Origin: Ignavibacteriales bacterium
GTDB taxonomy: Bacteria > Bacteroidota > Ignavibacteria > Ignavibacteriales > Melioribacteraceae
Assembly: GCA_026390795.1 (NCBI GenBank)
Contig: JAPLFG010000003.1
Location: 2,294,001-2,358,000, forward strand
Reading direction: 5' to 3'
DNA: 64,000 bases
The translations under genes and the position numbers were made by a program. This document shows, one piece after another, positions 1 through 64,000 of the stretch. A model generated the notes under the pieces. It worked only from the letters and a program-made list of their open reading frames with translations, had not been told where the DNA came from and searched no databases. The first letter of the stretch is position 1; each line of letters begins with the position of its first letter.

Positions 1-223
1 AGCCGGTGCGCCAATTGCCGGATTAAACTTCTGGGCGTGGGGAGGAGAAGGTCGCGCTAAGAATGTTGATTTTGTCTGGAAAGCTGGAGACCCGTTTGTT
101 GGTGATCCGCCTCATGAACCGCAAGGTGTTTATTCAATCTATGATACGGATTCAACAACGATTAAAATAATAAGTGATTTTGCGGACCGGATGAATAAAC
201 TAAATGAAAAGATTAATAAATAA
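1..223 (+). CDS. Glycoside hydrolase family 5-type beta-mannanase, C-terminal end (partial)
   Basis: Only the last 73 codons are present; the start lies before the window. The reading frame begins at base 2 and ends with TAA at 221-223. The peptide contains GLNFWAWGGEGR followed by GDPPHEPQGVYSIYDTD, which resembles the end of the catalytic barrel of bacterial GH5 mannan endo-1,4-beta-mannosidases, where this Trp-rich strand helps line the active site. The family would cleave beta-mannan, usually outside the cytoplasm. The catalytic glutamates and any signal peptide lie upstream and cannot be checked. It is convergent with trmO, which ends 38 bases away. Function is assigned from motif recall only. 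Confidence 0.6.
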   Translation, partial: AGAPIAGLNFWAWGGEGRAKNVDFVWKAGDPFVGDPPHEPQGVYSIYDTDSTTIKIISDFADRMNKLNEKINK

Positions 224-261
224 TTAGTTATATAATTCTGTGTTAAAAATATAGTTCGGTT

Positions 262-1053
262 TTATTTATGAAATTGATTTTCGAATTTTTGATGAAGCGG
301 TTTATCATGATATTTATCATGATCTATATCTAGAAGTTCTTCCTTGTCATATCCAGTTCTAATTTCTCTGATTGTAACGGTCATTGCAATTTCATCAACA
401 GTATAAATTATTCTCCATGTCCGGTAAGCTAAAATATAACGACCGTTTTCCGCCTCAGAAATTCTTTTTCTAGTTGAATCTGTTGGATTAAATTCTAATT
501 GAAGACGTGCAAAATCAATAAGATTAATATTAGCAATTTCTTTTAACCAATTGCATTGTACAACGGCTTGCGGTTGATAATAAACTTCGTAAATATTTTC
601 AATTCCATTTTTTACCCAGCCAGTTGCCGCAAGGGGAAATGAATCTGAATAAGGAAGATACGGTTTGATGTCAATTACCGGACTTCCATCAAGAATGTCA
701 GATTCCGAAATAAATATTTTTAAACCATCTACCTTTTCTAATTTAACACAGCTCATTCCTATTTGATTCGGTCTATAAGGCGCTCGCGATGCAAATACTC
801 CGACTTTTTTTCTAGTATGTCTAGGCGGATTAACTAATGGTTTCCAGTTATTATTTAAATGAAATTGGTACAAAATCCAGAGCCGTTCAAAACCATCTAA
901 ATCCTTTACTGCTTGCTCAAAATTACAATTGGGATTCAGCTCGATAAAAGAAATTTTTCCGCCGGCTAAAACACCTTGACGAGGAGTTTCATAACGGTAG
1001 ATAAGTTCAGAATGCAGATAGCCAATCGGTTCGATGATTATTTTTTGATTCAT
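262..1053 (-). CDS. trmO: TrmO (TsaA/YaeB family): tRNA t6A37 N6-methyltransferase
   Basis: TrmO methylates the N6 position of threonylcarbamoyladenosine at tRNA position 37 using S-adenosylmethionine, in the cytoplasm. The N-terminal beta-barrel domain (residues about 6-140) shows the family signatures: a PRQ segment near residue 25, RAPYRPNQIGMS near residue 90 and DILDGSPVIDIKPYLPYSD near residue 120. The smaller C-terminal domain (about 165-240) is also present, so the length of 263 residues fits the full two-domain form. The ATG at 1053 has no clear Shine-Dalgarno sequence upstream. It is a single gene, convergent with the mannanase and divergent from the response regulator at 1333. Confidence 0.87.
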   Translation of the reverse strand: MNQKIIIEPIGYLHSELIYRYETPRQGVLAGGKISFIELNPNCNFEQAVKDLDGFERLWILYQFHLNNNWKPLVNPPRHTRKKVGVFASRAPYRPNQIGMSCVKLEKVDGLKIFISESDILDGSPVIDIKPYLPYSDSFPLAATGWVKNGIENIYEVYYQPQAVVQCNWLKEIANINLIDFARLQLEFNPTDSTRKRISEAENGRYILAYRTWRIIYTVDEIAMTVTIREIRTGYDKEELLDIDHDKYHDKPLHQKFENQFHK

Positions 1054-1277
1054 TAGAAAATTTTTAGATGAAAATTACAATTAAAAATTACTAACGGAAA
1101 ATCCAAGCTCGGTTGAAGAAAAATCTCCTCAGAAAGAGGTAACAATCGTAACATATTTTTACAACGCCTATCTACGTTTAATTAATGCGGTTATGGTTGT
1201 AGCGTCAAATTATTTATCAATCCTTACTCGATGCTTTGCAAGAATATGTTATTGCTTCTCATTTACTTCACTTTTTT

Positions 1278-1294
1278 TTGGTATACCCTTTGCT
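1278..1294 (+). promoter_or_regulatory. Candidate sigma-54 (-24/-12) promoter for the redox cluster
   Basis: The sequence TTGGTATACCCTTTGCT has GG at 1280-1281 and GC at 1292-1293 separated by exactly 10 bases, the defining spacing of sigma-54 promoters. It keeps the TTGG and TTTGC cores and deviates in the CAC part of the -24 box. It ends 38 bases before the ATG of the response regulator at 1333. An NtrC-family activator is encoded in the same gene block (10389-11771), which makes self-regulation plausible. No clear enhancer palindrome was found upstream. Confidence 0.6.
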
Positions 1295-1332
1295 AATATG
1301 ATAACAATTATAATCTATGGAGGAATAGAAAA

Positions 1333-2328
1333 ATGTCAAAGAGAATTTTATTAATTGATGATGAGCCATCCTTAAGAAGATCTATTTCAATCGGTTTAAA
1401 TCAAAGAGGTGTTGATGTTGAACTTTGCGAGAATGGAATAAGTGCATTGAACAAGATTGATCTCTATCAGAAAAATGAAGTTAATCTTGATACAATCGTT
1501 CTGGATATACAATTGCCGGATATTGACGGAATAAAGCTCGGTAAGATCATAAAAGCAAAATATCCTAATACTTCGATGATCTACATTACCGGTTATGCCG
1601 ACAAATTAGAGGAAACTGAAATTGACGATTTGAAAGTAGATGCATTTCTGGAAAAACCATTCGATGCAGACGAGTTGATGGTGGAGATAAACAAAATTTT
1701 AGATAAGCAGCCGAAACAACCCGTTCAAAGCCAAACAGCAAAAGAAGAAAAAAGAACTGCCGCAGCATATATGCTATTAAAGATTGATGAGAAAGCTGAT
1801 TTTTTTGAAATATATAAAAAGTTATATGCTATGGAAAATGTTTTGTATTGCGATGCAACACGCGGCGATATTGATATTTTTCTTCTAGTGCAAGCAGGCA
1901 CAATAGAAGAATGCAAAGAAATTTTTGAGAAAGAAGTTAAAATAATTGATGGATTAAAAGATGCAGAGTTTTTACCGATCGATGTACCTGTGTTAAATGA
2001 AAATATTACTGATATTATAAACTCTGCCGGAATTTCACTCTCAACAGAAATTCCAAATTCCGGTGCTGTGAGAGATTCAAAACATTCTGTTTGTTCTTAT
2101 GTTCTTGCTGAAGTAGAAAGAGAAAGAATTCAGGAAGTCTATCCGATCTTAAAACTGACCGAGAATATTGTCTATTGTGATTTTATCAACGGCAGGTATA
2201 ACTTAGTTATGATGGTAAGCGGATCACAATTTAGTCAAATCGATAAATTTATTGAGAATAAATTAATCAACCTAAACGGGATTATAAAAATAAAGAAGTA
2301 TCCTATCATAAATATTTATGAGATGTAA
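1333..2328 (+). CDS. Response regulator with REC domain and two AsnC/RAM-like C-terminal domains
   Basis: The N-terminal receiver domain (residues 1-125) has the acidic pair D9-D10, the phospho-acceptor D58 in IVLDIQLPD, and the conserved lysine in FLEKPF. There is no DNA-binding or enzymatic output domain. Instead, residues about 140-215 and 255-325 look like two copies of the Lrp/AsnC ligand-binding (RAM) fold: each starts with a YMLLKI or YVLAEV strand, has a VxYCD step in the middle, and ends with a strand after IDGLK or LNGII. RAM domains oligomerise and can bind small molecules, so this may be a sensor or adaptor. A strong GGAGG at 1319 supports the ATG at 1333. It sits between a sigma-54-type promoter and a terminator-like hairpin, ahead of the nuoE-like gene. 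Confidence 0.8.
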   Translation: MSKRILLIDDEPSLRRSISIGLNQRGVDVELCENGISALNKIDLYQKNEVNLDTIVLDIQLPDIDGIKLGKIIKAKYPNTSMIYITGYADKLEETEIDDLKVDAFLEKPFDADELMVEINKILDKQPKQPVQSQTAKEEKRTAAAYMLLKIDEKADFFEIYKKLYAMENVLYCDATRGDIDIFLLVQAGTIEECKEIFEKEVKIIDGLKDAEFLPIDVPVLNENITDIINSAGISLSTEIPNSGAVRDSKHSVCSYVLAEVERERIQEVYPILKLTENIVYCDFINGRYNLVMMVSGSQFSQIDKFIENKLINLNGIIKIKKYPIINIYEM

Positions 2329-2392
2329 AAATATCACATTCAGCAAGACACTATTCTTTTATCGCTTGCTGAAAAATTTGTGAATAATATGC

Positions 2393-2437
2393 AGAGACGG
2401 CAATTGAAATCATTTGCTGTCTCTATTTATTTTTTTT
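2393..2437 (+). terminator. Hairpin plus T-tract between the response regulator and the nuoE-like gene
   Basis: AGAGAC and GCAA at 2393-2402 pair with TTGC and GTCTCT ending at 2424, with one G-T wobble. The stem is followed by a T-rich run to 2437. This looks like a rho-independent terminator or a partial attenuator separating the response regulator from the redox genes. A second inverted pair (TCAGCAAG and CTTGCTGA) lies just upstream, at about 2340-2371. Confidence 0.6.
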
Positions 2438-2467
2438 GTTTTGATAAATAAATATAGGGGAATCGAT

Positions 2468-2974
2468 ATGTCGGTTGTAGATACTCAAGAAAATCACAGC
2501 ATTCTTGAATTCAAGATTGACTTAATCAACAAGAGACATCAGAACGGCTCTCTAATTCCGCTGCTGCAATCGGCTCAGGATTCGTACGGATATATTCCGG
2601 AAAAAGTGATTTACTATATTGCAGAATTAGTCAACATCCCGGCAGCAGATATTTACGGTGTTATTACTTTCTATTCTCAGTTCAGATTAAAACCATTAGG
2701 CAAAAATCTAATCCGGATTTGTGAAGGAACAGCTTGCCATGTTAACGGTGCAAAAAGTATTCTTTCCGTATTGCAAGATGAACTTGGAATAACGGTTGGA
2801 GAAACTACCGATGATGGAATTTTTAGTCTGCAGTCGGTTGCATGTTTGGGTTGCTGCTCTTTAGCTCCGGTTATAATGATAAACAATTCAACTCACGGAA
2901 ATCTTACAACAGATAAGCTCAAAAAGATTGTCAAGAAATACAAATCTGACGAACAATACAGAGAAGCGTTATGA
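2468..2974 (+). CDS. NuoE/HydC-like thioredoxin-fold [2Fe-2S] subunit
   Basis: This is the small subunit of a NADH-oxidising flavoprotein module, as in complex I NuoE, HoxE or HydC. A helical N-terminal part (SAQDSYGYIPEKVIYYIAEL) precedes the thioredoxin-like domain with cluster ligands in CEGTACHVNG and VACLGCCSLAPV. The length of 168 residues fits the family. I choose the ATG at 2468 because AGGGGAA stands just before it; a longer reading from 2414 would overlap the preceding terminator T-tract. It overlaps the NuoF-like gene by four bases (ATGA), indicating translational coupling. It should work with the next two gene products as a cytoplasmic electron-transfer complex. Confidence 0.88.
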   Translation: MSVVDTQENHSILEFKIDLINKRHQNGSLIPLLQSAQDSYGYIPEKVIYYIAELVNIPAADIYGVITFYSQFRLKPLGKNLIRICEGTACHVNGAKSILSVLQDELGITVGETTDDGIFSLQSVACLGCCSLAPVIMINNSTHGNLTTDKLKKIVKKYKSDEQYREAL

Positions 2975-4734
2975 AGCGAATTAAAGTTGGATTAGGTACT
3001 TGCGGTATATCCGCTGGTGGGGAATTGATCTATAATAAATTTAAAGATGAAATAGATTTGAAAAATCTAGACGTTGAACTTTCAGAAACCGGCTGTATGG
3101 GGATGTGCTATAAAGAAGTGCTCGTTGAAATTATTGATAACGGAAATAGCGCACTCTATTCAAACGTTACAACCGACCGAGTTGAAAGAATTGTAAATGA
3201 ACACTTGATTAATAACAATCCCGTGAATGAATGGATAATAAAGAGTAAAGATATTTCCAAAGAAGATGCGTTTCTAAAAAATCAAAAAAGAATTGTATTA
3301 AGAAATTGCGGAGTAATCGACCCGACTTCAATTGATAAATATATAAAATATGATGGTTACAAAGCAGTTCAAGCAGTTCTCAAAGATCATTCCCGTGAAG
3401 AAGTTATTGAGTTGATAATTAAATCGGGCTTGCGTGGTCGTGGCGGTGCCGGATTTTCAACCGGACAGAAGTGGAAATTTGCCTATCAAGAAATGAGCGA
3501 CAAAAAATATCTTATCTGCAATGCGGATGAAGGCGATCCGGGCGCATTTATGGACCGGAGTGTTTTGGAAGGTGATCCTCATTCGGTTCTTGAAGGGATG
3601 ATGATTGCCGCTTATTCGATTGGCTCGGATGAAGGGTTCATCTATTGCCGTGCAGAATATCCTCTCGCAATTAAAAGATTGAGAAATGCAATTAGGCAGT
3701 GTGAAGAAAAAAATTATCTAGGTAAAAATATTTTCGGATCGAACTTCAGCTTTAAAATAAAAATCAAAGAAGGTGCCGGCGCATTTGTGTGCGGGGAAGA
3801 AACAGCTTTGATGTCATCAATCGAAGGGAAGAGAGGAGTGCCGAGAATTCGTCCTCCATTCCCGGCTCATAAAGGATTGTGGGGCAAACCAACCAACATT
3901 AACAATGTAGAAACCTTTGCTAACGTTCCATGGATAATTAATAACGGCTGGCAAGAATATGCTTCGCTTGGAACTGAAAAAAGTAAAGGAACAAAAGTTT
4001 TTGCTCTTGCCGGAAAAATTAAAAGAAGTGGTCTGGCAGAAGTCCCTATGGGAATGAAAATAAACCAGATTGTTTTTGATCTGGGCGGCGGAATTAAGAA
4101 TGATAAAAAATTTAAAGCAGTTCAAATGGGCGGACCTTCCGGCGGTTGTATTCCTGCAAGCATGGGAGATCTTAAAATTGATTATGATGAAATCACCAGC
4201 ACCGGTGCTATAATGGGTTCAGGCGGTTTAATTGTTTTGGATGAAACAACATGCATGGTTGATCTTGCAAGATATTTTTTAAACTTCACTCAGAATGAAT
4301 CGTGCGGCAAATGCACTTTCTGCAGAATTGGTACAAAAAGAATGCTCGAAATACTTGAACGGATTACTGATGGAAATGGAAAAGAAGGCGATATAGAATT
4401 ATTACAAGACTTGGCTTTTAAAATTCAGAATAGCAGTCTTTGCGGATTGGGACAGACAGCACCGAATCCGGTATTAACAACTATTAAATATTTTAGAGAT
4501 GAGTACGAAACGCACATTCATGATAAAAAATGCCCGGCTCATAATTGTGCTGCTTTGATTGAGTATAGTATTGATCCGGAAAAATGTAAAGGATGTTTGC
4601 TTTGCATTAAAGCATGTACATCCAACGCCATAACCGGAAGTAAAAAAACTGTTCATTTTATAAATCAAGAATTGTGTGTTAAATGCGGTCGTTGTTTTGA
4701 CGTCTGCAATTTAGATGCTGTAATTAAGAACTAA
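2971..4734 (+). CDS. NuoF/HydB-like NADH-binding FMN Fe-S subunit
   Basis: The product is the FMN- and NADH-binding subunit of a NuoEF-type module. Residues 1-85 form an N-terminal thioredoxin-like [2Fe-2S] domain with C11, C42 and C46, as in HydB of [FeFe]-hydrogenases. The NuoF core follows: GLRGRGGAGFSTGQKW, CNADEGDPGAFMDR and GAFVCGEETAL, then the [4Fe-4S] motif SCGKCTFCRIGT from C445 with its fourth Cys in LCGLGQ. The C-terminal 70 residues hold two [4Fe-4S] ferredoxin motifs (CKGCLLCIKAC and CVKCGRCFDVC). This layout, 587 residues, is that of bifurcating hydrogenase or transhydrogenase beta subunits rather than of plain complex I NuoF. No hydrogenase H-cluster gene is nearby. Confidence 0.88.
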   Translation: MKRIKVGLGTCGISAGGELIYNKFKDEIDLKNLDVELSETGCMGMCYKEVLVEIIDNGNSALYSNVTTDRVERIVNEHLINNNPVNEWIIKSKDISKEDAFLKNQKRIVLRNCGVIDPTSIDKYIKYDGYKAVQAVLKDHSREEVIELIIKSGLRGRGGAGFSTGQKWKFAYQEMSDKKYLICNADEGDPGAFMDRSVLEGDPHSVLEGMMIAAYSIGSDEGFIYCRAEYPLAIKRLRNAIRQCEEKNYLGKNIFGSNFSFKIKIKEGAGAFVCGEETALMSSIEGKRGVPRIRPPFPAHKGLWGKPTNINNVETFANVPWIINNGWQEYASLGTEKSKGTKVFALAGKIKRSGLAEVPMGMKINQIVFDLGGGIKNDKKFKAVQMGGPSGGCIPASMGDLKIDYDEITSTGAIMGSGGLIVLDETTCMVDLARYFLNFTQNESCGKCTFCRIGTKRMLEILERITDGNGKEGDIELLQDLAFKIQNSSLCGLGQTAPNPVLTTIKYFRDEYETHIHDKKCPAHNCAALIEYSIDPEKCKGCLLCIKACTSNAITGSKKTVHFINQELCVKCGRCFDVCNLDAVIKN

Positions 4735-4755
4735 TTCTCTCTTAAGGATTGCACC

Positions 4756-7700
4756 ATGGAAAAAATAAAAGTCACAATTAATGGAAGAGAAATTCTTAGT
4801 GATCCGGATAAAACAATTTTAGAAGCAATTCATGAAAACAATTTAGATACAATCCCCACATTATGTCACGATAAACGGACCGAACATTTTACATCATGTT
4901 TTCTTTGTGTTGTGGAAGTTAACGGATCAAACAAGCTGGTTCCTTCATGTTCTACAATTATTCGTGAAGGAATGAAGATTGTATCCAACAATGAAAAAGT
5001 AAGGAACTCTCGTAAGACTGCATTAGAACTTTTATTTTCTAATCATTATGCAGATTGTCTCGGACCTTGCAAACAAAGTTGTCCCGCCGGAGTAGATGCA
5101 CAAGCATACATAGCGCTAACATCAATGGGTAAGTATAAGGAAGCAATTAAATTGGTAAAAGAAAACAACCCTTTGCCTCTATCTATTGGGAGGGTTTGTG
5201 TTAGAGATTGCGAAAATGCCTGTAGAAGAAATCTTGTAGATGAACCGGTAGCCTGCAATTATTTGAAACGGTACATAGCCGATGTTGATAAGACTGAAAT
5301 GTGGATTCCCGATTTAAAACCGAGGAACAAGAAAAAAATAGCTGTTATTGGCGGAGGACCAGCCGGCTTAACATGCGCATATTATCTAACATTAGAAGGA
5401 TACTCGCCAACTATATTTGAAAAACTTCCTGAACTTGGCGGAATGCTTAGATATGGAATTCCGGAATATCGTTTGCCAAAAAAAATATTAGACGAGGAAA
5501 TCAATTGGATACTCAACCTTGGAGTATCAAAAAAAACCGGCCTAGAATTGGGCAAAGATTTTTCAGTTAACTCTCTCTTTAATGATAGTTATGAATCGAT
5601 CTTTATTGGAGTAGGTGCTCATAAAGCAGCAACAATGGGATTAAAAGATGAAGATGTTACAGAAGGGATTTTTAAAGGAATCGATTTTTTACGAGAAGTT
5701 GAAAAAGGTAATAAGCCTAAATTATTTGGAACCGTAATAATAGTTGGCGGCGGTAATACCGCAATTGATGCCTCCAGAACAGCATTGAGATGCGGTGCAG
5801 ATAAAGTAAAGATTGTCTATAGAAGAAGCATCAAAGAAATGCCCGCAAGTCAAGAGGAAATTGAAGCAGCGGAGAAAGAGGGAATTGAAATTCTCTTCTT
5901 AACAAATCCGAAAACAATTATCTCCGAAAACAAAAAGCTCAAAGGCATCGAATGCTTGAAACAAAAACTTGAATCTAAAAAAGCGGGGGAAAGACCTTCG
6001 CCTGTTGCGATCGAGGGATCGGAATATATTATTGATTGTGATTTTATAATTGGTGCCATCGGACAGAAAGTAGATACTTCTTTCATTGATCTTGATAAAA
6101 ATTGTGCATTAGAAAAATGGGGAACAGTAACAATTAACCAGGAAACATTCGAAACAACAATTCCCGGTGTGTTTGCCGGCGGTGATGTTGTAACAGGACC
6201 ATTAACAGCTATCAGTTCTATTGCACAAGGAAAAAAAGCTGCACAATCAATAATGAGTTATTTAGAAACAGGAAAAGCAAAAGTATCGAAAGGTAAATTC
6301 GTTAGCTTCAAAAATCGGTTCGGCGAACTATCCGAAAGAGAATTTGCTCATATAAAAAAAATAGCTAGAGAAAAACTTACCGAACTTAATGTAACTGATC
6401 GAATAAGAACTTTTGATGAAGTCGAATCCGGTATTTCGGAATCACAGTCATTCAACGAATGCGGGCGTTGTTTGGAATGCGGCTGTTCGGAATATTACGA
6501 CTGCACATTAAGAAAATACGGGGAAGAATATGATCTCGATATTTCTAATTATATCGGCGAGACAAAAAAATATTTAGTTGATAACCGCCATCCGTTTATC
6601 TCTTTGGACCCGAACAAATGCATCAATTGCGGTAAATGTGTGAGAACTTGTTCTGAAATATTAGAAGTATCGGCACTTGGATTTGTATACCGTGGATTCA
6701 AATCTATGGTTAAACCGGCAATGGAGAAACCTCTTTTAGAATCAAATTGTATCGCATGCGGAAATTGTATCGACTCCTGTCCAACAGGCGCAATAAGCGA
6801 AAAATTCCCGTTCAAAATCCTTGGAACACTTCCGAAACTAAATTATGAAACCATCTGCAGTTTCTGCTCGGTCGGCTGTAATATAAATTTCAAAAAAATA
6901 AATGATGGAATATTTTATGTTTCCAACTCTACCGAGTCGATTCTGGAGACACATAATAAAGGGTATCTATGCATTAAAGGTAAATTTGGTCACCGTTTCT
7001 TAATGGATAAAAATAGAGTGAACGCTTCAATCATCCGGCGAGAAGGACTTGTACATGAAGTAAAAACCGAAGAAGCAATAATTTATACCGAGAAACGTGT
7101 CAGAGATATAATGGATAAATACGGGAGGGACTCGGTTGCTATTTTTGCATCTCCTAAACTTTCTAACGAAGAATTATACTTGCTTCAAAAATTTGCTCGT
7201 GTTGGTTTGAGAAATAATAATATTGTCAGTTTCTCCAATTTATTTCAAGAGAAAGAGCTGGATGCGCTTGACGATTCTTTCGGATTAACAATCTCTTCAG
7301 CTAAGATGGATGATCTAAAATCGGCTGATGTGATAATTGTGATCAATTCCAATTTATCCGAAGAAAATTTAGTTATGGAATTGAAAATAAAAGAAGCTCA
7401 AAAAAAGGGAGCTTTGTTAATTGTAATAAATTCGTCGGAAATTAAATTGACCCGCCACGCAGATCTTTGGATCGATACTACAAAAGGTACGAATACACTT
7501 CTTCTTGATGCTCTAATGAAAATTTCTATCGATAATAATTGTGTCGATCATGAATTCATAAATATGAAAACACAACTTTATACTGAGTTTAAGGAAAAAC
7601 TTTTTGGTCTGAACATAGATGATGCACTTAAGACGATTAACATAGATAACGAAAAAATCATTCGGTTATTCGAAATGGTTAAAAATCCGGAATCGAATCT

Positions 7701-8514
7701 CATAGTCATTTACAATATTGATTCTGCGCGTGAAAAGTCGGTCCACGATCTTAAAGCCGTGGCTAATTACATGTTGTTAACCGGAAGAATAAAAAAGCAA
7801 AACAACGGCATAATTCTTCTGCGTGATGATTGCAATTCGGCTGGACTTATGGATATGGGTGTCTCGCCAAAATATTTACCAGGGTATGTTAAATATTCGG
7901 AAGTTGATCAGATAGAAAAAATTAGAAATAAATGGGGAAGAAATTTAATTCCAATATTTAAAGAAGTTGATCTTGAGAAAAAACTGAAACATGGTGAAAT
8001 AAAAGCTGCTTTGATCTTTGGTGAAGATCCGCTTGCCGAGGAGCGCTATCGAAAGTATTTCAGCAATATTGAATTTTTGTTGGTAAGTGATTCGTTTAAT
8101 ACCAGAACCACTCTTGAAGCCGATGTTGTTCTTCCCGCACTAACACACATTGAAAAAGAGGGAACGTACACTCGCTGCGATCATACTTTACAAAAAGCAA
8201 ACAAAATAATTAATCGCAATCATGAATATTCAAACTGGGAAATAATTGAACTTCTTGCTGGATGTTTCTCCAAAGGGTTTAACCATCACTCGGTTTCGGA
8301 TATTTTTGAAGAAATTAAAAATGTTAACAGATATTATAGACAGCTCGAGATTGGAAAATCATGGATTGATAATTTTTCATCAGACGATCTTTTAGAAAAA
8401 AAATATGCGTTTTCAATTTATGATTCAGACCTGACAACCTTTGATCCGGTAAAACAAGTAATTCATTTCCAGGAAAACTATTACATTAGTAATGTAAAAT
8501 TGCTGTTGGTTTAG
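4756..8514 (+). CDS. NfnB/GltD-type flavoprotein fused to a NuoG/FdhA-like domain lacking the Mo active site
   Basis: The 1252 residues read in order as follows. First is a [2Fe-2S] ferredoxin domain (C37, C48, C51, C65). Next are GltD/NfnB-type cluster motifs (C101, C105, C109 and C148, C152, C156), an FAD site GGGPAG at 199-204 and an NAD(P) site GGGN at 331-334. A GDVVTGP FAD segment near 475 is followed by a Cys-rich linker (CGRCLECGC), two [4Fe-4S] motifs from C622 and a formate-dehydrogenase-type [4Fe-4S] motif CSFCSVGC at 701. A molybdopterin-oxidoreductase-like domain completes the protein. That last domain has Phe at about 830 where FdhA carries Cys/Sec, and it stops after VVLPALTHIEKEGTYT without the C-terminal dinucleotide-binding domain. 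It is probably an electron conduit, not a formate dehydrogenase. With the NuoE/F-like subunits it may couple NADPH, NADH and ferredoxin. Confidence 0.82.
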   Translation: MEKIKVTINGREILSDPDKTILEAIHENNLDTIPTLCHDKRTEHFTSCFLCVVEVNGSNKLVPSCSTIIREGMKIVSNNEKVRNSRKTALELLFSNHYADCLGPCKQSCPAGVDAQAYIALTSMGKYKEAIKLVKENNPLPLSIGRVCVRDCENACRRNLVDEPVACNYLKRYIADVDKTEMWIPDLKPRNKKKIAVIGGGPAGLTCAYYLTLEGYSPTIFEKLPELGGMLRYGIPEYRLPKKILDEEINWILNLGVSKKTGLELGKDFSVNSLFNDSYESIFIGVGAHKAATMGLKDEDVTEGIFKGIDFLREVEKGNKPKLFGTVIIVGGGNTAIDASRTALRCGADKVKIVYRRSIKEMPASQEEIEAAEKEGIEILFLTNPKTIISENKKLKGIECLKQKLESKKAGERPSPVAIEGSEYIIDCDFIIGAIGQKVDTSFIDLDKNCALEKWGTVTINQETFETTIPGVFAGGDVVTGPLTAISSIAQGKKAAQSIMSYLETGKAKVSKGKFVSFKNRFGELSEREFAHIKKIAREKLTELNVTDRIRTFDEVESGISESQSFNECGRCLECGCSEYYDCTLRKYGEEYDLDISNYIGETKKYLVDNRHPFISLDPNKCINCGKCVRTCSEILEVSALGFVYRGFKSMVKPAMEKPLLESNCIACGNCIDSCPTGAISEKFPFKILGTLPKLNYETICSFCSVGCNINFKKINDGIFYVSNSTESILETHNKGYLCIKGKFGHRFLMDKNRVNASIIRREGLVHEVKTEEAIIYTEKRVRDIMDKYGRDSVAIFASPKLSNEELYLLQKFARVGLRNNNIVSFSNLFQEKELDALDDSFGLTISSAKMDDLKSADVIIVINSNLSEENLVMELKIKEAQKKGALLIVINSSEIKLTRHADLWIDTTKGTNTLLLDALMKISIDNNCVDHEFINMKTQLYTEFKEKLFGLNIDDALKTINIDNEKIIRLFEMVKNPESNLIVIYNIDSAREKSVHDLKAVANYMLLTGRIKKQNNGIILLRDDCNSAGLMDMGVSPKYLPGYVKYSEVDQIEKIRNKWGRNLIPIFKEVDLEKKLKHGEIKAALIFGEDPLAEERYRKYFSNIEFLLVSDSFNTRTTLEADVVLPALTHIEKEGTYTRCDHTLQKANKIINRNHEYSNWEIIELLAGCFSKGFNHHSVSDIFEEIKNVNRYYRQLEIGKSWIDNFSSDDLLEKKYAFSIYDSDLTTFDPVKQVIHFQENYYISNVKLLLV

Positions 8515-8520
8515 ATTGTT

Positions 8521-10386
8521 ATGGATAATAAATCGAATTACAAATTAATCTATGATCTGTTCGATTATATCATAATATTCGACAAGAATGATAATGTTGT
8601 TTTTGAGGGTGCCGAACTTAAGAATTTGCTAGATAGTACTCACGGACAAACCTCCTGGAGAACAAGCCCCACCGATCGATCGAAGTCATTTAATGAAATC
8701 ATCCAGGATGCAAAAGCCAAGCGTGAGTTAAGTACTTTTAAATTTACCGGAATCAAAGATGAATTCATTCTATTTCCAATATACTTCGATAATAGCTTTC
8801 ATCTAATTCTTACACAAAAATTAAAAATTGATCAGATAACAAATATTGAACACGATCTTAATGAGAGAGTTAAGGAACTGCGATGTCTCTACAATGTAAG
8901 TAAAGAATTGGAAGTTGCAAGACCGCTTGATGAATCGATCCAAAAATGTTTGAACCATGTTCAGACGGCATTTCAATTTCCTGAAGAAATAGTTGTGATT
9001 TTCGAAATTGGTAAAAAATCTTTTGGTAAAATTGATATAACTCAGAATCCAGACAGCACTTTCTTAACTTCCGATATAAATGTTAACGATAAAAAATTTG
9101 GGCAGATTAAGGTTCTCTTCAAGAATAAAAAAGGAGTTCTTGAGGAGGAGCGAAAAATGATAGACGAAATTGCACGCAAGTTGGCACGTGCAATTGAAGA
9201 ATCGGAAAAAACAATTAATCTGGAAAAGCAGCAAAAAATCCTTCTCGCCAAGAACGAAGCACTCTTAAAATTGACTGATGAATGTAATAACCGGCGAGCT
9301 AAACTGCGTACTTTTTTTAGTGCGATAACGGATAAAATTGTTGTTATTGACAAAGAATTTAATATCACGATGTCAAACAAAGACGGAATTGGCGATACAG
9401 GTAAATGCTACAAGAAATTATTTAATCTTGACCAGAGATGCGAAAAATGTCCAGCTGAAAAAACTTTTGAAACGGCTGAACATATTGCTTATGAACGGGA
9501 AGTTGACGATAAATATTTTATGCTGCGCTCATATCCAATTCTGGATCAAAGTGAGCATGTTGAAGGCGTGTTGGAAGTTTGTCATGACGTGACAGTTCAG
9601 AAAAAAATGGAAGCACAACTGCTGCAATCGTATAAACTGGCATCTCTAGGAAAACTGGTTGCCGGAGTAGCTCACGAAATAAATAACCCAAACACTTTTA
9701 TTCTGGGTAACCTTAAAATTATTCAGGAAGCATTTCATGATATCTTTCCGATTCTTGAAGAGAATTATGCGAGAAATAAAGAATTAAAAATTGCCCGTCT
9801 GAATTATGGCTTATTTAAAGAGAACATTTCAACTCTAGTAGATGACATGATAAATGGAGCAAACCGCACAAAAAAAATTGTGGGCGATCTCAGAAATTTT
9901 GCGAAGAAAGATGACGGCTCATTAACCGATCAAGTTGATCTGAATTATATTATAAAAAACAATCTCACCCTCACGAGTAAACATGTTAAGAAATTTGCCG
10001 ATTTAGAAATAGATCTTGATGAAAATTTGCCAACGTTTGAGGGCAACAGCAATAAGCTTGAACAAGTTATTCTAAATCTGGTAATGAATGCTTCGGAAGC
10101 AATTGAGAGTGAAAACGGTCTTATCAAAATCAAAACCGGTTACGATGGGAAAAAAAATGAGGTTCTGCTTATTGTAGAAGACACCGGTTGTGGAATGGAT
10201 GAGAATACAATTAAAAATATTTTTGATCCATTCTTTACGACTAAACGTAATTGCGGCGGCACAGGTCTCGGGCTTTCGATCACATACGGTATAATAAAAG
10301 ATCATCATGGAAAAATTGAAGTTGATTCTAAAATCGGTACCGGGACAAAATTTACTATAAGGTTTCCGGTCAATCAAAACGTGTAG
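8521..10386 (+). CDS. PAS/GAF sensor histidine kinase with a Cys-bearing PAS domain
   Basis: There is no signal peptide or membrane helix, so this is a cytoplasmic sensor of 621 residues. An N-terminal PAS-like part (1-110) and a GAF-like part (about 120-235) precede a PAS domain (about 255-360) carrying C296, C307 and C310 in RCEKCPAEKTF, an arrangement that could bind a metal or sense redox state. The kinase core has the phospho-acceptor H385 in GVAHEINNPN, an N box LVMNASEAIE, G1 VEDTGCGMDE and G2 GGTGLGLSI. It starts six bases after the fusion flavoprotein gene and two bases before the NtrC-type regulator, so all are likely co-transcribed. The signal is unknown; intracellular redox balance is an inference from the context. 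Confidence 0.87.
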   Translation: MDNKSNYKLIYDLFDYIIIFDKNDNVVFEGAELKNLLDSTHGQTSWRTSPTDRSKSFNEIIQDAKAKRELSTFKFTGIKDEFILFPIYFDNSFHLILTQKLKIDQITNIEHDLNERVKELRCLYNVSKELEVARPLDESIQKCLNHVQTAFQFPEEIVVIFEIGKKSFGKIDITQNPDSTFLTSDINVNDKKFGQIKVLFKNKKGVLEEERKMIDEIARKLARAIEESEKTINLEKQQKILLAKNEALLKLTDECNNRRAKLRTFFSAITDKIVVIDKEFNITMSNKDGIGDTGKCYKKLFNLDQRCEKCPAEKTFETAEHIAYEREVDDKYFMLRSYPILDQSEHVEGVLEVCHDVTVQKKMEAQLLQSYKLASLGKLVAGVAHEINNPNTFILGNLKIIQEAFHDIFPILEENYARNKELKIARLNYGLFKENISTLVDDMINGANRTKKIVGDLRNFAKKDDGSLTDQVDLNYIIKNNLTLTSKHVKKFADLEIDLDENLPTFEGNSNKLEQVILNLVMNASEAIESENGLIKIKTGYDGKKNEVLLIVEDTGCGMDENTIKNIFDPFFTTKRNCGGTGLGLSITYGIIKDHHGKIEVDSKIGTGTKFTIRFPVNQNV

Positions 10387-10388
10387 AT

Positions 10389-11771
10389 ATGGCAAAAATT
10401 CTTTTAGTTGACGATAACCAAGCAGTATTAAATTTCCTCAATGTGTTTTTATTGCAGACTGGGAAATATGAAATTAAAACTCTCCAGGACAGTACCAAGG
10501 CGTGCAGTCTATTAAGTAAAGAAAAATTTGATCTCCTTTTGCTTGATATGGATATGCCCAATGTAACCGGTCTTGATATTCTGAAATATATCAGCGACAA
10601 CAAAATAAATATTACGACAATTGTACTTACAGGTGTTGAAGATATCGATCTTGCAATATCCGCGATGAAACTCGGTACTTATGATTATATGCTTAAACCG
10701 ATTGAGGAAGAAAAGCTGATTCATACAATTGAAGAATCAATTGAGTCAAGAAGAATTAGTTCGGTACAAATTGATTCGTTTCACCTTCCGTCGTTAAATA
10801 ATCTGAAACACAAAGATGCATTTAAAGATATTATTACGTCTGACGAAAAAATGTTTAAAATATTTCTTTATGCGGAAAAATTTGCCTCAACGGACAACAG
10901 CGTTCTGATCTGGGGAGAAAGCGGATCGGGAAAAGAATTAATAGCGCATGCGATTCATAAAATAAGCGATAGAAGAGACAAAAAATTTGTTGCGGTGAAT
11001 GCCGGCGCATTTGCACAGGAATTGTTCTCATCGGAATTTTTTGGTCACGAGAAAGGTGCATTTACGGGTGCGTCCAGCGACAAGATCGGGTTTATTGAAG
11101 AAGCCAATGGTGGAACTTTATTCCTTGATGAAATCGGCGAACTATCATTACCAATTCAAGTTAAACTGCTGAGGGTCTTGCAGGAAGAGGAGTTTTACAA
11201 ATTAGGTTCTACTAGAAACATAAAAACCGATGTCAGAATCATTGCCGCCACAAATAAAAATCTTTTTGAAGAAATTAAAAACGGCAATTTTAGAAAAGAT
11301 CTTTTCTTTAGATTGAATATAAATTCTATCAGCATCCCTCCGCTCCGTGAAAGGAAAGGTGATATAGAATTATTATCAAACTACTTTTTGAAAAAGTTTA
11401 ATAAAAAATATAATAAGAACGTAGAAAAAATTTCGCCGCCGGTTTTGAACTGTTTGAAGACTTATTCTTTCCCCGGCAACGTAAGAGAACTGATGAATTT
11501 AATTAACAGCGCAATTATTGTTGAATCAACCAGCGAACTTCACAAAAAATCTCTTCCCAATTATTTCCTCGGAGTCAATAACGGTTATCATGAATTAGAT
11601 AAAGAAATTCTTCCGCAATCGTTGGAACAGATGGAGAAATGCCACATTGGGCTAGTGCTTGAATTTACCAACCACAATAAAACAAAAGCTTCCGCAATCC
11701 TTGGTATTTCTAGAGTAAACCTTATTGCAAAAATTAAAAAGTACGGATTAGAGAATTCTCACCATCATTGA
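10389..11771 (+). CDS. NtrC-family sigma-54-dependent response regulator
   Basis: The order is receiver domain (1-120, D53 as phospho-acceptor), AAA+ domain (about 145-385) and a Fis-type helix-turn-helix at the end ([19 protein letters not shown]). The AAA+ domain has Walker A GESGSGKE near 176, the sigma-54 contact loop GAFTGA at 223-228, and Walker [13 protein letters not shown]. It is an enhancer-binding activator that uses ATP hydrolysis to open sigma-54 promoters. The adjacent kinase is its obvious partner, and the sigma-54-type site at 1278-1294 ahead of the same cluster is its obvious candidate target. The length of 460 residues is normal for the family. Confidence 0.92.
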
Positions 11772-11871
11772 AAAAGCATTCCGCCGGATTCCGATAATTA
11801 AAAATCTGATTGTTACCTGTTTATAAATTCCATATTATCATCCCAATAATTCAAATCAATCCGGAGGAAAC

Positions 11872-14457
11872 ATGGGTCGTCTTCTAATTTTTATTCTGCT
11901 GCTGGTTTCATTCATCTCTGTCAATTCTCAAACTCTAAAATCACCCGAAGAATTTCTTGGCTACAAAGTTGGAACCGATTATAAGATTGCAGATTACCAG
12001 ACTATATCAAAATATTTTAAATATTTATCCGAGAATTCACCAAAAATTCATTATGAAATTATAGGTAAGACATCACTTGGTGCGGATATGTTCATGGCTA
12101 TTATTAGTTCTGATGATAACATTAAGAATTTACAGAAGTACAAAGCAATTGTAAAAAAACTTTCTGATCCACGAATGACTACTGAGGATGAGGCAAAACA
12201 ATTTTCCAAAGATGGAAAAGTTGTTGTTCTAATTACATGCAATATTCACTCAAACGAAATTGCATCATCTCAGATGTCGATGGAATTTGCATACAATCTT
12301 GCTACTGGAACCGCTCCGGAAAAATCAAACAAAGCATTGAATGATGTTCTATTTATACTAATGCCTTCTATCAATCCAGACGGCACGACTATGGTAGTTG
12401 ATTGGTACAATAAATATGTTAAAACCGAATTTGATGGTTCGCAAATGCCTTTTCTTTATCATAAGTATGCGGGACATGATGACAATCGTGATTGGTTTGC
12501 ATTTAATCTAGTTGAAACCCGAAATGTTGTGAAAGTTGCCTGGCATGAATGGTTCCCGCAAGTTTGGCTGGATGAGCATCAGATGGGAAGTAACGGTGCG
12601 CGGTTATTCGTGGTTCCGTATCAAGATCCAATCAATCCAAATGTAAATCCTATGATTTGGCGATGGCAGCAAATTTTTGGAGGAATGAGTGCGCTCGAAC
12701 TTCAGAAACAAGGCAAGACAGGTATTATTGACAAAGCATTATTTGATGCTTATTGGGAAGGAGCTACGGAAAATTCATTGTGGCACAATCAAATTGGAAT
12801 GCTATCAGAAATGGCAAGCTGTAACATTGCGTCTCCGATTTTTATTGACTCATCGGAAGTGCGGGCAACTCAAGAAATTACTCCTTATGATGTAAGAACA
12901 AATTATCCATCTCCGTGGCGCGGCGGATGGTGGCGTTTGCGGGATATTGTAGATTATGAATTAGGTTTAACTGCGAGTCTTATAGAAACAGCGGCATTGT
13001 TCAAAGAAGATTTGCTGATGAATTATTATAAAATGAATAAAGATGCAATTGAAAAAGGGAAAGAAGGAAATCCATTTGCATATGTAATACCGCGGGATCA
13101 GAAAGATCCTCAGACAACTTCAAAGATGATTGAGATGCTTCAGCTCGGTGCCGTCGAAGTAAATTTTATTGACAAAGAGTTTAAAATCGACAACACAATT
13201 TATCCCGCGAACAGCTACATAATTTATACAGCACAACCGAACGGAAGATATGTAAAAGATTTATTTGAAGAACAGACTTATCCTGATCTTCGAAAATCTA
13301 AAACTGAAACTCCTCTTCGTCCGTATGATGTTGCCGGCTGGACTTTGCCGTATCAAATGGGAGTTGAATTTTCAATAATTGAAAAACCTTTCATGCTTGA
13401 TACAAAAATTTTGTCCGATCCGAATTTTCAAACCGGAGAGGTTGAGAAGAAAGAGGGAAATTATTTCGTAGTTAAATCCGGCTCGAATGCAAATTCAACA
13501 TTCATTAATAAATGTCAAAAAGAAAATATTCCTGTTTACTGGAACACGGAGAAAATAAAAAGCGGAGAATTTGAATTTTTGGAAGGTTCAGTTTTTATCC
13601 CGGTTGATGATAAATCAAAAAAAATGATGGCGCAATTCGCAAATGAACTTCATCTGAAAATATCTTCTGTCGAATTCAAAGATCAATCCAAGTTAAAAGA
13701 AATAAAAAAAGTTAGGGTTGGTCTCTATCAGCCTTATACCGCAAGCATGGATGAAGGGTGGACAAGACTTCTTCTTGAAAATTATCAATTCGATTTCAAA
13801 ACGATTCTCAACAAAGATTTTAAAAACAAAAAGATAAAAGAAAATTTTGATGTGATAATCATTCCCGATTTGTCGGGCGACATAATTAAAACTGGAAAAC
13901 CGACCGGAGATAATGCGCGTTTCTACAGACCCAAACCTCCAGAATTTGAAGGCGGAATTGAAAAAGAAGGTGTTGATAATTTGAAAAATTTTGTCGAAAA
14001 GGACGGCGGTTTTGTAATAACATTAGGACAAGCATGCAACTTTGCCATTGAAGATTTAGGATTGAAAGTAACCAACGTTTTGAAAACCGTAAAGAGCGAT
14101 GATTTTTATTGCCCCGGTTCTCTTGTAAGAATTAATGTTGACAATACAACACCTGTAGGTTATGGAATGAATCCCGAATCAATCGGTTACCTTAGCAATA
14201 ACATTGCATTTGCAACATCAACGCCGTTTGGTCAATATGACCGCAGCGTTGTAGTCCGCTATCCAACAAAAGATCTGTTGAAGTCCGGATTCTTGCTTGG
14301 TGAAGATTATCTTTTTAAAAGGAGTGCGGTTGTGGATGTAAAACAAAAAGCAGGTCATGTAATTTTGTTCGGGTTCAAAGTGCAGAACAGGCATCAGACT
14401 TACGGCACATTTAAATTACTCTTTAATGCAATTCATTCTGCCGGATTGCAAGAGTAA
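11872..14457 (+). CDS. Secreted M14-family zinc carboxypeptidase-like protein
   Basis: A signal peptide (about residues 1-19) indicates export. The M14 catalytic domain carries the zinc ligands H126 and E129 in NIHSNEIAS, the NPDG turn, and a third ligand candidate H236 in LDEHQMGS. E372 in LIETAAL could be the catalytic glutamate. The remaining 450 residues form a C-terminal region including a class-I-glutamine-amidotransferase-like or FlmD-like fold (DVIIIPDLSG ... VEKDGGFVITLGQ), as in large M14 proteins of Bacteroidetes and relatives. CCGGAGGAAAC stands just before the ATG at 11872. It is followed ten bases later by a DUF3298 lipoprotein gene. The substrate is unknown. Confidence 0.82.
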   Translation: MGRLLIFILLLVSFISVNSQTLKSPEEFLGYKVGTDYKIADYQTISKYFKYLSENSPKIHYEIIGKTSLGADMFMAIISSDDNIKNLQKYKAIVKKLSDPRMTTEDEAKQFSKDGKVVVLITCNIHSNEIASSQMSMEFAYNLATGTAPEKSNKALNDVLFILMPSINPDGTTMVVDWYNKYVKTEFDGSQMPFLYHKYAGHDDNRDWFAFNLVETRNVVKVAWHEWFPQVWLDEHQMGSNGARLFVVPYQDPINPNVNPMIWRWQQIFGGMSALELQKQGKTGIIDKALFDAYWEGATENSLWHNQIGMLSEMASCNIASPIFIDSSEVRATQEITPYDVRTNYPSPWRGGWWRLRDIVDYELGLTASLIETAALFKEDLLMNYYKMNKDAIEKGKEGNPFAYVIPRDQKDPQTTSKMIEMLQLGAVEVNFIDKEFKIDNTIYPANSYIIYTAQPNGRYVKDLFEEQTYPDLRKSKTETPLRPYDVAGWTLPYQMGVEFSIIEKPFMLDTKILSDPNFQTGEVEKKEGNYFVVKSGSNANSTFINKCQKENIPVYWNTEKIKSGEFEFLEGSVFIPVDDKSKKMMAQFANELHLKISSVEFKDQSKLKEIKKVRVGLYQPYTASMDEGWTRLLLENYQFDFKTILNKDFKNKKIKENFDVIIIPDLSGDIIKTGKPTGDNARFYRPKPPEFEGGIEKEGVDNLKNFVEKDGGFVITLGQACNFAIEDLGLKVTNVLKTVKSDDFYCPGSLVRINVDNTTPVGYGMNPESIGYLSNNIAFATSTPFGQYDRSVVVRYPTKDLLKSGFLLGEDYLFKRSAVVDVKQKAGHVILFGFKVQNRHQTYGTFKLLFNAIHSAGLQE

Positions 14458-14466
14458 TTCAATAGA

Positions 14467-15276
14467 ATGAAAGTTAATAAAATGAAAAAACGAAATTTTT
14501 TATTGTTGATTTTCATGAGTGTTGTACTGACTTTTTGTTCGACGGGAGTCTATGAAGATTCCGCCAAATATCAGGTCAGAAATTTCGATAAGTACTATGG
14601 TGATTGCGGTGCAGCTTCTAGCAATTGCGTCTCAATTTCTGTTAACTATCCGGAATTTACATATGCAGAGAATTACAGTGTTGTTGATACTCTAAACAAA
14701 AAAATTGGTAAAATGATTCTTCAGCCCGTTTTTCAAGTTAAATCAAAATCATTAGATGAGTTAAGCGATACTCTTATTAATGATTATAAAAGATTTAAAA
14801 AGAAATTTCCGGATTCGCCGTCAAGATATGAATTGGAGAGAATAGTTAATGTGCAGCTCAATCAACTTGGAATCATATCACTTGAGTATACAGAAAATTC
14901 TTTTCTTGGCGGTGCTCATCCCAACTCTGTAAGAACATTTATAAATATTAATGCCGGCTCCGGCGGAAAAATTAATCTGCGTGATTTGTTAACAAGCGGA
15001 TTTGAAAAAAAACTTAATTATCTGGGAGAAGTGGAATTCAGAAAAGTAAGACTTCTAAAACCGGATGATGATTTAGAGAAAGCCGGCTTTTGGTTTAAAG
15101 CCGGCAAATTCATTCTAAATGAAAATTTCTTGATTACAAGATCCGGCTTGACGTTTTACTTTAATGATTATGAAATTGCTCCGCACTCATTCGGTCCAAC
15201 TGAAATCAAATTAAAATATGATGAGATCAAAGATTTTATAAATCCGGATGGATTATTAGCAGAACTTCTTAAATAG
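14467..15276 (+). CDS. DUF4163/DUF3298-type lipoprotein
   Basis: The N-terminus is a lipoprotein signal with lipobox LTFC (C24 if the ATG at 14467 is used; an ATG at 14482 is an equally possible start). The body matches the PdaC/RsiV-like DUF4163 plus DUF3298 arrangement: a strand with VSINYPEF-like sequence, LEYTENSFLGGAHPN in the middle and FYFNDYEIAPHSFGPTEI near the end. In other bacteria this fold binds peptidoglycan fragments or lysozyme, but nothing here fixes the ligand. It lies ten bases after the M14 peptidase gene and is probably co-transcribed with it, suggesting a shared envelope role. Confidence 0.7.
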   Translation: MKVNKMKKRNFLLLIFMSVVLTFCSTGVYEDSAKYQVRNFDKYYGDCGAASSNCVSISVNYPEFTYAENYSVVDTLNKKIGKMILQPVFQVKSKSLDELSDTLINDYKRFKKKFPDSPSRYELERIVNVQLNQLGIISLEYTENSFLGGAHPNSVRTFININAGSGGKINLRDLLTSGFEKKLNYLGEVEFRKVRLLKPDDDLEKAGFWFKAGKFILNENFLITRSGLTFYFNDYEIAPHSFGPTEIKLKYDEIKDFINPDGLLAELLK

Positions 15277-15285
15277 TTTTACTTA

Positions 15286-15316
15286 AGCCCGGTGTATAAT
15301 TGCGCCGGGTTATTCT
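15286..15316 (+). terminator. Rho-independent terminator after the DUF3298 gene
   Basis: AGCCCGG at 15286-15292 pairs with CCGGGTT at 15305-15311, followed by a short T-rich tail. It lies ten bases after the stop codon. Confidence 0.55.
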
Positions 15317-15496
15317 TAAATCTTACACTTATACGGTTAGCAAATTAACCGCACTCGACTTAATCCCAAGCAGATTGAAAATATTTAACAAATTTTAACG
15401 GTAGTAAATTGTCTGTAGTACTTATTTTGATTCGATAAAAGCGGGTTACTTAACCGAGATTAGAAAATGATTCTCATCAAACAAAAAGGAATAAAA

Positions 15497-15868
15497 ATGA
15501 AAACAAAAGCATTCTTCACAATCATGGTTTTGTTCGTTTTAGCTATGACAGTAAATTCATTCGCACAGATGGGCGGAAATCCTCAAGAACGATTGAAAAA
15601 AACTCTTGAAGATTATAAAACGAGATTAAAGTTGACCGATGTTCAATTTGGAAAAATTGATACTATCCTAACCTCGCAAATGAATGAGATGGCAAAATTG
15701 AGAGAGAGTGCGGGAGAGGACAGAGAAGCAATGAGGGCCGGTTTCATGGAGCTGAGGGAAAAGACAAATAAAAAAATTGAGGCACTTTTAACCGACGAGC
15801 AAAAAGTTGAATGGAAAAAAATCCAGGAAGAAATAACTCAACGCAGACAAGGTATGGGTCGCGGCTAA
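15497..15868 (+). CDS. Small periplasmic Spy/LTXXQ-like protein
   Basis: The product is 123 residues: a signal peptide (MKTKAFFTIMVLFVLAM, cleavage after about NSFA) followed by a mostly helical, charged domain. The domain carries an LTDVQ motif and later a LLTDEQKVEW motif, the paired LTxxQ pattern of Spy/CpxP-like proteins. Such proteins act as periplasmic chaperones or metal/stress responders. I choose the ATG at 15497 because AAAGGAAT precedes it and it begins the signal peptide; the longer reading from 15467 adds ten non-hydrophobic residues. It is a single gene ending in a Gly/Arg-rich tail, followed by a strong hairpin. Confidence 0.72.
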   Translation: MKTKAFFTIMVLFVLAMTVNSFAQMGGNPQERLKKTLEDYKTRLKLTDVQFGKIDTILTSQMNEMAKLRESAGEDREAMRAGFMELREKTNKKIEALLTDEQKVEWKKIQEEITQRRQGMGRG

Positions 15869-15881
15869 GATTCTGAATATT

Positions 15882-15938
15882 AGATTCTGGATACTGGATA
15901 TAATAATTATGTTTTATCCAATATCCGGAATCTTTTAT
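15882..15938 (+). terminator. Long hairpin terminator after the Spy-like gene
   Basis: AGATTC and TGGATA blocks from 15882 pair with TATCC and GAATCT ending at 15932 in a long imperfect stem, followed by TTTTATTA. It lies 14 bases past the stop codon. Confidence 0.55.
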
Positions 15939-15949
15939 TATCTATTTTT

Positions 15950-16190
15950 TTAGAAATCAAAATTTACGCCAGCATAAATATTTCTTCTTAAAGTCCCATC
16001 ATACAGAACTTCTTGATATTACTTGTCAAACAAATCTTCTATTCTAGCTGTTAGTTCAATGTGGCTGAATAATTTATGAGATGCGCCAATATTAACTAAC
16101 GTATAGTCAGGCATGCTAATGCGTTGTGCTGGAATCGCTGAAAAATCCTAATCATCACGCTTGCCGGCAGAATGCAGATGCAGATTGAAA
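15950..16190 (-). pseudogene. Remnant of a TonB-dependent receptor (C-terminal beta-barrel end)
   Basis: On the minus strand, one frame reads as the end of a TonB-dependent outer-membrane receptor. It runs through YTLVNIGASHKLFSHIEL, then TARIEDLFDK, an in-frame stop, then YQEVLYDGTLRRNIYAGV, and ends in NFDF and a stop, with the terminal Phe typical of outer-membrane barrels. A second in-frame stop lies near 16141-16143. No open frame continues beyond about 16200, where the sequence becomes the AT-rich leader of sdhC. The gene is therefore truncated and carries nonsense mutations. The closest remembered relatives are BtuB/iron-type receptors, but the substrate cannot be told from this piece. 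Confidence 0.75.
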
Positions 16191-16460
16191 CTTGTCTTTT
16201 CATAAAGTGAATGTTAGTGCACTTCTGGTTCAGATTAGAAAAGAAGTTAATTCAGCGCAATTTTTGATCAAAATAAAAGAATATAAGATCAATTCCTCTT
16301 TGAAAAAAAACTTTAATAGCTTTATCTTAGATTCGAAAAAAAAATTATTGTACAGCATTGTGTTAAAGAAAATCATTTCGAACAAGAATCTTAGTAACAT
16401 TTCATTTCTTCAAACCATATCTATTTTCATAATTAACCATCTTAAAATAGGAGAATATTA

Positions 16461-17117
16461 ATGAGCTGGGTTTGGAAAAGCTTGAATTCATCCATTGGCA
16501 AGAAGTTGGTGATGGCAATTACTGGTGTGGCATTGATGCTTTTTTTAATTATTCATCTTGCCGGCAATATGAGCTTGTACGGCGGAAAAGATGCATTCAA
16601 TAATTATGTGGGATTACTGGAACATATTAAGCCGTTCATCCGGGTTATCGAAGTAATACTGGGCGCGGTTTTTGTCCTCCACATTTTTAATGGTACTCGT
16701 CTTTGGATTGAAAATAAGCAGGCAAGACCGCAAGGATATTCCGTTAATGGATCCCGAAAGAACACAACTGTTTTTTCACGCACTGCTTTCATCACCGGAA
16801 GCATTGTATTTATCTTTTTAGTTATTCATCTACAGTCAATTTGGTATAAATTCAATTTTTCCGGTACCGAATTGGACCTTTATACTATTACAACAACTTG
16901 GTTTCAACTTTGGTGGTATGCCGCTCTCTACTTTATTGCTGTTATATTATTGGGATTTCACTTAAACCACGGTTTCCAAAGCGCGTTTCAGACCTTCGGA
17001 TGGAACCATAAAAAATATTTTCCATTCATCGAAAAACTTGGAACAGTTTACGCATTGATTATGACGATCGGTTTCGGTTCGATTCCGGTTTACTTTTTTT
17101 TCTTCGGAGGTAAGTGA
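16461..17117 (+). CDS. sdhC: Succinate dehydrogenase cytochrome b558 subunit
   Basis: This is the membrane anchor of complex II, carrying the haem(s) that pass electrons to or from quinone. The 218 residues contain five hydrophobic segments, with histidines in [32 protein letters not shown] and [11 protein letters not shown] that are plausible haem ligands. This is the single-polypeptide b558 type found in Bacteroidetes, Chlorobi and epsilonproteobacterial fumarate reductases. AGGAG seven bases upstream supports the ATG at 16461. Its stop overlaps the ATG of sdhA by one base (TGATG). It is first of three genes, sdhCAB, ending at a strong terminator. Confidence 0.92.
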
Positions 17118-19027
17118 TGATAAAATTAGATTCGAAAGTGCCGGAAGGCAAATTAGAAGAGAAGTGGACAAACCACAAATTCAATATGAAGCTTGTTAAT
17201 CCGGCTAACAAACGTAAGTATGATGTTATAGTTGTTGGAACAGGGTTAGCCGGTGCATCTGCTGCTGCTTCTCTAGGCGAACTTGGATACAATGTTAAAG
17301 CGTTTACGTTCCATGACAGCGCACGTCGTGCACATAGTATTTCTGCTCAAGGCGGTATCAATGCAGCAAAAAATTATCAGAATGACGGCGATTCAGTTTA
17401 TAGACTTTTTTATGATACAATTAAAGGCGGCGACTTCCGTTCACGTGAATCAAATGTTTACCGTCTTGCGGAAGTCAGCAACAATATTATTGATCAATGC
17501 GTTGCACAAGGTGTTCCTTTTGCCCGCGAATACGGCGGATTACTTGATAACCGTTCATTCGGCGGTGCACTTGTTTCAAGAACATTTTATGCAAGAGGAC
17601 AAACGGGTCAGCAACTTTTGCTCGGCGCATATACCGCTATGAACCGTCAAATTAATCTCGGCAAAGTCAAACTTTATACTCGCAGAGAAATGCTTGATGT
17701 TGTTGTAATTGACGGTGTTGCAAAAGGAATTATTGTTAGAGATATGTTAACCGGAAAGATCGAAAAATATTCTGCGCATGCTGTTATTCTTGCAACCGGC
17801 GGATATGCAAACGCATATTTTCTTTCAACGAGCGCAATGAATTGTAACGCAACAGCAATCTGGCGTGCTCACAAACGCGGAGCGGCTTTTGCTAATCCGT
17901 GTTTTACACAAATTCATCCGACATGTTTGCCGCTTCACGGAGAAAATCAATCTAAATTAACTTTGATGAGCGAGAGTTTGCGTAATGACGGACGCATATG
18001 GGTTTCGAAATTAAAAAAAGATATGCGTAAACCGAACGATATTCCTGAAGATGAACGTGATTATTATCTTGAAAGAAAATATCCGACGTACGGCAATTTA
18101 AGTCCGCGTGATATTTCATCGCGTGCGGCAAAAGAAGCAATTGATGACGGCAGAGGAGCGCAGGGTCAGGATGCGGTTTATCTCGATTTTCAGGATGCAA
18201 TAAATCGTCTTGGTCAAAAAGTAATTGAAGAACGTTACGGAAATTTATTTGAAATATATGAAACAATCACCGGGGATAATCCGTACAAATCACCGATGAA
18301 AATTTATCCGGCTCCTCACTATACAATGGGCGGCTTGTGGGTAGATTACAATATGCAAAGCTCAATTCCCGGATTGTTTGTTGCCGGCGAAGCAAATTTC
18401 TCGGATCACGGTGCAAACCGTCTCGGCGCTAGCGCTTTAATGCAGGGCTTGGCTGATGGTTATTTTGTTCTTCCTTATACAATTGGAAATTATCTTGCAG
18501 GCGATAAACCAACCTTAGTTAAAACAGATCATGCTGAATTTGAAAAAGTGAAAAAAGAAGTTGAGGATATGACTACCAAACTTCTTTCAATCAAAGGGAA
18601 GAGAACGGTTGATGATATCCATAAGCAGCTTGGCAGAATAATGTGGAATAAAGTTGGAATGGGAAGAAACGAGAAAGGATTGAAAGAAGCAATGGTAGAG
18701 ATAAAAGCATTGAGAGAAGAATTCTGGAAAGATGTAAATGTTGTCGGTGATTCAAATGATGTTAATCAATGTCTCGAAAGAGCTGCTCGTGTTGCGGATT
18801 ATCTTGAGCTCGGCGAATTGATGGCTCTTGATGCTTTGACGCGTAACGAATCATGCGGCGGTCATTTCAGAGAAGAATACCAGACAAAGGAAGGTGAAGC
18901 GTTAAGAAATGATGAGGATTATGCATTTGTCTCGGCTTGGGAATTTAAGGATGTCGGTAAATGGGAATTGAACAAAGAACCTCTAGAATTTACTTCTGCA
19001 AAACTAGCTACAAGGAGTTATAAATAA
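17117..19027 (+). CDS. sdhA: Succinate dehydrogenase/fumarate reductase flavoprotein subunit
   Basis: This is the catalytic subunit of complex II, interconverting succinate and fumarate with covalently bound FAD. It shows the dinucleotide site GTGLAG (residues 41-46), H73 in [11 protein letters not shown] as the covalent FAD histidine, the [10 protein letters not shown] active-site segment, and the [19 protein letters not shown] segment near residue 420. The length of 636 residues fits the Bacteroidetes/Chlorobi form. I use the ATG at 17117, six bases after GGAGG (17106-17110), rather than the GTG at 17114, which is too close to it. The stop overlaps the ATG of sdhB by one base. Confidence 0.94.
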
Positions 19028-19794
19028 TGGAACATAAAAAAATAAATTTAACTCTTAAAGTTTGGCGTCAGCAAAACGTTCACTCAAAGGGCAGCTTTAC
19101 TGAATATAAAGTTTCGGTTTCTCCGGATTCATCTTTTCTTGAAATGCTCGATGATATTAATAATGATCTTGAGAAAAAAAGTCTTGAACCGATCACTTTT
19201 GAAAGCGATTGCCGGGAAGGAATTTGCGGTACATGCGGACTTGTAATTAACGGTACGCCGCACGGACCGATTCCGCGAATTGCAACATGCCAATTACACA
19301 TGAGAAATTTCAAAGAGGGTGATGTAATTTATGTTGAACCGTTCCGCGCGAAAGCATTTCCAATTATCAAAGATTTGATGGTTGACCGTTCTGCAATGGA
19401 CAGAATTATGGAAGCCGGCGGATTTATTTCTGTTAACACACTTAGCGTGCCGGATGGAAACGCTATTCCGATACCTAAAAACATTGCTTCTGATGCGATG
19501 GATGCTGCACAGTGTATTGGATGCGGAGCTTGTGTTGCCGCATGTAAGAATGCATCTGCAATGTTGTTTGTAAGCGCTAAGGTTTCTCAGTTCGCGTTGT
19601 TGCCGCAAGGACAACCGGAACGATATCAGCGAGTAGAATCAATGGTGAAAGTGATGGATCAATACGGTTTCGGAAGTTGTTCCAACACTTACGCCTGTGA
19701 GGCCGAATGCCCCAAAGGTGTTTCGGTTAAGAACATCGCTCGTATGAACCGTGAGTACTTTATGGCAAAAGTTAAATCGCAGAATGTAGAATAA
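19027..19794 (+). CDS. sdhB: Succinate dehydrogenase/fumarate reductase iron-sulfur subunit
   Basis: This subunit carries three Fe-S clusters that link the flavin of SdhA to the haem/quinone sites of SdhC. The [2Fe-2S] ligands are C62, C67 and C70 in CREGICGTC plus the Cys in IATCQLH. The [4Fe-4S] and [3Fe-4S] ligands follow in CIGCGACVAAC and in CSNTYACEAECPKG. The length of 255 residues is normal. Its start codon overlaps the sdhA stop, and a rho-independent terminator begins 22 bases after its stop, closing the operon. The direction in vivo (respiratory oxidation or fumarate reduction) cannot be read from sequence. Confidence 0.94.
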   Translation: MEHKKINLTLKVWRQQNVHSKGSFTEYKVSVSPDSSFLEMLDDINNDLEKKSLEPITFESDCREGICGTCGLVINGTPHGPIPRIATCQLHMRNFKEGDVIYVEPFRAKAFPIIKDLMVDRSAMDRIMEAGGFISVNTLSVPDGNAIPIPKNIASDAMDAAQCIGCGACVAACKNASAMLFVSAKVSQFALLPQGQPERYQRVESMVKVMDQYGFGSCSNTYACEAECPKGVSVKNIARMNREYFMAKVKSQNVE

Positions 19795-19815
19795 TGGATT
19801 CAAAATAATATGCTT

Positions 19816-19849
19816 AAAAAATCCCGGCTAATTAAGTCGGGATTTTTTT
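19816..19849 (+). terminator. Strong rho-independent terminator after sdhCAB
   Basis: AAAAAATCCCG (19816-19826) pairs with CGGGATTTTTTT (19838-19849) around an 11-base loop. Its position also argues that the next gene starts downstream, at 19906, and not at 19810. Confidence 0.88.
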
Positions 19850-19905
19850 ATGGCTTTTTGGTATTATTGTTTTGGAATACACATAAAAGAAGCAAATCAA
19901 AAAGT

Positions 19906-21741
19906 ATGTTCGAGCGAGAAATAAAATTTATTTATGATTTCAATCTGAATAAGGTTAACCGTCTTGGTCCTTATTTCACATTTGAGCAGTTACTTGCGTC
20001 GGATGTTCACCCGGCAATCTTACAATATATCTCCGCAGAAATTGATTACCTGATCTACGAGGATAGGCAAAAGCTTCTTAAAAATTCTTTGTTTGATTAT
20101 TCTGGAGAGAAAATATCATTTCTCTTTAATCAAATTTCGGAAGAAGCCAAGAAATCAAAGAGGTTTGCTCAGGAGTACATTGCTAAATTGATCTTACACG
20201 CATCGTCTTTTACTGTGAACTATCTAGTAAGACCAAAATGGACTTTAACAAAATTTGTTTTCGACGAGGATAATCATAAATCAACCAACGACATTAAACA
20301 AATTCTAAATTACGTTTACTATTACAAGTATGTAAATAAGATTCTGGTTTCATACATAAACTCAAAAAAAATCCTTTCGATGAACGCCCAAGAGTTTGAG
20401 GAATTGCTGAACAAAGCCGATAAACTGGGAGTCGAGACATATTTGCCGGCAATTCTTTCTAATGCGCTGAAGTCAATGGCAGAGTTTTTTAATATTGGTG
20501 AAATTCAAAAATCAAAAATTCCTCTTTCTGCAGTTGAAATGTTCCTAGGAGAGAAAGAATTGATTAAGCATCTTCAAAAGGTTGGCGAAACTTTTGTTGA
20601 TGAGGAAGGTGCAAAATTCAACCTGAGCGATTATCAAAAAGTTTTCAACAGCATTATAATTGAAAAAGAAGAGTTAATGATTGAACCGGAAGCGACACAA
20701 AAGTTTGAAACAAAAGAAGCGGAAGAGGCAGAAGTAGTCGAAGAATTAGAACTGGTTGATCATACCATAGAAAACAATGTTGAGGAAATTCTTCACGAAG
20801 AGGAAGAACAAGAGGAACAAAAAGTTGATCGAAGTGAGCTTGAAGAAGGACTAGAACGGGAAGATTTGGAAGAAGAACAAGAACAAGAAACAGAAGAGGA
20901 TGATCAGCAAGAAGAAGAAATAGAAATTCGTGGAATGAATGAAAGTGCAAATGATAAAATTGATGATGAAACCGAGGATGAAATTACTATCGCACCGCCG
21001 GCTAAATGGAGAATAAAGATAAATGAAGATAATCGTATCGAACCGATTATTGAGACAACGGATGAATTGAATGAGAATGAAAAGGAAATAGTAGAATTAA
21101 CCGAAGAACCTAATGAGAATGAAAAGGATATGGATGATATTACAGAGGAAATTGAAGAGGAAGAAAACAGAGAAGACGATGACGAAATTCAATCTAATAA
21201 TAAATTAGATTTAGATAAGAAGGAATTTTTAGAAGAGAATCCGGATAATGAAAGTTTCTTGCAATCGCTTCGTGATAATGAAAATGGGAAACAACTTCCG
21301 GATATTAATGTTGCTGAACTTGAAGAGGACACATTTAAATTCGACGAAAAGAGGTTCAATTCAAATATAGATGAAGATGACGAAGATATTTTTAATAAAA
21401 AGAAATTAAAATCCGAAGATGGATCTGAAAGAGTTATCTTTGAAAATGAGAATGCTGACAATGTACCGCCTACTCATAATAAAAACGAATCCGATGAAAA
21501 TTCAAGGGTGGATCTTGCCGAGATTCTAGAGAATAAAGAAATGACAAAGATTATAGAAGTAATCTTTGATTACGATATTGAAGATTTTGCAAGTCTGTTA
21601 GACGAAATTTCCAATTGCAGAAATTCTGATGACGCAACTTTAGTAATTAATGAAACATTGTCGGAACGCCATATAAGCCGTTCTTCCAAAGAAGCTGAAG
21701 CATTTAAATCAATTATTTCAGAATATTTTGGTAACAAGTAA
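19906..21741 (+). CDS. Very acidic protein of unknown function upstream of obgE
   Basis: I do not recognise a named family. The 611 residues have three parts. Residues 1-230 are a mixed, apparently folded, mostly helical domain (FEREIKFIYDFNLNKV ... YLVRPKWTLTKFVF). Residues about 245-530 are an extremely Glu/Asp-rich, low-complexity and probably disordered stretch that includes a 42-base tandem duplication. The last 70 residues (MTKIIEVIFDYDIEDFASLL onward) form a compact helical domain. There is no signal peptide or membrane segment. I choose the ATG at 19906 because the longer frame from 19810 would translate through the sdh terminator. It ends three bases before obgE, so the two are co-transcribed. 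Confidence 0.72.
   Translation: MFEREIKFIYDFNLNKVNRLGPYFTFEQLLASDVHPAILQYISAEIDYLIYEDRQKLLKNSLFDYSGEKISFLFNQISEEAKKSKRFAQEYIAKLILHASSFTVNYLVRPKWTLTKFVFDEDNHKSTNDIKQILNYVYYYKYVNKILVSYINSKKILSMNAQEFEELLNKADKLGVETYLPAILSNALKSMAEFFNIGEIQKSKIPLSAVEMFLGEKELIKHLQKVGETFVDEEGAKFNLSDYQKVFNSIIIEKEELMIEPEATQKFETKEAEEAEVVEELELVDHTIENNVEEILHEEEEQEEQKVDRSELEEGLEREDLEEEQEQETEEDDQQEEEIEIRGMNESANDKIDDETEDEITIAPPAKWRIKINEDNRIEPIIETTDELNENEKEIVELTEEPNENEKDMDDITEEIEEEENREDDDEIQSNNKLDLDKKEFLEENPDNESFLQSLRDNENGKQLPDINVAELEEDTFKFDEKRFNSNIDEDDEDIFNKKKLKSEDGSERVIFENENADNVPPTHNKNESDENSRVDLAEILENKEMTKIIEVIFDYDIEDFASLLDEISNCRNSDDATLVINETLSERHISRSSKEAEAFKSIISEYFGNK
21070..21153 (+). repeat. 42-base tandem duplication inside the acidic protein gene
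   Basis: Two adjacent 42-base units (14 codons each) begin with AATGAGAATGAAAAGGA at 21070 and 21112. They encode NENEKEIVELTEEP and NENEKDMDDITEEI, and sit in the Glu-rich region. Confidence 0.7.
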
Positions 21742-21744
21742 CTT

Positions 21745-22740
21745 ATGTTCATAGATTATGCAAAAGTGTATATCAAGGCCGGTGACGGCGGAAACGGTGC
21801 AGTAGCATTCAGAAGAGAAAAATATGTTCCTAAAGGCGGACCAGCTGGGGGTAATGGCGGTAACGGCGGAAGTGTAATTTTTAAAGTCGATAGAAATCTT
21901 ACAACTCTTTTAGATTTTCAATATAAAAGAAAATATTTAGCCGAAGATGGAGACCCGGGCGGTTCTTCTCTCAAAGACGGCAAAAGCGGAAAAGATATTA
22001 TAATACGGGTGCCGATTGGTACAATCATAAAAGATGAAGAAGCAGACGAAATAATTTTTGATCTTGATGCCGATGAGAAGGAATTTGTTGCAGTCAAGGG
22101 CGGAAAGGGTGGAAGAGGCAACAGTAATTTTGCAACACCAACTCAACAGACTCCCCGTTTTGCAGAGGATGGAAGACCCGGTCCGGAAAAATTCGTGGTC
22201 CTTGAATTAAAATTAATTGCAGATGTTGGTTTGGTCGGATTTCCAAATGCCGGAAAATCCAGTTTGATTTCTGTAATCTCCGATGCAAAACCTAAAATTG
22301 CGGATTACCCATTCACAACACTTGAACCGAATCTTGGAATTGTTCGCTACAAAGATTTTGCGAGCATTACTGTTGCAGATATTCCGGGTATTATTGAAGG
22401 CGCGCATCTCGGTAAAGGATTGGGATTAAAATTTTTGCGTCACATCGAACGTACAAAAATTTTATTACTGATGATTGATATAACATCGGAAGATTATGCA
22501 AAAGATTATAAAACTCTTCTTTCAGAGTTGAATCAATATTCAAAAGTGCTTAGTAAGAAAAAAAAGATTTTAGCGTTCACAAAATCGGATCTACTGGAAG
22601 CATCCGATCTGAAAAAAGTTCAGAAAAGAAAAATTCGCGGTTATGATGGACCTGTTCTAATCTTTTCTTCGGCAACACGTTTTGGTCTGCCGGAATTATT
22701 AGATGAGCTATGGCAGCAGTTAAAAGATGATGTTAGTTAG
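21745..22740 (+). CDS. obgE: Obg-family GTPase (ObgE/CgtA)
   Basis: This is an essential GTPase that binds the 50S ribosomal subunit and acts in its assembly and in stress control. The glycine-rich Obg domain (residues 1-158) has the expected GPAGGNGGNGGSV and GDPGGSSLKDGKSG repeats. The G domain shows G1 GFPNAGKSS (165-173), G3 DIPGIIEGAHLGKGLG, G4 as FTKSD (TKxD instead of the commoner NKxD) and G5 SSATRFG. It lacks the C-terminal OCT domain, giving 331 residues, as in many Bacteroidetes and Chlorobi. It follows the acidic protein gene by three bases. Confidence 0.93.
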   Translation: MFIDYAKVYIKAGDGGNGAVAFRREKYVPKGGPAGGNGGNGGSVIFKVDRNLTTLLDFQYKRKYLAEDGDPGGSSLKDGKSGKDIIIRVPIGTIIKDEEADEIIFDLDADEKEFVAVKGGKGGRGNSNFATPTQQTPRFAEDGRPGPEKFVVLELKLIADVGLVGFPNAGKSSLISVISDAKPKIADYPFTTLEPNLGIVRYKDFASITVADIPGIIEGAHLGKGLGLKFLRHIERTKILLLMIDITSEDYAKDYKTLLSELNQYSKVLSKKKKILAFTKSDLLEASDLKKVQKRKIRGYDGPVLIFSSATRFGLPELLDELWQQLKDDVS

Positions 22741-22960
22741 ACAGACCAAAGACAATTTTTGATTTATGTGAACTACAAATTGATCAACCGGAAAAAATGA
22801 TTAAGTTCAATAGCAAAGAAACTACTCCTGCCAGCGGAAAAGATGATAAAAATCATTAGTTTGAAACGGCTTGAAGTTTGGAAACCGATGCTTTATATTT
22901 ACGTCCCGTTTTTCTGCCTACCTTGAACCAAGGGAATTGGGCTGATAAGTGGTTTTTTTT

Positions 22961-23034
22961 GGCGAGGTAGCTCAGTAGGTTAGAGCAATGGAATCATAAT
23001 CCATGTGTCGGGGGTTCGAATCCCTCCCTCGCTA
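22961..23034 (+). tRNA. tRNA-Met (CAT anticodon, elongator type)
   Basis: This is a full 74-base cloverleaf without an encoded CCA. The acceptor is GGCGAGG/CCTCGCT with G1-T72, the D-arm contains AGCTCAGTAGGTTAGAGC, and the anticodon stem ATGGA/TCCAT encloses the loop ATCATAA. The T-loop is TTCGAAT. The anticodon stem lacks the three G-C pairs of initiator tRNA, and the overall sequence resembles elongator tRNA-Met. tRNA-Ile2 (lysidine-modified CAT), the substrate of TilS encoded at 33600, is the alternative. Confidence 0.9.
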
Positions 23035-23054
23035 CATCTAATTTGGAGTAAGAT

Positions 23055-23399
23055 ATGTATGCACTTTTAATTTCTATTTCTGTAATTCTGGCGGTATTGT
23101 TAATTATTGTTGTATTGCTTCAATCAAGTAAAGGCGGCGGGTTAGCCGGTTCTTTCGGAGGTTCCGGTCAATTTGGAACTGTTTTCGGTACAAGAAGAAC
23201 TGCGGACTTTCTTAGCAAGATTACCTGGTGGATCGGAGCGGCATTGTTAATTCTTGCCATTGTTATTAATCTTTTCTTTTTGCCGGGACAAACTACAAGT
23301 GCGCAAAGAGAAAGTATAATTCAAGGCGGAGGCAGGCAATCAGTTCCAACGGCGCCGGCATTACCACAACAGCGTTCTACTGCTCCTGCACAAAAATAA
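23055..23399 (+). CDS. secG: SecG subunit of the Sec translocase
   Basis: This is a small membrane partner of SecYE that aids SecA-driven protein export. The 114 residues have two transmembrane segments (about 2-22 and 54-76) separated by the SecG signature VLLQSSKGGGLAGSFGGSG and the TRRTADFLSK segment. A Pro/Ala/Gln-rich tail follows. TTGGAGT precedes the ATG at 23055. It starts 20 bases after tRNA-Met and is followed by a clear terminator. Confidence 0.92.
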   Translation: MYALLISISVILAVLLIIVVLLQSSKGGGLAGSFGGSGQFGTVFGTRRTADFLSKITWWIGAALLILAIVINLFFLPGQTTSAQRESIIQGGGRQSVPTAPALPQQRSTAPAQK

Positions 23400-23411
23400 T
23401 TTTTGGAAAAC

Positions 23412-23438
23412 AGACCCCTGCACAATCGGGGGTCTTTT
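23412..23438 (+). terminator. Rho-independent terminator after secG
   Basis: AGACCCC (23412-23418) pairs with GGGGTCT (23429-23435), followed by TTT. It begins 12 bases after the secG stop. Confidence 0.75.
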
Positions 23439-23498
23439 CCATTTTTGGACTAGCAATGAATGCCATTCAAATATCCTTTCTAATTTTACGGTGAATCA

Positions 23499-24320
23499 AT
23501 GAAAAAACTAAACAATGGGACAGTTAAGGCTTATAATAATTTAGATTTTTTAAACTCTACCAAGGCTAGAACGATAAGAATACTCTCTGAATTCTATGAA
23601 CCACAAGCTCGTTTCGCAAGAAATAAAATACGCGATACAATAGTTTTCTTCGGATCGGCAAGAATTCCTTCAAGAAAAGATGCTTTGAAAATATTGAGAG
23701 AAGCCAAAAAAGACAAATCCGCTTCCTCAAAGAAAAAAGTGGATAGAGCATTGAAAATGCTTGAAATGTCCAAGTACTATGAAGACGCGGTTGAGCTATC
23801 TAAAAGATTAACACTTTGGTCGATGGCTTTACCGGTGGATGAAAAGAGATTTATTGTTTGCAGCGGCGGCGGTCCTGGAATAATGGAAGCAGCCAACAAA
23901 GGCGCCTATCTTGCCAAAGGGCATTCGATTGGATTAAATATAAGTATTCCATTCGAACAGTTTGTTAATAAGTATGTCGATTCGGAATTGGCATTCGAGT
24001 TTCATTATTTCTTTATGAGAAAATTCTGGTTTGTTTTCTTGGCAAAAGCTCTTGTTGCTTTCCCCGGTGGATTTGGTACTCTTGATGAAATGATGGAAGT
24101 TGTTACTCTAATTCAGACCGGTAAACTATCCAAGCCGCTTAAGGTTATTGTGTATGGAGAAAGTTTTTGGCGCGAGGTAATGAACTTTGATGCATTAATC
24201 GAGCATGGTGTAATCAGTAAGGATGATCTGAAAATCTTTGATTTTTGCAGCACGGTAGATGAAGCATTTGAAAAGATCACAACTCATTTCAAGAAAAATT
24301 ATTTGAATAATCACAAGTAA
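23499..24320 (+). CDS. LOG-family (TIGR00730-like) nucleotide phosphoribohydrolase-like protein
   Basis: This is a Rossmann-like protein of the LOG/lysine-decarboxylase-like family. It has FFGSARIPSRKDAL near residue 50, VCSGGGPGIMEAANKG near 126 and the family signature PGGFGTLDE at 189-197. Members cleave nucleotide 5'-monophosphates to free base and ribose phosphate. Plant-type cytokinin activation is one case, but in bacteria the role is often general nucleotide housekeeping. At 273 residues it is longer than minimal LOG proteins because of a charged, helical insert at about 65-90 (AKKDKSASSKKKVDRALK). It is a single gene ending at a bidirectional terminator. Confidence 0.85.
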   Translation: MKKLNNGTVKAYNNLDFLNSTKARTIRILSEFYEPQARFARNKIRDTIVFFGSARIPSRKDALKILREAKKDKSASSKKKVDRALKMLEMSKYYEDAVELSKRLTLWSMALPVDEKRFIVCSGGGPGIMEAANKGAYLAKGHSIGLNISIPFEQFVNKYVDSELAFEFHYFFMRKFWFVFLAKALVAFPGGFGTLDEMMEVVTLIQTGKLSKPLKVIVYGESFWREVMNFDALIEHGVISKDDLKIFDFCSTVDEAFEKITTHFKKNYLNNHK

Positions 24321-24321
24321 T

Positions 24322-24349
24322 AAAAAATCCCGTCTGAGCGGGATTTTTT
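24322..24349. terminator. Bidirectional terminator between the LOG gene and rpsU
   Basis: AAAAAATCCCG (24322-24332) and CGGGATTTTTT (24339-24349) form a stem with T-runs on both strands. It serves the LOG gene (plus) and rpsU (minus). Confidence 0.88.
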
Positions 24350-24356
24350 ATGAATA

Positions 24357-24560
24357 TTAACCTCTTCTATCGCGCATTGTTTGTTCGCGCGAAGCTCTCC
24401 GTTTGGCTTTAATGCCTTCCAACCGTTTTTCAACCGATGGTTTAACGAAGAAAGTTCTCTTCTTAAATTCTTTTAAAACACCAGAACGTTCATATTTTTT
24501 CTTAAAACGTTTTAACGCTTTATCAATATTTTCGTTCTCTGCAACTGTAATTCCTACCAA
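24357..24560 (-). CDS. rpsU: 30S ribosomal protein S21
   Basis: This is a 67-residue basic protein of the small subunit that assists initiation. It shows the S21 pattern [20 protein letters not shown] followed by the basic [10 protein letters not shown] and an Arg/Lys-rich tail ending in RDRRG. Length and pI fit. It is encoded on the minus strand, 71 bases downstream of the usp gene, and ends at the bidirectional terminator. Confidence 0.93.
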
Positions 24561-24631
24561 CTTAATTCACCTGCCTTGTTGTTATAAAATTTTGCGGCGT
24601 AAACTTAGAGAATTCGGTCAAAAGAATCAAA

Positions 24632-25096
24632 TTAGCTTAATCCGCCTTTCTCTTCCGGGGAGATAACTAAAACCGGGCATTGGGCGTACCGGATGACTTT
24701 TTCCGCAACACTGCCAAGCAAATTGTGCAGTATTCCAGTCCGTCCATGTGTTGCCAACACAATCATATCGCAATGAATTTCTTTAGAATATTTTATAATT
24801 TCTTCGTAATCAACACCTTTCCTCAAGATTTCAGTTATCTTGATGGAGGAATCTTCAGTTATATTTCTGGAAGTTTCTTTCAGTTGTTTTAAAGCCTGTT
24901 CTTCCATCGATTTCATTACTTCTTCTTCTGAAACATTGAGACTGCTTAATGCAAGAAACGGCGGTGTTTTTTCCAAAACATAAATCAAATGAATTTCCGC
25001 TTCCATTTTTTCCGCCACATCTTTTGCATATTCCAAAGCTGTGAATGATAGCTTACTGAAATCTGTTGGAACGATTATGTTTTTGAGTTCGAACAT
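24632..25096 (-). CDS. Universal stress protein (UspA family)
   Basis: This is a single UspA domain of 154 residues with the N-terminal strand IIVPTDFSKLSFTALEYA and the ATP-binding-type signature ATHGRTGILHNLLGSVAEKV near the end, followed by CPVLVISP. Proteins of this family bind ATP and respond to starvation or redox stress; the specific role is unknown. It lies on the minus strand between the ECF sigma factor and rpsU. Confidence 0.88.
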   Translation of the reverse strand: MFELKNIIVPTDFSKLSFTALEYAKDVAEKMEAEIHLIYVLEKTPPFLALSSLNVSEEEVMKSMEEQALKQLKETSRNITEDSSIKITEILRKGVDYEEIIKYSKEIHCDMIVLATHGRTGILHNLLGSVAEKVIRYAQCPVLVISPEEKGGLS

Positions 25097-25149
25097 GTTG
25101 CCTGAAATGTTTTTGTTTTTAAATTCGTTAAATGTATTACTGCTCTATT

Positions 25150-25755
25150 TTATCTTTTTGATTTTCCTGTTCTCATGAATCCTTTCTCTTTTGCATAATC
25201 GAATAACTGTACGTAAAGCATTTTTCTCGCTCGGTGCAATCTTGATCTTACAGTACCGACGGGAATATCAACAAAATCGGCAATCTCTTCGTAAGTAAAT
25301 CCTTCAATATCATTAAGAATTATTACCGTTCTAAAATCCTCCGGCAATTTTTCAATTGCTTTAGAAACATCATCGTCTAAAAGATCGCTGAAGGCATCCA
25401 ACTCATAGTGCTTGGATTCAACTTCATCGGATTTAATATTCTCATAAAAGTTCTGTACATCATCATAATCAACTTTGTTCGGCTCTTTTGTGTGCTTTCT
25501 GTAATCGTTAATAAACGAGTTCTTCATTATTCTGAATAACCACGCTTTACAATTTGTTCCTTTTTCAAATTTGTCAAAAAAACGGAATGCTTTCATAAAT
25601 GTTTCTTGAACGAGGTCGTCGGCATCGTCTTCGTCGCCAGTCATTCTAAGCGCATAGTTATAGATCGAGTCCATATGCGGAATGGCTTCCTTTTCGAATT
25701 CGACGTAACGTTTTTGTAGCTCTTTGTCGTTCAATGTATTTGTAATTGCTCGCAT
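25150..25755 (-). CDS. ECF-type RNA polymerase sigma factor
   Basis: This is a 201-residue sigma factor with region 2 at about 25-95 (IYNYALRMTGDEDDADDLVQ, WLFRIMKNSFINDYRK) and region 4 at about 130-185 (IEKLPEDFRTVIILNDIEGF and the helix-turn-helix YEEIADFVDIPVGTVRSRLH). Region 3 is absent, as expected for ECF factors. No zinc-finger anti-sigma gene adjoins it. The M14 peptidase gene ends 39 bases upstream on the same strand, and the usp gene follows, so a stress or envelope function is possible but not shown. Confidence 0.9.
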   Translation of the reverse strand: MRAITNTLNDKELQKRYVEFEKEAIPHMDSIYNYALRMTGDEDDADDLVQETFMKAFRFFDKFEKGTNCKAWLFRIMKNSFINDYRKHTKEPNKVDYDDVQNFYENIKSDEVESKHYELDAFSDLLDDDVSKAIEKLPEDFRTVIILNDIEGFTYEEIADFVDIPVGTVRSRLHRARKMLYVQLFDYAKEKGFMRTGKSKR

Positions 25756-25794
25756 TATTAAATTTCTTTCAGAGAAAATATTTCCCGTATTAAA

Positions 25795-27054
25795 TTAACC
25801 AATTGCGATTTCATTTAACACCGTATTTATATAATCTGAATCCGAAAAAGATCCATTAATAATCTTTAATTCTGCTTTTCCGGTTAAATTTAAGTCGGCG
25901 GGATCATCAACGGCAAGCCAATTTGAAGACTCAAATTTGAATCCAGTCATATCATATTCTTCAATTCCGTTATAAATCGAAAGGTCGCCCAGTTCTGCAA
26001 TCGTTCCCTTAAAGAGGAATTTCTTCGATTCTAAATCCAAATATTTCTTCCGGTTAATTCCGATATCAATCTTAAAACTATTACCGTTGCAGTCTAGTGT
26101 TAAATTCCGAAGTAAGAGATCAAAAAGAAGTTCTTCGTTTTCGGGTATTGAATAATATTTGGTGTAGTCAATTTTTTCGAAATCTTTTTCTGAAATTGAA
26201 TGAAACGCTGAGAGCAAAGCAATAAAATTTAACTTTCTGACAAATTCTTTTTTCAAATCGTTTTTATGATAACCGGATTCGATTAAAATTGAGCTTATAC
26301 CATTCCTTGTAAAATTATCACCGAATGCTCGCGGTTCATGATCGTCATTATAACGCGCAATTTGTCCCGGTATAAAATAAGAAAGCGTCTCATTGATTCT
26401 GCAGATGACTTGCATGCTTTTTTCTCTTGTATAATTAATACTCTTGACATGATCGATTGGCGGCGCCAGCATAGAAATTGTGGAATACTTTCTAGTTCTG
26501 CCGGCAGTGTAATAACTATTTTGATCGTGAAGGTTGAATCCAAAATCCGGTTGAATTTTTGCTGCATAATCCCAAAGTATTTTTGACTCGTAAGATTCAA
26601 GCCGTAGGGCATCGCGGTTAAGATCGATATTGAATGCATTCTCACGCTTGAATATTTCTGCACCGTCCGGGTTTACCATCGGCACAAAATGAAATGTTAC
26701 CTCATTTAGCAAACTGTCTCTAAATTTTACAAATGAATTATTCGAAGCAAAGAAATTGAGTATGTCGAATAACGCTGCGGTTGCGGTCGGTTCATCACCG
26801 TGCATCTGAGACCAGGCTAAAATATTTGTTTTGCCAGTGCCGAATGAAATGGAAAAAATCTCACGTTCCTCTACAGATTTACCAAGCAATTCGATTTTGA
26901 AAAAATTAATATTTTTCAACTGTTCCAAAACCTGCTTCAGTTCTGAATGAGTTATAAACTCACTTCCTAACTTTAATTCCCGGAAATTATCGTAATCAGA
27001 AAAAATTTCATTAAATAGCTCTTTGGAATTCAATTTGCTCTCCGTTATTTTCAA
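25795..27054 (-). CDS. M14-family metallocarboxypeptidase (cytoplasmic)
   Basis: This is a zinc peptidase without a signal peptide. Ligands are H85 and E88 in SQMHGDEPT and probably H176 in NLHDQNSYYTAGR, with MVNPDGAEIF and DLNRDA substrate-binding segments and a likely catalytic Glu in ILIESGYHK near 264. The last 100 residues form a beta-rich appendage. The length of 419 residues is larger than minimal carboxypeptidases. Such cytoplasmic M14 enzymes often process peptidoglycan peptides or glutamylated substrates; the substrate is unknown here. It is the second M14 protein in the window, not closely similar to that at 11872. Confidence 0.83.
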   Translation of the reverse strand: MKITESKLNSKELFNEIFSDYDNFRELKLGSEFITHSELKQVLEQLKNINFFKIELLGKSVEEREIFSISFGTGKTNILAWSQMHGDEPTATAALFDILNFFASNNSFVKFRDSLLNEVTFHFVPMVNPDGAEIFKRENAFNIDLNRDALRLESYESKILWDYAAKIQPDFGFNLHDQNSYYTAGRTRKYSTISMLAPPIDHVKSINYTREKSMQVICRINETLSYFIPGQIARYNDDHEPRAFGDNFTRNGISSILIESGYHKNDLKKEFVRKLNFIALLSAFHSISEKDFEKIDYTKYYSIPENEELLFDLLLRNLTLDCNGNSFKIDIGINRKKYLDLESKKFLFKGTIAELGDLSIYNGIEEYDMTGFKFESSNWLAVDDPADLNLTGKAELKIINGSFSDSDYINTVLNEIAIG

Positions 27055-27154
27055 ATGCTGGTTTTATAATAGATATTAGAACTAGTTCAATGAAGATAAG
27101 TTTAACTCTACTACACTAAAATTAAATAAAATTGTTTTCAAGTATGGAGGAATT

Positions 27155-27694
27155 ATGGCAACCGAAACTCTCAAACCGGGATCAAAAGCTCCGTCGTTTA
27201 CTTTACCAGCAACAGATGGCAGAATTTATTCTTTGGAATCATTCCCTCAAAAGAAGGGGATAGTTGTGATTTTTAGCTGCAATCATTGCCCTTATGTTCA
27301 AGCTTACGAAGATAGAATTATGGAAATTCAAAACGACTACGCAAATGATTTACAAATTGTTGCAATTAGTTCTAATGAAGATGAAAATTACCCGGAAGAT
27401 TCATTTGAGAAAATGAAAGAACGCGCAGCCATGAAAGGATTTAATTTTCCATATCTGCATGATGCAACACAATCTATCGCAATAGCATACGGCGCTACTC
27501 ACACACCGGAAATTTTTCTGTTTGATTCGGAAAGGAAAATGGTATTCCATGGAAAGATTGATGATAACTGGCAAGAGCCGCAAAATGTGAAGAGTAAATA
27601 TCTTCGTAATGCCATTGATGAATTACTAAGTGGTACACAAATCTCTGTACCGGAGACTTTTACAATCGGCTGTACAATCAAGTGGAAGAAATAA
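27155..27694 (+). CDS. Thioredoxin-fold redoxin (AhpC/TSA-like)
   Basis: This is a 179-residue cytoplasmic redoxin with the N-terminal APSFTLPATDGRIYSLESF strand pair and the active-site CxxC at C42-N-H-C45, followed by PYVQAYEDR. This CNHCPYVQAYE form occurs in a redoxin subgroup usually annotated as thioredoxin-family or peroxiredoxin-like. It would reduce disulfides or peroxides; the partner is unknown. TGGAGGAATT precedes the ATG at 27155. It converges with the DUF2461 gene with no gap. Confidence 0.87.
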   Translation: MATETLKPGSKAPSFTLPATDGRIYSLESFPQKKGIVVIFSCNHCPYVQAYEDRIMEIQNDYANDLQIVAISSNEDENYPEDSFEKMKERAAMKGFNFPYLHDATQSIAIAYGATHTPEIFLFDSERKMVFHGKIDDNWQEPQNVKSKYLRNAIDELLSGTQISVPETFTIGCTIKWKK

Positions 27695-28426
27695 TTAAAC
27701 AATTTGTCCAAAATTGTCTTCAAACCACTGCAGTTCTTTTAACGGTTGAGGCGAAATAGCGAAACAGTAAAGAGGGTAAAACATTGTAATCATCTCGATC
27801 ATTTCCACTATAATTCTGCTTGAATAAAGCACCTTTGAAGATGGAATCTTCACTTTTTGTAGAAGTATCATCTCATGCTTTTCAAACAAGTCGAAATGTT
27901 TTTTCGCATCAAACTTTGAAACAGCTTTTACAGTTTCCATTTTCTTGAAATAGTGGAATGAAAATTTATTATTGAGATTATACTTTTCAAATAGATTTAG
28001 AATTTCATTCTTATGCTTAGAAAGATTTTGCCTGAAAAAAAGATTTTCGCCTTTTGATTGATTGATGAACAATCCCATCTGCGACTCACCGGCTTCAAAG
28101 TAAAGAAAAAATTCGCTGTCTAATTTGAATCTTCCGAAATGAATTAAAAAATAATTGCGGTATGGTTCACCTTTTGCAAAGCGCATATCTTTATTCATGC
28201 GCATTAATGTTTCATTAAACTTAGGTTCTGTGCGGATTGCCGGATTGAGGCGGTTTAAAAAAGGGGCAAGATCAACTACGAACGCTTTTGCCGGTTCAAC
28301 TAAATATTTTTGATATTGTTCTTTATGCTTATGAAACCATTCTACAGAATTGTTTTTCTGGAGACCATTCAAAAATTTAAAAAGTTCCTTATCGAATCCG
28401 TTGAACGAACCGGCATCTTGATTCAA
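27695..28426 (-). CDS. DUF2461 family protein
   Basis: It matches the DUF2461 (TIGR02453) pattern: FNGFDKELFKFLNGLQKNNS then EWFHKHKEQY at the N-terminus, AIRTEPKFNETLMRMNKDMR in the middle and YRNYFLIHFGRF. No activity is established for the family. I choose TTG at 28426: GGAG stands seven bases before it and it overlaps the stop of the upstream gene in a TTGA arrangement. An earlier TTG at 28456 would add ten residues and a 34-base overlap and has no ribosome site. It is probably co-translated with the outer-membrane protein. Confidence 0.82.
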   Translation of the reverse strand: MNQDAGSFNGFDKELFKFLNGLQKNNSVEWFHKHKEQYQKYLVEPAKAFVVDLAPFLNRLNPAIRTEPKFNETLMRMNKDMRFAKGEPYRNYFLIHFGRFKLDSEFFLYFEAGESQMGLFINQSKGENLFFRQNLSKHKNEILNLFEKYNLNNKFSFHYFKKMETVKAVSKFDAKKHFDLFEKHEMILLQKVKIPSSKVLYSSRIIVEMIEMITMFYPLYCFAISPQPLKELQWFEDNFGQIV

Positions 28427-29064
28427 TACATCACTCCGAGTGTAAGCATTAGACAAAACTGGCCGAAACTTTTATGATTACTGTTTGTCATTATTTCAAT
28501 ACCGTCACCCAGTATTTGGTTATAATAATAACGAACATTTAGAGCAATTAGATTTTTCTTACTTACACCCATATCAGCTCCGAGACCAATATATCCACCT
28601 GCCGCGTAATGGACTTTTGCGTCTCCAAAGGCGCTGAAAAATTCCTTCTCGTACGGAGTTGTTAAAATAATACTCGGACCAATGCCGAATGAAAGATATG
28701 GACGCAGATTCTCAGTGAGCGATTCTGAAAATATTCGATACTGAATTCCAAAGTTTAATGGAAAAAGAAAAGCTCTGTTAACTTTATCCGGTGTAAATGA
28801 ATTGCCATAATAATCAATGTACGTAACTTCCCGGTCGTCCTTAGTTTCGGAAATTGAAAAATCGACAAAGCCGGTAATATTTCGAGAAAAAGACTTTTTA
28901 TAAAAAGTTCCGAGCCCAAAACCGCCTTCGCCAAAGATTATATCGGCACCTAACATATTGCCGGGAAAAACCTCATGGGCTTTATCGGGTGCTAGCTCGC
29001 CGATTTTTTGCGCACTCATAAAGCCGATTGGGGTTAGTAATAGAAAAAACAAAAATGCTTTCAT
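28423..29064 (-). CDS. Outer-membrane beta-barrel protein
   Basis: A signal peptide (MKAFLFFLLLTPIGFMSAQ) is followed by about 190 residues of alternating hydrophobic/polar strands with many aromatic residues, for example FGIQYRIFSES, LSFGIGPSIILTT and AAGGYIGLGADMG. It ends in a strand finishing with MLTLGVMY, as in small eight-stranded barrels. No enzymatic motif is visible. It starts a two-gene unit with the DUF2461 gene, overlapping it by four bases. Confidence 0.75.
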   Translation of the reverse strand: MKAFLFFLLLTPIGFMSAQKIGELAPDKAHEVFPGNMLGADIIFGEGGFGLGTFYKKSFSRNITGFVDFSISETKDDREVTYIDYYGNSFTPDKVNRAFLFPLNFGIQYRIFSESLTENLRPYLSFGIGPSIILTTPYEKEFFSAFGDAKVHYAAGGYIGLGADMGVSKKNLIALNVRYYYNQILGDGIEIMTNSNHKSFGQFCLMLTLGVMY

Positions 29065-29197
29065 CTTATGTTTCCTTTTGCTATGCTTCTTTCTAAAGAT
29101 ATGGATTCTATGATAAAAATCAACGGGTAAAATTAATTCTCATCTAGAAAACTATTTTTATTACTTATAACAACTCAAAACCAATATAGGTTCTATT

Positions 29198-29695
29198 ATG
29201 CCGCTTAATTTGGAATTAAAAGTACAGATAGATTCACACGCAAAGCTTATTTCATTATTGAAAAAACAAAATGCAGAATATAAAGGTGTTCTTGTACAGA
29301 AAGATATCTATTTTAAGGTGAAAAAAGGATTGCTCAAATTGCGTTTAGAGAACGGTACTTATACGATGATAAAATATTTACGTGAAGAAAAAGGAAAACG
29401 ATGGAGTAATTATGAACTTCTTAAATTGGAAGGGAAGAATCCGGAAAAATATTTACGAGATTTTTTAAATGTTGAAACCGTTGTGGAAAAGAAAAGAAAA
29501 TTCTATTTATACAACAATACAAGAATTCATCTTGATGTTGTAAAAGGATTGGGAAAATTTTTAGAATTGGAAACGTTACTGGTAGGAGATAAACGCGATG
29601 CTCAAATAAGATTCAATGATATTGTTGAATTATTAGGATTAGATTTAACTAAACAGATTCGTTCGTCATATAAAATTCTATTGCAGCATAAATGA
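29198..29695 (+). CDS. CYTH-domain protein (adenylate cyclase IV/thiamine-triphosphatase-like)
   Basis: This is a single CYTH domain of 165 residues: N-terminal LNLELKVQI (the ExExK strand in a shortened form, ELK), then the tunnel strands KVKKGLLKLRLEN, YTMIKYLREEK, RKFYLYNNTRIHLDVVKGLG and FLELETLL. The basic and acidic residues needed to bind a triphosphate in the tunnel are mostly present. Possible reactions include cAMP formation or triphosphate hydrolysis; the sequence does not decide. Its stop overlaps the next start by four bases, coupling it to the AddB-like nuclease gene. Confidence 0.8.
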   Translation: MPLNLELKVQIDSHAKLISLLKKQNAEYKGVLVQKDIYFKVKKGLLKLRLENGTYTMIKYLREEKGKRWSNYELLKLEGKNPEKYLRDFLNVETVVEKKRKFYLYNNTRIHLDVVKGLGKFLELETLLVGDKRDAQIRFNDIVELLGLDLTKQIRSSYKILLQHK

Positions 29696-32600
29696 TATTA
29701 ACCAAAGAAAATATTGCATCGGTTGATGTTGATTCATTCATCAATCAGAAAATCGAATCGAATAAAATCGATGAACTTCTTTTGATTGTTCCAACTAACC
29801 GGAAAGCACGTAATCTTAAAAAAGAAATAATTTCCAAAATTCCTTTGCGCGCTGCCTCTGGTTTGAATATTGAAACTCTCGGGACACTTTCGACAAAAAT
29901 TTTACAACAGATCAAGCCATTTAAACAACTGAGTGAAGCTGCTGCAACTGTTTTTATTAAGCAAAGCGCACAAGAAATAGAAATGCGCTATTTGTCTTTA
30001 TACAAAGATGAAATTCCATTTGGCACTTTGGATAGAATTAAAAACGTAATCTCTGAATACAAAAAACATGGCATTACGCCGGATCTACTTCGTAACGAAG
30101 CGGCAAATTTGAAAAGTTCGGAAAAATTAAAGGCGTTAGATATTGCTGATATCTATGAAATTTTCATTAAAAAATGTTTTGCTCTTAACGCATACGAACT
30201 CGGCGACATTTATTCACAACTTAACTCGTTCACGTTAAAAGAATTTGTAGCAATATTTCACAAACTCTTTGAAGATGTAAATCTTATAATTCTTGACGGA
30301 TTTAGTGAATTTTCCAATCCGGAAATTGAAATTCTTTCAAAGCTTTCAAGTGTGGGAAACACAAAGCTATTTCTACGTTTTGATTACGCAACCAACAATA
30401 AATCAATTTTTTCTCATTTAGATAAATGTTATGACCGTCTGATCGATTTGGGTTTCATAAAAATTGAAGATGTTGAAAAGACAACCGGTTTTAGAAATAC
30501 GTTGCAGGAGAATCTATTCAAAAATAAGAGACCGTCGGCAAAGATTGATGAAACTGGACGCATCACAAAAATAGCTGCACACAACCGCGATAATGAAGTG
30601 GAACTCATTGCTAAAGAAATTAAAAAATTGATAATAGAACACAATGTAGAACCTCATAATATCTGCGTTGCGTTTAATCTCATCCAGGAGTATTCATCAA
30701 TTGTAAAAGATGCATTTTCTAAGTATGGAATTCCGGTTAACCTTACCGACCGGACTCCTCTTGATAACTCTAATCCTATTACGGCAGTTGTGAATTACTT
30801 AGAGATTGTTGAAAATGATTTTTATTTCAAAAACATTTTCCGCGCATTAAGCAGCAGATTTATCGAAATCGCTGAAGTGGATAATTCAAATCTATACCGG
30901 ATTTCATCCGAGTTAAAAATTGTTGCCGGTAAGGAAAACTGGATCAATATTTTGAACGATTGTATCTCGAATCTCAAGCATACAGGCGATGAATTTGATG
31001 AAGTTACAACAAAACGAACATCTTACACAAAAGCCCTTAATGATATTAGAAGTATTTCGGAATTATTAAAACCATTCGAAGAAAAACTTACGATCTCAGA
31101 ATTTCAAGAGCGACTGAATGACTTCATAGTGGAATCAAAACTCCCGCTAAAACTTTTAGGAACGGAAATTGACGAGGAGAAAAATATACGGGCTTTTACA
31201 GATTTTATAGAAACCACTTCAGAAGTATTCGGCTTATTGAAAAAAGAATATACCGACGGCAAAAAATTCACGATTGATTTCTTTATGAATCAGATAAGGA
31301 CAGCCTGCAATTGGGCGAGGTTCAATGTAAAAGAAAAATCTAATTACGGAGTTCAGGTAACAACGCTTGAGGAAATTAGGGGATTAAAATTTGATTATCT
31401 ATTTTTAGGCGGATTATGTGACGGCGATTTTCCAACCAGATATCAGCCGGAAATCTTTAATTCCGGTTCATTTAAAAAGCAGTCACAGACTCATCAAATT
31501 GAAGAACATTACCGGTTCTACCAATCGTTGTGCGGATGGAATAAAAAATTATTTTTTTCTTATTCGGCAACCGACGGCAAACGCGAAACAATAGTTTCGA
31601 CATTTTTAAAAGAATTTGAGGAATTATTTTCAATCTCTTCTAAAGATGAAGCCGGTAATGAAAACACACTCTTTTCTGAAGAAGAGTTACAGATATTTAT
31701 AGGCAAAAATGGAATTGAAGCCGCAAAAAATATATTGAAAAATGGAAACGGTGCAGAGTTGGAAAGAATTTCTAAATCGCTCGAAATTGAAAATATTAGG
31801 AACAAGGATCCTTTTGCAAGCTCTAATTACACGGGTGACCTTTTAACTGGTGAATCTGAACCTGAATTATTTGCCGAGTTAACGGAGCGGTTAAAAGCGT
31901 TTTCATCAAAACAATATTCAATCTCGCAACTTGAAACTTATGCCAAGTGTCCTTTCAAATTTTTTGTGGAGCGCGTGCTCGGCATTAAAACCGTTGATGA
32001 ACCGACAGAAGATATTGAAGCAATTGAAATGGGACGGATACTTCACTCAATATTTTATGAATTTTACTCAACGTTGCGGGATAAAGGAATAATACTTCCG
32101 GGCTGTTCAGATAAAGATTATCAATCAGCTCAAAAATTAATTTTTCAAATTGCGGAGAAGCAGTTACAAACAACGGCATTCAAATCGCCTCTTACTTTTT
32201 ACGAACGGGAAAAAATTCTTGGAATTAATGGAAACGAATTAGAATCAGTATTAAACCGGTTTCTGGAAACCGAGAGAAAAGGCGACAGCGAATTTCTCCC
32301 AAAATATTTTGAAGTAAGTTTCGGGCGATTGCGTTCGGATGAAGCCGATCAAATTCTAAGTGATACCGATCCAATTCAAATTGATGGAATAAAACTACGC
32401 GGTAAAATAGACCGGATAGAAGTGAACGAAAAAATTAGTTCTTTTAATATTGTTGATTACAAATTGAGCGGTACAAAACCATCCTTTTCAGATCTCAAAA
32501 ATGGAATTTCGCTGCAACTTCCGGTTTACCTTTTTGCGGCAAGCGAATTGTTAGCAAAAAAAATGAATAAAGAATATTCTCCGAATGAGATATTTATCTA

Positions 32601-32844
32601 TTCATTAAAATATGCAATTGACGAATTCGGTAAGAAAGTTGTGAAATCGAAAGGTGGAAAGGATGATGAGATTCAATCGGTGGAACAACTTGTCCAAAAA
32701 TCAATTTCTCATGTGAAAAATTACATAGAATTAATCTCCAAAGGAAAATTTAATCTCTCGCAGATAGAAGATAGAGAAAATAAAGTGTGTCGTTTTTGTG
32801 AGTTTAGAACAGTTTGCAGAATTGATAATGTGATCAATAATTAA
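29692..32844 (+). CDS. AddB-like PD-(D/E)XK nuclease with iron-sulfur staple
   Basis: The 1050 residues resemble AddB, the non-translocating subunit of AddAB-type recombination nucleases. The N-terminal half is UvrD-like but has no Walker A motif (the first strand reads LLLIVPTNRKARNL). The C-terminal nuclease has EMGRILHSIFYEFY, D907, and D922-x-K924 in VDYK. The four cysteines C753, C1033, C1036 and C1042 (AKCPFKFF and VCRFCEFRTVCR) match the AddB [4Fe-4S] staple. It would process double-strand breaks with AddA. No addA gene is next to it: GreA follows after a terminator. It starts inside the CYTH gene stop. Confidence 0.85.
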   Translation: MILTKENIASVDVDSFINQKIESNKIDELLLIVPTNRKARNLKKEIISKIPLRAASGLNIETLGTLSTKILQQIKPFKQLSEAAATVFIKQSAQEIEMRYLSLYKDEIPFGTLDRIKNVISEYKKHGITPDLLRNEAANLKSSEKLKALDIADIYEIFIKKCFALNAYELGDIYSQLNSFTLKEFVAIFHKLFEDVNLIILDGFSEFSNPEIEILSKLSSVGNTKLFLRFDYATNNKSIFSHLDKCYDRLIDLGFIKIEDVEKTTGFRNTLQENLFKNKRPSAKIDETGRITKIAAHNRDNEVELIAKEIKKLIIEHNVEPHNICVAFNLIQEYSSIVKDAFSKYGIPVNLTDRTPLDNSNPITAVVNYLEIVENDFYFKNIFRALSSRFIEIAEVDNSNLYRISSELKIVAGKENWINILNDCISNLKHTGDEFDEVTTKRTSYTKALNDIRSISELLKPFEEKLTISEFQERLNDFIVESKLPLKLLGTEIDEEKNIRAFTDFIETTSEVFGLLKKEYTDGKKFTIDFFMNQIRTACNWARFNVKEKSNYGVQVTTLEEIRGLKFDYLFLGGLCDGDFPTRYQPEIFNSGSFKKQSQTHQIEEHYRFYQSLCGWNKKLFFSYSATDGKRETIVSTFLKEFEELFSISSKDEAGNENTLFSEEELQIFIGKNGIEAAKNILKNGNGAELERISKSLEIENIRNKDPFASSNYTGDLLTGESEPELFAELTERLKAFSSKQYSISQLETYAKCPFKFFVERVLGIKTVDEPTEDIEAIEMGRILHSIFYEFYSTLRDKGIILPGCSDKDYQSAQKLIFQIAEKQLQTTAFKSPLTFYEREKILGINGNELESVLNRFLETERKGDSEFLPKYFEVSFGRLRSDEADQILSDTDPIQIDGIKLRGKIDRIEVNEKISSFNIVDYKLSGTKPSFSDLKNGISLQLPVYLFAASELLAKKMNKEYSPNEIFIYSLKYAIDEFGKKVVKSKGGKDDEIQSVEQLVQKSISHVKNYIELISKGKFNLSQIEDRENKVCRFCEFRTVCRIDNVINN

Positions 32845-32887
32845 CTTAACAAGTTGAATTCTTGAGTAGAATTTTTTAAGTTTTGAG

Positions 32888-32920
32888 TGCCACTGCGGAA
32901 AAGCAGTGGCAATTTTTTTT
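32888..32920 (+). terminator. Rho-independent terminator before greA
   Basis: TGCCACTGC (32888-32896) pairs with GCAGTGGCA (32903-32911), followed by eight or more T. It separates the nuclease gene from greA. Confidence 0.9.
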
Positions 32921-32948
32921 ATCTAAGCATTAATTAGGAGTTTTTGAA

Positions 32949-33419
32949 GTGACAAATTTTGTTTACCTGAGCAAAGAAAGAATTAGAGAGCTCGAAAAAG
33001 AATTGGCGGATATGAAAACCAAGGGACGCAAATCCATGGCGGAAAGAATTGCAGAAGCTCGTTCTCATGGCGATCTTTCCGAAAATGCAGAATATGATGC
33101 CGCTAAGGAAGAACAAGGTCTTCTTGAGTTAAGAATCAGTAAAATGGAAGACCTCCTTTCAAGAGCATCTGTGATAGATATTACCAATATGCCTAAAGAT
33201 CAGGCGCATATTCTTTCCACACTTACAGTTAAGAATTTGAACAACTCAAAAACTTATAAATATACTTTAGTTTCCCCCGAAGAAGCGGATATTGATCAAG
33301 GGAAAATATCTATTACTTCTCCGGTGGGACAGTCATTAATGGGTACAAAAGTAAAACAAGTGGTTCAAGCAAAAGTACCGGCAGGGCTAATCAAATTTGA
33401 AGTGCTCGGTATCGAATAG
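32949..33419 (+). CDS. greA: Transcription elongation factor GreA
   Basis: GreA enters the RNA polymerase secondary channel and stimulates cleavage of backtracked RNA. The N-terminal coiled coil (about 8-75) has the acidic tip in SHGDLSENAEYDAAKEEQ, and the C-terminal FKBP-like domain ends with GTKVKQVVQAKVPAGLIKF. The length of 156 residues is standard. The start is GTG at 32949, with AGGAG eight bases upstream. It is flanked by terminators on both sides, so it is a single-gene unit. Confidence 0.93.
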   Translation: MTNFVYLSKERIRELEKELADMKTKGRKSMAERIAEARSHGDLSENAEYDAAKEEQGLLELRISKMEDLLSRASVIDITNMPKDQAHILSTLTVKNLNNSKTYKYTLVSPEEADIDQGKISITSPVGQSLMGTKVKQVVQAKVPAGLIKFEVLGIE

Positions 33420-33452
33420 ATCTGGTTTCAAAATTGATTTCTGAAATTTACG

Positions 33453-33479
33453 GAAAGTCTCTTTTGAGACTTTCTTTTT
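33453..33479 (+). terminator. Rho-independent terminator after greA
   Basis: GAAAGTCTC (33453-33461) pairs with GAGACTTTC (33466-33474) around TTTT, followed by TTTTTA. Confidence 0.88.
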
Positions 33480-33485
33480 ATACTA

Positions 33486-33587
33486 GTCTGTCACTCTGAT
33501 TTTGGCTTATCTGGAGAAGAGTCTCAACTAATTATCTAAGTAGAGATTCTTCGTTTCAGTTCTGTCTTCAATCAGAATGACTACTAC
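33486..33587. repeat. Imperfect palindromic intergenic repeat (MITE/REP-like)
   Basis: The left arm GTCACTCTGAT (33490-33500) with GAAGAGTCTC further in is mirrored by GAGATTCTTCG and ATCAGAATGAC (33571-33581). The pattern resembles the common intergenic palindrome of TCATTCTGA / GAAGAATCTC / TCAGAATGA blocks seen in many bacterial genomes. The arms have diverged, and it sits directly upstream of tilS. Only one copy was noticed in this window. Confidence 0.6.
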
Positions 33588-33599
33588 AGGTATTGTTGA

Positions 33600-34961
33600 A
33601 TGAAAAAAACGGAACAAAAAGTTCTAAAATTTATTGAACAGTTTAAGCTGATTCATGAAGGTGATAAAATTTTAGTCGCTTTCAGCGGCGGACCCGATTC
33701 TGTTTTTGCTCTTAATTTCTTAAACAAGTTCAGGAAGAAATATAAGATTGAATTGCTCGCACTTCATTTCAACCATGGTTTACGCGGTAATGAATCCGAT
33801 GAAGATGCGAATTTCGCAAAAGAATTTTGTACCCGGTTGAATATCGAATTTATATCGCAGAAATTGAACGTAAAAGAATTTGCTAAAAAGAATAAGTTTT
33901 CAATTGAAGAAGCAGCTCGTCTGATGCGTTATAAAAATTTAGAAAGTATAGCCAAAAAAATGAACTGTACAAAAATTGTAACTGCTCATAATCTCAGCGA
34001 TAATACTGAAACAATTTTGATGAATCTTTTCAACGGAACCGGACTCTCGGGATTAAAGGGAATTCCGATTCAAAGGAAAAATATTGTACGGCCGTTAATC
34101 TGTTTGAGCAAACAAGAAATTCTTGAATATCTAAAAAAAGAAAAAATAAATTACCGTGTTGATTCATCAAATCTCCTTGATGATTTCAGAAGGAATTATA
34201 TCCGTAACCAAATAATTCCATTGATTAAAATCAGACTTAATCCTCAAATTGATGAAGCGTTATTCCGGTCGTCTCAAAATTTAGTTAACTCGCTTCAGCT
34301 AAATGAAACTATCGTTGCAAACCTTATTGCTAGGTTTGTAGTCCGCAAGCTAAACGCGGTCGATATCAAAATTAAGTTGAAAGATATATTTAATGGTTCA
34401 ATACCGGGAGAGGTATTGAGAGCTTTATTAAAAGAACATTTTGAATACGCGCTCGAATTTGATGATTATCAAAAAATTAATTCTCTCTTGCCAAAACAGA
34501 AAGGAAAGCAAGTCCAGTTATCATCAAATCTTATCGCACTGCGTGAAAGTGATAGCATTAGAATCCAAAGGAAGCAAAAAACATCTTACGGAAAAGTCGA
34601 AATTGGAATTGGATCCAAAATTCTTTTCGGTTCAAGAGAGGTAGGTGTTGAACTCGCCGATAAAGAGAAGGTCAAATTTAGAACTGATATGAAAACAGAA
34701 TTTATCTCGGCAGATAATCTAAATGAAAAGTTTATTTTAAGAGGTTGGAAATCCGGAGATAAATTTAAACCGATTGGAATGACTCACTTTAAAAAAGTAT
34801 CGGATTTTTTAACCGACATAAAAATTCCTTCTTCATTGCGGAAAGATCAACTTGTTTTGTTAAATAGGAACCAAATTGTATGGGTTGTTGGTTTAAGGAT
34901 TGACGACCGTTATAAACTGAATTCAAAAACAAAAAAAGTATATAAACTATGGGTGAAATAA
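33600..34961 (+). CDS. tilS: tRNA(Ile)-lysidine synthase
   Basis: TilS converts C34 of tRNA-Ile2 (CAU) to lysidine so that it reads AUA. The N-terminal PP-loop ATPase has SGGPDS at 29-34, LHFNHGLRG, and the AARLMRYKNLE and TAHNLSDNTETILMNLFNGTG segments. The C-terminal substrate domain includes LRGWKSGDKFKPIGMTHFKKVSDFL as two adjoining motifs. The length of 453 residues is normal. The ATG at 33600 has only a weak ribosome site. The gene overlaps hpt by 13 bases, as in the widespread tilS-hpt-ftsH arrangement. Confidence 0.94.
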   Translation: MKKTEQKVLKFIEQFKLIHEGDKILVAFSGGPDSVFALNFLNKFRKKYKIELLALHFNHGLRGNESDEDANFAKEFCTRLNIEFISQKLNVKEFAKKNKFSIEEAARLMRYKNLESIAKKMNCTKIVTAHNLSDNTETILMNLFNGTGLSGLKGIPIQRKNIVRPLICLSKQEILEYLKKEKINYRVDSSNLLDDFRRNYIRNQIIPLIKIRLNPQIDEALFRSSQNLVNSLQLNETIVANLIARFVVRKLNAVDIKIKLKDIFNGSIPGEVLRALLKEHFEYALEFDDYQKINSLLPKQKGKQVQLSSNLIALRESDSIRIQRKQKTSYGKVEIGIGSKILFGSREVGVELADKEKVKFRTDMKTEFISADNLNEKFILRGWKSGDKFKPIGMTHFKKVSDFLTDIKIPSSLRKDQLVLLNRNQIVWVVGLRIDDRYKLNSKTKKVYKLWVK

Positions 34962-35509
34962 TAAACAGTAAAAACGAGATTTGGGTAGGAACTGAAAAAT
35001 TTGTTCCATATTTGACCGAAGAAGTGATTCAAAAAAGAATTGCCGAACTCGGCAAGCAGCTATCCGAAGAGTATAAAACTAAGCTTCCTATTTTTATTGG
35101 CGTATTGAACGGCTCATTTATGTTCATGTCGGATTTACTGAAGAATATAACAATCAACTGCGAAATGGATTTTTTCAAACTCTCAAGTTATGGCGATGAA
35201 AAAATTTCTTCCGGTAAAGTAAAGCTTGTTAAAGATTTAAATGCCGACATAAATGATCGGCATCTAGTTATAGTTGAAGATATTATTGATACCGGGTTAT
35301 CGATCAATTATATCGAGAAGATGATTAAAGAACATAACCCGGCAAGTTTGAAGGTTGCCTCTCTTTTGGTGAAGCCGGAGAGTTTAAAATATGATGTCGG
35401 AATTGATTATATTGGCTTCAAAATTCCAAATAAATTTGTGATTGGATACGGTCTCGACTATGCGCAAAAATATCGAAATCTTAGCTCAATCTATGTTTTA
35501 AGCGAATAA
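34949..35509 (+). CDS. hpt: Hypoxanthine phosphoribosyltransferase
   Basis: This purine salvage enzyme makes IMP (and GMP) from hypoxanthine (or guanine) and PRPP. It has the PRPP-binding motif VEDIIDTGLS at 109-118, the N-terminal FIGVLNGSFMF loop, DFFKLSSYGDEKISSG flexible-loop segment, and the base-recognition part KFVIGYGLDYAQKYRNL near the end. The 186-residue length is normal. It starts inside the end of tilS and is followed 17 bases later by ftsH. Confidence 0.94.
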   Translation: MGEIINSKNEIWVGTEKFVPYLTEEVIQKRIAELGKQLSEEYKTKLPIFIGVLNGSFMFMSDLLKNITINCEMDFFKLSSYGDEKISSGKVKLVKDLNADINDRHLVIVEDIIDTGLSINYIEKMIKEHNPASLKVASLLVKPESLKYDVGIDYIGFKIPNKFVIGYGLDYAQKYRNLSSIYVLSE

Positions 35510-35525
35510 CGGAGAAAGAATTTAA

Positions 35526-37634
35526 ATGCGAGATAACATGAATAAATTGTTCATGGCTGAAGAAAACAATAAACCAGATCAAACTAATAAGAAAAAAGGT
35601 CCAGGTATTCCCCAGAAACCCGACGGAGATTTTGATTGGGGAAAAATTATTAAAACTGTTTTCAGTTGGGGTGCGGTTATAGTTGCCGCTGTAATTGTTA
35701 TGCAAGTTATGAGGGCGGGATCTGCCACCGGATCAGTTGAAGTTACATACGATGTATATAAAGATTTTTTGCTGAACGGTAAAATCAAAGATGCAAAAAT
35801 CATTAAAACCGATGCCAGCGATTACCGTTTTGAAGGAACTCTTACCGAACCGCAAAAAAAAATGATTAATGGTAATTATGTTAATGTTACGGTTTTTACC
35901 GTAGTAATTGATCAAACTGACCTTGCAGAGCAGAAAAAAGTTTGGGATGAAAAAAATATAAAATACACTTATGTAAAAGAATCTAACGAATGGATGACGG
36001 TTCTTCTTGGGTTCCTTCCTTGGTTATTAATAATTGCTGTGTGGATCTTTATTTTCAGAAGAATGCAAGGCGGCGGTGCAGGCGGTGGCGGAACACGCGG
36101 CATTTTTAACTTTGGAAAGAGTAAAGCAAAATTAATATCGGAATCTGCAATTAAAGTAACATTTAAAGATGTTGCCGGTGCCGATGAAGCAAAGCAGGAA
36201 CTTGAAGAGATCATTGAATTTTTAAAAGAGCCCGGTAAATTTCAAAGACTCGGCGGAAAAATTCCCCGCGGCGTTTTATTATTGGGACCTCCTGGAACTG
36301 GTAAAACTTTGTTGGCACGTGCTGTTGCCGGAGAAGCTGGAGTTCCATTCTTTTCCATAAGTGGTGCCGATTTCGTTGAAATGTTTGTTGGTGTTGGCGC
36401 CAGTCGTGTCAGAGATCTATTTGAGCAGGGAAAGAAAAGCGCACCATGTATAATTTTTATTGATGAGATTGATGCAGTGGGGCGACATCGCGGTGCCGGT
36501 TTAGGCGGCGGGCATGATGAGCGTGAACAAACATTGAATCAACTGCTCGTTGAAATGGATGGATTTGAACAAAACAGCGGTGTAATAATTATTGCAGCAA
36601 CGAACAGACCTGACGTTCTTGATCCTGCATTGTTACGTCCGGGACGTTTTGACCGCCAGGTTGTTGTTGACCGCCCGGATGTTAAAGGCAGGGAAGGAAT
36701 TTTTAAAGTTCATACAAGAAAAATTCCTTTGGGTGTAGATGTTGACCTAGAAGTATTAGCAAAAGGCACACCGGGACTTGCCGGTGCGGATATTGCGAAC
36801 CTTGTTAATGAAGCAGCATTACTTGCCGCACGCAAAAATAAAAAAGATGTTTCGATGGAAGATTTTGAGGAAGCCAAAGACAAAGTAATGATGGGAATGG
36901 AGAGAAAAAGTTTAATTATTACAGAAGAAGAGAAAAAAATTACGGCTTATCATGAGATCGGTCATGTGCTTGTTGCGAAAATGATTCCTGAAGCTGATCC
37001 TGTTCACAAAGTTACAATTATTCCTCGCGGCAGAGCTCTTGGTGTTACAACTTATTTGCCGGTAGATGAAAAACATACCTACTCTAAAAATTATCTTGAA
37101 GCAATGATTACTTATGCACTTGGCGGACGAGCTGCCGAAAAATTGGTGTTCAACCGTTTTACAACCGGTGCCGGAAACGATATCGAGAAATCAACCAGTA
37201 TTGCGCGTAAGATGGTTTGTGAATGGGGAATGAGTGAAAAGCTTGGACCTATAGCTTACGGTCAAAAAGATCAGGAGATTTTCTTAGGTCGGGAAATTAC
37301 AAAACATAAAGATTTTAGTGAGCAGACTGCGCAGGATATAGATACAGAATTAAAAAGAATTATTATGAGTGGTATGGATCGTGCGGAAAAAATTCTTTCG
37401 GAAAATATTGAGGTGCTTCATAAGTTGTCTAAAGAATTATTAGAACGTGAAATTCTTGACGGCGATGAGATAGATAAAATTATGCGCGGAGAAGTGCTTC
37501 CTCCAATCAAACGTAACGGTACCGATGCCAATAAAGCATCGGAAAATGTTTTGCCGGATCACGTTCAGCAGCTGTTAGAAGAAAAAAAGAAAAGAGAACC
37601 TGTTAAGACTTCTGATAAAAATGACAGCAACTGA
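35526..37634 (+). CDS. ftsH: ATP-dependent zinc metalloprotease FtsH
   Basis: This membrane-bound AAA+ protease degrades misfolded membrane proteins and selected regulators. Two transmembrane segments (about 38-62 and 153-173) flank a periplasmic domain. Walker A is GPPGTGKT at 254-261, the Walker B region is IIFIDEID, the second region of homology is [17 protein letters not shown], and the zinc site is HEIGH at 476-480. A Gly-rich linker ([11 protein letters not shown]) follows the second helix. GGAGA precedes the ATG at 35526. It overlaps the next gene by 14 bases, so the tilS-hpt-ftsH-dolichol-kinase-like genes form one tightly packed operon. Confidence 0.95.
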
Positions 37635-38289
37635 CCGTGCAACTATAGATTATAAGAGTGAAGTTTTAAGAAAACTTATTCATCTTTTCTCTCTTTCTAT
37701 TCCAACCATCTATTATTTTATAACAAGGGAATTAGCCTTAACAATCCTAATTCCCTTGACATTTTTCTCCCTCTTTATCGACTACGGAAGATATTATCAC
37801 AAAGCACTCTCAAATCTTGTTGATAAAATTTTCGGTTTCATCATGCGGAAGCACGAAAAAGATTCAAAGAAAAAAAATCTTAACGGTGCTACATATGTTT
37901 TGCTTTCCGCTGTACTTGTAATTTTATTATTTCCCAAAGTTTTTGTTGTTACCGCATTTGCCGTACTGATAATTGGCGATAGTTCCGCGGCGCTTATAGG
38001 AAGAAAATTCGGGAAGACAAAATTTTTATTAAAAAGTTTGGAAGGCACTCTTGCATTTTTTGTCTCTTCTTGTTTTGTAGTTCTTTTGGCTCCAAAGATA
38101 GAAGGCAATTTAACAGAATATTTAATCGGGATTATTGCTGTCGCCATCGGCGCTATCGCTGAAAATGTTTCCGGTGAATGGGCTGATGATAATTTTACAA
38201 TCCCGCTTGCGGTTTGTATCTCAATGTGGATTCTCTATGCAGTGTTCTTACCGAACTTAATTTTAATCTTGCCTAACGTTCCAAATTAA
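37621..38289 (+). CDS. Dolichol kinase/phytol-kinase-like membrane protein
   Basis: This 222-residue polytopic protein has about six or seven hydrophobic segments. It shows features of the SEC59/VTE5/DGK1 CTP-dependent lipid kinase family: an N-terminal [14 protein letters not shown] helix, [17 protein letters not shown] and [13 protein letters not shown]. Members phosphorylate polyprenols, phytol or diacylglycerol. Here the lipid is unknown; a role in undecaprenol or isoprenoid recycling is an inference. It is the last gene of the ftsH operon and converges with arfB. Confidence 0.8.
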
Positions 38290-38314
38290 TACAAATATCA
38301 TGCATCTAAAAAGA

Positions 38315-38734
38315 TTACGATTGATCTGAATATTTTCTTAATCTTTTCTTTTCACCTAATTTCTTCTTTGTCTCAATTCTTCTCACTTTTGATCCGGCAG
38401 TGGGATTAGTCTTAATTCTTTGTTTCCTTTTCTTTGATGCTTTATCAATCAATTCTATTAAACGGGAAATAGCATCTTGCCGATTTGCCTCCTGCGTCCT
38501 GAACCGTCTAGCTTCAATTATAAGCACATCATCTTTGGTTACTTTTCTCCCGGCAATAGATTTTAATCTTCTCTTTACATCTTCACTCAAAGATTCGGAA
38601 GAAGAAATTGCGAATCGTAATTGAACAGCAGTGGAGACTTTGTTTACGTTTTGTCCGCCAGGTCCGGAAGAGCGAATAAAATTGAATATTAACTCGCTTT
38701 CCTTAATTGTTATATGTTTATTAATTCTTATCAT
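38315..38734 (-). CDS. arfB: Alternative ribosome-rescue factor ArfB (YaeJ)
   Basis: ArfB is a peptidyl-tRNA hydrolase that frees ribosomes stalled without a stop codon. The catalytic GGQ is at 26-28 in RSSGPGGQNVNKVSTAVQ. The C-terminal tail is long, basic and flexible (KKRKQRIKTNPTAGSKVRR and onward), as needed to enter the empty mRNA channel. The length of 139 residues fits ArfB, and the codon-recognition domains of true release factors are absent. Its start overlaps the DUF2723 stop by 14 bases. Confidence 0.92.
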   Translation of the reverse strand: MIRINKHITIKESELIFNFIRSSGPGGQNVNKVSTAVQLRFAISSSESLSEDVKRRLKSIAGRKVTKDDVLIIEARRFRTQEANRQDAISRLIELIDKASKKRKQRIKTNPTAGSKVRRIETKKKLGEKKRLRKYSDQS

Positions 38735-40676
38735 TATCCTTTTGACTTAACCGGCTTTCTATATCGTATGGGATCTGATAATCTGGAAAATCCTTTTTTA
38801 CTTTGTTAAAATAAACTCTTGCTCTTTCCGGTTTATTAAATTGCAATTCGTAGGCAGTTCTATAAATCAACATTGTCGCTGCCGCATTTTCAATGAAATT
38901 AATGTACTTGTTCTTGTTTTGCGGAAATCTAATTGTGAAATTAGGATCCGGTGCCGGAACGTAATCATTTCCTTTCACAACTTTGAAAAGAAAGAGATAA
39001 GGAACAATTTGATATCCTTCCGGTAATGTAAACTCACTGTTTCTTATTTCGTTCTGTACCAATTCTAATCCTATGTAATAATTCCTTTTGGCAATGTTTT
39101 CAGAAATGAGATCTGTCATAATTGTCCGGTAATATTTCTCAATAAGATCCGGTTCAAATTTTTCACTTCGCTCAAACGGTCGGAGAACATTTAGAAAATT
39201 TGAAATATCTTCATCCAAGTTCTTAATTACATCCGGATGGTTTCTCTTCAACTGGTTGTAATACCAAGACCTTCTTAGAAGTTCTTTATCTATTACCTTT
39301 ACATCACTTCGGTAGTTTTCTACCAACTGAAAATAATATGATGCTGAAACGAAATAATCCCACTGATATGTAAAGATCACCGAATTTTTTTCCGTGCTGT
39401 TTAGAATTGCTCTTGTATAATCTTCGAATGCATAGTCATCGTTCTGGTTCACTTCACTGAAATTAATTGCTACCGGGAAAAGTGATAGAAGCAATGCGCT
39501 TGCTGCCGCAATTCTGAAATTTGATTTGCGGCTTAGGTATATCAGAATTATATAAAAACCAAATACTACAAAAAACGCAAACATCATATAAGCGAGGAGG
39601 AAGTAAGAATCAATATCAACAATATCGTAATTAATTGAATAGAGAACAGCGAAGAGAAATGTTGCAATCAAAGCATAAAATATTTTGCGGAAATTACGAT
39701 AAGTTGCGATCATGCCAATTAGACCAATAATCAAACCGACATAACTGAACTCTGATGGAAAGTCGGAAAGAAAATATTTTAATTGTTTTCCAGCTGCAGC
39801 GAATGATTCGAAGAGCCAGATTTGATACTGCTTTCCGGAAACATGTCTGAAAAAGTTTTCAAAATTTATTGGGTTCCCCCAATTGATATGAGGATTTGCC
39901 GAAGCTCTTAGGGGGAGATAGAGATAAAAAAGAACAAGCAACGGAATAAAGAGAACAAGCATCAATAATATTTTTTTAATTGACGCGATGCTAAATTTTT
40001 CTTTTTGAAAAAAGAGAACGGCAACTAAGGGAAGAATCAAAAGCGTTGTCATATGATTAGCAAAACCCAAAGCAAGCGATACCGCAACCCAAATCCAATT
40101 AATAATTTTTCCATCGGTTGAAAAGTAAGCTCTAAGGGTCAAGAAAGTGATCAATGAGAACAAAAAGACCTGAAGCGAGTAAACTTCCACAGACGTTGAT
40201 TGAGCCCAAAACGTTGAGCTGAATGCTAATGTAATTCCGCTAAATGCAGATGCAAGAATCCCAATGGAATTATTCACTTTATTGATTGAAGTATTTTCAT
40301 CCTTAATTTCTTTTTTCTTTTTACTCTTTTTGACTTGAACACTTTTTGTTTCATAGTTGGTAACTACTAAGTATGCCGACTTAATAAAAACGAATACTCC
40401 GAGAGCACACCAAATTGCCGCAAGGAGATTTGCTTTGAAGACTGCAGTAAATGGAAGAGGCAATTTGATAAATAAATATCCTATCATTGTGAAGATGGGA
40501 TAACCTGTTGGATGAGCAATACCAAGTGTTGCTTGAACCGCCGCAAGCTCGCCTGAATCAATTTGAACGACACTAGGCGCTAAAGTAAAAAGGTAGATAA
40601 TGAATACAAATGATGCTGTTGCTGCAGCAAAATATTTCTGAACGAATTTTGTTTTATTTACCAACATATTTCTCAT
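38721..40676 (-). CDS. DUF2723 family membrane protein (glycosyltransferase-like)
   Basis: The protein has 651 residues, about 11-13 transmembrane helices in the first 430 residues and a soluble C-terminal part. The DUF2723 signature is at about 30-60: LAPSVVQIDSGELAA, then ATLGIAHPTGYP with the acidic residues on the first loop, as in the GT-C/PMT superfamily. It is predicted to transfer sugars from a lipid carrier, but the family has no settled reaction. A second ATG at 40667 is a possible start; either overlaps the end of glnE. It is in an arfB-DUF2723-glnE run on the minus strand. Confidence 0.85.
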   Translation of the reverse strand: MRNMLVNKTKFVQKYFAAATASFVFIIYLFTLAPSVVQIDSGELAAVQATLGIAHPTGYPIFTMIGYLFIKLPLPFTAVFKANLLAAIWCALGVFVFIKSAYLVVTNYETKSVQVKKSKKKKEIKDENTSINKVNNSIGILASAFSGITLAFSSTFWAQSTSVEVYSLQVFLFSLITFLTLRAYFSTDGKIINWIWVAVSLALGFANHMTTLLILPLVAVLFFQKEKFSIASIKKILLMLVLFIPLLVLFYLYLPLRASANPHINWGNPINFENFFRHVSGKQYQIWLFESFAAAGKQLKYFLSDFPSEFSYVGLIIGLIGMIATYRNFRKIFYALIATFLFAVLYSINYDIVDIDSYFLLAYMMFAFFVVFGFYIILIYLSRKSNFRIAAASALLLSLFPVAINFSEVNQNDDYAFEDYTRAILNSTEKNSVIFTYQWDYFVSASYYFQLVENYRSDVKVIDKELLRRSWYYNQLKRNHPDVIKNLDEDISNFLNVLRPFERSEKFEPDLIEKYYRTIMTDLISENIAKRNYYIGLELVQNEIRNSEFTLPEGYQIVPYLFLFKVVKGNDYVPAPDPNFTIRFPQNKNKYINFIENAAATMLIYRTAYELQFNKPERARVYFNKVKKDFPDYQIPYDIESRLSQKDNDKN

Positions 40677-43440
40677 ACAATTTATTATTGGATTTAATTA
40701 CTTCGGAAATTCGAATTTCATAATCCTTGGTGTTCTTATATTTCAGGAAATGTGATAAAACAGACTTGTTCTCTTCACCAACCGGTAAAATTGTGTTGTT
40801 CTTGTTAAAAAGATTTTGGATTGCTATTTCCATTCGTTTAAGAAAAACATAATTACCTTTTAATGCAACCAAATCTGAGCTGTCAATTTTATTTTTAAGT
40901 AAAGAAAAAATTTCAAAATTATTTTTACCGAGACATTTATGATGTATTTTCTGATTGACAAGACAGACAGTTTGCAGAATAAAATCAATAGTAAGAAGTC
41001 CACCCCGTTCTTTCTTAATATTGAAACCACTGTCAGCAAATTTTACATTCTGAGAAAGAATAGAATTATACATTTGTTTGATTTCGTTGCGAACAATTAT
41101 TAAATCAAGCTGAGAAATTCGTTTCAAAAAAATATTACGGAATTCATTAAATAATTTTTCATCCCCATAAATCATTTTCAATTTTAGAAGCGATTGAAAC
41201 TCCCAAATGCGTGCGCGTTTTTCCATATACATAGCGTAATGACTAATCCCCCAGACAAGCGGTGACTTTTTACCTTCGGGACGCAATTTAAAATCTATTT
41301 CGAACGGTTTTAATAATTGTATTGCTGAGGTTATAAATCTTTGAAAATCCTTCTGTATCTCCGGTTGTGCTTCAACATCCTCGGCAACTATAATCAAATC
41401 AATATCTGAAGCAAAGTTCATATTTTCCGATCCTAAACTTCCAAGTCCGCCAACAAAGAAATTATATCTCAAATTCATCTCATCTAATAGGAATTTTATT
41501 TTTTGTGAAATAAATAATGATAAAATATGAGAGACATCATTTTGCGAAATCAAACCGAGTGCAAATTGTACTGAAGTGGAAAGAATCAATTCCGTTGTGG
41601 AATATTCATTCAGATTTTCCGAAAGATTTTCGAAAACTTTTCTAGAGAGGAAGAATTCTTCGTTTTGACCACCTGCTGAAATTAAATCAACCGCTTTCTG
41701 AGAGTATGTACAAATTCTCAAAAAATGTTTAAAAAATTGTTCATTTGTAAATTCATTATACCAGATAGAGGGGAATTTTGTAGATCGGATAATCCTAACT
41801 ATGTTATCTAAAGTCAGATCTGGATCAGGTGATTTTCTAAGATATTTTAACATCTGCGGTTCAATCAGATCAAACAGTTCAATTGTTCTAGCATCAAATT
41901 CCTTTCTGCCGATTAATCCCGCACCGTTTTGTAAAAATGAAATATTTTTTTCAGCATTCAAGGCGTTTTTGAAAATTGAACCAACATAAATGATTTTGTC
42001 TTTTTTCTCGGTTTTTAAAATATTCTCATATATAGTTTTGACATTCTTGCGGTAAGTTCTCAACCGGTTTCTAAAATCTTCTATTGATTTCATCTCTGTA
42101 AAAACAACAAGTTTATTAAGAAGCTCTTTGTTGTCCGGAATGACGTGCGTTTGCGTATCATTCATTAACTGCAGGAAATGTTCAATATTTCTATAGAAAA
42201 TATATGCGTGTGAAAGTATGGTAGATTCTTTTTTCTTCAGCAGCTTTTGTTTTTCAAGAATAGAAATTGCTTTCAAAGTATTGCCGGTACGAAGTGATTT
42301 TAATTTTCCGCCATTTATTAATTGCAAAGTTTGAACTGAAAATTCAATATCGCGTATTCCGCCAGCAAAAGTTTTTACGTTTTCTTTCTCTTTATTCTGT
42401 CTCTCAATATTCATTTTCATCTGCTTGATTTTATCTTTTATAGAATGAGAAAATGAAGATGGATAAACATATGGGTGAATAAAGTCTCTAAATTGGGAAA
42501 AGAGCGATTCATCGCCGCAGACAAAATCCAGTTTTATTAACATTTGACGTTCCCAATCCTCGCCGCGCGTTTCGTAATATTTGGTGTAGTCGTTCAATGA
42601 TTTGCAAAGAGGGGAAAATTTACCGTCCGGGCGCAAACGGAAATCGATTCGATAGATATACCCATGATCTGTTACAGCCGAAGCCGATTTAATAAAAAAT
42701 TGAGCTGCTTCCGATAATATTTCAAAATATTCTTTATGTGTTCCATTAATTGTACCGTTAAAATCATAAAACAAAATAAGGTCAACATCGGAACTATAAT
42801 TCAGTTCGTTGCCGCCTAACTTTCCTAATGAACAAAGGCAATATCTCTGATCTACTTTTTCAATATTGTATTTGCTTAATACTTCTTTATAGCAAATTTC
42901 AAAGAGCCCTGAATTAATCAGCTTTGCTAATAATGATAGTTGTTCGGTGACTGAAGATAAATCGGCGATCCGGAGAATATCTACGAGCCCAATTTTCAAG
43001 ACGAATCGTTTTTTTAACTGGCGCAAGAAATTCATTTTTGCGCCGATCGATTTAAACCTAGATGTACCTCCGATTTCTTTCTTAAGATGATCATTTTCCA
43101 AAATTTTCGAAAGATAATCCTGGTCGAACAATTGGTAGAGATATTCGGGATTTCGAACAACGATATCCGTCAAATAATTACTGCTGGCAGAGATTGCAAT
43201 TAATATTTCCCCGTGATGAGGAAAGTCGTAAATTTCTTGAAAGAAAAATGTGCGATCATAAATTGAAGTAAATATTCTAAGAAGATTTGATTCTGAAGTT
43301 ACAGAGAAGTAATAGTTTGATGCTTGATTTTCCAACTTTCGTAAAACATTCTCAAAGATGTTTGATGAGATTGCCCCTTCGGTCAGCTCAACAAGTCTAT
43401 TTACGAATCCAATCGAAAATTGAAATCTCTTTCCGCGCAA
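40654..43440 (-). CDS. glnE: Bifunctional glutamine synthetase adenylyltransferase/deadenylase GlnE
   Basis: GlnE attaches AMP to, and removes it from, a tyrosine of glutamine synthetase, under control of PII and glutamine. The two nucleotidyltransferase domains carry LGKLGGNELNYSSDVDLILF near residue 215 (deadenylase half) and SLGSENMNFASDIDLIIVAE near 670 (adenylylating half). RGGIRDIEF-like and ERGGLLTIDFILQ segments follow each. The length of 928 residues fits the family. Its PII partner gene glnB is at 46740 on the other strand, with only secA between. The upstream region (43441-43661) is shared with divergent secA. Confidence 0.93.
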   Translation of the reverse strand: MRGKRFQFSIGFVNRLVELTEGAISSNIFENVLRKLENQASNYYFSVTSESNLLRIFTSIYDRTFFFQEIYDFPHHGEILIAISASSNYLTDIVVRNPEYLYQLFDQDYLSKILENDHLKKEIGGTSRFKSIGAKMNFLRQLKKRFVLKIGLVDILRIADLSSVTEQLSLLAKLINSGLFEICYKEVLSKYNIEKVDQRYCLCSLGKLGGNELNYSSDVDLILFYDFNGTINGTHKEYFEILSEAAQFFIKSASAVTDHGYIYRIDFRLRPDGKFSPLCKSLNDYTKYYETRGEDWERQMLIKLDFVCGDESLFSQFRDFIHPYVYPSSFSHSIKDKIKQMKMNIERQNKEKENVKTFAGGIRDIEFSVQTLQLINGGKLKSLRTGNTLKAISILEKQKLLKKKESTILSHAYIFYRNIEHFLQLMNDTQTHVIPDNKELLNKLVVFTEMKSIEDFRNRLRTYRKNVKTIYENILKTEKKDKIIYVGSIFKNALNAEKNISFLQNGAGLIGRKEFDARTIELFDLIEPQMLKYLRKSPDPDLTLDNIVRIIRSTKFPSIWYNEFTNEQFFKHFLRICTYSQKAVDLISAGGQNEEFFLSRKVFENLSENLNEYSTTELILSTSVQFALGLISQNDVSHILSLFISQKIKFLLDEMNLRYNFFVGGLGSLGSENMNFASDIDLIIVAEDVEAQPEIQKDFQRFITSAIQLLKPFEIDFKLRPEGKKSPLVWGISHYAMYMEKRARIWEFQSLLKLKMIYGDEKLFNEFRNIFLKRISQLDLIIVRNEIKQMYNSILSQNVKFADSGFNIKKERGGLLTIDFILQTVCLVNQKIHHKCLGKNNFEIFSLLKNKIDSSDLVALKGNYVFLKRMEIAIQNLFNKNNTILPVGEENKSVLSHFLKYKNTKDYEIRISEVIKSNNKLYEKYVGK

Positions 43441-43661
43441 AAGTAATACTCATCATTAGTTTCAGTAACTAAAATAGTTTTTGTGCAAATAAATCGCACT
43501 ATCGATTCTTATTGTAAAATAAAAAGCAAAACTTATTAAGATTCATAACGGAACAGTTTTGTGGAGAAAAGAAAAGTGCACAAAAGCGTCTATAAAGGCT
43601 GTTTCATTGCATTTCAAACCCTCTTTATTTAACTTGCCTGCCGAAAAAAAAGGAGCATTTG

Positions 43662-46600
43662 ATGATTAGTACGCTGTTGAAAAGGATTTTTGGAGACAAA
43701 AACACGCGTGCAACAAAGGATTACTGGCCTATTGTAGATCAGATTAACGTTGAATTCGAAAAATTACAGACCTTGACAGATGATGATCTCCGCGCTAAAA
43801 CCGCAGAGTTCAAACAACGTATTGCCGACGCAACAAAAGATATACAAACTCCCCTCACAGAGTTTAAAAATAAACTTCTAGATGATCAATTCGTCGAAGA
43901 TAAGCATGCAATTTATGACGAGATAGAAAGACTTGAGAATGAACTAACTGACCGTTATGAAGAGGTCCTGAGTGAAATTCTTCCGGAAGCTTTTGCAGTC
44001 GTAAAAGATACATGCAGACGCCTTGTTGGAAAAACTTGGGATGCCGCCGGTAATAAAATTCATTGGGATATGGTTCCATATGATGTTCAACTGATGGGCG
44101 GAATTGTTCTTCACAACGGAAAGATTGCAGAGATGGCAACCGGAGAAGGAAAAACACTTGTAGCAACACTTCCGGTTTATTTGAATGCGCTTACAGGCCG
44201 CGGTGTTCATCTTGTTACTGTAAATGATTACTTGGCTAAACGCGATAGCGAATGGATGGGAGAGATTTACAAATTCCACGGAATGACTATCGGTTGTATT
44301 ACCAATACAATGGAACCGGAACAGAGAATTAAAATGTATGCTTGCGATATCACCTACGGAACGAACAACGAATTCGGCTTCGATTATTTGCGTGATAATA
44401 TGGCAAGTGAAAAAAGTTACTGCGTACAGCGCGGTCATAACTACGCAATTGTTGATGAAGTGGATTCTGTATTAATTGATGAAGCCAGAACACCTCTTAT
44501 TATTTCCGGAGCCGTCGGTTCAACAGAGCACAAATTTGATGAAATGAAACCTCGTGTTGAACGCTTGTGGAGAAAACAATCCAACCTTGTTGCGTCAATA
44601 GTTAATGAGGCAGAGCAGTTATTAAAATCAGAAGACGGAAAAGATAGAGAGAAAGCCGGTGTATTACTTCTCCGCGCTCACAGAGGATTTCCAAAAAATA
44701 AAGCGTTATTAAAACTTTTTTCGGAACCGGAGAACAAAAAACTTTTGCAGCAAACCGAACTTGAATACTTACGTGAAAACGCAAAACGGATGCCCGAGAT
44801 TGATGAAGAGCTTTATTTTGCCATTGAAGAACGAAACAACCAGATGGATCTTACCGAAAAAGGAAGAGAAGAATTGGCAATGGGTTCTTCGGAGCAGAAA
44901 GAATTTTTTGTTCTTCCCGATTTAGGAACCGAAATCAGCAAGATTGAAAATGATTCTGAAATGTCTGTCGAAGCTAAGGTTAAAAGAAAAGATGAACTAT
45001 ACCATATTTATTCGGAACGATCGGACCGTATTCACACATTAAATCAGCTTCTAAAAGCGTACACACTTTTCGAGAAAGATGTTGAATACGTAATCACAGA
45101 AGAAGGCAAGATTGCAATCGTTGATGAATTTACCGGACGTGTTCTTCCGGGAAGAAGATATTCCGACGGATTGCATCAGGCAATAGAAGCGAAAGAAAGT
45201 GTTAAAGTTGAACGCGATACACAGACTCTGGCAACCATAACTCTGCAAAATTATTTCCGTTTGTATAAAAAACTGGCGGGTATGACCGGAACAGCGGAAA
45301 CCGAAGAAGGTGAATTTTTCGAAATATATAAATTAGAAGTTGTAGTAACTCCTACAAACCGCCCGATTGTTAGAGATGATGAAGACGATTCCATTTACAA
45401 AACACGGCGTGAAAAGTATAATGCAATTATTGAAAAAATAAAAGAACTCCGCGAAGAAAAACGCCCGGTTCTTGTTGGAACAACAAGTGTAGATGTTTCC
45501 GAGACGATAAGCAGAATGTTAAAACGGCAGGGAGTAACTCACAATGTGTTTAATGCAAAACAGCATCAACGTGAAGCGGAAATCGTAGCATATGCTGGTC
45601 AACCAGGTGCCGTTACAATTGCAACAAACATGGCTGGCCGAGGTACAGATATTAAATTAGGCGCAGGTGTCGTTGATGTCGGCGGTCTTTATATTTTAGG
45701 TACCGAACGTCACGAGGCACGCCGTATAGATCGTCAGTTACGGGGTCGTTCGGGTCGTCAAGGAGATCCGGGAACTACCAAATTTTTCATCTCGCTGGAA
45801 GATGATTTGATGCGCATCTTTGGAAGTGATCGTATAACAAACATTATGAGCCGTATTGGAATGGAAGACGGCGAAGCTATCCAGCATCCGCTTATAACAC
45901 GTTCGGTTGAGCGCGCACAGAAAAAAGTTGAAGAGAATAACTTTGCGATAAGAAAAAGATTACTAGAATTCGATAATGTGATGAATCAACAGCGCGAAGT
46001 TATTTATGCGCGCAGAAAACAGGCTCTGGAAGGTGAACGCCTGCAAGGTGAAGTTTTCGATTATCTCGAAGAAGTCATTCAAAGCATTGTTGATAAATAT
46101 TACGATGCAGGTGATATCGAAAGTATTCATGGTGAAATTCTTCAAAATCTTTTAGTGGATATGAAATTTGAACCGAAAGTTTTTGAGGATTTGGGAAAAG
46201 ACGGAGTAAAAGAAAAACTTTTTGATGCTGCAAAGGATTTTTACCATCACAAAGAAGAAATGCTCGGCAGCGATTTAATGGCACGTCTTGAACGTTATGC
46301 CGTGTTGAGTGTAATTGATGATAAGTGGAAAGAACACCTTCGCGAAATGGATGATTTGAAAGAAGGAATTGGATTACGTGCCTATGGTCAGAAAGATCCT
46401 CTCTTGGAATATAAATCCGAATCTTACGGGTTGTTCTTAACTTTACTAGAACAAATCAGAAATGAAGTTGTTGCATTCTGTTTCAAATTCTGGCCTCAAG
46501 CACCTGCAGAGGTTCAAACCAGAAAAAGTGCTCAAGCTCAGCGTATGCAGACTATTAAAGACTCTGCTGATAATTTAGGATTGCGGGCTCAGGCTGGAGG

Positions 46601-46727
46601 CGATGAAGAGGGCGGTCATAGAGTTAAATTGCAGCCGATAAAAGTTGAACAGAAAACAGGCCGTAATGAACCATGCCCTTGCGGGAGCGGGAAAAAATTT
46701 AAAAATTGCCATGGTAAAAATACCTAA
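43662..46727 (+). CDS. secA: Preprotein translocase ATPase SecA
   Basis: SecA drives protein export through SecYEG. Walker A is MATGEGKT (residues 158-165), the DEAD-box region is AIVDEVDSVLIDEARTPLI, and NMAGRGTDIKLG and RQLRGRSGRQGDPG lie in the second nucleotide-binding fold. The C-terminus ends with the zinc-binding SEC-C motif CPCGSGKKFKNCHG. The length of 1021 residues includes extra segments (about 300-410) seen in Bacteroidetes/Chlorobi SecA. I choose the ATG at 43662, six bases after AGGAG; the adjoining TTG at 43659 is less well placed. glnB follows 12 bases after the stop and is likely co-transcribed. Confidence 0.95.
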   Translation: MISTLLKRIFGDKNTRATKDYWPIVDQINVEFEKLQTLTDDDLRAKTAEFKQRIADATKDIQTPLTEFKNKLLDDQFVEDKHAIYDEIERLENELTDRYEEVLSEILPEAFAVVKDTCRRLVGKTWDAAGNKIHWDMVPYDVQLMGGIVLHNGKIAEMATGEGKTLVATLPVYLNALTGRGVHLVTVNDYLAKRDSEWMGEIYKFHGMTIGCITNTMEPEQRIKMYACDITYGTNNEFGFDYLRDNMASEKSYCVQRGHNYAIVDEVDSVLIDEARTPLIISGAVGSTEHKFDEMKPRVERLWRKQSNLVASIVNEAEQLLKSEDGKDREKAGVLLLRAHRGFPKNKALLKLFSEPENKKLLQQTELEYLRENAKRMPEIDEELYFAIEERNNQMDLTEKGREELAMGSSEQKEFFVLPDLGTEISKIENDSEMSVEAKVKRKDELYHIYSERSDRIHTLNQLLKAYTLFEKDVEYVITEEGKIAIVDEFTGRVLPGRRYSDGLHQAIEAKESVKVERDTQTLATITLQNYFRLYKKLAGMTGTAETEEGEFFEIYKLEVVVTPTNRPIVRDDEDDSIYKTRREKYNAIIEKIKELREEKRPVLVGTTSVDVSETISRMLKRQGVTHNVFNAKQHQREAEIVAYAGQPGAVTIATNMAGRGTDIKLGAGVVDVGGLYILGTERHEARRIDRQLRGRSGRQGDPGTTKFFISLEDDLMRIFGSDRITNIMSRIGMEDGEAIQHPLITRSVERAQKKVEENNFAIRKRLLEFDNVMNQQREVIYARRKQALEGERLQGEVFDYLEEVIQSIVDKYYDAGDIESIHGEILQNLLVDMKFEPKVFEDLGKDGVKEKLFDAAKDFYHHKEEMLGSDLMARLERYAVLSVIDDKWKEHLREMDDLKEGIGLRAYGQKDPLLEYKSESYGLFLTLLEQIRNEVVAFCFKFWPQAPAEVQTRKSAQAQRMQTIKDSADNLGLRAQAGGDEEGGHRVKLQPIKVEQKTGRNEPCPCGSGKKFKNCHGKNT

Positions 46728-46730
46728 TAA

Positions 46731-47078
<348 letters not shown>

Positions 47079-47149
47079 TTATCGCTCACTAAAAGAAGGA
47101 TGACCGTATAATAGTTTTTACTACTTTATCATTAACAGAGAGATAAAAT

Positions 47150-49597
47150 ATGTTTTTCGAGAAAGCAAAAAAACTATTTGCATCGGCATCTTTATTTACC
47201 TTTCTAGTTGGTCTTTCCGGCTGCGGTATGTGGACGGACTTTACTACTTATTTTAATACCTACTATAATGCTAAAACTCTTTTTGATCAAGTTGAAGAAG
47301 AGATAAAAAACCAGAAGAAAGACCTCTTTGTATTCAGAGAAGATTTGCAGGCGGCATCTCAATACGGCGGAAGATTGACGTCGCAATATGGCACTCAACC
47401 AACAAATCAGTTTGGAGTTCAACCAACGAATTCTACCGAGGCAATGCAAACCGGGAACAGACAACAGGGAGTTCAGCCTAACTCTACTCAATTTGCAAAT
47501 CAAACGGCTACCCCTCAACTAAGCGGGACTCTCAATGATAATCTGAAAAAAGTTGTTGAGAAGTGTTCAAAGATTCTGCAATACGAAAAGAACTCATCCT
47601 ATTTTGCCGACGCGCTTTTTATAACCGGGAAAGCTCTTTATTACCAGCAGGAATATGCTCGTGCCCAAAGAAAATTTACGGAGCTTGCTGGAGTTGGAAA
47701 AACTAAATATTCTTCTGAAAATAAATTATGGCTCGCTAAAACAGATCTGCAGCTGCATGATTTTGACGAAGGTTTGAAACTGATTAACGATGTTAAGACC
47801 GCATCGGTGAATGAAGGTAACGATGCACTATTCAATGATGCTTCGATAACAAAGATATCATTTTTAATTTTCCGTGAAGAACAAAGTGCTGCAATTGATG
47901 AATGCAAAGACTATTTAAGTAAATCTAAAGATGATGAAATTTGCGCACTTGTTTCTTATCAGATGGGTAAAATATATCTTCAACTGAATGATGCGGAAAA
48001 TGCATTTCAAGCTTTCACTTCAGTTTCAAAATATTCTCCGACCGTTGATATTGATTTTAAAAGCCGGTTTGAATCAGCAAAGCTTTTAAAATCACTTAAA
48101 AGATTGGATGAAAGCGAAACAGCTTTTAACGATCTGAGGTATCTCGGCAAATTCAAGAATTATCTTGACCAGGTGTTAATTGAAATTGGACAAATATATG
48201 TTGAGAAAGACCGCATCAATCCGGCAATCGATATTTTTCGCGAGGTTGACACGACGTATAGACAATTTCCTACATCGGGAATTGCAGAGGCAAGACTTGG
48301 TGAGATATACCGCAAGAAACTAGGACTTTATGATAGTGCATATACTTACTATAGTAGAGCAGCAATATCAATGGCTCCAAGAGAAGATAAAACGGAAGCA
48401 GGACTTCAAGCAACGAATTTAAACAAGTACTTTGCTTTTAAGGAAGAAGAAAAGGATTTAGAAACTAAAATTGGGTATAAAAAAGATCCAACATTGTTTG
48501 TAAGAGACTCCGTTGATTATGAAATTGCATATCGGCAATATATGGATGATGTGAATAAAATGAGCGAGACTCAAACCACGGATCCGAATGCTATAAATCA
48601 GCAAAAATTTGATATTTCATTTCTAGAACAACAATACAAACAACAACAATTGGTACTATTTCGAAATCCCAAAATAGGATTGATCCCAACTCCTTCTCAA
48701 TTAATTGCGCTTGGCAGATATAAAAAACCGGAAAACGTAAAACTGTCTGCGGATACACTGGGTACTATACTTGCCAAAAGTTTGTACGGACTTGCAAGTC
48801 TTTTTTATTCAGAGTTGGATCGGTCGGATTCGGCGTATTTTTATTTCAAAAAAATATTGAACGACTTTCCTGATAAGCCGGTCAAAGTTCAAACAATGTA
48901 TGCATTAGGCACTTATTATGAAACGCATAATGATTCGGTGAAAGCAGACAGCATTTTTAAATACATCTATGATAATTTCGAAAAGGATCCTTTAAGGAAT
49001 GCCGTAGCACAAAAATTAGGTCTTGTTAAGAAAGAAGAGAATATTATTGTTGCAAAAAAAGAAGCGGATCCCGCCGAAAAATTTTATGATACAGCGGAAC
49101 AATTGTATTACAGCAAAAAATATGTAGAAGCAATCGATTCATTTAGAACAATTTATTTAAAATTTCCGGAATCATCCTTTGCACCTAAATCGGCATATTA
49201 TATTGGATTGATATACGAAAATAATCTAAAAATGTATGATTCAGCGGCTTCTTCGTATGGAATGATAATTAAAGATTTTGCGAAGTCTCCTCTTGCCGGT
49301 ACTGTCTTAGCTAAACTTACAGAGTATAAGAATGAAAAGGAAAGAATACGGAAAGAGGAAGAGAATAAACAGAAAGAATTGGAAGCAAAGCAAAAAGAGA
49401 AAGAAGCCAAATCCGCTGAGCTAAATAAAACAGTTGTTGAACAACAACAGAAACGAGAGATAGGTAAAGACGATAAAATTGTTAATCGTCCTCTCTTAAA
49501 AGTTCCGGCACAGAAACAAGATTCTTTAAAATCTCCCCCCAGCGATAGTCTTAAAACAAAAACCGACACGACTAAATTAAAACGTATCGAAAAATAG
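47150..49597 (+). CDS. TPR-repeat outer-membrane lipoprotein (SprE/PorW-like)
   Basis: A lipoprotein signal with lipobox LSGC is followed by MWTDFTTYFNTYYNAKTLF, a start resembling SprE/PorW-like TPR lipoproteins that assist the type IX secretion system in Bacteroidetes. About ten tetratricopeptide-like helix pairs fill residues 150-725. A Gln/Asn/Thr-rich low-complexity stretch (about 70-125) and a Lys/Glu-rich coiled C-terminal tail flank them. The 815-residue length is close to that group. No other type IX genes are in the window, so the role in secretion or motility is only a suggestion; a BamD/YbgF-like scaffold is the alternative. Confidence 0.72.
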   Translation: MFFEKAKKLFASASLFTFLVGLSGCGMWTDFTTYFNTYYNAKTLFDQVEEEIKNQKKDLFVFREDLQAASQYGGRLTSQYGTQPTNQFGVQPTNSTEAMQTGNRQQGVQPNSTQFANQTATPQLSGTLNDNLKKVVEKCSKILQYEKNSSYFADALFITGKALYYQQEYARAQRKFTELAGVGKTKYSSENKLWLAKTDLQLHDFDEGLKLINDVKTASVNEGNDALFNDASITKISFLIFREEQSAAIDECKDYLSKSKDDEICALVSYQMGKIYLQLNDAENAFQAFTSVSKYSPTVDIDFKSRFESAKLLKSLKRLDESETAFNDLRYLGKFKNYLDQVLIEIGQIYVEKDRINPAIDIFREVDTTYRQFPTSGIAEARLGEIYRKKLGLYDSAYTYYSRAAISMAPREDKTEAGLQATNLNKYFAFKEEEKDLETKIGYKKDPTLFVRDSVDYEIAYRQYMDDVNKMSETQTTDPNAINQQKFDISFLEQQYKQQQLVLFRNPKIGLIPTPSQLIALGRYKKPENVKLSADTLGTILAKSLYGLASLFYSELDRSDSAYFYFKKILNDFPDKPVKVQTMYALGTYYETHNDSVKADSIFKYIYDNFEKDPLRNAVAQKLGLVKKEENIIVAKKEADPAEKFYDTAEQLYYSKKYVEAIDSFRTIYLKFPESSFAPKSAYYIGLIYENNLKMYDSAASSYGMIIKDFAKSPLAGTVLAKLTEYKNEKERIRKEEENKQKELEAKQKEKEAKSAELNKTVVEQQQKREIGKDDKIVNRPLLKVPAQKQDSLKSPPSDSLKTKTDTTKLKRIEK
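47384..47431 (+). repeat. 24-base tandem repeat in the TPR lipoprotein gene
   Basis: Two adjacent 24-base units (47384-47407 and 47408-47431) encode QYGTQPTN and QFGVQPTN. More diverged copies lie on both sides (QYGGRLTS before, QQGVQPNS after). They form the Gln/Thr-rich linker behind the lipidated N-terminus. Confidence 0.65.
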
Positions 49598-49621
49598 GAT
49601 TGTCAACACATATCGAATGCA

Positions 49622-50281
49622 ATGATCACCCGAAAAAAAGTATTGGATTTAATTGAAAAGGGAGAAGGATTAAATGTTGAGTTTAAACAGCGTTTCTCTT
49701 CTCATGAAAAAATTGCAAAGGAGATGATCGCATTTGCAAATACACGCGGCGGATTTATTCTCTTTGGCGTTGATGATGATAAATCCATTTATGGGATAGA
49801 GAGCGAAAAGAGCGATCTTGATCTTGTAAACGACGCGGCTGAAAAATTTTGCGAACCTCATGTTGATCTAAAAATTGATGCTGTCGAAATCGATAAAAAA
49901 GATCTGCTCATTGTAGAAGTCATTGAATCCAAATTTAAACCACATCGCATACAAGATTATAAAAAAGCACTCAACTTGAATGATGCTCAAGTGTATGTAC
50001 GGGTTAATGACAAAAGTGTTCTTGCGAGTAAAGAAATGATCAAACTTTTACAGAGCCAATCTACCGGAAAAATTTTAGAGAAATATATTGTCGGCGACAA
50101 GGAAAAAATTGTCTTTAATCTACTTGATCAAAAAGAGGAATTGACGGTGAAAGAGTTATGCAAATTTGCAAATATTTCCGAGAGACGAGCTTCTCGTACT
50201 TTGATAAAACTTGTGCGTGCAAATCTTCTGTTGATACATCAAAAGGACAATGGGGAAAGTTATTTTACTTATGCAGGCTGA
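49622..50281 (+). CDS. AlbA_2 (Schlafen-type) domain protein with winged helix
   Basis: The N-terminal domain (residues 10-125) is an AlbA_2 / divergent AAA_4 fold: LNVEFKQRFSSHEKIAKEM, then IAFANTRGGFILFGVDDD, with the YGIE segment after it. The last 70 residues look like a winged helix (LTVKELCKFANISERRASRT), so DNA or RNA binding is likely. Proteins of this type are usually annotated as ATP-binding transcriptional regulators, and a few act in defence, but nothing around this gene supports defence. It lies 25 bases after the TPR lipoprotein gene and ends within a stem-loop. Confidence 0.78.
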   Translation: MITRKKVLDLIEKGEGLNVEFKQRFSSHEKIAKEMIAFANTRGGFILFGVDDDKSIYGIESEKSDLDLVNDAAEKFCEPHVDLKIDAVEIDKKDLLIVEVIESKFKPHRIQDYKKALNLNDAQVYVRVNDKSVLASKEMIKLLQSQSTGKILEKYIVGDKEKIVFNLLDQKEELTVKELCKFANISERRASRTLIKLVRANLLLIHQKDNGESYFTYAG

Positions 50282-50340
50282 CATTCAATGGTCTAAACGC
50301 TACTAACATATTTGATAAATATGTGTGAGATGTCAGCATT
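50277..50340 (+). terminator. Nested stem-loop after the AlbA_2 gene
   Basis: GCTGACAT (50277-50284) pairs with ATGTCAGC (50330-50337). Inside it lies a second perfect palindrome, ACATATTT-GAT-AAATATGT (50306-50324). It starts at the stop codon and is followed by ATTCTTTTC, so it may act as a terminator; a regulatory site is possible. Confidence 0.45.
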
Positions 50341-51222
50341 CTTTTCAGTTCTGGAGAATAATAAGACCAATTACATGAAGTATAATGGCTGTTGCGAAGT
50401 GTGCTATCATTGCTATTATTGTTTATATGATTACAAAGAGTCAGTCCTATTAAAGAAATCATTAATACTAACAATATATTTTTCACTTGTCAGCATAATA
50501 TTTAAATGTTTTTTGATTACAATTGTCTATGTTTTCTTTTACTTCTATAGTCGTCTTTTGAACTTGCCGTTGTTAAAAGTCGTTTTTCTTTCTCTTCGTT
50601 TTAATTGTCTGTTTATTTTTGTCAAACGTTGCAAAAAAATAACAGATTCAAAAAGTATTTTAGCAACCTGATTTTTCCATTCAGGCTAATAAATAAATTT
50701 AGTTTGCTTTTTCATAAAGAAACTTTGAAATAATTATTGCTTCTACAAAGCTGCCATTTATCAATATTGTTAATTCAAATAGTTTCAATAAAATTGCTTC
50801 TTGCAATAAAGTGTGATAAACAAACCATTTCCGAAAAACCCAATACATTAGACAAATTGTAAATCCTTAAAACAAACATCTTCTCATCCAGTTTTGCAAA
50901 GGAATAGATTTTCGAAATAGTGTAAATAATCAACTATGAGCAATACTTAATATTAGTAGACCATCAATAGATGGAAAAAGATCTCTTGTGGGATTACTTC
51001 TATGAATAATTTGATTTGCCAATTTGGCGTATATAGATTTTTTTGCACAGGCGAGAACATAAATAGTACTACTAAAACTTCTTCACATATAAAACCTGCA
51101 ATTATGCCAGAGTAAATAATTTTGAGTGCTTTGTTTTTTATACATTTTAACATTTTGTTATTGAATTCTTCTATTCAAAGTGTTTATATCCAACTTATTA
51201 TGGTTAGCTGGAAAAAATATTT
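50341..51222. other. AT-rich stretch without a supportable gene
   Basis: About 880 bases with markedly lower GC than the neighbours. Short open frames exist on both strands (for example 50953-51153 minus and 50312-50671 plus), but they are Cys/Phe/Tyr/Leu-rich or hydrophobic readings without ribosome sites or recognisable families. It may be decayed coding sequence. I see no repeats that would mark an insertion element. Confidence 0.5.
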
Positions 51223-51696
51223 TTATTGTGGAATTTTAAGTATCATCATTACAAAAGCAGCAAGAGGTGTCAATAATGCAACAAGCCCCCAAATATCCCA
51301 CTCCAGATAAATTTTGTGGAAATTTACCCAATCAAAATCCTTCGACTCATCTTTATTCAAAACAAGGTTATATATTTTTTTTTGCAAAGGTGCAACCTTA
51401 ACTCCAAAGACAATACCGGAAATTGTAAAAAGCACGATGGACCAAAAGATCCAGCCAGTTCGAAGAATCGGGTAGTGTGCGTATATAGCTGCCACTATTC
51501 CGCCGGCGGTAATAATAATAACGCCCGGAATTGTAAAATATTTATCAGCCTTTATTAGGCTCTTCATAGTATGGGCAATTATTTTTAGGTCTTTCGTCTT
51601 TACTGCAACGTACATCCAGTAAAGCCCGGTTATTATATTTCCTAAAAAAATTACAACGGCGGTAAGGTGTATTAATTTAAAATAAACATAGTCCAT
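51223..51696 (-). CDS. DUF2269 family integral membrane protein
   Basis: This 157-residue protein has four hydrophobic helices and matches DUF2269: N-terminal LIHLTAVVIFLGNIITGLYW, then DKYFTIPGVIIITAGGIV and LRTGWIFWSIVLFTISG, ending with LLTPLAAFVMMILK. Conserved histidines and aromatic residues in helix 1 are typical of the family, whose function is unknown. It is a single gene on the minus strand, bordered on one side by the empty AT-rich stretch. Confidence 0.8.
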   Translation of the reverse strand: MDYVYFKLIHLTAVVIFLGNIITGLYWMYVAVKTKDLKIIAHTMKSLIKADKYFTIPGVIIITAGGIVAAIYAHYPILRTGWIFWSIVLFTISGIVFGVKVAPLQKKIYNLVLNKDESKDFDWVNFHKIYLEWDIWGLVALLTPLAAFVMMILKIPQ

Positions 51697-51852
51697 ATAA
51701 TATCTATTCCTTTTTCTGTTTTTGAATTGATATCAAACGGCAAAGCTGATTAGCCTTTGTCCGTTTCATATTTAATCCTATTTATACATTTTGCTGATAT
51801 CGGTTCCAAAGAATTCTTCATTTTTTATGTGCAGCTCCTTACTCCGAATGCA

Positions 51853-53196
51853 TTACATTATTCTTTTTATTCTTTCTACAGGTCCGTCACTCCAAACAAA
51901 TTCAAAATATTTAATTGGCGTTTCGATGACCGGCATTTTTAACCTAACATCTTCTCTTCCTTCCAGCATAAAAGTATGATTGTTTATATAAGTTAGAATT
52001 TTTTTAGCCCCGGATTTATTTACATAATAAAGCACCCGGTCTTCAAAAATAATTTTCCTGTCGTCTTCATAATTACCCACTATTTTATTGATGAAATCTA
52101 TCGACGGAACTTCAGGGTTTAGCTGCGCTTCATATTCGGGTAACAGCCATCTATAAATTTGTTTGTGTTCTTCGTTTGGATCGCGATTTTCAAGTTGAGT
52201 GCAAATTTCAGCCATCGATTTCGCTAAAGCTTTGGATTGATCGATTTTAATATCCGGTGTTACTCCTGTTCCCTCCCAATTTTTTCCGGTAGGCAATACG
52301 TTAAAAGATCCGGTTGGGACCATCATGTATAGAAAATCATTTATAATAAACAACTCGCCGGGATTAGCTTTTCCACTTGTTTGTTCTCCAACAATAATCG
52401 CTCTTTTAAATTGCTGTAAAACGTATGAAACAGCTTCAGCGGCAGAAGCGGTTTTATTGCTGACTAAAATATACAAAGGCACATTATCCGGAATTTTTTT
52501 AACCGAAGGATCATATTTAACAATACTTTCTTTTGACTGGGCAGCTTTTCTAAATTTAACATCGCCTAATTTTTTCCCATCCGGCAGAAAATAATTTACA
52601 ATTAATTCGGAAGCATCGGAATCACCGCCCCCGTTTTCTCTAAAATCAAGTATTATTGCCGATGAACTGCTGATGAAATTCATAGCACCGGTGGTACTTT
52701 CCTTTGCCAATTTTAAATCTGTAAACCGATCGAATTTAAAATAACCAATATTGCCTTCTAATCTTTCGACCGTTCTCAAGCCGTAATTTTCGAACCTTAT
52801 CCATGCCAGTAGTTCGGGAGTGTATGAGGCAGGTCCCTGAACCCCGCTGTTTTTTTCTGCTTTTATCTGCTTAACTAAATCGGGACTAAAAGAAATCTTA
52901 AGATGTTTATCCTCTCCGGCAGTTTGCAGATCCTTATTAAGCCTATTAAGAAATTGCTGCGGATCGGAATATTCACTGTATTCATTTTTAGAGAGTCTTC
53001 TTTTAATGTCGGTTTCTATTTTATTGAACTTGTCAGGGAAGACGTAGTTTTCTTTAACTAGTTCAAGTGTTTTGTTAATAATATTTGCTTTTTGATTTTC
53101 ACTCAAACTCTCATTTGAATTCTGCGCGTTCAGTTTTGCGACGGCAAGTGCGGCAAATATCAGGGTGATAAGTAGTTTCATTTTTATAGTATTCAT
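51853..53196 (-). CDS. Secreted S41-family (C-terminal processing/IRBP-like) peptidase
   Basis: A signal peptide (ending about NAQ, residue 25) is followed by a helical N-terminal domain and the S41 serine-protease fold. ILDFRENGGGDSDAS lies near 181-196, the likely nucleophile S251 is in NKTASAAE, and VGEQTSGKANPG follows. No PDZ domain is obvious, so it is of the tricorn/IRBP-like subgroup. The C-terminal 90 residues form a beta domain. It is encoded 25 bases after the DUF6249-like gene, both reading away from an ECF sigma factor operon that probably controls them. Confidence 0.85.
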   Translation of the reverse strand: MNTIKMKLLITLIFAALAVAKLNAQNSNESLSENQKANIINKTLELVKENYVFPDKFNKIETDIKRRLSKNEYSEYSDPQQFLNRLNKDLQTAGEDKHLKISFSPDLVKQIKAEKNSGVQGPASYTPELLAWIRFENYGLRTVERLEGNIGYFKFDRFTDLKLAKESTTGAMNFISSSSAIILDFRENGGGDSDASELIVNYFLPDGKKLGDVKFRKAAQSKESIVKYDPSVKKIPDNVPLYILVSNKTASAAEAVSYVLQQFKRAIIVGEQTSGKANPGELFIINDFLYMMVPTGSFNVLPTGKNWEGTGVTPDIKIDQSKALAKSMAEICTQLENRDPNEEHKQIYRWLLPEYEAQLNPEVPSIDFINKIVGNYEDDRKIIFEDRVLYYVNKSGAKKILTYINNHTFMLEGREDVRLKMPVIETPIKYFEFVWSDGPVERIKRIM

Positions 53197-53221
53197 GTAG
53201 GTTCATTCATTAAGTGATTAA

Positions 53222-53704
53222 TTATTTATTGAAATTTTTATTGAGAATTGCAGAGTAAGTATAGAAAGCAAGTGAGATAAAAATCAGGATTATACTTAAA
53301 GGTAAATATCCAGTGGGTTCTGCCACCACATCCCTTAACAAATAAATTAACAACAGCGCCGCACCAAGTGCGCCGGAAAGTAGGAACATTTTTAACGACT
53401 GAAGTTTGTAGATGATATTGCTTTCTTTAAACAATTGGATTAAAGTATCTTCTGAAACTCCCTTTTCTAGAACTCTTAATTTTAGTTTATTTTCCTCTCT
53501 GTTTTTTATGACCGTAACTATAATATTGAAAACTAGAAAAAGAAATAGCAATGGAATTCCGATCTCTAGGAATTTATCGGGAATTATTTTGTTGGCGTCT
53601 GGGTTCTTAACCAAATTATCTACATTTCCCGGAGTCTGTGCATATATTACCGGGGATATCATTGCAAAAGTAACCAGCAAGATCTTTTTTTTAATTTTGT
53701 TCAT
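53222..53704 (-). CDS. DUF6249-like membrane protein
   Basis: The 160 residues comprise an N-terminal signal or anchor helix (KKILLVTFAMISPVIYAQ), a second helix (GIPLLFLFLVFNIIVTVI) and a cytoplasmic linker with the LRVLEKGVSEDTLIQLF segment. Two closing helices near 105 and 135 follow. The RVLEKG pattern is typical of DUF6249 proteins, which are often found with ECF sigma factors in Bacteroidetes; function unknown. It is first in the operon with the S41 peptidase, transcribed from the promoter at 53738-53765. Confidence 0.68.
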   Translation of the reverse strand: MNKIKKKILLVTFAMISPVIYAQTPGNVDNLVKNPDANKIIPDKFLEIGIPLLFLFLVFNIIVTVIKNREENKLKLRVLEKGVSEDTLIQLFKESNIIYKLQSLKMFLLSGALGAALLLIYLLRDVVAEPTGYLPLSIILIFISLAFYTYSAILNKNFNK

Positions 53705-53737
53705 AACTGATCCTCAGAATTTATTTCGTTTGGATGA

Positions 53738-53765
53738 TTGGACAGGGAACCGGGCTGAAAGTTGC
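53738..53765 (-). promoter_or_regulatory. ECF-type promoter for the DUF6249/S41 operon
   Basis: On the minus strand, GCAACTT (53765-53759), a 16-base spacer and TCCAA (53742-53738) match the RpoE-like layout GGAACTT-N16-TCAAA. It lies 34 bases before the ATG of the DUF6249-like gene. The -35 box and the spacing are identical to those of the divergent promoter at 53799-53826. Confidence 0.65.
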
Positions 53766-53798
53766 GGATAAATAAAAGATATTTTTGTTAAGCAGGAT

Positions 53799-53826
53799 GC
53801 AACTTTGCAAAGCTCTTTCAGTCAAA
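53799..53826 (+). promoter_or_regulatory. ECF-type promoter for the sigma/anti-sigma operon
   Basis: GCAACTT (53799-53805), a 16-base spacer and TCAAA (53822-53826) fit an RpoE-like ECF promoter, with one change in the -35 box from GGAACTT. It lies 24 bases before the sigma factor ATG at 53851, implying autoregulation. Confidence 0.7.
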
Positions 53827-53850
53827 TGAAGTATCATTTATTTTTATTAT

Positions 53851-54423
53851 ATGAGTATTGAAACCGATGAACATAGATTGGTAGAGGAAATTTTATCAGG
53901 GGATAGAAATGCTTTTAAGCAATTAATTAATAAATATGAACGTTTGGTCAAACATATAGTATTCCCGATTCTGAAAAATCAAGATGATCGTGCCGATGTT
54001 TGCCAGGATGTGTTCCTGAAAATTTATACCAAATTAAACAGTTTTGAATTCAGAGCAAGGTTATCGACCTGGATAGGAAATATTACATATAATACATGTG
54101 TTAATTATCTGCAGAAGAAAAAAAACTTACTGATAGATGATTATTTAACTAGCGAGGAGTCTGCAGATTCTAAAATGAATATATTCATTGCCAAAAACGA
54201 TCTAACCCCGGCGGATATACTGATTAAAAAAGAAGAAATCGTTTCCCTTACCGGCGCTATAAACAAACTTACTCCAGTTCAGAAAACAGTTATTTTACTT
54301 TTCCATCAGGATGATCTTAGCCTGGAGGAGATAAGTAACATAATGGAGTTACCGTCGAATACAATCAAAAGTCATTTGTACCGGGCGCGTATGAAACTAA
54401 AAGAAATATTAATTAATCAATAA
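53851..54423 (+). CDS. ECF sigma factor with adjacent anti-sigma gene
   Basis: This 190-residue sigma factor has region 2 at about 22-95 (DDRADVCQDVFLKIYTKL, STWIGNITYNTCVNYLQ) and region 4 at about 128-185 (INKLTPVQKTVILLFHQDDL, LEEISNIMELPSNTIKSHLY). It starts without a strong Shine-Dalgarno sequence, 24 bases after its own candidate promoter. The anti-sigma gene follows after seven bases. The divergent DUF6249-like and S41 protease genes, with a matching promoter, are its likely regulon, pointing to an envelope-stress or surface response. Confidence 0.92.
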   Translation: MSIETDEHRLVEEILSGDRNAFKQLINKYERLVKHIVFPILKNQDDRADVCQDVFLKIYTKLNSFEFRARLSTWIGNITYNTCVNYLQKKKNLLIDDYLTSEESADSKMNIFIAKNDLTPADILIKKEEIVSLTGAINKLTPVQKTVILLFHQDDLSLEEISNIMELPSNTIKSHLYRARMKLKEILINQ

Positions 54424-54430
54424 GGAATTT

Positions 54431-54871
54431 ATGTATAGTTTAAAACATTATTCGGATGAAGAAATTCAGGCGGCACTTGACAACAGGTCTGTCAATGATA
54501 ATGCAGTGTTTGAACTGCATTTAAAGGAATGCGATGGCTGTAATAAAAAATTTAAGGCTTATTCCTCAATCCGGTCTTTTTTAAAATACAAAGTTGAAAT
54601 CCCGAGACTGGAAATAGATTTAGTTGAAGCCGTAATGAATAAAATTCCGGAAAAAAGCAGGACCCATTTAATTTTTAATAAGGCTTTTAACGGACTTATG
54701 ACTATTGTCGGGTTGATGATTATATCAATTTGTATAAAATTTCTTGGAGACACATCCGTTTCACCCGGTCCAATAATCCTTTTTATTTTATTTTTAGGTT
54801 TTCATTTTTTAGTTTCACTCAAGGAAACTCGTATCCTAATCAAGAGATATTCAAAATTAATCAATATATAG
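54431..54871 (+). CDS. Zinc-binding anti-sigma factor-like membrane protein
   Basis: The 146 residues begin with a ZAS-type domain whose ligands are H30, C34 and C37 in ELHLKECDGC, which in this family grips the sigma factor. A basic linker and two transmembrane helices (about 78-97 and 108-130) follow, and a short basic tail ends the protein. The two-helix, cytoplasm-facing layout differs from the usual single-pass type with a periplasmic sensor domain; no periplasmic domain is present. It is encoded seven bases after the sigma factor gene. Confidence 0.82.
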   Translation: MYSLKHYSDEEIQAALDNRSVNDNAVFELHLKECDGCNKKFKAYSSIRSFLKYKVEIPRLEIDLVEAVMNKIPEKSRTHLIFNKAFNGLMTIVGLMIISICIKFLGDTSVSPGPIILFILFLGFHFLVSLKETRILIKRYSKLINI

Positions 54872-55017
54872 GTGGGTATATTCTCCATACTCTCTTATCT
54901 ACCCTGAAATGTTTTGAGAACAAGCAGTGTGTCTGCAAAAGAGCTCAAAAAATCAACAGATACAAAACTATTTATTAAATAACTTTAATCTACCGGTGGA
55001 TAATAGAGAGCTAAAAA

Positions 55018-55554
55018 CTATTTGTTGTCAAAAACTCTTCTCAACTCAAAAATTGATATTCCGTATGCGACCGCCACATTTAACGATTGTTTGATTCCAA
55101 ATTGCGGAATTTCAATTGAGAGATCGCACAAACTTAATAGCTCCTGAGAAACACCGGTTATTTCATTACCGATCACAAGAGCGATCGGAAAAATATCTTT
55201 ATTCAATGCATAATTCGGAATACTCGAATCTGTTAATTCAAGTGCACAAATCTTGATCCCGAGTTTTTTCAAGCCCAGAATTACTTCTTTAGCCTCTTTT
55301 ACATATTCCCATTTAATACTATCCTGCGCGCCGAGTGCTGTTTTCAAAACTTCTTTCTTTGGCGGATGTGGTGTGTAGCCACATAAAAAAAGTTTTTCAA
55401 TCATCGCCCCATCCGAGGTACGGAATATTGAACCGACATTATAACTGCTGCGAATGCTATCGAGTACAACGTAAACCGGAAGTTTTTTTACTTTGTGTAC
55501 ATTTTCGAGTGTACTGCGGTTTTGTGAAATCTCGTCGTGTGTAAGTTTTTTCAT
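55018..55554 (-). CDS. SpoU/TrmH-family RNA 2'-O-methyltransferase
   Basis: This 178-residue SPOUT methyltransferase transfers a methyl group to a ribose 2'-OH of tRNA or rRNA. Motif 1 is LDSIRSSYNVGSIFRTSDG, motif 2 is ALVIGNEITGVSQELL, and motif 3 is EIPQFGIKQSLNVAVAYGIS, the region that forms the knot and binds SAM. I choose the ATG at 55554, one base after the stop of the SMR gene; the longer reading from 55587 would overlap that gene. It lacks an extra N-terminal RNA-binding domain. The target nucleotide is unknown. Confidence 0.88.
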   Translation of the reverse strand: MKKLTHDEISQNRSTLENVHKVKKLPVYVVLDSIRSSYNVGSIFRTSDGAMIEKLFLCGYTPHPPKKEVLKTALGAQDSIKWEYVKEAKEVILGLKKLGIKICALELTDSSIPNYALNKDIFPIALVIGNEITGVSQELLSLCDLSIEIPQFGIKQSLNVAVAYGISIFELRRVFDNK

Positions 55555-55555
55555 A

Positions 55556-55879
55556 CTAAGTGGCTTTGTAAGTAAGACGTAAGCCAATAATTCCTATAAC
55601 TATTAATAAAATAAATGCTATCCTCAATAGATCTCGAGGTTCTTCAAAGAATAGTATTCCATAAATTACGGTACCGACTGCTCCAATACCTGTCCAAACA
55701 GCATAAGCGGTACCAATCGGAATATTTTTAACTCCAAGAGAGAGAAAAACATAACTTAGAATCATTGTAATGATTGTAAAAATTGTAGCCTTGAGTTGTG
55801 TAAAACCTTCCGAATATTTTAGTCCAACTGCCCATGAAATTTCGAAAACAGATGCAATGAGTATATAAATCCAATCCAT
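55556..55879 (-). CDS. SMR-family transporter, Gdx/SugE type
   Basis: This is a four-helix small multidrug resistance protein of 107 residues. It carries the membrane glutamate in ASVFEISWAVGLKYSEGFT and the GTAYAVWTGIGAVGTVIYG signature, which is that of the guanidinium exporters (Gdx, formerly SugE), not of EmrE. It would exchange guanidinium for protons in the inner membrane. No guanidine riboswitch was recognised upstream; the gene starts on the last base of the GerMN lipoprotein stop codon, so it depends on that transcript. Confidence 0.85.
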   Translation of the reverse strand: MDWIYILIASVFEISWAVGLKYSEGFTQLKATIFTIITMILSYVFLSLGVKNIPIGTAYAVWTGIGAVGTVIYGILFFEEPRDLLRIAFILLIVIGIIGLRLTYKAT

Positions 55880-56379
55880 TAATTGAGACCTTGTTTAGAA
55901 ACTGAAAGATAAGATTCAAGCGATTGAGCGTTGATGAAAATCTTTACTTCTTTTACATCCGGAAATTGTTTGGCTGTTTCATATAGTTGTTCTCTTATGC
56001 GGGAGATATCACATAAACTTGAAATTGCAAAATCACCTTTGATATATACCTCCGCCATTCCATCCGATAAAGTTGACTGATAAAGAAATAATCCCGGTCC
56101 CTTGATATAGTTTTTCATGTCATCTGTATCTTTTGCCGCGAATAACTCCGTAAATGCAGATTCGACTTCGTTTTTTTCAATTAGAATTGTTTTAGAGATT
56201 GGAACAAGAATTTCATTACAATCAATAGGTTTACCTGTTAGTGAAGAGCCTTCCGGTGCAACCATATAAAAATTGACTGTCATTTCTACAGGTTCATTCG
56301 AATCTTTTTTACCGCATCCGTTCAATAAAAGTAGAGATGATGTAAAAAAAACGAATAATAATATTTTAATGAATCTCAT
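55879..56379 (-). CDS. GerMN-domain lipoprotein
   Basis: A lipoprotein signal with lipobox LNGC (Cys near residue 22) precedes a single GerMN domain. The domain includes KTILIEKNEVESAFTELFA, YQSTLSDGMAEVYIKGDFA, and the closing helix REQLYETAKQFPDVKEVKIF. GerMN domains occur in spore germination proteins and in many lipoproteins of non-sporulating bacteria; the role here is unknown. The length is 166 residues. Its stop overlaps the SMR transporter start by one base, giving a GerMN-Gdx-SpoU unit. Confidence 0.78.
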   Translation of the reverse strand: MRFIKILLFVFFTSSLLLLNGCGKKDSNEPVEMTVNFYMVAPEGSSLTGKPIDCNEILVPISKTILIEKNEVESAFTELFAAKDTDDMKNYIKGPGLFLYQSTLSDGMAEVYIKGDFAISSLCDISRIREQLYETAKQFPDVKEVKIFINAQSLESYLSVSKQGLN

Positions 56380-56648
56380 TATTTCTCATTCCTCTTTTAT
56401 TGCGCGTACAACCTAAATCTCGTCTATTACATAAACTGCGGATAGAAGCAACTTGAGAAGATGCAAAACACATTATATTCAATTACCCAAATTCCAATTT
56501 GTTGATAGCAAAATAAGAAAAGAAATTTTATTTCTTCACTATTGATTGGATTGAATTACAATAATTATACTGTTTGAAAGTTGATTGTGTGAAAAGTAAA
56601 TATATAAAAATGAAAGAAGGTCTTTCTCAGAATCATACTAAGTTTACT

Positions 56649-57041
56649 CTATTTTTCCTCCTCATCTTCAACATGCAATCTGTGTAAAAACCGGTGAACA
56701 GCCGGTGCAATTATTATCCCTACTGTTACCAAAAAAATTATTCCGGAAAAAAGAGCATACATAGAGGCAAAAAATTTGCCGGCGTCTCTGTGCATTTCTC
56801 CAACCGGTCCCATTCCGCCAAGAATCATTGAAGCATTAAGAAGTGAATCAATCCAGCTCATTCCTTCAATAAATCGATAACCCAAAATACCTATTATCAG
56901 TGAAATAAAAATTGTAAGAATACCTAAGAGCAGATGATTTACTGCACGTCGAATAAAAAGGTTACGTGAAAGCAAAGGCTCATTTTTGTTTTCGAAATTA
57001 AATATTCTTTTTGATGCTGGATTACCTTTATGTTTTCCCAT
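56649..57041 (-). CDS. Two-helix membrane protein resembling a K+-channel pore
   Basis: The 130 residues contain a transmembrane helix at about 33-55, a re-entrant-like segment at 62-82 (WIDSLLNASMILGGMGPVGE) and a second helix at 89-111 (KFFASMYALFSGIIFLVTVG), followed by a His-rich cytoplasmic tail. This TM-P-TM order and the GKFFASMYALFSG start of helix 2 resemble two-transmembrane potassium channels, but the TVGYG filter is replaced by GGMGPVG. I recall similar unnamed proteins in other bacteria but no function. It is a single gene on the minus strand. Confidence 0.6.
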   Translation of the reverse strand: MGKHKGNPASKRIFNFENKNEPLLSRNLFIRRAVNHLLLGILTIFISLIIGILGYRFIEGMSWIDSLLNASMILGGMGPVGEMHRDAGKFFASMYALFSGIIFLVTVGIIIAPAVHRFLHRLHVEDEEEK

Positions 57042-57126
57042 AAAATCTCTTAATAGTTTGATCTATAAAATTAAGAAAATGGCAGCAATAAACGAATACT
57101 AATTAAAGCAATGAATGGTAATGAAT

Positions 57127-57537
57127 CTATAAGAATTTATCCCTTTTATAAATGTATTCAACCAGCCACCTATCACCAATCTTTTTCATATCAACATGAT
57201 TTTTTTTAGGCTTATCATCACCAGGGCATGTCTTAGTATAAAAATATTTTCCGGAAAGATTGTCTTTGTCTAACTCAAATTTGTCCAACGTAAAAGTGCA
57301 CTTCGAATCGTCAGTTACGTTATCCATCTCATCCATTTTTCTTATCATAAATGAAATTTGATCTTCGCTGCCTTCGCATGCGCATAGTTTACAAGCTCCG
57401 AACCAATCGCCTTTGAAATAGAGTTCAAGAAATTTTTGTGCAACTTCTTCCGGATCTGAATAATCAACACTTGGTTGTTGAGCGGCGAGATTCAAGCAAA
57501 ATAAAAATGAAACTAATAATAAATATTTTGTTCTCAT
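57127..57537 (-). CDS. Small secreted DUF4878-like protein
   Basis: A signal peptide (MRTKYLLLVSFLFCLNLAAQ) is followed by about 115 residues starting DPEEVAQKFLELYFKGDWFG, a cystatin/NTF2-like opening typical of DUF4878 proteins. Two strands follow (FELDKDNLSGKYFYTKTC and GDRWLVEYIYKR). Five cysteines (KLCACEG among them) suggest disulfides or metal binding. Function is unknown. Confidence 0.6.
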   Translation of the reverse strand: MRTKYLLLVSFLFCLNLAAQQPSVDYSDPEEVAQKFLELYFKGDWFGACKLCACEGSEDQISFMIRKMDEMDNVTDDSKCTFTLDKFELDKDNLSGKYFYTKTCPGDDKPKKNHVDMKKIGDRWLVEYIYKRDKFL

Positions 57538-57786
57538 TTTTAGCTCCGCAATAATTTATTTTTTTTAGGGGGTAAGCAAAGGTAAGAACAAAAACGGAAG
57601 TGATAATTTGATATATAATTAAATGCCAGCATGATTGTAAACCAACCATATTAACTATCTAAAATATAGCGAATGCTTAAACCAACTTCACAACCAAAAT
57701 CTATCTAGTTCTAATTCGGTTGAAAAAATTATTCATTGGCTGAGAATAGAAAACATAAAAAATAAGTTCATTTTGTAAGTCCCCGA

Positions 57787-58986
57787 TTAAGACGATAAAG
57801 TTTTCATTTGTAATCCAAATATAGAAATTGGAATTACGAACAGAAACAACAATCCGGCTATAACAAATGGAGCGCTAATTCCTAAACTTGCTACAATTAA
57901 TCCCGAAAGTGCAGACCCTACTAGATTGCCTATAATTTGAAAACTTGAACCGATGCCAAACACACCGGCTTTGCGGTCGCTTTCAGTATTATTTGTAAGA
58001 AGAGTATAAATCAGCGGTAATATTAATCCAAGAGAAAATCCGGAAAAAATGAGGAGGATCGAAATCATTTCGACGGTAGAAGTAAACGCAATAAAAATTG
58101 AAGAAAGTGATGCTATCAAAACTGTAAAAACAGTCAGCGATTTAATACCAAACCTTTTAAGAAATTTTCCAAATAATGCAGATCCAATTGCGGATGTACC
58201 GCCATATACTCCTAATAAAATTCCGGTAATTGTTGATGTCTCCACGTGCAGATTAAGTGATTGAATGAAAAGAGAAAAAGTTGGTCTAAGAATGGAAACA
58301 CTTAATGAATAGATCAATAAAAATAATCCGCATGAAATAAGAATTCGTTTGCTAATTAGATGTTTCCAATTATTGATAAAAGAATAGTAGGATTGTTTTT
58401 GCTGTACAAAATTCTCTTCCTTCACAAAAAATAAAACTAATGTTCCGGATAATGCTACAGTTGCCGCAACAAGAAAAAATACTTCTCTATAGCCGAACAA
58501 ATCTGCTAATACGCCACCAATTACTGGACCAACAACATTTCCGCTTCCATTTGCAAATTGAATAATACCAAGTGAGTATGCCGTTTTTTCTTTTGGTGTG
58601 TTCGATGCAGTCAAAGAAATTGCAGCCGGATAAAAGCCGCCCATAATTTCTTGAAGTGATGCAAAGAGAAGTAATTGTGTAAGATCAGCAGATAGTCCCA
58701 TCAAAAACTGTGAGAGTGCAAAACCAAATACTGCGAACAACGTCATTAATTTTCGTCCGAATTTATCTCCGAAACTTCCCCAAATTGGAGTCATGAAAAA
58801 TGAGACTAAAAACGGCGCTGCAAATATCCATCCGCTCCAAATTGCAGTTGAAACAATGGAGGTCTTTCCAAGATTGTGAATGAATAAAGGGAGAAATGGA
58901 ATCAAGCTTCTAGTACCTGCACGGTATATGAATTGACTTACTGCAAGTACTAAAAGATTTTTTCCCCAGATTTCGGTTGGTTTCAT
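57787..58986 (-). CDS. Major facilitator superfamily transporter
   Basis: This 399-residue permease has 12 predicted helices. The loop between helices 2 and 3 has the MFS motif-A-like GSFGDKFGRKLMT, with a second, weaker copy (GKFLKRFGIKSLT) between helices 8 and 9. Helix 5 has the VVGPVIGGVLADLFGYR antiporter-type motif C, which suggests proton-driven export, as in TetA/NorA-like drug exporters. The substrate is unknown. It is divergent from the xanthine-dehydrogenase-type genes, and purine transport would usually involve other families. Confidence 0.83.
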   Translation of the reverse strand: MKPTEIWGKNLLVLAVSQFIYRAGTRSLIPFLPLFIHNLGKTSIVSTAIWSGWIFAAPFLVSFFMTPIWGSFGDKFGRKLMTLFAVFGFALSQFLMGLSADLTQLLLFASLQEIMGGFYPAAISLTASNTPKEKTAYSLGIIQFANGSGNVVGPVIGGVLADLFGYREVFFLVAATVALSGTLVLFFVKEENFVQQKQSYYSFINNWKHLISKRILISCGLFLLIYSLSVSILRPTFSLFIQSLNLHVETSTITGILLGVYGGTSAIGSALFGKFLKRFGIKSLTVFTVLIASLSSIFIAFTSTVEMISILLIFSGFSLGLILPLIYTLLTNNTESDRKAGVFGIGSSFQIIGNLVGSALSGLIVASLGISAPFVIAGLLFLFVIPISIFGLQMKTLSS

Positions 58987-59131
58987 TCTAAATTTAATTA
59001 TTGCTTCCTGAAATTAAGTTTTTGATTTCGGCTTCTCAAAGTGTTAATTTTTTCATTGTTAATCAAAGTTCTTTTAAAAATATCAATTCACGCAGAAATT
59101 AAATCCACAGTTGAAAGATCAACTGAATAAC

Positions 59132-60547
59132 ATGATTGAATTTATTCTTAATAATGCTCATATCATCACGGAATCTCTTCAAACGACAGTTCTTTTGGAC
59201 TTCATTCGCAAAGAGAAAAAATTAACGGGAACAAAAGAAGGTTGCCGCGAAGGGGACTGCGGTGCTTGCACAGTTCTTGTCGGGTCCTTGATACGTAATA
59301 ACGTTGTTTACAAATCTGTTAATTCATGTCTTGTGCCGCTCGGTGACATTAATGGTAAGCACGTTGTAACAGTAGAAGGTTTTAACCAGGCTGAATTATC
59401 ACCAGTCCAATCTGCAATTGCAGATGAAGGTGGAACACAGTGCGGATTCTGTACACCGGGTTTTGTAGTCTCCATGACTGGATATTTTTTAAGCAATTCA
59501 TCTTTTAATTCCAGTAATGCTGTTGAATCTCTAGGAGGAAATATTTGCCGTTGTACTGGCTACGCTGGAATAAAAAGAGCTGCCGAAATTGGAATCCTTA
59601 CGTACGAAGAAAATAAATCTCAGAAAAAAACTCATCTTGAAAATCTTATCGCTTTGAAATTTGTACCCGGTTACTTCAGCACTATTAAAGATCGATTAAG
59701 GAATCTTAATTCAGATCTTTTTAAAAAAGTACGCCAATCAGAAACAAAGACCTTAATTGCCGGAGGAACCGATTTATACGTTCAAAGATGGGAAAGTCTA
59801 GTTCGTGGGCAAGCGGAATTATTATCCGGCAAAAAAAATCTGACCGGAATTTCTATTGAGGATAAACAAATTAAGATTGGCGCTTATACAACGATTGAAG
59901 AGATTAAGTCGTCAGAATTACTTCAAAAGTATTTTAACCATTGGAACTATTATCTAAATCTTTTTGGATCATTGCCGATTCGCAACCGTGCAACAATTGG
60001 AGGTAATATTGTTAATGCCTCACCAATCGGGGACATGACAAATTTACTTTTAGCACTGGATGCAACTGTTCATTTGACAGATGGAGATAAGAATCGCCAA
60101 ATTCTTTTAAGGAGTTTCTATATCGGTTATAAAACTTTGGAAAAGAAGAAGCATGAAATCGTTGAAGCAGTTTCCTTTCCAATTCCGGCAAGAAATTTCT
60201 TATTCAATTATGAAAAGGTTTCTAAGCGGATATATCTTGATATTGCAAGTGTGAACTCATCAATATATTTAGAAATGAAGAACGGAAAAATTTTTATAAT
60301 TCGTATATCAGCCGGCGGTGTAGCGCCTGTTCCATTCTTTTTAAAACAGACTTGTTCATTTTTACTCAAAAAAGAAATAACAACAGAGACGATAATTGAA
60401 GCCGGCGAGATTACTCAAAAGGAAATTAATCCCATCAGCGATGCTCGCGGTTCGGCCGAATATAAACGATTATTATTGCGTCAACTTTTCTACGCACATT
60501 TTATCAAACTCTTTCCGCAGCAGATTGAACTGGAGAAATTGTTTTGA
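59132..60547 (+). CDS. Xanthine dehydrogenase-type small subunit (2Fe-2S plus FAD)
   Basis: This 471-residue subunit joins the iron-sulfur and FAD parts of a molybdenum hydroxylase. The plant-type [2Fe-2S] site uses C38, C43, C46 and C66. The second [2Fe-2S] site uses C104, C107, C139 and C141 (CGFCTPG and ICRCTGY). The FAD domain (about 185-350) has LIAGGTDLYV and LPIRNRATIGGNIVNASPIG, and a CO-dehydrogenase-flavoprotein C-terminal domain ends it. I choose the ATG at 59132; TTG at 59111 adds seven residues without support. The fused arrangement is that of XdhA. Xanthine is the likely, not proven, substrate. Confidence 0.88.
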   Translation: MIEFILNNAHIITESLQTTVLLDFIRKEKKLTGTKEGCREGDCGACTVLVGSLIRNNVVYKSVNSCLVPLGDINGKHVVTVEGFNQAELSPVQSAIADEGGTQCGFCTPGFVVSMTGYFLSNSSFNSSNAVESLGGNICRCTGYAGIKRAAEIGILTYEENKSQKKTHLENLIALKFVPGYFSTIKDRLRNLNSDLFKKVRQSETKTLIAGGTDLYVQRWESLVRGQAELLSGKKNLTGISIEDKQIKIGAYTTIEEIKSSELLQKYFNHWNYYLNLFGSLPIRNRATIGGNIVNASPIGDMTNLLLALDATVHLTDGDKNRQILLRSFYIGYKTLEKKKHEIVEAVSFPIPARNFLFNYEKVSKRIYLDIASVNSSIYLEMKNGKIFIIRISAGGVAPVPFFLKQTCSFLLKKEITTETIIEAGEITQKEINPISDARGSAEYKRLLLRQLFYAHFIKLFPQQIELEKLF

Positions 60548-62808
60548 AAAATTATGACTCGATAAGGCATACTCGCGGTGAATCTCTTTTTGTTGATGAT
60601 GTTGTTTCTCCGGAAGGTACATTATTCGGTTATGTATTCTATTCTCCGATAGCTCATGGAAAAATATTAAATCTGGACTTCAGCAATGCCTGGTTTGTTG
60701 ATGGCGTGAAAGGAATTTTTTCAGCTAAAGATATTCCCGGTGAAAATCAGATCGGCGGAATTGTTAGAGATGAAAACCTTTTTGCAGAAGAGACAGTTCA
60801 TTTTATTGGTCATCCAATTGCATTGGTTGTTGCTGAAACTTTTCTTCAAGCACATGAAGCTTCAAAGAAAATTAAATGCGAATTTGAAAAGTTGCCGGCT
60901 GTATTTGATCCGAGAGAAGCCGCTGCTAACAATCATCTTATAGTAAAACCGAGAATTTTTCAGCTTGGTAATATTGATGAGGCATGGAAGAGTTGTGACT
61001 ATATAGTTGAAGGAAAAGCAGAAAGCGGCGGTCAAGAACATCTCTACCTTGAAACACAAGCTTCTCTTGCATTCCCATTAGAAGGCGGCGGAATAAAAAT
61101 TCTCTCATCTACACAAGGACCAACCGCGGTTCAACGTACGGCGGCGCAAGTACTTGCGCTTCCAATGCATAAAGTTGAAGTTGATGTTATTCGTCTTGGC
61201 GGCGGATTTGGCGGTAAAGAAGATCAAGCAACACCTTGGGCTGTAATGGCTGCTCTTGCCGCATTAAAATTAAATGCACCTGTTAAATTAGTTCTGCCGC
61301 GTCAAGAGGATATAAGAATCACAGGCAAGCGTCATCCGTATTCATCTGATTTTAAAATCGGCTTAACAGAAGATGGAAAAATTATTGCTTACGAAGCGAC
61401 ATATTATCAAAATGCCGGTGCCGCGGCTGATCTTTCACCTGCAATTTTAGACCGTACACTTTTTCATAGTACAAATTCTTATTTCGTTCCAAACGTTAAA
61501 GCAACTGCTTTTAGCTGCAGAACAAATCTTACTCCTTTCACAGCATTTAGAGGTTTCGGCGGACCGCAAGGAATGTTTGTAATTGAATCTGCGATTCATA
61601 AAGCCGCAAAAAAAATGGGTGTTGATCCTTCCGTGATTCAGAAAAAAAATCTTTTGAGTGAAGGGGATGAATTCCCTTATGGACAGAAGACTTCACAATG
61701 TCATATTAAAAATTGTTTTGAAGAAGTTGAATCACGTTACAATCCGGAGAAAATTTATCAACGTATTTACGAGTTCAACGAAAAGAATAAATTGTTCAAA
61801 AAGGGAGCGGCAATTATTCCAGTTACATTTGGAATCTCATTTACCACAACTTTTCTAAATCAAGCATCGGCTCTTGTACACATTTATACAGATGGAAGTG
61901 TAAGTGTAAGCACAGCCGCAATTGAAATGGGGCAGGGCGTTAATGAGAAATTAAGGAATATCGCAGCCGATGAACTTTCCATTAACCAGCAGCGTATTAA
62001 AATTGAATCTACAAATACATCCCGTGTTTCAAATACATCCGCAACTGCGGCAAGTAAGGGAACAGATCTGAACGGATTTGCGTTAATTGATGCTTGTAAA
62101 ATTTTAATTGAGAGATTGCAGAAGGTCGCAGCGTTAGAACTTAAAAAAGATAATCCGGAAAAAGTTGAAATCAAAAATGAAATTATTTTTTATAACGGTG
62201 AAAAAACCGATCTGACTTTTTCAAAACTTGTAAGTATTGCATACTCAAAACGGATCAGTTTGACTGCCCAAGCACATCATTCAACTCCTAATATTCATTT
62301 CGATACAAAAATAAATAAAGGAGAACCGTTCGCTTATCACACTTATGGAACCGCAATTGTGGAAGTTACACTCGATTGTCTGAGAGGTACTTATAAAGTG
62401 GATTCTGTAAAAGTAGTTCATGATTTAGGCAAGACAATCAATCATACGATAGATCTTAGTCAAGCTGAAGGTGGAATTGTTCAAGGAATTGGCTGGATGA
62501 CTTGTGAAGAATTGAAATGGAACAATGAAGGAAAACTTTTAACCGATGCTCTTTCTACATACAAGGTACCGGATATATATGCAGTACCTAAAGAAATCAA
62601 AATTCATTTTCTCGAAAATGTTCCAAATCCATACGGACCAAATCAATCGAAGGCGATTGGTGAACCGCCGTTTATGTATGGTATTGGTGCTTACTTTGCA
62701 CTGGTTAATGCCATGGAAGCGTTCAATCCAAATCTTGAATTGAATTATTCGGCACCTCTTACACCGGAAAAAATTTTACTTACTCTATATAATAAATCGA
62801 ATAATTAG
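60544..62808 (+). CDS. Xanthine dehydrogenase-type large, molybdopterin-binding subunit
   Basis: This catalytic subunit has 754 residues. Motifs of the molybdenum hydroxylase family are present in order: GGGFGGKEDQ near 219 (contacts the cofactor), TAFRGFGGPQGMF near 335, EMGQGVNEKL near 460, and the catalytic glutamate E707 in GEPPFMYGIGA. Together with the small subunit it oxidises a purine or other heterocycle, passing electrons to NAD+ or another acceptor. It starts at TTG 60544, eight bases after GGAG and overlapping the upstream stop as TTGA. No XdhC maturation factor gene is in the window. Confidence 0.88.
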   Translation: MKNYDSIRHTRGESLFVDDVVSPEGTLFGYVFYSPIAHGKILNLDFSNAWFVDGVKGIFSAKDIPGENQIGGIVRDENLFAEETVHFIGHPIALVVAETFLQAHEASKKIKCEFEKLPAVFDPREAAANNHLIVKPRIFQLGNIDEAWKSCDYIVEGKAESGGQEHLYLETQASLAFPLEGGGIKILSSTQGPTAVQRTAAQVLALPMHKVEVDVIRLGGGFGGKEDQATPWAVMAALAALKLNAPVKLVLPRQEDIRITGKRHPYSSDFKIGLTEDGKIIAYEATYYQNAGAAADLSPAILDRTLFHSTNSYFVPNVKATAFSCRTNLTPFTAFRGFGGPQGMFVIESAIHKAAKKMGVDPSVIQKKNLLSEGDEFPYGQKTSQCHIKNCFEEVESRYNPEKIYQRIYEFNEKNKLFKKGAAIIPVTFGISFTTTFLNQASALVHIYTDGSVSVSTAAIEMGQGVNEKLRNIAADELSINQQRIKIESTNTSRVSNTSATAASKGTDLNGFALIDACKILIERLQKVAALELKKDNPEKVEIKNEIIFYNGEKTDLTFSKLVSIAYSKRISLTAQAHHSTPNIHFDTKINKGEPFAYHTYGTAIVEVTLDCLRGTYKVDSVKVVHDLGKTINHTIDLSQAEGGIVQGIGWMTCEELKWNNEGKLLTDALSTYKVPDIYAVPKEIKIHFLENVPNPYGPNQSKAIGEPPFMYGIGAYFALVNAMEAFNPNLELNYSAPLTPEKILLTLYNKSNN

Positions 62809-62816
62809 GAGACTAA

Positions 62817-64000
62817 ATGCACAATTGGTCGTGGCAAATTGAGAATGAAGAATATTTAAAAAAGACAATTAAGAGATGCAAAGAGCAAAATATTTATCTG
62901 CCGAAATTCAGTCAATTAAAAAATCCAGAAACCATTCCTCAAAACATTCAGAAAAAATTAGAAAAGGTTGGATTAGAAGAAATAAATCCTCTAAACCTGT
63001 TCCGGATTAATTGGCAAAACGATCCAGAGAGCGGAAAGATCGGCGGCATAAATTTTTTAGAAATTCCCAGAGAGATTACAGGAATTAAAGCTCGCGTAGT
63101 TGGATTAGTAGGAAAATTTTTTCCGACCGGTGCTCATAAAGTCGGTGCAACATACGGTTGTCTTGCACCTTATCTTGTAACAGGAAGGTTTAACCCGGAG
63201 TATCACAAGGCGGTTTGGCCCTCAACGGGAAATTTTTGCAGAGGCGGAATTTTTAATTCCCGGTTATTATCAGTTCACGGAGTTGCGATTCTTCCGGAAG
63301 AAATGAGCAAAGAAAGATTTGACTGGCTCAAAAATATGGGCGCGGAAATATTTGCAACTTACGGATGCGAAAGTAACGTAAAAGAAATTTATGATAAATG
63401 TCATGAACTTGTAGCTAAGAGCGATGAATATCTGATCTTCAATCAATTTGAACAATTTGGTAATCCTGTCTGGCATTATGAAGTAACCGGCGGGACACTC
63501 GAAAAACTTTTTAACCAGTTAAAAAATTCCAACAGCAAGTTGAGCGGATATGTAAGTGCAACAGGTTCAGCCGGTACAATTGGTGCTGGAGATTATCTTC
63601 GTGAAAAATTTCCGCTTATGAAAGTTGTTGCAACCGAAGCCCTTCAATGTCCAACTCTTTTAATGAATGGTTACGGCGCTCATCGAATTGAAGGTATTGG
63701 CGATAAGCACATTCCTTGGATTCATAATGTTAAAAATACCGATGCAGTCTGCGCTATTGACGATGAAGATCCGTTGAGAATTTTAAGATTGTTTAACGAA
63801 CCCACCGGACAAGAATGGATGCGTAAAAATGGGATAACTGAAGAAGTGATTTCTAAACTGCCGTGGCTTGGAATTTCTTCTATCAGCAATATGCTTAGCT
63901 CCATTAAACTTGCTAAATATTACGAGATGAATGAAAATGATATGATCTTTACAATCTTTACGGATTCAAAAGAAATGTACAACTCGCGCTTAGACGAGAT
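62817..64000 (+). CDS. PLP-dependent beta-family lyase/synthase-like enzyme (partial)
   Basis: The frame is open to the window edge, giving 394 codons; the end is missing. It looks like a fold-type II PLP enzyme (cysteine synthase/tryptophan synthase beta/threonine dehydratase superfamily). GAHKVGATYG holds a likely cofactor lysine K108, WPSTGNFCRGGIFNSRL forms the substrate loop, and SATGSAGTIGAGDYL is the phosphate-binding glycine loop. TAGGAG precedes the ATG at 62817, nine bases after the xanthine-dehydrogenase-type gene, so it is in the same operon. A role in purine or amino-acid breakdown is suggested by context; the reaction is not known. Confidence 0.78.
   Translation, partial: MHNWSWQIENEEYLKKTIKRCKEQNIYLPKFSQLKNPETIPQNIQKKLEKVGLEEINPLNLFRINWQNDPESGKIGGINFLEIPREITGIKARVVGLVGKFFPTGAHKVGATYGCLAPYLVTGRFNPEYHKAVWPSTGNFCRGGIFNSRLLSVHGVAILPEEMSKERFDWLKNMGAEIFATYGCESNVKEIYDKCHELVAKSDEYLIFNQFEQFGNPVWHYEVTGGTLEKLFNQLKNSNSKLSGYVSATGSAGTIGAGDYLREKFPLMKVVATEALQCPTLLMNGYGAHRIEGIGDKHIPWIHNVKNTDAVCAIDDEDPLRILRLFNEPTGQEWMRKNGITEEVISKLPWLGISSISNMLSSIKLAKYYEMNENDMIFTIFTDSKEMYNSRLDE

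Follow-up and report, generated by a model that had tools for sequence, protein, structure and literature searches.

Paired candidate promoters, probable targets of the neighbouring ECF sigma factor, precede a sigma/anti-sigma operon and a DUF6249-like/S41 protease operon in Ignavibacteriales

ECF sigma factors are a main means of envelope sensing in Bacteroidota and, to our knowledge, most of them have no known target promoter. Among the listed hallmarks of ECF factors are a −35 element containing AAC, a sigma factor with regions 2 and 4 only, an anti-sigma gene directly downstream, and a site upstream of the sigma gene (PMC8103513). All of these are common to the E. coli RpoE/B. subtilis SigW class and the locus described here. 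Autoregulated ECF promoters and base–residue specificity codes are likewise already known (PMC8103513). In the crystal structure of SigW, residue T171 contacts base −34 (PMC6713349).

The locus lies in a 64,000-nucleotide stretch of an Ignavibacteriales genome (the window, meaning that whole stretch) and consists of two divergent operons, each preceded by a putative promoter (Table 1). As in other ECF (group IV) sigma factors, the sigma protein has regions 2 and 4 only, with both Pfam scores over the cut-off, and a predicted AAC-type −35 site stands upstream of its own operon, with counterparts in orthologous loci. Its nearest solved structure is SigW (5wuq, E 2.7e-22), and it scores below the NCBIfam equivalog cut-offs for both SigW (118.3 vs. 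209) and RpoE (90.5 vs. 236). The anti-sigma gene begins 7 bp after the sigma gene. Its product has weak profile scores, below cut-offs (zf-HC2, 13 bits; RsrA, 16.6 bits), and residues H6, H30, C34, and C37 are invariant in four homologues. The zinc motif, the sigma-adjacent gene, and the membrane segments point to a zinc-binding anti-sigma factor (ZAS, class I).

On the opposite strand, the 160-residue membrane protein is called DUF6249-like because it falls below the Pfam gathering threshold, whereas homologues in three loci (L038, L079, and L050) pass it, with a score of 34.4 for the direct homologue in L038. Its structure model is all-helical and of fair confidence (pLDDT 81, pTM 0.54). 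A comparison of this model with the PDB gave no match below E 2.5, so we draw no function from the fold. The protease gene lies 25 bp downstream, and its product clears the gathering threshold of Peptidase_S41, placing it in that family.

Table 1. Genes and putative promoters of the locus, with positions in the window.
Feature	Position	Strand	Description
S41-family protease, 447 aa	51853..53196	-	Signal peptide-like N-terminus; Peptidase_S41 87.5 bits (gathering threshold 24); Peptidase_S41_N 45.2
DUF6249-like membrane protein, 160 aa	53222..53704	-	PF19762 24.9 bits, under gathering threshold 33
Putative promoter, DUF6249-like/S41 operon	53738..53765	-	−35 GCAACTT 53765-53759; −10 GTCCAA 53743-53738; N17 spacing as in the other site
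Putative promoter, sigma/anti-sigma operon	53799..53826	+	−35 GCAACTT 53799-53805, T at 53798; −10 GTCAAA 53821-53826; AAC-N17-GTC
ECF sigma factor, 190 aa	53851..54423	+	Regions 2 and 4 only; Sigma70_r2 (PF04542) 44.6 bits, r4_2 (PF08281) 52 bits
Predicted membrane anti-sigma factor, 146 aa	54431..54871	+	HX3CX2C zinc motif (H30, C34, C37), then hydrophobic segments; directly after sigma

A first-pass annotation of this DNA had proposed back-to-back ECF promoters with equal −35 boxes and spacing between the two operons, and both sites are present. The minus strand carries GCAACTTTCAGCCCGGTTCCCTGTCCAA at 53765-53738, and the plus strand carries GCAACTTTGCAAAGCTCTTTCAGTCAAA at 53799-53826. The positions it gave stand, and only its boxes were slightly short, since the −10 element begins with G (GTCMAA). 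The sites share GCAACTTT, followed by GTCCAA on the minus strand or GTCAAA on the plus strand, and AAC is separated from GTC by exactly 17 bases. Because GCAACTTT and the initial G of the −10 box are common to both, the shared core is GCAAC-N17-GTC. The end of the −10 box lies 24 bp upstream of the start codon of the sigma gene and 33 bp upstream of that of the DUF6249-like gene. Neither sigma-70-type promoters nor terminators occur in the region more often than in shuffled sequence.

One alternative is a chance likeness within one AT-rich intergenic region. The pattern GCAACTT-N16-TCMAA occurs twice in the window, although only 0.03 occurrences would be expected, and two matches never arose in 100 window shuffles, which bears out the earlier judgement that two equally spaced matches are unlikely to be accidental. 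The genome-wide scan proposed together with that judgement (4.08 Mb) returned seven matches vs. three for the reversed-pattern control; the G of GTC is confined to the window pair, and all five remaining matches fall within ORFs. Under a third-order Markov model, 0.44 strict sites are expected per genome, and the probability that a given strict site has a back-to-back partner at most 60 bp away is ~3e-6. When two mismatches are allowed, the window count is at chance level (25 vs. 21.4), as a fortuitous likeness would have it, so that the case depends on the exact pair and its conservation. The paired sites are kept both in orthologs and across the phylum, as described below, and this conservation refutes an accidental origin, which we regard as scarcely conceivable.

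No sigma ortholog above 37% identity was found in the same genus. Orthologs occur in a genome of the same family (G129, locus L038; 43% identity) and in a Bacteroidetes genome assembled from a metagenome (L063; 51%). The three closest systems, those of the window, L063, and L038, have in common the sigma, anti-sigma, DUF6249-like, and S41 genes, as well as TGCAAC-N17-GTC sites, and the S41 proteins are 60% (L038) and 41% (L063) identical to that of the window. L063 has the same four-gene divergent layout, with TGCAAC-N17-GTCTAA on each side. The gene order in L038 differs: the DUF6249 gene stands behind the anti-sigma gene, S41 alone is divergent, and three TGCAAC-N17-GTC sites are found, one upstream of each of sigma, S41, and DUF6249. 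In both loci the TGCAAC and GTC boxes and the N17 spacing are kept, while the spacers and flanks have diverged. Conservation in orthologous divergent loci had been named beforehand as one point on which the proposal could fail, and the sites are there in L063 and L038. Two other loci, L075 and L076, carry DUF6249 downstream and on the same strand, under a TGCAAC-N17-GTC of its own. A matching site thus stands upstream of the DUF6249-like gene, the S41 gene, or both in these four loci, and the putative promoters follow the genes when the gene order changes (L038, L075, and L076).

The anti-sigma homologue of L063 (5558-5875) is only 105 residues long and lacks the N-terminal HX3CX2C part, with both promoters and the gene order kept. 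A blind DNA search of 390 Bacteroidota genomes for TGCAAC sites set back to back, one with N17 and the other with N17-18, found a single locus, the G129 ortholog, and no control matches. The slightly different pair of the window was not matched by this pattern because it demands TGCAAC at both sites and GTCT at one of them.

The wider survey used the DUF6249 profile alone, which was searched in 296 and 164 genomes, and the neighbourhoods of the best-scoring loci were read. An ECF sigma gene adjoins DUF6249 at 57 of the 58 best-scoring loci, which were chosen regardless of sigma factors, and the sole locus lacking one is truncated by the end of its contig. Fifty-one of the 57 are divergent, and ten more loci, one of them the window, bring the set to 61. 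Each strand was scored by itself for its best site, with a cut-off of at least 15.5. Sites are present on both strands in all 61 loci and in none of 1,220 dinucleotide shuffles (single-strand matches occur in 3.2% of shuffles); the site-scoring weights behind these counts were set after examples had been seen, so the model is not an independently trained one, and the shuffles were scored with the same weights. Six divergent loci that failed a first strict scan carry matched variants on both sides. Among one-directional DUF6249-sigma operons, five of six have one such site upstream of DUF6249.

These arrangements bear on a second alternative, in which the inverted GTTGC..GCAAC would be the palindromic operator of a dimeric DNA-binding regulator rather than two promoters. 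The half-sites do make an inverted repeat in the window. However, the −35 boxes are 33, 32, and 42 bp apart among the three closest systems and up to hundreds of base pairs apart elsewhere (for example in L123 and L129), single sites occur upstream of DUF6249 in the one-directional operons, and neither a conserved GTC at fixed spacing nor a match to a sigma residue would be expected of an operator. Given the variable distance and the single sites, we rejected this reading as very improbable.

The two sites of a locus also change together. In 60 of the 61 loci both sites have the same −34 base (third of TGXAAC), compared with a mean of 32.9 and a maximum of 45 in 10,000 permutations. Spacer length is equal in 53 of 61, a value reached in none of 10,000 permutations, and the −10 triplet in all 61, including four loci with triplets other than GTC (ATC/ATC twice, GAC/GAC, and TTC/TTC). 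In the sigma alignment, the column most informative for the −34 base is the equivalent of SigW T171. Val at this position (with one Ile and one Thr) accompanies T, Ser or Asn (once Ala) accompanies C, and mostly Thr or Ala, also Asn, accompanies A. By recognition-helix alignment the window sigma factor has Ser here, and it belongs to a well supported clade of eight rows characterised by C at −34. Inside the C clade, L081 has Val171 together with T on both sides. Ala171 is found with both A and C, and the single discordant locus (L089), with A on one side and C on the other, has Ala. On the tree of the 61 loci, as few as five changes at −34 suffice; since the loci are also related, the effective sample is far below 61 and the permutation values overstate the independent evidence. 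Stronger evidence comes from the match between the two separate sites inside each locus.

The paired sites, their agreement at −34, and the tracking of residue 171 make it very probable that the adjacent sigma factor reads the paired promoters. The recognition sequence that the first-pass annotation had predicted for it gains support from the orthologous sites and from their co-variation with a −35-contacting residue. The promoters could instead be real but chiefly read by another ECF sigma factor of the genome. The genome has about 19 further ECF-like matches, which might cross-recognise the sites, and the AAC-N17-GTC frame is common to other ECF promoters of the order. Such cross-regulation is nevertheless unlikely, because the −34 base follows residue 171 of the adjacent sigma factor across loci, because the other DUF6249 module of this genome has a different variant, and because strict GCAACTT with the full GTCMAA box occurs nowhere else in the genome. 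That other ECF/DUF6249 module (L050; contig C3, ~2388181-2389300, outside the window) has putative back-to-back TGTAACCT promoters with N18 spacing and Val at the residue-171 position.

A further ECF-type sigma gene lies in the window (25150-25755, minus strand; 201 aa), with no DUF6249 match nearby in the own-genome results. Several ECF sigma genes of the order and this genome (L009, L017, L020, L025, L028, L030, L036, and L044) have directly upstream a CAACCTTT-type −35 with GTCTAA in the same AAC-N17-GTC frame; these are likely autoregulated promoters of different specificity. At L128 (1474-3299) and L137 (1471-3315), one strand carries in succession DUF6249, an uncharacterised gene of secreted or lipoprotein-like type, and the ECF sigma gene, with one TGCAACCT site upstream of DUF6249.

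With regard to the extent of the regulon, the first-pass annotation counted four genes. Four genes do lie under matching sites, but the number is to be read as a minimum: the relaxed pattern GCAAC-N17-GTCNNA gives 17 sites in the genome vs. 16 for the control, so a wider regulon is not claimed. Besides the pair, relaxed sites lie shortly upstream of a gene only at L108, L113, and L103, and the latter two are also inside another ORF. The L108 site (C3:515207-515234; GCAACCTTT..GTCTTA) lies 4 bp upstream of the first start codon of a gene whose 171-residue product combines a hydrophobic segment with a HEAT-like repeat. It may be the target of another sigma factor; alternatively, translation may begin at a later ATG.

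Our preferred reading, which we hold with high confidence, is that the two sites are paired promoters through which the adjacent ECF sigma factor would drive both its own operon and the DUF6249-like/S41 operon. By analogy with the family, the anti-sigma factor would keep the sigma factor at the membrane and let go of it in response to an envelope signal. RNA polymerase carrying the sigma factor would then start at 53799-53826 to yield more sigma and anti-sigma (autoregulation), and at 53765-53738 to yield the DUF6249-like membrane protein and the S41 protease; we infer transcription from both sites. DUF6249 itself may be more than a target and act as a third functional part of the signalling unit. 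A fuller and more tentative proposal is that DUF6249 is an obligate third component of phylum-wide Bacteroidota ECF modules, its gene placed under a copy of the partner sigma's promoter, and that it senses or tunes sigma release, with the S41 protease of the window branch perhaps acting on envelope targets or on the anti-sigma factor. In other loci of the C type, the gene after DUF6249 encodes a different exported protein (DUF4932 in L079, 1-1027, minus strand), and the S41 protease may therefore be one of several exchangeable cargo genes.

This analysis places DUF6249, a widespread family of unknown function, in a first functional setting as a partner of ECF systems. Because paired promoters are two independent readings of each sigma factor's recognition sequence, specificity becomes readable from genomes alone, and the correspondence between residue 171 and base −34 is directly testable.

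A full-text literature search for DUF6249 matched only an unrelated plant kinase paper, and neither the constant DUF6249 pairing nor the doubled promoter was found in the literature searched, although both may already be catalogued among ECF groups. The locus-tag names of the NCBIfam GFO_1088-family ECF sigma factor (NF058625) and GFO_1087-family S41 peptidase (NF058627) suggest neighbouring genes; the window proteins score below the cut-offs of both families (83.4 vs. 130 and 21.6 vs. 455). The Pfam DUF6249 family (PF19762) matches the same region of the window protein, which has an extra N-terminal hydrophobic segment. From the RpoE/SigW class the locus differs in its second matching promoter on the opposite strand, serving the DUF6249-like/S41 operon, in C at −34, and in its −10 element, GTCMAA. 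Compared with SigW sigma-4 on the −35 element (PMC6713349), the recognition helix is homologous and −34 would be contacted by the T171 equivalent, but the window sigma factor has Ser at 171 and His for R172, and −34 is C, not A. In the ECF sigma–promoter specificity code, as described in PMC8103513 (its ref. 50), bases of autoregulated promoters correspond to DNA-contact residues of the sigma factor. The same appears to hold here, with the difference that the promoter pair offers two readings of one code, that between the −34 base and residue 171.
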